A DNA stretch of 64,000 bases from Onchidella celtica (lineage: Eukaryota; Mollusca; Gastropoda; Systellommatophora; Onchidiidae): assembly GCA_963931925.1 (NCBI GenBank), contig OZ007574.1:36018378-36082377 (forward strand). Reading direction: 5' to 3'. The position numbers were made by a program, and so were the translations under genes. Every line of letters starts with the position of its first letter. Within the stretch, counting starts at the first letter, position 1. Positions 1-64,000 of this stretch are shown piece after piece. The notes under the pieces were generated by a model. That model made no database searches. It had not been told where the DNA came from and worked only from the letters and a program-made list of their open reading frames with translations.

Positions 1-566
1 TGGCACAATGTGACCATTAATGCGTCGACGTGCTTACTCAAATTCGAACCCAAAATTTTTCATCGACGTTGTCAACATTCTAATGGCCTTGTGCACGTTC
101 CATGGGTTTAGGTCAGCGTTCAAAAAGGGGACGGGGGGGGGGGGCTCAAAATAACCATAAATCGAGCATACGTACTTTATGGATGGCCCCAAATGGAAAG
201 CCAACACAAAAAGAAAAGAGGAATAGCACTGAGAAAATAAGGGCAGGACGGGAATGTGGCAACAAATCCATGTATTAAACAAAGTGGTGCCAGGAGTACC
301 TCGCCAGCATCGCAAGCTTACACAACCGTGAACCTCGCGTGACGCTCGGCGAAAGTAATCACATTTGCGTCATGGGTGCTAGAAAGCTGACGAATGCCAA
401 AGAATCGACTCGTGAGAGGGACGCTCCTATTTTAATTTCCTGCACAAAGAAAACACAGATTTTTCCAATATTCCCTTTTCTTTTCCACTGTGACCCTGTT
501 TGAGTCGAGATAGCATTTAAGCCTTGTCTGTTTTATACAGCATGAAAGTATATTTGCAAGTATGTA
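1..566. other. No gene recognised
   Basis: No coding exon, RNA gene or recognised repeat was seen. The stretch holds a short G-run near 132-144 and otherwise ordinary intergenic sequence. Short open frames here have no recognisable motif. Confidence 0.5.

Positions 567-641
<75 letters not shown>
567..641. repeat. (GA)n microsatellite
   Basis: About 75 bp of almost uninterrupted AG dinucleotide repeat, with one AAAG interruption near 581. It is a simple repeat with no coding potential. Confidence 0.95.
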
Positions 642-644
<3 letters not shown>

Positions 645-896
645 CTATTTCATATTAAAGAGCTCTGGGTCCACTTTGTGAAGACAAGTGCTGTATAGCT
701 AATGTTTTCCATGATTATCATTCCTTATCATTGAACTTTTTTTTTGTGAGAACGTCGTCCGATGGAGTCTTGACTTTTTTGTGACATTATCAGCCATAGT
801 CTGTCATTTCCATTCACGAAGTTTTAGCACACTCAATCAGTGCTTGGATCAAACAACCTCTGAGTTGCTTTCTCGGCGCAGAGATGAATATTGATA

Positions 897-3486
897 GATA
901 GACGGACAGACAAAAATTCTTTATTTCCATGTGAATACAATACAGATTGTACAGATATAATATCGAAACATTACATCTAAGTGGAAATTGTGCCATGGTG
1001 GGTGGCTTTACTTTATCTCTTCTATGGAAGGGATGGACAAAACTGGAACATGTTTTTAAATAGAGTTAATAATTCCTATTATACGACCTGCATCTTTTAT
1101 TCCAGATTTTGAATGATCCAATAACTGAACTGATACTACAGTACTTAGATATGAACTTACTTTCTGAATTGTTAATGTTTAGTTTCTTCAGCCCAGTAAT
1201 AAATCTTCTGTGAACATTTCCCAAACTTCCAATTATTAAAACTATTATATCACATTGGTATCCCATAGCACTGATTTCAATGGCTAATGGGAAATATTTG
1301 TCAAATTTGCCTTGATAACATCTATCAATGTAACAGTCGTATGGTACTGCTACTTCAACGATCTGGACTTTCTTATTAGTATTGTCTATAACTGTGATGT
1401 GAGGACGTGTTGTTCTGGTGGTAAAGGATGTTGCATCTGATCCAAACATTGATGGGTTGATGAGTCTGTCTTTTAGTACTTCTTTGTTACGATTGTAATA
1501 CGTGATCTTCCTTTCAATAATGTCCATTATTCTGTTGTGTCTTGCTTGGTACATGCCGCTGAATTTCGTGCACCCGTTCAATGCATGGCATACTGTTTCC
1601 GAGTGGTGGTGGCATAACTTGCATGATTTAGTATAGGCGTTGGGGTAGTACAGGGACAGTAGGGTCTCGACTTCTAGGATCTGCAGTCGCCCACGTGTGA
1701 CAAATGATCTGATCTTGTCATCCAAACTATGGTTAGTCAAATGTTCGTATGACACACTGTGGTTGATACCTTTTGCCTCGCGGACAATGAGGCTTTGAGA
1801 TGACTTTGACAACAGTTCCTCCTGGCATCTTTTTAAACGATCTCTCTTAAACGTAGAGGAGAACTTGTTTGAATCAGTAAACATGTAGGAGACTTCGTCG
1901 TCAATTTTTATTTCCAGTGCGTATTCATTATGGCGACACAGCATGAGGATGTTATTTCTGGTACACATTTCATTCAGAAAGATCCATTCAGATCTTCCCC
2001 ATTTGACATTGGTATTCTTCACTACAGCTCCTTTATTGTTGACTGCGTACCCAGCAAAATTTGGGTAGTCTTCGGTGGCGATCGCTTTGCGTTGGTCCAT
2101 ATGTAAATGGAGGGATCTTCTTGCTGTCTCTTTCACGACAGGATCATCACTGTTTAGGAGTGATAAGTGGAAAGACATATACTTGGCATAATAGATGACT
2201 CGAGGGTTCAAGATCCCAAGGCCACCTTTTGACTTAGGGCTGAAAAAATATGATCTGGTGGATGATGAGTTGAGCCCAAGCCAGTGTCGGGTGTGAAAGA
2301 CCATGGTGTCTTCCAAGTGATCAAGATTCATTTCTGTAAACATTAAGTTGGAGAAGTAAAATGTCAGCTTAGACAGACACATCACGGTGATAGTTTGCAG
2401 TTTTGCTGACGTTGGTAACAAAGATGTGTCAATATTTGCCATGGTTGTATCAAAATCTGCAATTAGTTTTTCCACTTGCTGATTGTTGCTGGTGTTTGTG
2501 ATGTTCATTTCATGACCAAGATAGATGTACTGCTGGTCACTTTCGTACATTGGAATAGGCGCACCTTGGATATAAAGGTTAAGCTCTCCAGTCTTAGCGT
2601 TTTTCTTCCATTTATTCCCTGTGCCGTGAAGAATCGCGCATTTCCTGTGCTTCACTTCCATGCAGGAAGTTTTCATAAATATGTCCGTTTTCCTTATCAT
2701 TTCTTCCATTTCACGCTCATCAGCTGCGCAGATGCTAACGTCGTCGACGTAACCCTGGACTGGATTAAGATTGTTCCTAATTAGTCCCTGTACATCATAA
2801 GGTTGGTTAATCCATCGAAGCCATTTATCTATGCCCTGTTCAAAAACGACAACTGACCAAGGACAGCCTTGAATTACCCCCCTTCCTCTTGATATTATAT
2901 TGGTTGCTCCCCTTGCGGTCTTGACTTGAAAACTAGACCCGTTGTATGTATCATGTGTTAAACGTATGTATTTATTGGGGTAGCCACTTTCTTGTAGTTG
3001 TTCTATCATGAAAGAGTGTTCAATGCTTCCAAAAGCATCTTTGATGTCAATGAAGCCCATAAATAGCTTTCCAGTTTTATTGAGAAAGTTGCTGATAACT
3101 GACTTAAGGCAGAATACGTGTTCCTGTAAACCATTTCTAGGGATGGAACCTTTCTGGCATGATGTAAGACGGCCAGTTTCAACTATCCACTTCATTAGCC
3201 GTGTTTGAATTATTCTCATGAACAGCTTGTAAGACGTCTGTAACAATGATATTGGTCGCCAGTCGTCAATTTCATTTGGATTGCCATTCTTTTTCTGGAC
3301 TAGTGTTATAATACCGTGTTTCCACTCAGGCGGAACACGGCAGTGTGTCAAGCAGATGTTAAAAATCACTGTGAGCACAGGCACGAATTTCCTAATGTTA
3401 TGTTTGAGTGTGCAGTAGGTGACTCCGTCTGCACCAGGTGACCTGCGGTTTGGACTAGGCCCACAGTTCTGTTCACCATGGCTACG
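897..3486 (-). mobile_element. R2/NeSL-type non-LTR retrotransposon, 5'-truncated
   Basis: This minus-strand LINE copy has an ORF (next entry) followed by a short 3' UTR. The UTR contains an AATAAA signal at 920-925 (read on the minus strand) and ends in a GTCTGTCCGTCTATCTATC-like tail near 897. The upstream reading frame stays open only to 3486, where a TAA stops it, so the N-terminal zinc-finger/Myb part and the start of the RT domain are missing. Truncation at the 5' end is usual for target-primed insertion. The tail joins GATA/GACA-like sequence, and a second fragment of the same family at 3873-4055 also abuts a GATA array. The precise 5' boundary was not resolved; 3490-3580 is not obviously part of the element. 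Confidence 0.8.
1066..3486 (-). CDS. Reverse transcriptase / restriction-like endonuclease ORF of an R2-group LINE (partial)
   Basis: The frame is open from 3486 to the stop at 1066 (about 806 codons), with no clear ATG because the element is truncated. In order it shows: RT fingers and palm with WRPISLL, an IDIKDAFGSI block (motif A) and GYVDDVSICA (motif C, Y-V-D-D); a thumb region; a C-terminal CCHC-type finger, CKLC...ETVCHALNGC; and a restriction-like endonuclease block, RPHITVID...VQIVEVAVPYD. A finger followed by such an endonuclease is the layout of R2, NeSL, R4 and Hero-type LINEs, which nick DNA and prime reverse transcription at the nick. In the endonuclease motif the expected Asp of R/K-PD is His (RPH), whereas the fragment at 3873-4055 keeps RPD. 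This copy is therefore probably catalytically impaired. The clade within the RLE group is not resolved. Confidence 0.85.
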   Translation of the reverse strand, partial: RSHGEQNCGPSPNRRSPGADGVTYCTLKHNIRKFVPVLTVIFNICLTHCRVPPEWKHGIITLVQKKNGNPNEIDDWRPISLLQTSYKLFMRIIQTRLMKWIVETGRLTSCQKGSIPRNGLQEHVFCLKSVISNFLNKTGKLFMGFIDIKDAFGSIEHSFMIEQLQESGYPNKYIRLTHDTYNGSSFQVKTARGATNIISRGRGVIQGCPWSVVVFEQGIDKWLRWINQPYDVQGLIRNNLNPVQGYVDDVSICAADEREMEEMIRKTDIFMKTSCMEVKHRKCAILHGTGNKWKKNAKTGELNLYIQGAPIPMYESDQQYIYLGHEMNITNTSNNQQVEKLIADFDTTMANIDTSLLPTSAKLQTITVMCLSKLTFYFSNLMFTEMNLDHLEDTMVFHTRHWLGLNSSSTRSYFFSPKSKGGLGILNPRVIYYAKYMSFHLSLLNSDDPVVKETARRSLHLHMDQRKAIATEDYPNFAGYAVNNKGAVVKNTNVKWGRSEWIFLNEMCTRNNILMLCRHNEYALEIKIDDEVSYMFTDSNKFSSTFKRDRLKRCQEELLSKSSQSLIVREAKGINHSVSYEHLTNHSLDDKIRSFVTRGRLQILEVETLLSLYYPNAYTKSCKLCHHHSETVCHALNGCTKFSGMYQARHNRIMDIIERKITYYNRNKEVLKDRLINPSMFGSDATSFTTRTTRPHITVIDNTNKKVQIVEVAVPYDCYIDRCYQGKFDKYFPLAIEISAMGYQCDIIVLIIGSLGNVHRRFITGLKKLNINNSESKFISKYCSISSVIGSFKIWNKRCRSYNRNY

Positions 3487-3872
3487 TTATCGGCGGCAGT
3501 TACGACGGATCACGGCCCCAAAACAGCAGGAAGAACAGCACTACACAAAAGCGCAGCTAGTTCAGCCGCCATCAAGATGTGTGTTATAAAAGTGCCATGA
3601 GAAGTGGTAGGATAAAACTGATTTCACCTGGAACTCAAGATTTCGACCGGAACTACCAAAATGTCGACCATAACACACTGTTGAATCCGGTGAGTTGGAA
3701 TCGCTTTAACAACGCCCAGCTTTGGGACGAATTCATTATATATGAAAAGGTTGTTCGTGTTGCTATCAGCACGAAGCCTACCATCTTTAAACCCCGCTAT
3801 GCTCATCCAGATCCTGGCATGTGGTGGAAAATACTGTCTATTCTATCAAGTGTGTTCTACAACAAGGTCAAG

Positions 3873-4167
<295 letters not shown>

Positions 4168-4509
4168 TCGGACAGACGGATGGGTTGATAGATGGACTCA
4201 TATATTCTCTCGTTCACTCCTCACTTACCCCACTCATATCCTCACTCAGCAGGTCAAGTCACCTTATTTTTCAATTTAGGCTCATACTAGCCAGTTTCAC
4301 CTTTCCAGAGATAGAGTTTCTGTCAACTTCTCACTAAACTGAACCGGTGTAGTGCGTCTTTTCTGAGAATGAGGGAGATCAGCTGCTAGTTTCTCCAAAA
4401 CTGTTAGGTTAATATTCCAAATTTTGCATGGACCCATAATTCATACTAAACCTCATGGAAGAGATTTTTTTTATCATGTTATAAAGCAATTAAGGCCATC
4501 CCTGTTCAC

Positions 4510-4880
4510 TTTTTTTTTTTTTTCGTTGATTTCAAGCCACAACTGAGTTGAACAGATGAAAGTGTTCCGACATTTTGAACCCGAGAAAAGATGCATTTTC
4601 TAACTGGAAAAATAGAAGGCAAAAAGGCAGAGGTAGGCAAAGAATAACATATAAAGAGAGTTTGAACAGATGGGCGACAGGGAAAAAGAGGACAATAATT
4701 ATGGGCTTTTTGAGAGCATCCGAGCAGAGGAATGAGTGGCGAACCATGATCGTCGATATCTGTTCCAGATCCGGCACTTGTAGAGAGAGAGAGAGAGTGA
4801 ATTAAAAAGTATAACAGGAAATTTCGTACTGCGCCTCAATTTACACATTGTGGCACCTCAATTCTTGTACATATAATTTT
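4510..4880 (-). repeat. Dispersed repeat, family E (minus-strand copy)
   Basis: Read on the minus strand, the outer parts match the repeats at 43090-43320 and 44225-44440. Shared blocks are the text around ACAAATTGAGG..ACGAAATTTCCTGT and CAACTGAGTTG..TGGCT..AAATCAACGAA. The middle (about 4620-4800) is not shared and may be an insertion. The class is unknown and no coding capacity was seen. Confidence 0.6.
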
Positions 4881-6321
4881 TTTTTAGACTGTAGCCTGAT
4901 TCTGAGTTTGCGGCTTTTGCACTTTGTAAAATATCATTTGTAGACTTTCATTACTCAGACGTCTCGGCCAACCCTTTCCTTATCCCAAAGCGCTGTACGG
5001 ATGACCCTAGGAGTACCTCAAAAACGCGCTATTTTGCTATACGCGAATTCGCCGGCCACCGACATTTTGTTTCTGTGTTTTGTTGCTGGTGGAATGGCGT
5101 GAGACAAACCAGACCCTTACTTTTCGTATTTGTTTCATCTGCGAGCGCAACAATGACGCGATCGCATGAACTCCAGGGGAAAGCAGGGGTGTATCCATAT
5201 GACAGCTCTTAGCGGGAAATGGGGGTGACAATAATCAGGCCTAATTGTGTGAAAGGACAAAACCTAAAATTTATATTGCGCTTTGTTTAAGTATTAATTT
5301 TATTTCTTTTCGTAATGTTGCGAATTATGACGAATATGACTTTACCACTCCTCTTTTTCTTTACTTTGGAGATAAGAAAGACAAAGGTATGAAGACAATA
5401 ATTATTAGATTACATTTTCCATTATTACCCAGATAAAGGGACTATTTATTTCCTGACTCTTGAATTTTTTTATGTTCTTTCAGAACTATTGTTATATTTC
5501 TCTCTTGTTTCTAGTTTCCTCTCTTTCCTTTTGACTGTCTTTCTTTTTAGATATCTTGTACATGTATTTTTCTTTTGCTTGGTTGCTTTTCTTTTGTCAT
5601 TTGTACCGTCTTTCGTTTTGTTTGTTTGTTTTCTTGAGCCGCCGCCCCGTGTGCATATCTGTTTACTGTGGTTTTTTTCATATATTTGGGCTGACTGAAA
5701 CTATTTAGAGCCTTTTGTAAGTTCTTACGCCATGTGGAAAATGCACAAACGAGTATTGTTTACCGCAGCGACCTACTTTCGGCTCCATGCTAACTGTGGT
5801 TTCGCGGCGCCTCCCGTGTCTCGCAGAGCAAATCGGCCAATAGTGAAACCTCTCTATACATACATGTACATACTCTCTGTTCTTATACACAGCCCATCGC
5901 TCCCTACCTCGCCCGTCCGAAAACCTCTCTAATAAGGTCCATAGCGCTCTAAGTCAAGCTTGTTTTGTCTCTCTCAGTTTGGTGGACAATGGACCTCCCT
6001 CACTAGTGAGGCTGAAACACGTCTGTCTCAACAGTCGGTTCAAAGGAGGTCCAAGTCTGAGTCAAACCGACGCAAGACATACGTAACCGGGCGCGCTGCT
6101 GGCCAATTTTGCAAAACGACAGTTCTCCAAATAAAATCGGACCTAACACGAACAAGCGTCCTTTTCCCCGACGGTTTCCAACACAAAGAGTAGTTAAACA
6201 TAAAATTATATTAAGTTTTGAATTTTCCTGACTCCCTTCTCCGATATAAACACTATGTCCCCTTAGATAGAATGACAAGATTCTAATTCCCTTCCGTCAA
6301 CGTTTGAGAAATCGAGGATTG
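4881..6321. other. No gene recognised
   Basis: No exon or RNA gene could be supported. A stretch at about 5960-6100 (TCTGTCTCA..., TCTGAGTCAAACCGACGCAAG) weakly resembles 6735-6880 and 44905-45055, suggesting another old dispersed repeat, but no boundaries could be set. Confidence 0.4.
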
Positions 6322-6605
6322 AAATTTCATGTGATCATCCCTTTTTGAGCAAAGATTTGCTTTGTTTTAGTAATACTTACAAACTGAACACCGAATCTGC
6401 TTGATACTTTGACACACAATGAAGAAGGCTTGTAGAAGTAGTGTGTAGTGTGTAACTCGGTTAGGTCAAAAAGTGGAGAAAGAACCTGGTCATTCTAAGA
6501 GGACGATTTTAAAAGTTTTTTAAAAAAAAAAGAAAGAAAGAAGAAGAAAAACTGCAGTTAGCCTGCACTGACCCTCTAGTTAGTATCAAGGCGTTGACTG
6601 ACTCA
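6322..6605 (+). repeat. Dispersed repeat, family A, copy 1
   Basis: About 280 bp is shared in direct orientation with 9468-9742. Shared blocks include TGATACTTTGACAC, AGAAGTAGTGTGTAGTGTGT, ATTCTAAGAGGACGATTTTA, an A/G-rich run, CTGCAGTTA and TAGTATCAAG..TTGACTGAC. No ORF, tRNA-like head or terminal repeat was identified, so the class is unknown. Confidence 0.75.
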
Positions 6606-6869
6606 TCAAAAACAACTAAGACGCGCTAAATCTGATATTCATAAGGCTAGTAGGCAGCACATTGAACCAAAAAAAGCTAGTATGTAGCACATTGAACCAA
6701 GTCTGTGTTGCCGCGGTTTTGATGTGAGCTGTGGGTTATACTTATAGAGTTAAACTGGACCTCGTCCATTTAGTGAGACTGCAAAGAGTCTGTCTAAGTA
6801 GTTGAATTAAAGAAAGTCAGAAGACTTTAAGTCAAAACCGACGCAAAAAAACAGAATTGTCTCAGTCTG

Positions 6870-6985
6870 AGTTTCAGTTTGAGTTTTACGACGCGGGGGC
6901 ACGATAATGGTCACTTTGCGCCCTTCAGGGTCTATTTTGGGTACGCTGTCTTATTTATGTTTCATATTCAGAGCTGTGAAGTTTC
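6870..6985 (+). repeat. Dispersed repeat, family B, copy 1
   Basis: Shares about 110 bp with 41480-41600 in direct orientation (CAGCACGACAACGGCCAGTTTGCGC in the latter aligns with GGCACGATAATGGTCACTTTGCGC here, followed by a matching TTTGGGTAC..TTTAT block). Class unknown. Confidence 0.6.
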
Positions 6986-8044
6986 ACACGTTTCACCTTT
7001 CACCCAGGCGTTGTCCAGCCACTGCAGGCTGTAGCCCCTCGACAATGCTTTCCCTTCTCTTCTGTCTCTTGTTTTCCTCATCTATGTTGTTCCTCCTCTC
7101 TTTGTAATGTCTTCCTTCCTTCTTCTTCCAGGTCGTCCTCTTGTTCTTTTTCCTGTCCTTGGCTGCCATTCAGTGCAGCGTTCTGTCCGTTGTCATTCAT
7201 CTTCCCCACGTGTCCGGCCCAGTTCCACTTTTGTTGTAGCATAGAATTAAATGCATTCATAAACAAGCCAAATGGTCGGGCAAATTTAAAATACAAATAT
7301 TTTTTCCCCAAAATTATTTGCTGTTGCATTAAAAAGTATACATGTAAAATGAAACAGCGAGGACTGTGTTTCAAAAATGGAATAATGGGCACCTGAAGTT
7401 AAAAACGTATAATTTTTTTTTATTTTTTTTTTGCGTCAAGTATCATGGAATTGCCCATGAGTAACATTAGCGTGGAAATGCGTGAGGTGGCAATGGGATA
7501 TCTCTGTACATATAGATATATCGTACAAATGGAAGAGGTGGTGATCAGGTTAACACGAATGAGCCAATCGGGGTAAAAGGTACACCAAATTTGTTCAATT
7601 GATACCATTGATTTTGTGCTGTCTGTCTGTCTATCTCTCTCTCTCTCTCTCCATGTTTATGTCTATGAGCGAGAGGGAAGAGTAGAAGACCGCATGAATG
7701 CATATATGTGAAAACTAACGAATAAATGAATATATGTGTGTGCGGGAGAATGACTGAGAGTGTGAGGGAGAATGACTGAGAGAATGAGTGAGCGAGGTAT
7801 TTAGGGCGCACGTGATTGAGGGTCATTGAACGAGCGATCGCGTGAGTGAGTGCAAAACTGAACAAGGGCAAGAGAAGGAATGAATGAGTGCCGGCATGAC
7901 ATGAGAATGAACGAATGAATCAAGGCCTGTATGAATAAATGAATGAATTTATACGTCATATAGTGCAAGAGCACGAATGAATGAATAAGTGCGAGAGAAG
8001 AAACAAACCATGTGTGTGTGTGTGTGTTAGTAATTGAGGAAGAG
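6986..8044. other. No gene recognised; short tandem motifs
   Basis: No supported exon. The right part (about 7640-8040) is rich in degenerate GAATGA/GAGTGA-type tetranucleotide-related repeats that lead into the compound microsatellite. A short (TG)n lies near 8012-8026. Confidence 0.4.
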
Positions 8045-8313
<269 letters not shown>

Positions 8314-8715
8314 AAGAGATAGACATTGTGGCACAACGTTGGCCTTTTTTTCACTTAACCCTACAGCCTATAAAATAACAGTTTCAAAAATTGCAAAATT
8401 AATTTTCTCCAATGTCAACTAACCTGTCACAATCGTTTTTTTTTGTTTTTTGTTTCTTGTTTTGTATGGACCGATTATGTTTATTCAAGTTTCAGACTGT
8501 GGAATAAATATGAGAGATTGTCTACATAAGAAAGAGGGGAAAAGAAGGATGGGAACACTGGTTTATCCCGGGTAACTGAATACTTCATCTAGATCTAGAT
8601 CTAGTAAAACAAAAAAACACAAGCTGTCCTTTGTAAAAACAACTGCTTTATTTAATACTGCCTGCCTAGCCTGGTGGTTTCTTTCATGACATGGTTGAGA
8701 TTATAGAGAAATGAT

Positions 8716-9085
8716 AAAGAAAGTCCTGAAAATAAAGGAATTGGTTTTGACTCAGCATCATACAAGTGGAAAGTAAAAGCAATGGATGAATTTGAGATTA
8801 TTTATAAAGTCCTCAAAACAAAGAAATTGGTTCTGACTCAGCATTATACATGTATAAAGTAAAGTACTGTAAAGGCAATGGATGAATTTGAGATTATAAA
8901 GTCCTCAAAACAAAGAAATTGGTTTTCACTCAGCATTAAACAAGTGGAGAGTAAAGGAAATGAATGGGATTATAAATAAAGACCTCAAAATAAAGAAATT
9001 GGTTGCAACTCACAAGTGGAGAGCAAAGAAAACGGATGAGATTATAAATAAAGTCCTCAAAAGAAGGAAATTGGATTTGTCCTAA
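8716..9085 (+). repeat. Minisatellite, about 5 diverged copies of an 80-110-bp unit
   Basis: The unit can be followed by its AAAGTCCTCAAAA(C/T)AAAGAAATTGG core, which recurs near 8719, 8809, 8899, 8968 and 9050, followed by CTCAGCAT..ACAAGTGGA..GTAAAG..AATGGATGA..GATTATAAA. Copy length varies through internal indels. Non-coding. Confidence 0.8.
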
Positions 9086-9467
9086 ATTAAAAAAGCGGGG
9101 AGTTCAGAAATCTTTGGCACAGTATTTCCGGCTGAACAAAAGCTCATTAAAATGGACAAAAATGCTGACAAGTGACCTCTTTTAGTTTTTTACTATCAAT
9201 ACAAGCCTTCCAACAATATCTGCTAAAACGTACAACTACTATAATTTTTTATTTTTTTTTTAAATCCTCATTTGGATGATAAATGGGTGACTAAAGAATT
9301 GTAGGTGTGAACACAACAAAAGTCTGTCCATAAATTCAATTTTTTTAAAAAGTATTTGTAGTCAGATTTGCAAGGACCCAAAAAGAATTTGTAACTAAAA
9401 TTTATGTAATTGATGCCGTTTCCTGGAAGCCATGAATTTTTTGGATCTCTTTCACTAACAGTATGTT

Positions 9468-9742
9468 TGAAGTGTCATGTGCTCACAGTTTTTAGAGAAA
9501 AGACTTTTCTTCTTTTAAGTAACACTTACCAATAACACACCAGATTCCCCTGATACTTTGACACCCAATGGAGAAGGCCCTTAGAAGTAGTGTGTAGTGT
9601 GTAACTCAGTTAAGTCAGAAAGTGGAAATAGAACCTTGTCATTCTAAGAGGACGATTTTAAGATTAAAAAAAGAAGAAGAAGAAAAAAACTGCAGTTAAC
9701 CTGCTCTGACGCTGTGGTTAGTATCAAGCCATTGACTGACAC
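9468..9742 (+). repeat. Dispersed repeat, family A, copy 2
   Basis: Direct-orientation partner of 6322-6605, with the same ordered blocks (TGATACTTTGACAC, GAAGTAGTGTGTAGTGTGTA, AGGACGATTTTAAGA, CTGCAGTTAACCTGC). Visible identity is roughly 80% by eye. Confidence 0.75.
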
Positions 9743-11304
9743 AACAATGGAGACACAAAATGGAGACAGGCCCGTGTCAGTTTTAAGGCAAGACATGTTT
9801 GGGGAGAGTTCCCTTCCTCTAAATCTTTTCTGTAGTCTCACCTCACTTTCCAAATAAGTTTGAGAGACAAGCAAATCTGCTTTACAAAGCTAGTAGATCT
9901 GCACTGTGTCTGGTCAAGCCTGTTTTGTCTAAATTTTAGTCTGAGATGTTGACTCCTCTTCTCATCTTCTTCAATTTCTTCTTCTTTTAAACAAACCAAT
10001 GTCTTTTTGGGAGAGTGACTGATATTTGTTGTCTTAAATAGAAAATTGGCTGATGGACTGTAGGAAAAATTTTTGATGATGTTTGACAAATTGGGGCTAA
10101 TACTAGTATAAATATATGACAAAACTGTAAGCACTCGCATAAATCCAATAAAATACACACTACAAATCACACTGTCAACGGCTAACTAAACAAAAACAGT
10201 AACAAAAATTTATTCCTGTCATCTCACAATGAGCAAACCACTGACATTAAACTGTACTTCAACTCTAGCAAGCATCTAAAACTAAAAGGCAGCAACTCAG
10301 CTTTCACTTTCTGTAGCCAAAAATTTAATTCATTCATACGTGTCATATTGTAAAAATCATAGAGCTGCGAATTTCAGTTTTGTCACAGTGCATGAAAATG
10401 ATCTTTTGGATAATTCAGTACAAGAAACAAACAAGTTTTTTTTTGGTCAGGTTTAAAGGTAAGTTATTGGGATCTGCTGTCATCATAGAAAGTTTTTTTA
10501 TCACTTTTTTGTTTATTTAAATGTGTCAACAAAAAAAGAAGTGAATATTGTTTTGATATTATATTCCAATGACTAATTGACATCCGAGACAGCTGTAAGA
10601 CAACATTTTACAATTTGACATGGAATGTGCAAGCAAGACATCCTTTATTAACACCGACAACTCAAAATAATCAGCAATTTAAATTGACCAGTAAAACAGA
10701 GCAAGTAAGAAAATGATAATAACACAGGCCGGGTCAAACTAAAACATAACAGATCTACATGATTAAAAGCTGCTAGTTCATAACATAACAAAATGCATGA
10801 AAAGGAACATGCTTTGAACATTTTTGCAAAACCACAAGGTGGTCAAGACTATCTCTTAAAAATTTGTAATCCTCAGGATTTTTCATACTTTGGTACTTCA
10901 TATCACAAAATTTAGACCAGCTGGACTTAAAAAATCTGGCGTATAACGGGTTTGCTAGGTTTAAATTGTGAAAAAGCTTTATCAACCTGAGAAGCTGAAA
11001 TAGCCTCCAAATATTACATCACATCAATTTTTTCTGCAATTTATTGCACACATATTTTGCTTCTCATGAATAAAACTGTCTGAATTTCTATTATCCAATC
11101 CTAAATTGACCCTTTTACAGTACTTACTGCCATTCACATTTTACACTATCAACCATAATGTTAAAAGCACTGTAAAATCTGTCCTATTGAGACTAACTAC
11201 GCTTAAACATACTGCCACCTTACTTCTTGTTTGTTCCCACTCCACTCTTTGCACAACTGAGAAATTCAACATTAAATGTATGCAGCTTTAGTATTATGCT
11301 GATG
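9743..11304. other. No gene recognised
   Basis: A/T-rich sequence with no supported exon. It lies downstream of KDM8 in that gene's sense, so part could be its 3' UTR, but no poly(A) site could be assigned. Confidence 0.4.
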
Positions 11305-11415
11305 CTAGGGGACCATAGTATTTTACACAGTAAGCTATAGATGTGCAGTGGACACAATTCTCTATTCGGCTTTGTAATTAGGCTATGGACGCCAGGCGAC
11401 AGCTACTAGGATAAG
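11305..11415 (+). repeat. Dispersed copy of the 58.1-kb tandem repeat unit
   Basis: The sequence from GCTAGGGGACCATAG through GTAAGCTATAGATGTGCAGTGGACAC to GGCTTTGTAATTAGGCTATGG parallels the two tandem units at 58120-58372. This shows that the unit is a dispersed repeat rather than local unique sequence. Confidence 0.65.
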
Positions 11416-12297
11416 GAGTTAAAATAAATGAAAATTGTGACACAGCCTGATAAGTGCCACAACCCAGTTTAAACAAGTGTCAATGGGTGCATTTGTTATA
11501 ACCTCCACTACATATTAACTCTTTGTGTATCAGTACTTCTGCTGGTCACGTTTGTGCCAATCACCGATGTATTGGTGTACAAGAATGCTAGGCTATTTTG
11601 CTTTGGGAAGAAAGAAAGTCGACTTTTTTTCAACAGATGTTGCCCCAGTTAGTCTTCATTCATCTCCCCCCACTATCTTCTTCCTGTACCGGCAAATGTG
11701 GATAAATTCGTGGCACTTAAAGAGTTAAAAGATCCCCAGTTTTTCAGGAAATGGAGATAGAGCAAAAAAGAACTAAGGTTGCAATATCTATCTACCAGCT
11801 GCATTGTTACATTTCTTCAAAAAATGCTCGAAAGAGTTGTACATACGATATGCCATACCTCAGCCTCAAATAATGGTTTATGGCTAAGTTATTGAAAACA
11901 ATGAAGCAACTCTGTTTGGAGCCCAGAATGAAATAACAGACTCTCTTCTAGACGTTCCGCCTCAGTTTCAGAGCTATTCTTGAAAACAACATGAACTACC
12001 AAAGTTCTTACATTGTAAAATTACCAAAGTCTTGTTGTGCCTAGAAGACTATGACACATACATTATTACAACTACTAAAAAGACCACATTCATTGATGTA
12101 ATAAATTGATTCATCTCAGGATGCCATACAATATTTAATATTTGCCCTACTTCTATAGAAAAAAAACAAAAAGAGGTTTCAAAAAAAAAAAAAATGTTCA
12201 AAAGGCAAAAGCACCACTTATGACAATATGCAACATTTACAGACAACTGTGGGAGGGTACAAAAAAGATATATAAAATATGCAAAGACAAGAAAATA

Positions 12298-12333
12298 ACA
12301 ATAATAATAATAATAATAAAATAATAATAATAA
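12298..12333. repeat. (AAT)n microsatellite
   Basis: A short run of AATAATAAT with one interruption (AATAAAATAAT). Confidence 0.9.
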
Positions 12334-13336
12334 AAAATGCCAATATACAAAAAAAAAAAAACATCAAGTATGCCAAACTATACATTTTTGTAGAAAATGC
12401 AGCAGGCCAGTATAAGCACCGTTGTCTGTCACACTCCAATATCATACAGGTAAACAGACTGAAATACACTGCACAAGTAAAAAGCCCTTCAATACGACAT
12501 TTGCTGCCAACATTTTAATCTTAACATGTTAACAAAGATAAAACCTAGAGGTATTGGGGTTTCAGTTTTGGCATAAAAACTCCAGGATTGTAGCAAGCAA
12601 AGACTATATGATAAACCCCAAAGACAGAAACATCAATGTCTAAACTTTCATACTCAAAATACAGTGGATGCTGCTTAGGTTGATGTCCAAGGGACCTTAC
12701 CAAAAAGATCGACATTCATGAAAATTGACTTAAGTAATGGCTCAGTTACTGGCCCTGATTAGTTTTTAAAAATATATAGCGGCAGTGTCGTTGAATTTTT
12801 TGCGCCACCACTTTCTACTCTTGTTTGTCTTTTGACTTCACCAATCAGTGCTACTGCACTTTTTCCATTGAATAAAGAGTTAAGTTAACCTTTTCACATC
12901 ATGAGGATCACGGCTCTTGCATGCCCATTGTATGTTCCTTCTTTACAGTGGCTATAACCTATATGCATGCACTATATTGGGGGTGTTTTTGAAAATTCAC
13001 ATAAAATCTTCTGATAAAGCTAAAGTATATTTAGTATCATTGGAGAGCTCATTCAGAGGACAATGACAATCATATGTTTACAAACACAAAAACAGTATGT
13101 GATGTGAAACCGCGCGTCGTCTCAAGTGGTGTGGGGTACCCAGAACGGGTGCGCGATTGGCCGCACCTTGCAGGCGACCGATGTATCGCTGGATTGTAAA
13201 AACAGCCCTGTTAAAAGGTGAAAACAGCTGATCAGAATAGTTCACACTGCTGAGGGTGACATAAAACAGACAGGAAGGAAGACTAAATACTGATCTTGTC
13301 GTATTCACTTTCAAACAACTGTTCATTTTGTCACTG
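12334..13336. other. KDM8 3' flank, possibly 3' UTR
   Basis: No other gene was seen. The 1 kb lies directly downstream of the KDM8 stop codon in its sense and may contain its 3' UTR. A block at about 12661-12700 (CAGTGGATGCTGCTTAGG..) resembles the terminus of a pogo/Tigger-type DNA transposon, but no partner end was found. Confidence 0.35.
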
Positions 13337-16300
13337 TCACTGCCACCAAAAACTGACAGAGAAACTGACGGACAAGGATTTGACGTAGTGCCAGTGACCA
13401 GGTGGTATATACAGCATGTCGCCAGGTTGGAGAATACAAGTCAGGCAAGGGAGGTCAGCAAATTTAGGAAACTGGGTCAAATCAGGTGAATCGAGGTCAA
13501 TCTGACTCGTATTGTGCAGCAAGCGTGTTGAGTGAGGGTACACACTGTCTGTATGCTCCTCTGAGTACAGGCGCACATATTTTTCACCCATGACCTGCCA
13601 AACAAAAAAAATGAAATGATTACTGACATATCGTTATATATATTACTATACATATTTGTCCTGAAAATACATAAACTGGCTCTTATCTTGTTCTGTAAAA
13701 TACTTGATCCGGAAATTGTTTGCACAAAGAAAGTTTTGGAAAATGAGGAGCAACAGATAATCTGAGAACAATGGACGTTAAATTCTAAAATGCTAAGATA
13801 TATTTACATGTATATTTATACCGAATATAAACTGATCTGTATAGCAGCAAAAACACCATCAAAGATGGATATCACAAGTGATGTACTATATCATCTGTCA
13901 ACTGTTGGAATCTTGTTAAAACTTAAATCAAATGGCCGATGTTACAGGACTGTGGTGTGATTACAGAGATGAGCAGAGTTAATACAGAGTTCTGTTCACT
14001 TCTCAGCTGTAGCTTTCTTTGTGAAATACCACTGTCCCCTAACAACAGTTACAAAGTTTAGTTTTAATGAGCTGTCCGCAGCCCAACACCTACATTATAT
14101 GCCTGGAGTGAGGTATCTTATTTGTATTTTGTATTTTGTATACTTCTTTAATCCCATTTGAGAAATTTGCCTTAGTGTCATTGCAGCCCAGATACAACTG
14201 GAGGAGACACATCGTCGCCACAGTGCAGTGCCAGTCGGCATTTTGGGGGGTGCAGGGGAAGGGAGTAGCAATTTTTACTTAGTTTTTCCCGGGCAGTGAC
14301 CTGTTCAGCCTGCTCTTCTTGATTTCCAACTGCCAAGGTATCTTTAATGGGCGCAACGTGCTCATGTATGGGCCCTCCGAATTTTTCGTCCTTATCTGAG
14401 AAGACTAGGTGCTCAATCCTACCCACCATAGGATCAGAGACAAGAAAATATGAGAAAAATCCCAAAATTCTAACATGCCTGCGCCGACTGGGATTTGAAC
14501 CTGGTACCTTTGGCAAGAGAGGCGAGCACCTTGCCTCTTGACCACCGTGTCCCCTATTATTATAATGGAACTAGAGGGTGAACATGTAAGCACCTAATTT
14601 TTTGTGTACATGTGATAAAAATTTATGAAACTTTGTGCACTGCCTCAATTTTTTACCGTCAGTTCCGTGGACACATTCATTTTGGACCAAATTCTGTCAT
14701 TAATATTATTTATTTCCAAGTTTTTTGAGCTGCAAAAACAAAAAAGAGAGAAAGCGACGCAATTTTGTCAGGCAGAATCGAAAAGTATGATGGAAATTTC
14801 GTTCTTTCTCTCTCTTAACAAACTTCTGAAAATCAACTTTAAATAACACATCTGTGTTTTCTTTACGTCAATGGGCCAGCCAGTTCAACATAATGAAAAA
14901 GGCATCTGCAGCTGGGCTTGCAAGTCCTGTTACTAAATCATAAATGCCTATTTTCAAAAGAGAATCGAGGTCATTTAAAACAGGGAAATGAAAACGGAAA
15001 GTTTAGAATCTTTGCCAAAACAAAATTTAAATATTACACATAAGAATCTTTAAAATTATGAACCACAAACAGAAAAAAAAAATTATTAAAGCAATAAGAA
15101 AGAACAAGATCAAATAAATAGTGAAAAAAAGGACCTACTTGGCACAAAAAATTGTGTTTTGGGTCTTGGTGCAGAGGTGATATTGTTCCTGCTGGTCCAA
15201 ACCAGGCATTGATGTCAACTTCTTCATCTTCACCGAGACAGCAGTACACAGGTACACTGATGTCATCTCTCAGTTCCCAAACCTGGACAGGCAAGTGAGA
15301 AGAGAAATTAAAGCACAAATAACAACAATATCATTCTACAATAGCGCTAAGGAAGCGGCCGAAACTTCATGATTAAGTGACCAAAAATTATGAATTTTTT
15401 ACACTGCCTCAACATCTGACAATGAATTAGGTGGATACATCCATTTTGGGGCAAAATTCAGTCTTTAATAATCTTTATTTATCATTTTTTGGAGCTGCAA
15501 AAAGGAGATGAGTTTTCGTCAAATACAATGGAAAAGTATAGTCAGAAAAATGTTTTATGTGACCGCCATTCACTGAACGGCACTTTAGCTGGTACATGTA
15601 ATTATAACACATATTCCCTGGAACAATACAAAAAAAGGAAAGAAAAACTGCTACTGTCCTGACAAAACCCAAAAAAATTTGGTTTGGAATTGGTGCACTG
15701 ATACAAAAAAATTATCTAACATATAAATAAAGATGGACTTGCAAGGCATTAACTCCTATATTGTTTTAAGTTATAGAGAAAAGAAAATTTCAGGATGGTG
15801 TTCACCTCAGGCTAGGTTTTGGTAAAGAAAAATATTCAACCAATACTTGCTTTGAATTTTTTCGCATCTTAATTATTTCAGTGAGTGTATGACATTGCTG
15901 TCAACTTTTTAGACCGCCATGTCATTAGCCCATTATGTATCACTGTTCAATACAGGTCCCGTACACAAAAGCATTATAGGGGAGTCAATCAGAACTGCAA
16001 GACAACTGTTCACAAATTAGAAACTGTTCTAAATGTACAAGTGATTTGGTAGGGACAACTGTCCCTTTGGGTTTTCTTGCTAATTTAATAATTAAAAAAA
16101 AAAATTAAACAACCCATATTATTTTTCATGATGGGTTTTACTAAGGATCTGAATATATCATATCATTTAATAAAAAACAAATGAAAAAAACCAATTATCT
16201 GCAATCTGGATTTATTTCAGTCGATACAGCAAGGGGAACTAACTCAATTATATATGAGCGCTTGATGATTTTGTCCCTTGTCTACCCTGTTTATTGTTTT

Positions 16301-18245
16301 CAAAAAGAGAAAAACTAACACCCTGCTCCATTTTCTTCAATAAAATGGACTTGAACATAGATAATTTATACCTTTTAGAAGATAGATGTATGGTCTGTTT
16401 TAAAACTATCGCTGTTGAAATGCTCCACAAAGAGGAAGCTTGTCTGTTTTTGTGTGAACATTACCTTGGTAAAGCCTACAATTTTTATGTGGAAATCCCA
16501 TTCGCAAAGGAACCATTATTCACTGAATACTGTGGGACATGAAATTATGATTTTGTGAAAACCACTTTTGAAGTCTTTCAACAACAAACTGAAAAACTGA
16601 ATAATTTATACTTTAATTTTTCCTTTTTTTCCCCCCTTAATGAAAACTCCCTGTTAACATGACAAAGAAAAGAAGCTTGCCCAGTCACAATTATGGTAGT
16701 ATCAGAAAATTGGCCAAAACTGCCTGTATGGCCTAGGAACTCTGAATTCACCCATTTAGGCAAACAATTTTCAAGAATAAACACAAATAATGATGCCCTA
16801 GCACTTACTTGATCAAACAGCTGATGTTGGGCTAAATATGCTTTAGTGCTAGTCTGTGGGTTAGTTATGTAAGTATCAATCATCTCATTGACAGTCATAA
16901 GTTTCTGAGTCCAGGAATCCTCCGTGTACCGTGTTCCAATCTCCACTGGTACAGTTCTGCACCCAGCTACAGATCTCAAGTAGTCTAAAGACCAGCGCCG
17001 AGTTGTCAGTGCTGGCCAATAACCTATGGCATCTGTGATGACTACGGGATTCCTGGGGTCCATGAACATTGCTTGAAACATTTCCACTGATGGGCAGGAG
17101 CACCGAGGTATGTCTCTAGTAATTTGTGAAGCAATTTTAGGAGGAAGGGAAATATTGAAATCTTTACTGTCATAAGAACATGGATTTGATTTTGTTGCTG
17201 TATTTTCATCATCCTTTCTGTTACAAATGTCCACTTGTGTTGCCGTTGTGTCAGCTACTTTTTCTTTACTTCTGTTTGTATTTGTTTCTTCCGAGGTGTC
17301 TCTGTCACCTTTCTTCAAGGAATCTGACGCGCTGATATCAGAGGTAGATGTTTCTTCCAGTCTTGCTTTCTTGACTGGTCTTAATGAGAATTCCTCATCT
17401 TCTCCTTGCTTCTGAGAGGTATTTTCTGTTGTGTCTCCTCCATCCTTGCTTATACTTGACCTCCTCCAATGTCCTAGAACCCCAAAGGCCTGCTGAAATT
17501 CTCTTGACATCCTGGCTAAAATGTTGTTCAAAATTGGACAGCCCATCAGTAGACCCATGTCGCAAGTCCTGAGAATGGTCATATGGTCAATATTCTTGGA
17601 TGTGTCAGAAAGCAAAGCACTTTGGTTTAAAGCTTTAATAACCGAAACCAGTGAGTACGCTTGTCTCCAACACAAGGCGACGTCTTTCCAGTAGCCAGTG
17701 TTCAATTCTTCCCATACTTTGTCTAGCAGTGTTTCACAAAGTTCCAAACTAGCAGCATAGTTGCCATCATACAAACTGTTAGCTGCATCTCTTAGCTGAT
17801 TCAATATAGCTGTGCTCTGCATGATAAAAGAAAAGTAAAAACAAAGTTAAGTAGGCACGGTTAAAACAAATGGTGGAATACGATAAGACCCAAATAATAA
17901 AACTCAGGACTCCAAACCTGCCGGAATTTGCAGAGCTTTCCCCATCGTATATAATATATATAACAATATATCACTTTTTAAGTCATATCAGGGAATTGTT
18001 ATGCAAAAAAAAGCATGACCACTGAGAGGTAAGACCAAATGTTCTCCATGACTTGACTGGCACCAAATGTCAAAATACGTCATTTTTAGCACATTTCTAG
18101 AATATACCTATTCTCATATCACACTTTCTTGTCTTACCATGACTGTATTTTCATCAATGACAGCCAACAGTTCCACAGGTTTTGCTGGCAGAAGTTTCAG
18201 TGAAAGACCTACTGACTTGCTGTCAGTGCTTTTAAGGCTTTCCAT
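13337..18245 (-). CDS. KDM8: KDM8 (JMJD5): JmjC-domain 2-oxoglutarate oxygenase
   Basis: Four coding exons on the minus strand: 18245-18138, 17816-16809, 15282-15139 and 13594-13337, all phase 0 with GT..AG introns, giving 505 codons. The ATG at 18243-18245 is the only start that leads into the first donor (GTAAGA). Exons 1-2 give the alpha-helical N-terminal region, then a long Ser/Thr/Glu-rich linker. The JmjC part then runs from [10 protein letters not shown] and [13 protein letters not shown] through [11 protein letters not shown] and [11 protein letters not shown]. Exon 3 holds PLHQD (H410, D412) and exon 4 holds HWHYV (H489), the Fe(II) ligands, with the family-typical FSVSFWWQ end. Human KDM8 is a nuclear 2OG oxygenase reported as an arginyl hydroxylase; histone demethylase and clipping activities are debated. 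Human KDM8 is about 416 residues, so the extra length here is mostly linker. The introns carry repeats but every motif is intact. Confidence 0.95.
14119..14554 (-). mobile_element. tRNA-derived SINE, near full length, in KDM8 intron 3
   Basis: Read on the minus strand it begins GGGGACACGGTGGTCAAGAGG and contains a pol III B-box-like GGTTCAAATCC. It continues through a CCTATGGTGGGTAGGATTGAGC body and a CAGGTCACTGCCCGGG block, and ends with GGGCTGCAATGACACTAAGGCAAATTTC..GAAGTATACAAAATACAAA. The head is tRNA-like and the tail ends in a short CAAAATA repeat, which is typical of a SINE mobilised by a LINE. Related pieces lie at 38405-38629 (head and body) and 43630-43712 (tail only). Confidence 0.75.
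14600..14815 (+). repeat. Dispersed repeat, family C, copy 1 (KDM8 intron 3)
   Basis: Direct-orientation partner of 15365-15560. Shared order: AAAAATTATGAA..ACTGCCTCAA, GTGGA(C/T)ACAT(T/C)CATTTTGG, CAAAATTC(T)GTC, TTTATTT..TTTTTTGGAGCTGCAAAAA, GAAAAGTAT. Also weakly related, in inverse orientation, to 48840-48960. Unclassified. Confidence 0.65.
15365..15560 (+). repeat. Dispersed repeat, family C, copy 2 (KDM8 intron 2)
   Basis: Direct-orientation partner of 14600-14815. The two copies flank KDM8 exon 3, so unequal exchange between them would delete or duplicate that exon, which carries the Fe-binding HxD. That consequence is inference. Confidence 0.65.
15790..16085 (+). repeat. Dispersed repeat, family D, copy 1 (KDM8 intron 2)
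   Basis: About 300 bp is shared in direct orientation with 24765-25075: TCA..CTAGGTT(T/C)TGGT, TTTTAATTAT(T)TC, GTATGAC, CAACT..TTTAG, GCCATTAGCC, TTCA..ACA(G/A)GTCC, GAATCAGAACTG, GGTAGGG and TCCCT(T/G)TGGGTTTTCTTG. No ORF or terminal structure was recognised. Confidence 0.65.
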
Positions 18246-18870
18246 CTTTCCCAGCAAACAGTTTACTCCTGAAGGTTCCTAAGTCTTTGGTTCCAAATGC
18301 TGGTGTCAAGTGTCTGAACTCTTTCAGTGGCTAATCTCTGAAATAATGTTAACGTCATTTGAGCATTACCATGGAAATAGCTATCGCATGATAAATTTAT
18401 ATTAACATGATAATGAGCAGCAGCCCCGAGGCATATTGCAACTGCAAGCTGCTGAGAAAGCTAAATTAAATGAATGGCTGACTGTTCAGTTTTTCTGCAA
18501 TAGTTCAAAGCAAAGGTGATATATCGTCAGTGTCAAGGCCAAGCCATCTATCTTAAATAAAATGTTCAATTTTCAATTTTTTGGCTTCTTTGTCATGTAT
18601 TAATCAAGCATCTCATCGGTTGCCTCACATACACTATAATTTGCTTTTTTTTTTTTAAATAGGCTAATGATACTACCAATTTGCATTACCCTTAGAACAG
18701 GTTTGATGATGTGCTATATTGTAAGGACCTCTATATCTGCTATGCTGAGAAAGTAGCCCAATAAACCTTAGATTAGTTTTCATGCATGGTGTGCACGTCC
18801 TGTGCTCAGTCATATAATGCAGAAAGAGCTTGGCTTCATTTTGCTGACGCTACTGCAAATCGGAACTGGA
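18246..18870. other. Upstream region of KDM8; no other gene
   Basis: Contains the 5' flank and probable 5' UTR or promoter of KDM8, read on the minus strand. No TATA-type element or clear repeat could be assigned. Confidence 0.4.
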
Positions 18871-18981
18871 TTATTTAAAGGGAGTGGCTATTCTTACGGC
18901 AGCCGTAAGAATGGAACTGAGAATTTTGTTATTCAACTTAATGCTGGGCCTACTTGGGGGCGCTTTTTCGGTTGTTCCCAC

Positions 18982-20161
18982 TGTCACGATTAAGGTTGAT
19001 GACCTTGTACGCCACGAGTATAGAGGGGGTAAACTTAGTAGGGGAGAAGGGGAGTTTAAAGTTGTTGTCGAGCATGAAAGATTAAATATCACGAGGAAGG
19101 TCGGTGGCCTTGTGCGCCACGAGTCTAGGGGGGTGAGTTTAGCAGGGGAAAACACGGTTTTTAACATTGTTGACGAGCGTGAAAAGATACACACGACTCG
19201 CTTTAAACTAGTCACGTGTGCAAAAACCTCGGGAGTATAAATGGAGGAAAAGCTCGACACACGTGGTTCCCAAAGTTATTCAGTCCCAGAGGAAGACGTA
19301 GAGAGAAGCGGTCCGGGCGACAAGTGGAAGGTCGTGCCAGTGGGGACCAGAAGAGTTAGGTGTGTGAGGGATCTATGATGTTCCCATTTATTTCCAAATA
19401 AGCAGAATTTATCGGTCCGGGCGACAAGTGGAAGGTCGTGCCATGGGGACCAGAAGTTAAGGAGTCCTGAGGATGGGAACCTCTCAGGAGCTAGTGATCT
19501 ACGATGACGGGTGTGAACCGTCTGTGTGCTGTTCGTTTGCAGTTTAAGGAGTCCTGAGGATGGGATGACAACCCTTCAGGAGCTCGTGATCTACGATGGC
19601 GGGTGTGAACCGTCTGTGTGCCATTCGTTTGCAGTTTAAGGAGTCCTGATGACGGGATGAGAACCTCTCAGGAGCTAGTGATCTACGATGGCGGGTGTGA
19701 ACTGTGTTTTTTTATTCGTGTGAAGCCAGGGGCGTCTGTTTCCCCTTTTATCGTTGAAGTTAGAGATCTAGGAAGGATCGTGTGAACTCTGGAGACGTGA
19801 AACTGCATCAGCGAGGAGAGCAGCTGTTGACAGAGACTATTGAGTATACGTAATTAAGTTTATGGACAAAGAGGTTAGATCTAGATGTGAGTTGGGAGTA
19901 GAGAATAGCCATGATCCCCAAGAGTGAATTTCAAATATCTCTGTTTTTGTGATTATGTATGTGATTATCATGATTTGAATGTTTTGGCATAAGTTTTGCC
20001 ATACATTTAGTATTAAATATCGTTTAATTTAAATTTCACTCCATGTGTCCGTTGATCGCTGGTCTGCTTGCTTGGCTTGTTAGCTGGGTTTGAAAGGAAA
20101 AATAAGTTAGGTACTCATCACACACGTGGTCGTGACAATCTTCACGCACGTGATCGTGACA
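18982..20161. mobile_element. Solo LTR nested in the DNA transposon
   Basis: The 1180-bp block starts TGTCACGATT and ends TCGTGACA, giving matched TGTCAC/GTGACA termini. It is flanked by the 4-bp repeat CCAC (18978-18981 and 20162-20165). A TATAAAT box lies at 19236-19242, as expected near the U3/R junction. No gag or pol follows, so it reads as a solo LTR left by LTR-LTR recombination. Internally it has a diverged direct repeat of about 105 bp in the U3-like part (about 18994-19200), a repeated GGTCCGGGCGACAAGTGGAA block (near 19308 and 19415), and a three-copy tandem repeat at 19459-19715. The 118-codon open frame at 18884-19240 is just this repeated U3 sequence. Confidence 0.65.
19459..19715 (+). 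repeat. Three-copy tandem repeat inside the solo LTR
   Basis: Copies start at 19459, 19546 and 19638 with AAGGAGTCCTGA and run through CAGGAGCT(A/C)GTGATCTACGATG and GGGTGTGAAC(C/T)GT. The unit is about 87-92 bp. It lies downstream of the TATA-like box, so it would be transcribed in the R/U5-like region. Confidence 0.85.
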
Positions 20162-20541
20162 CCACCCCAACTCACGTAGGCTATATTAGTCGATTGTCAG
20201 ATTGATATGTAACGACGTGAGGGTCTAGTCAGTTTGTATCATCGAGGCCGTAGGCCGATGTTCGTCTGGGCAGTAGTCAGATTGATATATCAGGGAAAGC
20301 CGCCGGGGTAGCTATGTATTGTTTTCACTCGGACTGGAACGCATTCGGAAGTCCTTCCGTTAACTAAGGAGGATTAGTTGGGAAACTGATGCTGTAAGGT
20401 TGGCCTTTTCTGGCACACGATGTTCAAAATGTTACAGAGCCAATGTATTTATGCCCTACGTCATCATTTTGCGACTGCCGTAAGAATAGCCTCAGTTCTA
20501 TTCTTACGGCTGCCGTAAGAATAGCCACAGCCTTATTTAAA

Positions 20542-21676
20542 TTATTATAATATCAGTTGCATGTTAACTGGGTTGTTGGGACATACAGAGCTCTTCCCAC
20601 AGTTAACTGTTTTATGTATTTGGGACATTACATTTATTAACATACGTCAACTGCGTCCAAAATTAGCGGGGAAGTAAGTATAGCTTTAGGGGATGGGTGA
20701 GGTTAACCAGTGGTAGATTTCGTGGGCTTAAAAAATCAAAGATAGATCTATTGGAAAGGCTACATATGAGGTCATCTAGGTCAGAATCCACCCCACAGAA
20801 CTGCACGGCTGTACAAATCTCTGATACATAAACTAGGTGCGCTTGGAATTTGATGTCTCACATGTTAAAGAACTCGCGAAATGCGGAAGTCCTAACTTCT
20901 AAGACGGTGAAAAGAAAAGCAATGATGAGCATTGACAGCGGTACTCTTGACTAGAAGTAGAATAGATCTATAGTCCTATAGAGGAGTCCTATCTCAGTAC
21001 ACATCTAGTTTTTACTATTCTGAGGAAATATACCTAATACGAAATAAGAATGCGTCATACTTAACACCAAGCCGGCGATTTAGGAACAAAACGCTCTCTA
21101 TGCTCAGCTGAACCCTGCGAAAAAATAAACATTGCGGTTTTTCCAGGATAGTATTTTAGAGTAAACTCCCCTTGACTTCCCAGGTTTTTTTTTCACCTTT
21201 CGTGCGATCGTACAATCATGCTTGGGTTTATCTATAAAAAATAAATATTAATAGGAAATCCGTAATTATCAAGATCAAGATCAAGGACTTGTCTTATGTC
21301 TTGTTATGAACAAAGAAAATTGTGGAGGGAGTATTATTTTCATTGCAGTACAATTTTGCACCCCCCCCCCTTTTTTTAAATCATAAATAAAAAGCTACTC
21401 TTGTTTTGTTTTTTTTAATCATAAAGCTACAGCCTGAGCGGGAGTTTCAAAAATAATAAAATGAATTTTCTAAAGAGTTTACTAACAATACCTTACGTAG
21501 TCCGGCCCCTTTGTATCGACCCATTGTGCTTAATAAAATTCAAGTTTCATGCAATCTTTTGAAAACGTTGTTGTGACGGGGTCAATACAAAGCTCTTTTC
21601 TTTTTCTCGGGGGTTAGTGCATGTGTTTGATACGATTTTAAACTGGTGCGATAAATTTAACCGGTTTTTAGTGGTG
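20542..21676. other. No gene recognised
   Basis: No exon, RNA gene or clear repeat could be supported. A C-run followed by a T-run lies at about 21361-21377. Confidence 0.4.
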
Positions 21677-21869
21677 TTGTCCACAGCATCCGTTTAGCTC
21701 CTCTCCGCTATTTTACGGAAAATGACGTATGAAAAAAAGTAAAATACTTTTTACCTTTATTTTGTCCACAGCATCCATTCCGCTCCTCACCACTATGGAG
21801 GCAAAAAGTATTTTACTTTTTCATGCCAGTTTCCGCAAAATAGCGGAGCGGAGCGGATGCCGCGGACAA
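21677..21869. mobile_element. Foldback / MITE-like element
   Basis: Two arms of about 65 bp are inverted copies. The left arm begins TTGTCCACAGCATCCG and the right arm, read on the minus strand, begins TTGTCCGCGGCATCCG. Both continue through CTCCGCTATTTT(A/G)CGGAAA and GTAAAATACTTTTT. A third partial terminus, TTGTCCACAGCATCC, sits in the middle (about 21759-21790), as if one element had inserted next to another. No target duplication was seen. Confidence 0.7.
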
Positions 21870-23225
21870 GATCAGTAAGTCAATATTAAGTAGAAGTCTG
21901 AAAAGCTAAGTTGTTGACGTTTATAGTTATATTATTACATGGTTTTATTGAACCTTGCGTCATTTGGGCAACATAGAAAAAGAAGACATTAATTACCAGA
22001 TTTTAACTGTCCGGTTGATTTTTATGCGACACTATCGTCAAGATGATCGTCATTAACAAGTACATAAAATTTAAACATTTTAAACTGAAGAGTATGGAAA
22101 TCTGGCCTCATTTGTTGTCTCGTGCCCTGGTATCTAACCAAAAACATCACTTCCTCCTTCAAAGTATCATATCTAGACAGGCAGGCTGTTTCCTGGTCTG
22201 GAACTGTCATGAGGCAAGTGTCCACACTGTTTGTGAAATTTTCAATTTCTTTATTTATTTCATTTTCTTTTCAATCTGTTTCAATTTTTTTCCCTCGAGG
22301 AAGGTCTTTTTGACCGAAATCTTGTTTTGTCTTTCGTTTCCTTTGTGTTTTACTGTACCGTTTTAGTATTATTTCTTCCATGAGGCTTTTACAAAGTACA
22401 AACTTTTCTTTTTGACACATTTTTACTTGGCGGTATTACAGAGGTGCTCTGAAAGTTTCTTGTGATTTGTTTTTTTCCAAATATTACGGGATAGGCGTAA
22501 GGCGAGGCCTACCATAGTACTGACTGCCTAGGCGTAAGGCCTCCGTCGTAGGCGTTCAGTGTTACATCGAGGACACATTGTTGGCCATGTAGCATGTCCT
22601 CCCCTCTCCACGTCGCTGGCGGATCCAAAGGAACAGCCTGGCCGTTCAGTTTGGCACCAGCGCCGTCGCAGGAGTTGCCAGAATGGGTTGGGTATAATCA
22701 AAGATTGTAGAAACAGTCTTTGGTACAATGAAGGAAGAAGTGATGTTGTGGTTACGGGACACAGCGCACATTATTTGGGTCTTTACCGTGGAGCTTTGTG
22801 GAATACAATATTTTTCTTCTTAGCCACATTTTAATGTTGAATATTCAGTACACAAGAACCAGACCAAATTCTAGACCAGATCTGGCTCAGGGATTCACTG
22901 CGACGTTCTTTTCCGACGGGTACCGTACAGAAATTCCGAGTTCAGTTCTGGGTGTCTTTGAGCTCTGGGGAAGGTTGTTTTTTATTTTTTCTTTGGTCAA
23001 ATTAGGGCTTCTAGAAGATGTCAGGAAGTTAATAGCCGAAACACTGAATGAAAGAATCCACGCTTCTTCTGAAGATCGTCATCTGCCTCGCTCCACCTGA
23101 GGAGTTTCATACCACTGGAATGTTGACAAGCTATAGAGATCAATTAACACTCGCACATTAATTAGATAAATCCCCCCCCCCCTCCCCGGCTTTTCTTTAT
23201 TGTGTTTAAACAGGAAGACTCGAAC
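21870..23225. other. Upstream region of NXPE gene A; no gene recognised
   Basis: No supported exon before the first ATG of gene A. Parts such as 22290-22340 (GGAAGGTCTTTTTGACCGAAATC) look like retroelement-derived sequence, but no class could be assigned. A 5' UTR exon of gene A could be hidden here. Confidence 0.35.
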
Positions 23226-40065
<16,840 letters not shown>

Positions 40066-40739
40066 AGAAAATGTATTTCTAACCCTTTTTCATTGTGGCA
40101 TTATCTGTTTTATTCCGAAAATTCTGGAACAACCATGCAAGGGTTAATTTTAAACAGTTAAATAATGAAGCGGAAAGAGAGGAGAGAGAGAGACAGACAG
40201 ACAGACAAGGAGTGGCCCAATAAGTCAATGAACTAACTAGATTATAGATGTGTGTTTCAGACATGCGCCTTGAATGAAGTGAAAGATCATTAAAATAATT
40301 ATTCATTCTTATTGAAGTTTTGTTGTGGTTTTGATTCAATTTTTCGTATAGCCGTCTGCCTTTGTTTAGTTCTGTAAATATTGTTAGCGTCCACGCAGTT
40401 GATAAACTGTTTCCACGTAAAATGAAAATTTTGATTAAAGCAACATTAATAATAACAAATGAAAAACAGAATGAGGCAGAATGGACATGATCAACAAACA
40501 TCACACAGAAATAGACACATATTCTAAGGCTACATGGCGGCCTTGGTTCTTGTTTGGTCAATAACAAATACACACTTTGACACTTGTTTAAAATGCGTTG
40601 TGGCACCCATCAAGCTTTTTCATAGTTTCAATTTATTCTAACTCCTTATCCTATAGCATAGTTCTGTCGAATTTCTTAGTGTTGCAAAAGGTGGAGTTCG
40701 AACAAACAAGAGCCTTGGCCGCGACATCATAATTACATC
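40066..40739. other. 3' flank of NXPE gene A
   Basis: No separate gene was seen. It follows the gene A stop codon and may hold its 3' UTR. A short GA/GACA tract lies at 40175-40206. No poly(A) site was assigned. Confidence 0.4.
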
Positions 40740-41020
40740 ATCATGCATATGCATACAAACACAAGTGTGCACACAGACATCAGACATCTGCTTGCACAGT
40801 GGCTCGCCCATACACGTAGGACACAAACGTATACACACGCAGGGAGACCACACACATACGCGGAGCCCCGCGTATACACACGCACAACTACACACGTAAG
40901 ACACAATATATGTACAGACACACACACACATACACACACGCACATGGTACGCATAAACTTTGTCATACATGTACAATTCGTACCATCACACACACACAGA
41001 CGTACCATCCACGATCACAC
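40740..41020. repeat. CA-rich low-complexity tract
   Basis: Degenerate ACAC/ACGC/CATA repeats over about 280 bp. Long open frames on both strands come from this composition. Confidence 0.85.
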
Positions 41021-41479
41021 ATACAGGGAGAAAATGAACACACATTATCACACAATGAACAGTTTCCGGCTACCCACAAACAAAGGGATGCTGTAGTATA
41101 AAAGACTGAACAACAGTGCAGCTTAAATCATTGAGAACAATAACAAAAAACTCACTACTGTCTTTATTTTCTTACCCTAACAACAAAGACTTATCAAATG
41201 GCTATGCGGGTTATTGTCACATGGTATACAGTGGCCATTGTTGTGTGTTCTTGTTGTAATTATTCGGTTGGAAAGGCCTTGGAAGGAGGAGGGGAGGGTG
41301 TGAAGAGAAGATGATTTGATTATTTTCAATGTATTTTCTAGTTCAAGCACATGTTTACTTTCCGTGGTGGCCCAACGCAAATTGCCAAGTGCCTACATAA
41401 TAGTGTAGTGTTGACAGGAGCCAGGGTTTTCAGCGAAATTGTCATCGCAACTTCAAAGTGATTTTAATTTTAAAAGAAA

Positions 41480-41600
41480 GAAAGCTCGAGTCTGAGCTTG
41501 GGTCTTACGGCGTGTCAGCACGACAACGGCCAGTTTGCGCTTTTCACGGTCTGTTTGGGTACTTTATTTATATTTGGTATTCAGAGTTTCATCAATTTAA
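41480..41600 (+). repeat. Dispersed repeat, family B, copy 2
   Basis: Direct-orientation partner of 6870-6985 (CAGCACGACAACGGCCAGTT, TTTGGGTACTTTATTTAT). Unclassified. Confidence 0.6.
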
Positions 41601-42360
41601 ATTTCACGAGTGGAATTAAATAGTTCCGTGTACAATTTATTACACTGGTAAAATTCTCAAAATTTCTTTTGTATAAATCTGAAAAGTTTTTTTGTAAATG
41701 GGTACAAAAGTTTGTAAAATCAAGTTGCAGATCTTAGCCTTTTTCAGAACTTACAAGACGCGAGCTGGGTCCAAGACAGAAAATAATTCTTTCATGGATC
41801 TGCAGGCATAACGCCTTTCTCAGATATGCAAGAAATCTACATATTATAATTATTATTCAGTCAAAATATGTTTTATTGATAGTTGGCGATTGCAAGCCAC
41901 ACACACACTCGAAAGAAAGAAACAATTAACTTATGAATCTCTTGCTCTTTTTCTGCTTTTGTCTGTCATTGCCATGCAGTTTGCTACGGCAGTCGAAAAT
42001 TGACTCAGACTGAAAATAGAACGGAACAAAACACGTTAACAAGCTCCGGAAAATGGACGAAACGCTTTTTAAATATTTTTGAATAATTTAATCCACAAAG
42101 CATTTGAACTTACTCTTTTAGGACACGCCAGAATGGTGCCAGCTACAGACTGTAACTTTGTGCTAGATATCAGGATTGTTTACGATTTATCATCGTTAAA
42201 ACACAAAAGAAATGAAAAGAGAATATAGTGCAGAAAGAAAGCAAAATGACTTCAGTTCAATAGGTAAAGTACAGCTGCAGAAAAGCCCAACAGCATTAAA
42301 TAAATAAAAAAAACAACAACCAAACAATGAAATACAACAGTAACAATATTAATTTAGGTT
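41601..42360. other. No gene recognised
   Basis: Ordinary intergenic sequence between the two NXPE loci. No exon, RNA gene or clear repeat could be supported. Confidence 0.4.
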
Positions 42361-42377
42361 TGCTCGAGGTATCAAAA

Positions 42378-42566
42378 CTACGCCCCGTCAGACAGTCAGA
42401 TACTGGCAGACAAGAAGTGAACACCATAATTTCTTATATTTTCTTAGTAAATCCGGGAGGACCCTATCATACTAAGCCCTGTCAGACACGGTCAGCTTCT
42501 GCCATTATTTCTTTGGTGTACATTTTGCATCTGACTGTGTTTGACCGGGCCATGTCCAACTTCTAT
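42378..42566. mobile_element. Short MITE family F, copy 2
   Basis: Carries GTCAGACAGTCAGATACTGGC, then TATCATACTAAGCCCTGTCA, GCCATTATTTCTTTGGTGTA and CTGACTGTGTTTGACCGGGC. The order suggests one element interrupted by or fused to a second copy. Confidence 0.6.
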
Positions 42567-43089
42567 TTAAAGTAGGTGTGTACTAGAGTTTTGATGGGGG
42601 CCTATGAATATTGAATTACTCTGTTAAATACGGGTATGAACAATGTGCAACAGACAATAAACTGCAGGAAAAGGAGAGAAAATCAATATTACTAGTAACA
42701 TCTCATATGAAGGTGTTGCGCAGTTGATAGTTGACCCGTGCTTCATGTATTGGGTTCGTCAGATATAATTATGCCAACTTAATTTTACATCTCTAAATAA
42801 ACAGGACAATATGAGAAGAGCAAAGCATTTAAATTAATGATGGGAATCAATGAAGAATTGATTTGCTTTTCCTTAATTTCTTTAACTTTACAAGAAAGAG
42901 CTGGAAATGTTTAGTGTTTCAAGAAAAGGACTTAATTTGCTCTGAGTAACCTGAGTAAGGTAAGACAAGACTTAAAGCTGTATATCGCTGGGCATCTAGG
43001 TCTGATGCTAATTTTATGTTCATATGAATCTAGTATGTAAGACACTCAGGAAAAGAAAAAAAGGGGGGGGGGGAGGGTATTTAGTTTTT

Positions 43090-43320
43090 AGTAGTACTAG
43101 TTGGCCCGCTGATTCGGGGAATGCATAGATGTGAGTTTTAAAGTTGAGTTTCGATCACCAATGTACAAATTGAGGCGTATAACGAAATTTCCTGTCACAC
43201 TTTTTATTTCTACTCAAAGAAAATGCGTCTTTTTTTTTCTTCTGGCTCAAAATATCGGAACAGTTTTTTTTCTTTTCAACTCAGTTGTGGCTCAAAATCA
43301 ACAAAGATGTTAAAAATGTA
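43090..43320 (+). repeat. Dispersed repeat, family E, copy 1
   Basis: Shared with 44225-44440 in direct orientation: CTAGTTGGCCCGCTGATTCG, GTTTCGATCACCAATGT(A/G)C, AAATTGAGG, ACGAAATTTCCTGTCA and TCAACTCAGTTGTGGCTC. Related copies are at 4510-4880 (minus) and, weakly, 48700-48840. Confidence 0.75.
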
Positions 43321-43629
43321 GCCAACTTTAATACCTTTTAAAATATGCCCGTATACACCTTTACGTTTCTCTATGTGTCATGTGATAATTATTTGTACAA
43401 TTTAAGGCTGAACAGTTAAAAAGCCTTTCATGAATATATTGGAGGCTTTACTTCCTTTATATTATTACTATTATTTCGTTTCAAGTTTTGCTTTCCCGTG
43501 TAGTGTTGACAACAACCAAACAGAAGTTTGTAGTGTTTTGTTTTCCAATCTGCTTATATATCTGATGAAATCCGTCGTCATTGTTATTAATATTTTCCTT
43601 GTGTGTCGTGTGTGTATTTTTTTTTTTTT

Positions 43630-43712
43630 TTTGTGTTTTGTATACTTCTATAATCCTATTTTGGGAAATTTGCCTTAGTGCCATTGCAGCCCAGTTACAA
43701 CTGGCGCGAACA
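43630..43712 (-). mobile_element. SINE tail fragment just upstream of NXPE gene B
   Basis: On the minus strand it reads CCAGTTGTAACTGGGCTGCA..TGGCACTAAGGCAAATTTCCCA and ends in GAAGTATACAAAACACAAAA, matching the 3' end of the SINE at 14119-14554. It lies about 37 bp before the first ATG of gene B, so it could contribute to the 5' UTR or promoter region. Confidence 0.65.
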
Positions 43713-43950
43713 CGTCAATATTATCATTATTATTTTAAACAGGAAAAGATGAAAATGCTTGCAACTTCTGGGAAACGTCTGCTATCTTTCTCGAGACGAA
43801 TTCTGCTTATGGTCTGTGCATGTTCATTACTAGTGACGACATATTATGTCATTCGCATGACTCAAAGGTAAGTCATATAATGTAGGGTCGGATTCCGGTT
43901 TTCTTTACAGGGAAGAAAGATGTAATAGATATAGTGGTATAAAAAGGGTG

Positions 43951-44056
43951 GTATCATACTAATCTTGGCCAGACACAGTCAGATCCTACCAGCAAAATGT
44001 ACACCAAAGAAATAATGGCAGAAGCTGTCTGTGTTTGACCGGGCTTAGTATGATAT
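43951..44056. mobile_element. Short MITE family F, copy 3 (both ends; gene B intron 1)
   Basis: A 106-bp element with inverted ends. The left end is GTATCATACTAATCTTGGCC and the right end, on the minus strand, is ATATCATACTAAGCCCGGTC, both followed by A(G/A)ACACAG. The core AATGTACACCAAAGAAATAATGG also occurs (as its complement) in copy 2. Confidence 0.75.
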
Positions 44057-44224
44057 ATCTCTTATTCAGTGAGAAAAAAAAAATAGTCACTCCTCTCTTG
44101 TTCTCTCTTTCTCTCCCTCCCGACATTCACAGTCCCGCATATTCACATGTAAACTCAGTGCCTCTTACACACACAAAACCGATAAATCTCTCAGAATCCA
44201 TAAAGCATGACACTGGTATAGAAT

Positions 44225-44440
44225 TACTAGCCGGCCCTCTGACGCGGAGAATACATATCTATGTGATTTTTAATGTTGGGTTTCGATCACCAATGTGCAA
44301 ATTGAGGAGTAGAACGAAATTTCCTGTCATACTTTTCAATTCTACAAAAAAAAAAAGTCTTTATTTTTACGGCTCCAAATGTCGGAACACTTTCTTCTGT
44401 TCAATTGAGTTGTAGCTCGAAATCAACGAAAGTATAGCAA
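44225..44440 (+). repeat. Dispersed repeat, family E, copy 2 (gene B intron 1)
   Basis: Direct-orientation partner of 43090-43320. Together they flank exon 1 of gene B. Confidence 0.75.
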
Positions 44441-45126
44441 ACTTGACTTTTTAAGATGTGTCCATGTACGCCTTTATGTCTTTCTAAATGTAATATGATA
44501 TTTAAGGCCCAGTGGTTAAAAAAAAACCTTCCATGATTGCATGGGTGACCGTACTTCTGTCACCTTATTGCCAGTTCTCTCAACTTTAGAAACCAGACAT
44601 AGTAGCTTCGGTTTCCTTTGGCTTTCGGCTCGCCTTTGCGATTTTTGCCGAATGACGTCAGACATGAAGAAAAGCAGCGCGGGACGAAAGCGGAAGCGCT
44701 GTGCACTCCAGAAGGCGTTGTGAAGGTTTTGTGAGATCTTCTCGGATCCTCGCGGAGCGGAGACTGAAGTCGCTCGTAAAGAAACTACCGAAAGCGAAAT
44801 AAAACCGAAGCTGCTGTATCGGGGCTGTTAGACCGGCGGCCCACTGAGTCAAGTCTGGTGTGTCTCGGTGTTCAGTGTGAGGTTTGGACTGTGGGGTTGA
44901 AAGGGACTCGGCGCATTGATGAGACCTCCACAAGTCTGTCTCACCAATTCAGTCGCATGCAAAACTGTCTTGAGTCAGCTGGCAGAAAGAGATACTTCGC
45001 GCACTGACCCAACACAGACACGAAACAGACTTGACTCAGGGTGCAACCAGCCTTAAAACCAAGTGTTTCATCAGTTCCTTTCTTATATCCAGACAAACCG
45101 ATTATATGAATTTCTGGAATATAATC

Positions 45127-45315
45127 CTACCAAATGCCACTACAAGTCTGCCACCTGCCACTATAAGCCTACCAAATGCCATTATAAGCCTATCACCTGC
45201 CACTACAAGCCTATCACCTACGACAATAAACATACCAAATGCCACTACTAGCCTACCAACTGCTACTACAAACCTACCAAATGCCATTGCAAGCCTATCA
45301 ACTGTCACTACCAGA
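45127..45315 (+). repeat. In-frame 21-bp minisatellite (nine units) in exon 2 of gene B
   Basis: Nine units of exactly 21 bp run from 45127 to 45315 in the reading frame, with consensus L-P-N-A-T-T-S (variants L-S-P-A-T-T-S, I-P-N-A-T-T-S). They code for a Ser/Thr/Pro-rich stalk between the membrane anchor and the neurexophilin-like domain, a setting typical of O-glycosylated mucin-like segments. Gene A has a shorter non-repeated stalk at the same position. Confidence 0.95.
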
Positions 45316-45999
45316 CAACCTGTAGACGTCACGCCAGATACAAGTGAACGCTTCCAACTGATCACACTGGATGAAATAATTGACAAATTTAAAGCAAAAA
45401 CCTTAGATAACTGTACAAACATCTGTGTTGAAAACCTACACATTTGTTCAGCTAAAGACGAAAAGCAGCTACAAAACCTTACAAGATTCTCAGTTCTACC
45501 TTATGTTCCTCTCTTGACGCAAAGCCAATATATTTTGGACTTTGAAAAAGAATATATGAGTTATCCCCCTGTAAAAGACAAAAAAGAGTTACCGGACTTA
45601 GCATTGTCCCGGATTGTCATAAAAAAGGGCAGAAATGGACTTGTTAATTGTAAGATTAACGAAGTTATCACTGGTCGTGTCGATCTGATAAATGGCTACG
45701 GCCAGCAGCGCAGGACTGGAGGGGATGAAGTCAGAGCATGGGTGAAGAACCTTCAGTACCGATATGTGGCTCATGTGGAAGATCTCCAGAATGGAAGTTA
45801 TAAGATTTCTACACGATGCTCCGTCCCGGGGTACTTCCAAGTAAGACAAAGAAAACTGTAGAATTGTTATGTCCTTTACTACTGTTCTAGGAAGACCACT
45901 CCTACTTTTATGTCAGAGAACTGTTTGTGTAGCTACCTGTAGGAATTGTCTGTTTTCAAGGGCTTATGAAAATAGTAGGACTTTGCACCAGTTTCTTCT

Positions 46000-46275
46000 C
46001 TTTTTTTTTCTTTCCTTCTTTCCTTCTGGATGTGTGTCTGTCTGCCTTTGTTTCTCTCTTTTTTCCTTTCTTTTTATGTTTATGTTATTTTTCCTTCTCA
46101 ATTCCTTTTCGTTTTTATCCCATTATAATAAGAATAATCAATTACTTCTTTCTTTCTTTCTTTCAATCGTCTTTCCCCATCCTTCCATCTTGTTTTTACC
46201 GTATTTTAAAACAACGGGCAATTCCTTCTTTCTTTCTTCTTCTTTCTTTCTTTCTGTTATTATAGTTTTCTATTC
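46000..46275. repeat. TTTC-rich low-complexity tract (gene B intron 2)
   Basis: Degenerate CTTT/TTCT repeats with several short perfect (CTTT)n blocks; non-coding. Confidence 0.8.
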
Positions 46276-46544
46276 TCTACCCTTTCTTTCAGTTTTTAAC
46301 ACGTTTTAACAATAATAAAGAGTTACTTTGCACGAAATAATCTTCATTGTCCTCGCGTGCACAGTTGGAAAGAGTGAAGAATGTCTTATCTCTCTAGACG
46401 GACACAGTGTTTCTCTGCTATGCACAATGTTCATGTATTTGCAGTTCATTTTTAGAGATAAGAACCCTAACAGGTTTAAAAAAAAGCTTCAAAATGATCG
46501 ACAACTGTTTGTATTTAATTTTTTTTTTTTAATCCACTGAAGCT

Positions 46545-46732
46545 GTGTTTCCATGTGTACGGAAACGGAAACGGCAACAATTCATCAAGTAGTAAAAAGA
46601 AAGGGTGATTCCATGTGTATGGAAACGGCGTTTCTGTACACATGAAAACATTCTTTCTATCACTCCTTGAAAGGTTTTTGACCTTTCCATTGGGGTTTCC
46701 GTTTCTGTATACACGAAAACCCAGTTTCCTTT
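46545..46732. mobile_element. MITE family G (gene B intron 2)
   Basis: Inverted ends: the left reads CTGTGTTTCCATGTGTACGG AAACGGAAAC and the right, on the minus strand, CTGGGTTTTCGTGTATACAG AAACGGAAAC. An internal pair, CCATGTGTATGGAAACGGCG and GTTTCTGTACACATGAAAAC, makes further inverted repeats. It ends about 18 bp before exon 3 of gene B. A partial relative lies at 37963-38052. Confidence 0.65.
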
Positions 46733-47448
46733 TCATGTTTATTCTCCTAGTTGTTTGTAGCCGTTATCTACCCTAGAGAGTACCTGAGAACTGTCATCCA
46801 TCAGATTCATTTGGGAATTTCCATGTTCACAGCTGGACGCTTCCGAAGAGGGAACATATCGGAGGTAAGAATAAGCCACGACGTTTAATAGCAGCGTGAC
46901 AAATGCTAGACCACCTTACATAAGAACATACATTTTCTTACCAGTAGCAAACACGCCAAACTACAACAGTTCTTAACAGTAGCACCAACATGAAATCACA
47001 TTTCATAACAGTAACATCAACATTAAAACCCTGTTCCATAGCAGTAGCAGTTTTTATTTCTGACACTTTCTTATTATATACAAGGCCGCGTAAATCTTGC
47101 AACGAACGTGCAATCACTTTTGAACTAATTCAATGAAATCAAAAGCCTTGTCACCTTTAATTCATAGTCCATAAGTGAACTATACCTAATGAGCATTTCA
47201 GTCAAGACAGAAACGGTTAAAACACTTGACCCGAAAGCCTGAAACTTCATGTAGTTCTGAACTTTGTTGTTCGGTTGCCCAAGACAGGACATCAAGTCTT
47301 TAGAAAAAAGGAGAGATTTGTTTTTCTTGGGAACAGTCTTTGTTTATTTCATTTTTTAAAATTCTGAAATAAACTAATTGGGTCGAAAGTTACAGCCGTT
47401 AAAGTTTGTTGCAAGACTTATGCGGCTTAATATATCATGTTGTGTAAG

Positions 47449-47522
47449 CAGTAGCTAGTGATTAGAGCACTTTATCCTAATGAGAGAGGTTCCAGGTTCG
47501 AATCCCGCTCAATTGGGGTCCA
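47449..47522 (+). mobile_element. tRNA-like sequence, probably a SINE head (gene B intron 3)
   Basis: An A-box-like stretch, GTAGCTAGTGATTAGAGCAC, and a perfect B-box, GGTTCGAATCC, lie 73 nt overall in tRNA-like spacing. The ends do not pair into a convincing acceptor stem and unrelated sequence follows directly, so a tRNA-derived SINE or tRNA pseudogene is favoured over a working tRNA. Confidence 0.55.
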
Positions 47523-50263
47523 GCGTAACTTATTTGTGACTGTACTTTTAAAAAGTATTTTTATTGTCTGCGGTACAACTAGGATGTGGCCATGGCCCAA
47601 GGCCGGTCTATAGAAATGTGCTGAAAAAAGGACTATACTGACGCCCAAAGAAAATGGCCTAACTGGCAGCATGGCCTTTTTCTATTATATTGTCTGTGAT
47701 TACAAACAGTCACGTACGTTAGTTTGCCATAATGGAAACGAATATTTCGGTAGCACATACGCATATCTGCCTTTGACATAAAAAAAGAATGAGACAAGTT
47801 CATTGAGAGAATAAAGAAGAAAATAGCAATGTTGTCGGTTGCGAGGTTTTTCCTTTGAGCGGCAGCATAAACGCCCAAAACCAATTTCGATGCAAAAAGC
47901 ACAAAAAAGGTTTGTTATCTCATTTGTTCCAGGCCACCTTGTGCTGGCCCTTGCCTAACATTCCTGGACGTCCTTGTCTGTGTAACTTTACCACAGTAAA
48001 TCAGCAATCGTTTTACTGCGGGCGTTCTCTAGACCCAAGGTTTGTACGCTGCATTTGTACCTTTCCACCTGCTCCTTTTATAACAGTATAATATTCTTTT
48101 GGCTGGGGTTGAAGCGAAACCAAACCAAAGCTGTATTTGCAAGGCAACAAATGATTTTTAAAAATGCTCCGATATAATGAACTCTAAAGGAAAATCCAAT
48201 TCTAAATAGGTCGTCTAAAAAGGCTTCATGCCATGTCACATGATGCAAAAAGTCTGTTACTGAGTTTTGATAACATTTATGTAATTATGCGTCAGATGTG
48301 TGCTCTCATGGGATAATAGAATGATTCTTATTTGCCTTATCTTTTGATAGAATTCATATAGAATTTATAGTTTTTTTGAATTAAGTGTGTAGGTTTTTAA
48401 CTATTTGTCACAGTGCAAAATAGTGCAAATAGAAGGTTTTTTAGGTTGTTGTTTTTTTTTGGTATGTGTGCATATTTTAGCTCCGTACTAAGCGAAACTA
48501 CGCCTTCTTTGAGTATCTGTATCGTTCTTGTTTGTTTTTTTCTGTATGTTTGTGTGTGATATGTACTGGCTGACGCCGGCAAGACAATTCTTGTACATTC
48601 TTTGTACCAAGCCCAACTGTATTATCTAGATCTACTTCAGATGAATATGGGCACTGATGTTTGATACAAGAACTAATAGGACTTACTGTTACATGACAAT
48701 TAATTGCAGACTACACACATGCGATGAAGCTGACTTTGGATTAGCAATGTGTAAACAGAGGCCCAGAACGAAACTTCTGAACATATTATATTACTTTTCA
48801 ATCTTCTCGATAAAAAATGCATTTTTTTTTTTTTTGCTCAAATAATTTGTAACTGAATAATATGAAAGATGGAGGTTTGTCCAAAATGGATGCATGCAGG
48901 TTGTGTACAATCAAAAATTGAGGCAGTACACACAGTTTCATCATTTGTGATCACATGGCCACGAAGCTTTAGATGCTTACATATTATTAACATGTGGTGC
49001 TGGTGATCAATAGAATTTGATCGTAGTGTTTGATACAATACGTGAGCTAAATGAAACACAATCTTTTCACACAGGTTAACTTGTGATGTCTGGGATGCCG
49101 TACATTTCCTGCCATTTCCAAAACCACGATACTGCACGCCAGCAGAACTGGAACTTATCAAATTTGGCACACGGTAAGAACAAAAAGTTTGAAATCATTG
49201 AGGCAAATATTTACTAGACCTATGTTATCTTAGTGTTCCTGCACAGAATGTGTAGATTTCGTGCACATTTGAAGAAGGCATTATGGCTGCGGGTCCATGA
49301 GATCATTATTTTCTGAGGTGGACGCACAGCCCATCTTGCCGTCTCTGAGGGACACCGAAATCTGCCAGTTGATTTAATAGATGTTTATCACATTTACGTT
49401 CATATAGACATACTTTGTAATATGGGCCTTTTACCGTTAGATTTTTAGCGTCATTTTATTTGATCTTATTTATAGGAATCTGAGGGCTGAGAAGTAAGAA
49501 AAGTGAGAAGAAAAAAACACTAAACATGCAAAATGGCCGTTATCGTGCCGATGTGCCGTTAAACCCAAATTCAAAACTGGACTTAAGATTGTGCACAGGG
49601 CGGAACATTTCTGACGCCATTGTGTTTTGAGGCCGTCGGGGGGTGGGGGGGTATTCTTTGTGCTAGAGGTCCATGACGTTCAAGGGTTCAGCAAAATGTT
49701 TCCTTTGATACCAGCTGAGTTCCTCGGTCCTGCCCCGGTATAAATCTGTTTATCATTTTCAGTTTTCTGTGATTATTAGGGATTGGCTTCACCCTCTGCT
49801 TCCTTAAGTTTTATTTTGTTGTTTCTTTGTTTGTGGATAGGTCTTACCACAGACTAATAAAATACCCAGACTGGATGATTCCATTGTGTGTCGTCACAAA
49901 ACAGCGAAAGGTCCGCCAGTTTAGGTTCACGGTTGCGACCGACGCTTCAGCATAGCAACAATGCAGCGGTCGCTAAAAGTCCATACGGTCATTATTTATA
50001 ACGATAAAAAAAAAAAAGGCAGATGTAGACAGTGAAATGAAAGGATAGGCAAGTTAATGCATTATTAATACATGTACAACCAATCTTGACAAATAAAAAG
50101 AAATTTCTACTGCAGATAGAACTAGAATCGGAATTTTCCGAGCGGCGGCCATGTTGGTTTTAAGGTCGCCGCTCGGGAAATTCCGTAAAAAACGACACAG
50201 CCCGAAGCTCGTGTTTCCAGTCTGGTTAATTGTGAGTGTGCATGAGAAAACCCGGTATAAGTC

Positions 50264-51143
50264 TGTCACGAGTGGAGTGAGTGCAATTAAGGGGATTGCT
50301 ACAGAGCGGGTGTAGAGTAAGAAGGGCTCACAGTAGACAAGTAAGTTAAGCGTGCTGTTGTGAGTAGTGGGAGGGTCTGAATGAGGCGAAAGCGCTGTAT
50401 TACTATGACTGCAAGTTAGAAGGTCCTACGGAACGGACCTGTGAATAAGAGCCCATCGGGCGGACATAAGGGGAGCAGTCGAGAAGACTAGTGAGAGAGT
50501 CTTTCCAGTGATGACTGGTGTCGAGGACGGGCCGCAGAGCCACCTCGATGAGCACAGGGGATAGGCCAGCATAGGGCCGGAGGCCACACATAGGCCAGAA
50601 GTGAGGCTGTCAGTGCAGGACAGTAGAGGCACATACAGTCGTGGCAGTCAGGCCACGGACAGGGACGTAGATATGAGCGTGAATGTGATAATGCACTATT
50701 GCCATGTTGAGGGGCGAATGTACTATTGAAATGAGAATGTACTATTGAAATGATAATGTCTATTGAAATGATAATGTGTTATTGCCCTGCTGAGGTGCTA
50801 GGGGAATGCTAAGGTGTATGACAATAGGGAGGTGATATTGAGAGACTGCGGTGCCAGTAAATTATTAATGTGCTATTAAGACCCTGAGGGGAGAGGCTGA
50901 GGCCGAAGTGCCTTTAGGAGTAACTACCGGATTGCGGATCCGAGGGAGAGTGTGTGTGAGAATAAGGCCGTTGTACGGCAGTTGAGTTCAATAATATAAT
51001 GTATGTAATTGCGCTATTATCTGTATAATTATGTTTAATAAATGTGTGAGTCTGATGGATTGTTCTGTTAAGTGTTAACTTGTTTGTTCGTGATTGTTGT
51101 CCTGTCATAACTTATTACATCTCCCAGTCTGGGATTTGTGACA
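50264..51143 (+). repeat. 5' LTR
   Basis: 880 bp with termini TGTCAC and GTGACA. It contains an AATAAA signal at 51037-51042 and a short tandem array of about 19-bp units (TACTATTGAAATGA(G/T)AATG) at roughly 50708-50780 in the U3-like half. No clear TATA box was picked out. Confidence 0.96.
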
Positions 51144-51144
51144 C

Positions 51145-51157
51145 TGGGGGCTCGTCC
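51145..51157 (+). promoter_or_regulatory. Primer binding site, tRNA-Pro type
   Basis: TGGGGGCTCGTCC lies one base after the LTR. It equals the first 13 bases of the classical 18-base tRNA-Pro primer site, then diverges (TGTTT). Minus-strand DNA synthesis would start here. Confidence 0.8.
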
Positions 51158-52085
51158 TGTTTACCTGTGGTCATTTTGACATTGTGTATTCGTTATATCT
51201 AGTTGTTTTTCTGTTGTGCTAGGAATTTGTGCTGTTGTCTTTGTTCGTCGGATGAATGGGAATTTCATGATATGATTTATGTATATTTATGAATATGTAT
51301 TCATGCATGTATTTTGATGAATATGTATTAATGTGTACTTAAATTTCTGCAGAGTGTGTGTGCCAGCCTGAGGAGTCAAGCGGCCAGAGCTCCGATTAAG
51401 GGGAGGAGTTAAACTCAAAAATTGAAAGTTAGGTGAAAATTTTGTACCCTGTATTGAGGGCTGTCTTTTCATCTGTCTGTTTCCCTGTTTTTGCTGTTTT
51501 TGTCGTAATCGATTATACGGGCGGTGGCGCGGGTTTGCTGTGGTGAACTTGGTTTGTCCTCTTCGGGAGGTGGGCTAATCTAGGAACCGCGTTCATCACA
51601 GTGAACAGTTCTGTAGGGACCTGTATTTTTGTTTAGATTGTAGCGTTCTATCTTCCTCGTTGTTTTAGGAAGACGTTTCTCTTGTCCCTCTTCTACCTTT
51701 CTGTAGATACGTTCTTTTTTTTCAGACTCTGTTCTTGTTCGTAGCTTGTAGTGTAATCGGCGTAGTAGGTTGCATTTTTTTTTCCATTATAGTTTTTTTT
51801 TTGTAGAAGCTTTGTCCTAGTCTGGTTCGTTGTCCTTGACGTACTTGTGGTCCTTCTACTGAATTTCTTCATTCTTGTCGTTTCTATTTTCTTTTATAAT
51901 TAATAGTGCTATACATTTTGTAGATATAGAATTAGTTGTGCTGTAAAGGTAAATTTCTGAATTGTATTTGAGACAACTGGGTATTGTTGTATCTGGTGTG
52001 ATCTCAGGTCTCTGGTCGTATCGTTAGTGATCATACCGACAGGTTGGTCGTCTTATAATAGATACCATAACCATAAATCTGTGAA
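51158..52085 (+). other. Untranslated leader of the Gmr1-type element
   Basis: About 930 bp with no long ORF. The section at about 51610-51700 (GAACAGTTCTGTAGGGACC.., TAGGAAGACGTTTCTC) has a counterpart at 62260-62375 in the second element, so part of the leader is conserved between the two families. Confidence 0.75.
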
Positions 52086-55000
52086 ATGGCGGAACTCCAA
52101 CAACTAATGAAGTTGGGTAAGGAACTTGGCCTGGAGGGAGAGGAGCTACGCGGCTGGATTAAAGAACAGCAGGCGGATTTGCGCGATGAGCGTGCTAAGG
52201 ATAGAGAGCGAGAAAAAGAGGCTAAGGCTCAGGAGGAGGAAAGGGAGTTTAAGCAACAGGAAAGAGAGGCTAGGGATAAAGAAGAGGAAAGAGAGTTTAA
52301 GTTAAAGGAGTTGCAACAGGAGAGGGAGTTTAAGTTAAAGGAGATAGAAGCTCAAGAACGGGAGCAGGAGATAAAGTTAAAGGAGATAGAAGCTCAAGAG
52401 CGGGAGACAGACGCGCGAGTAAGAATCGCAGAATTAGAAAGCAAAAAGAATACGCCAACGGAAACAGTTGAGCGGCAGGTACACAATAAAGGTGGCGTTA
52501 GGATTAAGCTCCCTACGTTCGACGACCGGAAGGACGACATAGACGCCTTCCTTTACAGGTTCGAACTGAACGCACAATTGCAATGGGGGGAAAATAAGGA
52601 ATTATGGGCCACGTACCTGGCGTCTCTATTGCAAGGGCGAGCGTTAACCTACTTTAAAGAGCTACAGCGCGAAGACGTGCAAGATTACGATAAGCTGAAG
52701 GCTTTGCTGCTTCGCCGATTTGCGCGTACCGAGGAATATTTCCGGGAGCAGTTTAGGCGGGCACGTGCAGATGCCAGGGAGGACTTTGCTGCCTTCGTCG
52801 CGAGACTAACGGAGTATTTCGCGAACTGGGTAGACTTGGCGCATGTGGGCGCGGATTTTGCTAAACTGAAAGACTTAATGATCCGTGACCAGCTGTACGC
52901 GTCGTGCCACAAAGATCTGGTGGCTTTCCTGAAAGAGAACGAACCCGCGACGGTGCAGGAGGCGTCTAAGTTGGCGGAAGCATACCGTACGGCACATCCG
53001 TCCAAACCAGTCGCCAGGGCGTACGTCCAAGATGCTGGATACGTCGCCGTTGTCGAAGGGTCGCCGGCAGGACTTAGGGACAGGTCGCGTCAGCGTGGTG
53101 CCTATAGTGGGCAAGCCCAGGGGCAGCGTAGGGGCTATCACCAATCACCGGCATATGGATCCGGTAAGTTTGACCGAGCAGGAGGGCTAGGTCGCGGTAA
53201 TGGCCGGGGGCGACTTGTGACCTTTGCCGATGACCGACGGCATAGGGACTCTAGTTCCGGTCGCGATGGGTCACGGGGACCCAGGCCTAGTGCAGCACAG
53301 GGAGCGGAGTGTTGGACTTGCGGACGCGTGGGTCACTTTTCACGCGAGTGTAGGGCCGCGAAGTGTTGGAACTGCGGTAGAGCGGATCACATCAGCGTGA
53401 ATTGCCCTGCAGGTAGGATAGCGGCGAACGTGGACAGTAGCTCCAGTCCATGTCCCTCAAATAAATTTCATCATGCGGCTGCGTGTGTTACATCGGACAA
53501 CGGAGGCGGACAGTATTCTAAGTGTCCCAGTTGTGAGAAGTTATTATCTTCCGGTGTTTTACCTTGTGGGAGAAAGATCCCCGTTATAAATTCATGTCAT
53601 ACAGGAGGTGGTCTTAAAATTTATCCGGGGTTTGTTGGGGACGAACCGGTCTCGGTTTTACGAGATACAGGATCTACCGTTGTGGGAGTGCATAGGGATT
53701 GCATTCGGGATTCACAGCTTACAGGTGAGACTGTCCCGTGCATCCAATTTTCGGGGGCCATTGAGAAATTACCCATGGCAAGAATAGTGATAGATACACC
53801 TTTCCTTAGCGGGGAAGTCGAAGCAGTCGTTGGTTGTTTTCCAGGCGCCCAGCTCATCATTGGGAATGTATCACGGGTAGTTTCCCCTTCCGATGAGAAC
53901 GTGCAAGCATGGTCGCAATCAAAAGGTATTGACTTTTGCGCCGCGGTCGAAACACGTCGACGGGTAGCTGATAAAGATAAGATTAGACCTTTGGCGACGC
54001 CAGCGGTCAACCTAGATATCACGCCAGAGCGCTTGGCGAGATTACAAAGGGAGGATCCATCATTAAACCCATGTTTTGGGGAAGCGCGAACCGAGAAAAC
54101 GAGGAGATATAAGAACGGGTCGTCCTCCTTTATTGTTCAGGCGGGCATTCTGTTCCGTAAGTATGTAACGGTGGCCTCCATTTCAAAGCAGGTCGTTGTG
54201 CCAGCGTTGCTGATCGCAACAGTATTGCATTTGGCACATGATGTCCCATTAGCGGGTCATATGGGGATAGCTAGAACCAAAGAAAGGGTTCTTAAAAATT
54301 TTTACTGGCCATCGATCCACAGAGATGTGCAAGTCTATTGTAAGACGTGCAGTGCGTGCCAAAAGACGACGCATAAGGGTCGTACACCCCAGGCTCCTCT
54401 TCAGAAGATCCCCACGGTCTCGGAACCGTTTAAAAAGGTCTCGATAGACCTTGTTGGCCCCATTCACCCAGCGACCGATAGGGGGAATCGATTTTTCCTA
54501 ACGGTCATATGTAATGCTACGAGATGGCCAGAGGCGGTTCCTCTGCGGACCATAACGTCTGAGGCAGTCGCGGAAGCGTTGTTCGCAATTTTCGCTAGGG
54601 TAGGAATACCAGAGCAAATTCTGTCTGATAGGGGCGCGCAATTTACGTCGCAGATGATGAAGGAATTGTTCCGCTTATTCAGCATACAACCCATCACTAC
54701 CACCCCTTATCATCCGCAGGCTAATGGCATGTGCGAGAGATTGAACTCGACGTTAAAGTCGATGCTGCGTAAGGTAGCTGCTGATCGCCCTAAAGATTGG
54801 GATAGATATATCCCTGCAGTGTCATTCGCGAACAGAGAGGTACGGCAGGAGTCAACGGGATTCTCGCCGTTCGAAATGATGTACGGTCGTAGTCCTAGGG
54901 GCCCAACTGATGTTCTTCGGGACATGATGACGTCGCCATCATCGGGAGACGATGAGCAGATTTCGGTGTTTCAGTACCTTGTTGATTTAAGAGAAAGACT

Positions 55001-56819
55001 ATCTTCAGCGCGCACTATAGCAGAAGAAGCTTCTGGTATCGCTTCGAAAAGAGCAAAAGACTATAAAGATAGAGGTTCCAAACTGAGAATTTTTAAGCCA
55101 GGAGACAAGGTCCTATTGTTGTTACCTACGGACCATAATAAGTTATTGATGACATGGAAAGGCCCTTATGTTATTGAGCGAGTTGTTTCAAAGGTAGATT
55201 ACGCTATCCACATTGATGGAGCGAGTAAGGTTTTCCATGTTAATATGCTACAGAGATTTTATGAGAGACCACAGTATCTGTGTGCACAGACAAGACCAGA
55301 GGAGACTGTCTTCTCTATTGCTTGTACGGGGGTCGTAGACCAGTTGGACTGTGACGTAAGCGACACCGAGGCGCAGGAAGAGTTACAAATTCAATTGCCG
55401 GAGTTAACTCCGACACAAGGTTACAGGGACGTAAAAATTAACCCTGACCTTACGAGTTCAAGGAGTAGGGAACTTAAGACCCTGCTAGCGTCATTCCCGG
55501 ATGTTGTTACGGATTTGCCGGGTCGCACTACGGTGATCCAGCACCAAATAAAGTTGACTTCGGATAAGCCAGTATTTCTTAGACCGTATCCGCTGCCTTT
55601 TTCTTCGAGAGATAGAGTCATAAAGGAAGTTGAGTCAATGTTGAAGTTAGATGTGATAGAACCATCAACATCGCCGTATTCATCACCCATCGTCCTCGTG
55701 AAAAAACTTGATGGATCGGTGCGGTTCTGTATTGATTTTCGAAGATTGAACACTATTACGGTAGGCGATAGGGAGCCTATTCCGTTTCAGGAGGAATTAA
55801 TAGCTTCATTGGCCGGGTCCACGTGGTTTTCCAAGATAGATTTAACGAAAGGTTATTGGGAAATCCCGCTTACTGAGGAGTCTAAACAATACACGGCGTT
55901 CCAAACGCCCATTGGATTATTCCAATTTAAGGTCATGCCATTTGGGTTGGTAAACGCGCCAGCGACGTTTGCACGATTAATGAGATTAGTGTTGAAGGAC
56001 ATACCTAATGTCGTGTCATTCTTTGACGATATAGCATGCCATACGTCGACATGGTCTGATCATATTCAGACACTAACAGTAATTTTTCAACGATTACGTC
56101 ATTTTGGGTTAACTGCTAAACCCGCAAAGATGGATTTGGCATGTCCAGAGATAATATTCTTAGGACATATTGTGGGTAGAGGTGTTCAGAGACCTGAAGT
56201 AACAAAAATTGACAAGTTGGTAGGGTTGCAAATCCCTAAAACAAAGAAACAAGTCAGAAGCTTAGTGGGAATTTTAAATTATTACAGAAAGTTCATTCCA
56301 AATTTTTCCTCCTTGTCATCTTCTTTTACTGACCTTACTAAGAAGGGACAACCCGATAAGGTCCAGTGGACGTCTGAATGTCAGACATCATTTGATAATT
56401 TGGTGACAGCATTATCATCGTCACCCATTCTGATATTACCCGATTTTCGATCTAATTTTATCCTCAGAACGGATGCGTCGGACTCTGGTGTCGGCGCTTG
56501 TCTTCTACAGGAGAAGAACGAATGTCTCCATCCTGTATGTTATGTCAGTAGGAAGTTATTGCAGAGAGAAAGAAAGTATTCTGTGATAGAGCGTGAGTGT
56601 CTTGCCATTGTCTGGTCCGTCCAGAAACTAGGACGTTATCTCATGGGACGAGAATTTTGTATCCAGACATACCACAAGCCACTGACATTTTTGTCGAAGA
56701 ATCGTTCGTCCAGCCCACGCTTGTCTAGATGGGCATTGGCTTTGCAGCCGTATACCTTCGTTATTCAACCAATTCCAGGAACCAGCAATCATATCGCCGA
56801 CTACCTTAGTCGAGCCTAG
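52086..56819 (+). CDS. Gag-Pol polyprotein of the Gmr1-type element
   Basis: A single 1577-codon ORF. Residues about 25-120 form a highly charged coiled coil rich in REREKE-type repeats. About 140-310 form a capsid domain whose C-terminal half (LKDLMIRDQLYASC, FLKENEP, EASKLAEAYR) resembles the SCAN fold. Two CCHC knuckles follow at 409-422 and 427-440. Protease has DTGS at 527. Integrase has an HHCC finger (about 713-760) and a D, D-35-E core (about 787, 848, 884; SDRGAQFTS, GMCERLNS), followed by a chromo-like PGDKVLLLLP..WKGPYVIERV segment. Reverse transcriptase has FCIDFRRLN, FGLVNAPATF and FFDD near 1313. RNase H has TDAS near 1462 and ERECLAIVW, but QTYHKPL with Tyr1529 where Asp is expected. 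Gag and Pol share one frame with no stop, so processing must be proteolytic. The ATG at 52086 starts the conserved MAEL N-terminus. Confidence 0.95.
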   Translation: MAELQQLMKLGKELGLEGEELRGWIKEQQADLRDERAKDREREKEAKAQEEEREFKQQEREARDKEEEREFKLKELQQEREFKLKEIEAQEREQEIKLKEIEAQERETDARVRIAELESKKNTPTETVERQVHNKGGVRIKLPTFDDRKDDIDAFLYRFELNAQLQWGENKELWATYLASLLQGRALTYFKELQREDVQDYDKLKALLLRRFARTEEYFREQFRRARADAREDFAAFVARLTEYFANWVDLAHVGADFAKLKDLMIRDQLYASCHKDLVAFLKENEPATVQEASKLAEAYRTAHPSKPVARAYVQDAGYVAVVEGSPAGLRDRSRQRGAYSGQAQGQRRGYHQSPAYGSGKFDRAGGLGRGNGRGRLVTFADDRRHRDSSSGRDGSRGPRPSAAQGAECWTCGRVGHFSRECRAAKCWNCGRADHISVNCPAGRIAANVDSSSSPCPSNKFHHAAACVTSDNGGGQYSKCPSCEKLLSSGVLPCGRKIPVINSCHTGGGLKIYPGFVGDEPVSVLRDTGSTVVGVHRDCIRDSQLTGETVPCIQFSGAIEKLPMARIVIDTPFLSGEVEAVVGCFPGAQLIIGNVSRVVSPSDENVQAWSQSKGIDFCAAVETRRRVADKDKIRPLATPAVNLDITPERLARLQREDPSLNPCFGEARTEKTRRYKNGSSSFIVQAGILFRKYVTVASISKQVVVPALLIATVLHLAHDVPLAGHMGIARTKERVLKNFYWPSIHRDVQVYCKTCSACQKTTHKGRTPQAPLQKIPTVSEPFKKVSIDLVGPIHPATDRGNRFFLTVICNATRWPEAVPLRTITSEAVAEALFAIFARVGIPEQILSDRGAQFTSQMMKELFRLFSIQPITTTPYHPQANGMCERLNSTLKSMLRKVAADRPKDWDRYIPAVSFANREVRQESTGFSPFEMMYGRSPRGPTDVLRDMMTSPSSGDDEQISVFQYLVDLRERLSSARTIAEEASGIASKRAKDYKDRGSKLRIFKPGDKVLLLLPTDHNKLLMTWKGPYVIERVVSKVDYAIHIDGASKVFHVNMLQRFYERPQYLCAQTRPEETVFSIACTGVVDQLDCDVSDTEAQEELQIQLPELTPTQGYRDVKINPDLTSSRSRELKTLLASFPDVVTDLPGRTTVIQHQIKLTSDKPVFLRPYPLPFSSRDRVIKEVESMLKLDVIEPSTSPYSSPIVLVKKLDGSVRFCIDFRRLNTITVGDREPIPFQEELIASLAGSTWFSKIDLTKGYWEIPLTEESKQYTAFQTPIGLFQFKVMPFGLVNAPATFARLMRLVLKDIPNVVSFFDDIACHTSTWSDHIQTLTVIFQRLRHFGLTAKPAKMDLACPEIIFLGHIVGRGVQRPEVTKIDKLVGLQIPKTKKQVRSLVGILNYYRKFIPNFSSLSSSFTDLTKKGQPDKVQWTSECQTSFDNLVTALSSSPILILPDFRSNFILRTDASDSGVGACLLQEKNECLHPVCYVSRKLLQRERKYSVIERECLAIVWSVQKLGRYLMGREFCIQTYHKPLTFLSKNRSSSPRLSRWALALQPYTFVIQPIPGTSNHIADYLSRA

Positions 56820-57154
56820 GGGAAGATTTCAGGAGCTTATACATCGGAGGACAGGAACATTGACAGGATCTGTGTGAATGAGTCGACTTTAAAATATTGA
56901 CATTATAAATATGATATGAAGAATGGTTGATAGGTTGATTGGTTTTTGATTCTGTATTAGGTATTGTGTTTAGTTAGCTATTGATGATGGGATACATATA
57001 TGCATATTGCAGGCCATATTGATCCCCATATTTTCCCCTGATTTCGGTATTTTATATACTAGGGGAACTGCTAGGTCTTTTTTTTTAGTGTACGTATTGC
57101 TCACGCTCACTCGTTGACAGTCATCTTGATGCGATTTGAAATTAATTGCATTAA

Positions 57155-57175
57155 TTTTTTTGGGGTGGGGGATGA
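57155..57175 (+). promoter_or_regulatory. Polypurine tract
   Basis: TTTTTTTGGGGTGGGGGATGA lies directly before the 3' LTR, a T-run followed by G-rich purines, the expected plus-strand priming site. Confidence 0.75.
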
Positions 57176-58055
57176 TGTCACGAGTGGAGTGAGTGCAATT
57201 AAGGGGATTGCTACAGAGCGGGTGTAGAGTAAGAAGGGCTCACAGTAGACAAGTAAGTTAAGCGTGCTGTTGTGAGTAGTGGGAGGGTCTGAATGAGGCG
57301 AAAGCGCTGTATTACTATGACTGCAAGTTAGAAGGTCCTACGGAACGGACCTGTGAATAAGAGCCCATCGGGCGGACATAAGGGGAGCAGTCGAGAAGAC
57401 TAGTGAGAGAGTCTTTCCAGTGATGACTGGTGTCGAGGGCGGGCCGCAGAGCCACCTCGATGAGCACAGGGGATAGGCCAGCATAGGGCCGGAGGCCACA
57501 CATAGGCCAGAAGTGAGGCTGTCAGTGCAGGACAGTAGAGGCACATACAGTCGTGGCAGTCAGGCCACGGACAGGGACGTAGATATGAGCGTGAATGTGA
57601 TAATGCACTATTGCCATGTTGAGGGGCGAATGTACTATTGAAATGAGAATGTACTATTGAAATGATAATGTCTATTGAAATGATAATGTGTTATTGCCCT
57701 GCTGAGGTGCTAGGGGAATGCTAAGGTGTATGACAATAGGAAGGTGATATTGAGAGACTGCGGTGCCAGTAAATTATTAATGTGCTATTAAGACCCTGAG
57801 GGGAGAGGCTGAGGCCGAAGTGCCTTTAGGAGTAACTACCGGATTGCGGATCCGAGGGAGAGTGTGTGTGAGAATAAGGCCGTTGTACGGCAGTTGAGTT
57901 CAATAATATAATGTATGTAATTGCGCTATTATCTGTATAATTATGTTTAATAAATGTGTGAGTCTGATGGATTGTTCTGTTAAGTGTTAACTTGTTTGTT
58001 CGTGATTGTTGTCCTGTCATAACTTATTACATCTCCCAGTCTGGGATTTGTGACA
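57176..58055 (+). repeat. 3' LTR
   Basis: 880 bp, offset 6912 from the 5' LTR, with the same TGTCAC..GTGACA termini and an AATAAA at 57949-57954. By eye it differs from the 5' copy only at 57439 (G for A) and 57741 (A for G). Confidence 0.96.
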
Positions 58056-58119
58056 AAGTCGGCAGAGCTGATTTTGAGAAAAACGGCTTTGAAGTGAAAA
58101 TATGGGTCCGACACAAACC

Positions 58120-58372
58120 TCCAACTTGGCTGTTGTTTAGGGGACCGTGGCATGTTACAGGGTAAACTGTAGACGAGCAGTGAACACCACTCACTATGAT
58201 CTCTATAACGGCTTTGTAATTAGACTACGGCCTCCTAACAAGATCCAAAAACTTCCGACCCGGCTGTTGCTAGGGGACCGTGGCTTGTTACAAGGTAAAC
58301 TGTAGATGAGCAGTGAACACTACTCACTATGATCTCTATAACTGCTTAGTTATTAGACTACCGTCTCCTAAC
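58120..58372 (+). repeat. Two-copy tandem repeat of about 126 bp
   Basis: Both units read GGCTGTTG(T/C)T(T)AGGGGACCGTGGC, GTTACA(G/A)GGTAAACTGTAGA, GAGCAGTGAACAC and CTCACTATGATCTCTATAAC..TTATTAGACTAC, breaking near 58246. A more diverged single copy lies at 11305-11415. It is part of the repeat into which the LTR element inserted. Confidence 0.85.
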
Positions 58373-58527
58373 AGCAATCACTCCAATATTACTTGGTCAA
58401 TTAGCTATGGCCACTAATACGATTAAATGCCGTTTTCTCAAAATCTTGTTTTAGGGGGGTCATTGTCTTCAATTTATCAGGAATGTCTTGTCTTTTATTA
58501 TATGTACAGAACTCAAAATGTCATGTT

Positions 58528-58680
58528 GCCGACTTATACCGGGTTTTCTCATGCACACTCACAATTTATTAGTCTGTGGGTCTTACTACACTGCCTTTGC
58601 GCGTTCATTTGCCACGTATGCAGTCAGTATTCACGAAACAGCAATAATCTGCACTCTGGGCAGTGATTTTAATAGTGAAC
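58528..58680 (-). repeat. Inverted copy of the LTR element's target repeat (unoccupied)
   Basis: On the minus strand it reads AATTGTGAGTGTGCATGAGAAAACCCGGTATAAGTCGGC across the position where the 5' copy (50225-50263) is interrupted by the LTR element. It therefore shows the joined site with a single AAGTC. Confidence 0.85.
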
Positions 58681-59469
58681 ACGTCGTAGGAAGTGATAAG
58701 GCCACATGATTGTGGAAAAGAAGGGCGAAATTGGCGATACAACGCAAACCTAAAAAGATACTTTTCCCCGTCCTCTCAAGTCTCCAAGTCTAAAAATGGA
58801 CCTTCCGTACACCTAAAACAAGGCATCTGTAAAATTTCAGGCAATTCAGAGCTATGTGCGCCCCGGTGGGTCTTGTTAAAAATTGAGGCAATTTAAAAAA
58901 ATATATATTCTATAGATTCCCTGGCTCCTTCTCCCCTCTGCTCTCCAGTCATTTATCTGCCATGGTAAGTTTGTTAACAGCATTCTGTGGAAGTGGCCAT
59001 TGTACGGAAATGGGTTTTGCTGATGATAATTATATAGCTGTAGACTTATCTCATGTATTTCTCTATTCGTTTTGAAATCATCTCATCTGATGTTCTTAAT
59101 TTTCCTTCGACATTTATTTTCAAGCTCCTTCATCTTGTCAGACTTAGCCATTAGATATTCATACTTTACAAAATTCTGTTTATATGCCTTAACTCTCTTC
59201 GTTCAGACCTCCAATGGAGCATGCTGTCAACACCACTGTGTTTATTATGGTACAAAAGGATATGGAAGGTAACATTGAATTTTATTTTCAAAGTTTTTCG
59301 TTTTTCTTTTGTTTTTCTTTTTTGGACGAAGGTTATAGTAACTGAACTCTTGTTTCTTCTTTTCCTTGTAGATTTCGTTTATTGTTGATTTTTTTTCTTT
59401 ATTGCCCATTTACGCTGACATGTCAAATACAGCCTCTACTCTTGTTAGGTGCCTACCAACCCAGTGCCA

Positions 59470-59476
59470 CACAGCG

Positions 59477-59520
<44 letters not shown>

Positions 59521-59747
59521 TCTCTCTCTCCCTCTCACTCTCTCTCTCTCGGTCTCTGTGTGTGTGTGTGTCTCTCTCTGTCTCTCTCTCTGTATCTCTC
59601 TCTCTCTGTAACTCTCTCTCTCTCTCTCTCTCTCTGTGTCTCTCTATCTCTCTCTCTCTCACTCTCTCGCTCTTTGTCTGTGTGTGTGTGTGTCTCTCTC
59701 TCTGTCTTTCTCTCTGTATCTCTCTCTCTCGGTCTCTCTCTCTCTGT

Positions 59748-59800
<53 letters not shown>

Positions 59801-59806
59801 TCTTCC
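59470..59806. repeat. CT/TCTG/TG-rich microsatellite tract (gene B intron 6)
   Basis: Long CT dinucleotide blocks with TCTGTAACTC and GTGTGTGTGTCTC inserts, between exons 6 and 7 of gene B. The long open frames across it are compositional. Confidence 0.92.
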
Positions 59807-60394
59807 TAATCCGGGATGGTCTCCACCTGTCCTGTTAAATTGCTGTATTCTGTCTACCTTCCTGCTTCTTCCTGGTACGATATGGCCGATATAGTGTCAA
59901 TGTGCTTTCTTCAAACTCAGACTCTATTATTTCCCACTGCATGCAGGACAACAAACAGAGTTGCCAACCTGTCGTGTCCTAAATTACAGTATCACGTGGG
60001 ACACTGACAAAAGACCTAGTGGTTACTGGAACAGAAGACAGTGGGTGTCACTACACTGCCGAGGACCCGATCTCACACCTGAATGGGGGAAAGGATGTTT
60101 GAAGGAACACAAGTGTGGCTCTTTGGAGATTCTAATGCTCTTCGTCTCTATAAAGTCTTTTTGCACAATTCTTTCTGTAATATCACATTGCAAGAAGATT
60201 GGTTTAAGAAATCAGTATGCGTCAACGAAGACCAAAACTTTACCATAATCTATACACCACCAGAATATCCATATTATTTGCAACCCAAGTGGATAGATCG
60301 ATTACCTTACGGAGGTGTAGCTAAACACATCGATTCCATACCATCTAATGGGAAACACATCGTTATTGTTCACCACTACCTTTGTCAGGATTAG

Positions 60395-62159
60395 GATTTG
60401 AATTGCCGTGCTAGGTCACGCATTGTTTATTACATGGCATCATTGATTTTAGCCAGTGCAAACGTCCTTGAACTATTCCCGTGGACAGTTTGTTTTTGTA
60501 ACGCTTTTCTTAGAGATGGAAAGAAAGTGGGTCAGGATAGAACGAATGGATAAATTAACAGTGACGATGCAGTTTTCGACCCCGTGGTTTGGGTGTACCT
60601 TAACAGGGAAAGACGGGGCGAATAAGGAGTGAAGAAATTCGTACATAAAACGTTTAGGGTGTAGAGACTTTGCGAAAGTTTTTGACATCCTAGGTCTGAC
60701 TTTGTCTGTTACTATTAATAGAATCTATTGGCGCTGCGAGCGGAGCTCGAAGTGGATGCACCAATCAAATTTGAGCAGTCACGTGAGTTGCAGAAGATAA
60801 GCGGGAGCATCTTTATGCTACCTGACTTCCATGTAGAGTTTCCAGCTACGAAGGTGGTCGGCTAGGGGTTCAGCCAGAGAGAACCAACAGACTGTTAACG
60901 TCATGTCTATGTCCTGGATAGACAATGAAAATAATCCACAGCTATTTTCTCCAGTTCCCTGAAATCGTTTCAGGGAACCAATCGTAAGTTTCATCAAAAT
61001 GATTCGAGATGATGTGAATCTGACCCTAACTTTCCAGTAGAAGTGCGACCAAAGGGATGCAAGACCATAAAGTTTTACTTGCAATTAAGATCTAGAAAGA
61101 GTGACTGATATACACATTTGTAAATTGTAATTGATGTGTCTGGATGAGGCTGGGGATTGCCAGCCCATCCTAGAACAGATCTAGATTAGATCTATCTTAA
61201 CTACGTCAGTGTGTCTTGACGGTTTGATCCTTTATAAGCAGTTAAATGAGTTAATATTGTCGTCTGAGACCTAAGTATATCATTTGTGAGATAGTAGGCA
61301 GTCTATATTTCTGAAGATGAATAATTACTAAGTAAACTGTGTATGAATCAGAATGATATAGAGTTTCAAATCTCTTAAGGATCTAGAGGAGATTTATAGT
61401 TATGTATTTTAGTATTTTCATTTGATGCTGCAATGTTGTCTTTTAATATGTAAACGATAGACGAAATTGTTAGGAATTTTAAGTAATAAATTTGTGGCCC
61501 TACAAGGTCCTTGATATAACCTACTCGAAATTGTTATTAGTGTATGTGGCATGGTATGGCAGAGTAATTTCTAAAACCTCTCGATATTTATTAAAAATGC
61601 AGTCGAACACGTAAATTGATAATTAACCATCCCCGTAAAACACGAGCACAGTAATCCCCATCTGTAACACCCTTCTTTGAACTCGTAACACTCGAGGACC
61701 CAGCTCGTAACACTGGAGAGGGACCCTTAAAGAACCTTAGATAACGCCATGCCACTTAGTTAGCTTATTTAACACCTATTGTTTTTTTATTCCATTATTT
61801 CATATTGTACTGTTGTAATATTATGTTTTCAGGTATTTTATTATAGATTCTAGAGTTTAAACAATTTGTATTAATCGAATATTTTGTATTTCAATTTCAT
61901 ATGGTGAACATCCCAACATCCCATTGACCCGTGGATACCGGCGAGGGAACCCTTTCATCATCCAGTTCTACTTCAGACAGAAATACAAGTTTGGGCTTGG
62001 AGCTATGGATTGAGGATATTTACCATCTGAATTCCTCAAAAACGAAGTTAAGTGAACCATCTATCTAACAGTCTTGGGGAGGGCGACGTACTTTCCGCTC
62101 TGTGTGTGTGTTCCAGGCCATTTTACTATTTACTATATGTTTAGTTTAAGTGCGGGAGG
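60395..62159. other. Downstream of gene B; probably includes the 5' LTR of the next element
   Basis: No exon was seen; homology to gene A stops at about 60385. Because a gag ORF with a recognisable leader follows, a 5' LTR should lie here, but no second LTR is in the window to define it. The repeated AACTCGTAACACT near 61680 and 61704 and the A/T-rich 61780-61910 are candidates for LTR sequence. Confidence 0.4.
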
Positions 62160-64000
62160 TTGGTTGGGATCATAGGTTAGCATATCTTCTTTGCCATTAC
62201 GAAGGATATTGGAGGCCTTGGTGGCTATGTAAAATAACTCGGGGGGATTTGCTTCTCTGTGAATAGTTCTATTAGGGATCCATTATTCGTATAGATTGTG
62301 GCGTTTCTTTTCCTTCCTCACATTTCTTTAGGAAGATGTCTCTCCTGTCTTTTTCTTAAACTATCTGTAATATAAGTTAGGACTTGTAGGGTCTGTTATC
62401 GTTCGTTTTACTTGTCAGTATACGTCCTGTTTATTGTATTTTTTTTGCTTATAAACTTTAAACTACTATACTAACATTGATATGTTTGCAATATATGCCT
62501 GAGGTGTTTCACGTGCTAAAACCACGTTGAATTGTAATCTGGTATTCACATATGAGAGAGAGAGGAATATAATAATTTTTGGTTCACGTGACAATTTCAC
62601 GTTGAAGATAGATCTAGAGAGAATAATTTTGCAGTGGTAACAGAAGACACTGCGTGTGCGTGTTTTGAGAAGAGAGAGAATTTTGAGAGTGTTTTGAGAA
62701 CACAGAGATATTTCAAATTTGTCGTGTTGAGAGAGAGATATATTGTTGATTCATCGCATTGAGAGAGCGATTCGTTTTTCACAGTGATAACAGAGGACAC
62801 TGGTTCGTTGCGTTGAGAGAGACGTAAATTTTGAGAGTGATCACTCGAGACATTAATTTATCGCAGTAAAGGCGATATAATATAGTATTTTATTGCAGTG
62901 GGAGCAACGGATAGACGGCACTGCCTTACTAGAATTTATATTGAGAGAGAGAGAGATAAAGTTTTTGCAGTTTAAGTGATACTGCCTGTAATTTTCAGAG
63001 AGAGATAAAGTGTTTGCAGTTTAAGTGATACTGCCTATAATTTTGAGAGAGAGAGATAGAACGTTCTTTTCGCGAAGCAGTGCTAACATAAGACACTGAG
63101 TTAATATTAACAGTCAATAACTGTTCATATAATATAATTGATACCGCGATATACCTTAATAGTAGGTAAATACTTACTATTTACAGACTTTAACATATCA
63201 TGGCTGAGTTTCTTAAATATTTAGAATCTGCCAAAGTTCTGGGCATACCAGAGGAAGAACGCGCCGCGTGGTGCGAACGACACGTACAACAAAACCGAGA
63301 GCGCGAGGATCGAAAAGAAGCAAGAGAAAGAGAAAGAGAAAAAGAAGAAAGAGAAAGAGAAAAAGAAGTAGAAAGAGAAAAGGAAAGACAGCATGAACTC
63401 GCAATGAAAAAGTTAGAGCAACAATCGCTTGTAACACCCACTACTGCCACCAATACTTGTGCTACTAAACCAAAACTACCACCATTTAATGAAAAACTCG
63501 ACCAGAGTTATTCTTTTTACGAGCCTCGCCCATATTATCGTGGCAACTATCCAGGCCAACAATATAACCGGCCTCAGGGACCGCCGCGACGAGTGCATTT
63601 TGATGATAATCATAATTATAATAGACCGCAGAGTCTTCCCTATCGTGGAAACGATCCTAATCGTACTATATGTTATAAGTGTAATAGGGTAGGCCACATA
63701 CAGAGATTTTGTAACGTGAAATTGGAATCCGCAAATGCCTGCTCGGTTAAACCTACACTTTATGAGACTGACGGTCATTCTGAATCTTCATGACAATCAA
63801 AGACTATTCCAGTCATGTCCGCCCTACATGAACTGGGTGAATTAACATTTTACCAGGGCCGCGTGAACGCGATTCGCGCTTCTGTTCTACGTGACTCCGG
63901 ATGCACGACTATCGGCGTTCGACAGTCACTAGTCCGTCCAACACAATTTTTGGACAAGGAGGTAACTTGTATTACTTTTGGCGGATCTGTAGAGCGATTC
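62160..64000 (+). mobile_element. Second Gmr1-like LTR retrotransposon, internally deleted, running off the window
   Basis: The leader (62260-62375) resembles that of the complete element. The region 62540-63060 is full of short GAGAGA blocks with TTTGCAGTTTAAGTGATACTGCC repeated at about 62965 and 63015. The gag start (63200) and a following protease (about 63881-64000: SVLRDSGCTTIGV, TCITFGGSVERF) match the complete element but belong to a diverged subfamily. Gag lacks the capsid region and a TGA separates gag from protease, so this copy looks defective or non-autonomous. Confidence 0.8.
63200..63793 (+). CDS. Gag protein of the second element (capsid deleted)
   Basis: 197 codons. It begins MAEFLKYLESAKVLGIPEEE, aligned with the MAELQQLMKLGKELGLEGEE start of the complete element. 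An Arg/Glu/Lys coiled coil occupies about residues 30-75. The sequence then jumps from KLPPFNEKLDQ, the start of the capsid domain, to a Tyr/Pro/Arg-rich SYSFYEPRPYYRG linker, so roughly 170 residues of capsid are missing in frame. One CCHC knuckle, CYKCNRVGHIQRFC, follows. The ORF ends in TGA at 63791-63793. The same frame then stays open through the protease to the end of the window, so the stop is the only barrier. Confidence 0.85.
   Translation: MAEFLKYLESAKVLGIPEEERAAWCERHVQQNREREDRKEAREREREKEEREREKEVEREKERQHELAMKKLEQQSLVTPTTATNTCATKPKLPPFNEKLDQSYSFYEPRPYYRGNYPGQQYNRPQGPPRRVHFDDNHNYNRPQSLPYRGNDPNRTICYKCNRVGHIQRFCNVKLESANACSVKPTLYETDGHSESS

Follow-up and report, generated by a model that had tools for sequence, protein, structure and literature searches.

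The 64,000 nucleotides analyzed in this study (referred to as the window) very probably contain a recent insertion of an integrase-first, SCAN-gag (Gmr1-like) Ty3/gypsy element in a heterobranch gastropod. Positions 50264 to 58055 represent a Ty3/gypsy LTR retrotransposon, in which the integrase precedes the reverse transcriptase (RT) within a single open reading frame. A full-length integrase-first gypsy element is thereby documented for a gastropod, and proteins of this kind were detected in many named molluscs, whereas in the accessible text of the 2018 mollusc census Gmr1 features in the background only (PMC6238403). Furthermore, many copies of the family share a common deletion border, providing a natural system in which own and borrowed retrotransposon proteins can be compared.

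The element is bounded by two LTRs of 880 bp on the forward strand (50264–51143 and 57176–58055; ends TGTCAC...GTGACA), which were aligned with two mismatches and without gaps, and it is flanked by the target-site duplication AAGTC (50259–50263 and 58056–58060). The near-identical LTRs, together with the target duplication, identify the window copy as a young insertion. A primer-binding-site-like stretch, which may resemble a proline-tRNA site, is located right after the 5' LTR (51145–51157, forward strand); the 20 bases 3' of this LTR are the same in the window and six genomic copies. A polypurine-tract-like stretch ahead of the 3' LTR (57155–57175, forward strand) was assigned by eye. The scan of the window for tRNA and Rfam families yielded no match.

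The uninterrupted gag-pol frame of 1577 amino acids (52086–56819, forward strand, as are all domains given here) encodes, in this order, a SCAN-like gag domain (residues 217–304; 52734–52997; PF02023, E value 1.3e-7, above the cut-off), two CCHC zinc knuckles (residues 409–422 and 427–440; 53310–53405; PF00098, 9.7e-10), the protease (DTGS motif at residue 527; 53664–53675), the integrase H2C2 zinc-binding domain (54198–54371; PF17921, 2.9e-19), the integrase catalytic core (54423–54737; rve, 1.1e-12), the RT (55698–56174; RVT_1, 3.5e-30; FFDD at residue 1312) and RNase H (56367–56753; RT_RNaseH, 4.5e-35; DAS motif at residue 1463). All Pfam scores are far beyond chance except that of the protease, whose profile match (Asp_protease_2, E value 0.051) lies under its cut-off, so that the protease is called from the DTGS motif together with this weak match. 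Positions and conservation among relatives place the integrase zinc-finger residues at H718, H725, C755, and C758. The catalytic acids D788, D848, and E884 (D-D35-E, 35 residues separating the last two) follow from Pfam, the motif and conservation in relatives. The earlier note had read a young element with both LTRs, a target duplication, the DTGS protease, an HHCC and D-D35E integrase, and a gypsy-type RT with RNase H behind that integrase; its coordinates and residues proved correct within a few positions, and each of these readings was borne out.

It had also called the element complete. The LTRs, the domain order and the open frame agree with this description; the active site of RNase H calls for a caveat that the earlier note had not remarked. 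Its third conserved acid is replaced by Tyr in the window copy, while Asp occupies this position in 132 of 133 relatives (Asn in the remaining one) and in all six other genomic copies examined, namely the full-length copy L009 and five internally deleted ones. The remaining catalytic and zinc-binding residues checked match those of the relatives. Because of this substitution, which counts against the window copy being active, the copy is probably unable to complete replication alone with its own RNase H. Acquisition of the Tyr from deleted copies was considered and found unsupported, given the Asp in L009 and the five deleted copies.

The assignment to Ty3/gypsy is in line with the LTR pair and target duplication as well as with the RT-RNase H region, for which the best solved relatives were 4ol8 (2.5e-77) and the Ty3 polyprotein 7q5b (6.4e-76), the next match following at 1.1e-52. 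The RT matched RVT_1 and the RT of Ty3; for the Pfam RT of copia type, presumably RVT_2, the scan at an E value of 0.1 gave nothing. For the integrase, Ty3 (1e-27) and the foamy-virus integrase (2.6e-26) scored nearly equally, and 7z0h, which we assume to be Ty1, reached 7.3e-8. An integrase that precedes RT within a single pol and the SCAN-like gag are features of Gmr1-like elements. Order and gag make the designation Gmr1-like a probable one, the trees described below being composed of integrase-first relatives and Ty3 rather than authenticated Gmr1 or canonical animal gypsy elements.

To place both halves of pol, protein searches were evaluated for the best 120 of 3,697 matches above the threshold with RT-RNase H (scored for the 7,980 candidates with the most words in common) and for the best 120 of 1,774 matches with the integrase. 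Four proteins (P0004, P0005, P0007, and P0012) ranked among the top nine of both lists. Domain positions were checked in 345 proteins, comprising 225 retroelement and 120 KDM8 proteins. Among the listed retroelement proteins, 196 matched both pieces, 21 were without an RT match and 8 without an integrase match. The integrase came first in 196 of 196; as these relatives were picked by similarity to the window element, the figure describes an order common to its relatives and not to other gypsy elements. Both domains were nearly whole in 133 of them, and the integrase match was shorter than 120 residues in 37. The confirmed order differs from that of the Ty3 polyprotein, where the same search route placed RT (583–1009) before integrase (1088–1448). 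Named molluscs are represented by proteins of the integrase-first order in the database lists. In viral contigs, no relatives were found with the RT piece or the integrase piece.

For the trees, the 133 relatives were thinned to 110 rows including the window, and 45 relatives, the window and Ty3 formed the final 47 rows. The window, P0004, and P0005 form a group in both the RT tree (100/97) and the integrase tree (97/86). Within it, the RT tree pairs the window with P0004 (99/91), and the integrase tree, not firmly, pairs P0004 with P0005 (90/46). P0007 lies outside a six-row set in the RT tree and inside a seven-row set in the integrase tree; P0011 and P0018 adjoin the group in the RT tree and sit elsewhere in the integrase tree. 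The two trees disagree at several deeper nodes. Ty3 is the sole outgroup, and its branch is very long (3.85 and 10); the bootstrap of the integrase tree had yet to settle. The earlier note had proposed comparing the placement of the two regions; among the integrase-first relatives and yeast Ty3, their nearest relatives agree. Among the rows with a host name are Littorina, Plakobranchus, Haliotis, scallops, Pinctada, Crassostrea, and four echinoderm genera, and the echinoderm integrase-first elements are interspersed with those of molluscs in both trees.

This interspersion bears on whether the order arose independently in molluscs instead of being inherited with Gmr1, which we regard as improbable. 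A separate origin would be compatible with a comparison set lacking an authenticated Gmr1, and also with the mollusc census, which names 16 new gypsy clades and, in the main text as far as accessible, has the word Gmr1 once, as background (PMC6238403). Any of these new clades might include integrase-first elements. Against a separate origin stand the echinoderm elements placed among the mollusc ones and a SCAN-like gag that the sea urchin Lytechinus has too (P0061); in the part examined of P0190 (Strongylocentrotus), none was found.

The host was placed by means of a KDM8/JMJD5 coding stretch outside the element (16578–17846, reverse strand), analyzed by protein search and tree. Its best named relative was found in Arion vulgaris (63% over 80% of the query), followed by Biomphalaria, Bulinus, and Plakobranchus. 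A tree of 19 rows puts the stretch in a set of nine (100/99). Arion, Bradybaena, and Plakobranchus in this set are confirmed Heterobranchia, to which the other members presumably belong as well; less surely, the stretch goes with the two stylommatophoran genera Arion and Bradybaena (92/91). Because of these relatives and this placement, the host is identified from KDM8 as a mollusc, as the earlier note had supposed, and as a heterobranch gastropod nearest to stylommatophoran snails and slugs. Three further open frames were observed in the window: one with an RT domain (1066–3486, reverse strand), one with RT and endonuclease domains as in non-LTR elements (30135–33350, forward strand), both without LTR-type partners found, and one with an NXPE4 C-terminal domain (39163–40065, forward strand).

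The integrase-first group was reportedly first described in deuterostomes, by Goodwin and Poulter in 2002, which would lend some weight to contamination with deuterostome DNA or to a recent horizontal arrival. Both are extremely improbable here: the window is part of a 61-Mb contig carrying the snail-type KDM8 gene, and probe matches occur in thousands across the assembly of 1.14 Gb (43 contigs). An older horizontal arrival is possible.

Within the host genome, the family occurs as full-length copies, internally deleted copies and solo LTRs. A search with the first 500 LTR bases recruited 2,626 candidates, 40 of which were scored (97–100% identity); inspection of 34 of these 40 matches resulted in 27 loci, a sample biased toward LTRs resembling those of the window. 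Three loci contain the integrase core (the window, L009, and L027), six are internally deleted (L010–L014 and L019) and 18 are solo LTRs. An exact 5-bp duplication flanks 17 of the 18 solo LTRs, and L021 as well if its changed first base is assigned to the LTR; some bases next to L017 are withheld. L009 is full length, with all blocks in the order of the window and an open frame of 1554 codons, and the frames of L027 are interrupted in the part examined. Probes of 27 bases, allowing up to two mismatches for the integrase core, matched the core at 2,383 places and the commonest deletion border at 1,182 places (reversed controls: 0 in both cases), counts which are blind to the completeness of each copy and to the inclusion of related families. 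Some integrase-core matches occur in even triplets (C1 1664335, 1671398, and 1678461, spaced by 7,063 bases; C1 2371523, 2378646, and 2385769, spaced by 7,123 bases), which suggests tandem arrays of elements with common LTRs or an assembly effect.

Along the window copy, the closest genomic copy changes from block to block. In the N part of the integrase it is closest to L009 (96.9%, versus 89–90% to L010–L014), and in the C part of the RT it is closest to L010–L014 (97–99%, versus 89.3% to L009). This pattern, seen in a comparison of seven copies, points to exchange within the family, and it is also what might favor a chimaera or misassembly that joined the integrase of one element to the RT of another. 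The latter is very improbable, since the nearest relatives of the integrase are also those of the RT, the frame of the window copy is uninterrupted, and L009 shows the same block order in an open frame of its own. With the shared relatives and the integrase leading in every one of the listed relatives matching both pieces, there is no sign of a chimaera, and the comparison supports one lineage as the source of both halves.

The internally deleted copies have lost the integrase core. The net deletion measures 528 bp in L010, L011, L013, L014, and L019, and 609 bp with other borders in L012 only, both divisible by three. All six also share a second net loss, of 695 bp, which takes away the end of the integrase together with the first RT half and shifts the frame. 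The LTRs of L010–L014 differ at 1, 1, 1, 3, and 1 of 862–865 positions and those of L009 at 0 of 863, leaving aside gap columns, which number 1 to 3 in three of these copies; 5-bp duplications flank all of L009–L014. L010–L014 were therefore inserted about as recently as the full-length copies and, as they have neither the integrase core nor the first RT half, presumably moved with borrowed enzymes.

In mechanistic terms, the element would be copied like other LTR elements, with transcription starting in the LTR, tRNA-primed reverse transcription inside gag particles, and insertion of the new copy by its DDE integrase. The deleted copies would draw their RT and integrase from full-length relatives. 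A jump of the reverse transcriptase between short repeats may have produced the commonest deletion; the 528-bp deletion sits at a 9-base repeat.

The stretch from gag to the integrase remnant forms one open frame in two of the six deleted copies, L010 (877 codons) and L014 (873 codons), and is shorter or interrupted in L011, L012, L013, and L019. Behind the RT deletion, the RNase H frame spans 298–308 codons in L011, L012, L013, and L019, 212 in L010 and 254 in L014; about 82 bases of it are shared with the end of the upstream frame in L011, L013, and L019. Selection on gag alone was not supported, as pN/pS was 0.11–0.32 in all five blocks of the six deleted copies (15 summed, non-independent pairs; stops and gaps skipped), including the RNase H remnant put out of frame by the RT deletion. 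Among the three full-length copies, values ranged between 0.15 and 0.80. Besides selection, low values would also fit sequence inherited or received by exchange from functional copies.

A parallel was observed in oysters. Among the listed proteins, 35 with lengths of 1,108–1,224 residues match the first part of the integrase only, 26 of them labelled Crassostrea or Magallana, and their aligned pieces are at least 96.9% alike (median 98.8%). P0041, P0056, and P0057 belong to this set. Three of the 35 are 98.5–99.5% identical to P0109 (1,474 aa, C. gigas) and are without about residues 685–941 of that protein, while RT is kept. The only one scanned, P0041, gave no rve match and retains the SCAN gag, zinc finger, RT and RNase H. 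The oyster border is unlike the snail deletion borders, and the oyster records suggest a separate, independent loss of the integrase core. Many of these are gene-model proteins, so that an artificial intron is possible.

Tentatively, and leaning slightly against it ourselves, we propose that the integrase core, lying between protease and RT, can be removed in frame without killing the rest, so that mollusc genomes may repeatedly breed integrase-less parasites. The border of one in-frame deletion is present at the 1,182 places mentioned, a second in-frame deletion was seen in one copy, and the oyster records suggest a third.

Compared with the known Gmr1-like elements (cod Gmr1 and its deuterostome relatives), the window element shares integrase before RT, a SCAN-like gag and gypsy-type RT/RNase H; it differs in its mollusc host, the likeness being one of features and not of alignment to an authenticated Gmr1. 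According to the accessible parts of the respective papers, SCAN derives from the gag of Gmr1-like elements (PMC3424704) and occurs, among frog LTR elements, in over 50% of Gmr elements and only in those (PMC4131045). Gmr1 is also listed among clades known from several phyla, though absent from the annelid set of that study, as far as its available text goes (PMC8556966). The earlier note had presented a protostome member of the group as new. Its interpretation is mostly right, but the newness is reduced, because the available texts report the first protostome Gmr1-like elements from crustaceans in 2013 (PMC3587641) and an annelid family, LGF3, in 2021 (PMC8220671). Like the crustacean GyRex4 and its relatives and LGF3, the window element is Gmr1-like in a protostome; as far as described there, GyRex4 covers RT/RH and GyRex5 covers INT, each as a partial piece of its own (PMC3587641), while the window holds one element with both LTRs. 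Our literature search, thin on subscription journals, found no complete integrase-first mollusc element and no description of a mollusc Gmr1. The domain order is also that of P0004, P0005, P0040 (Haliotis asinina), P0045 (Littorina saxatilis), and P0109, which are 53–73% identical to the window element in RT or integrase. The element is thus another example of a known integrase-first kind, and its deleted partner copies are worth following. These may resemble the non-autonomous TR-GAG LTR elements of plants in keeping gag and losing most other proteins (PMC8704663). In the accessible part of that work, transposition of TR-GAG is reported, whereas that of the snail copies is deduced; furthermore, the snail copies come from an integrase-first animal element and, unlike TR-GAG as described there, have retained sequence for RNase H and for the zinc finger of the integrase.
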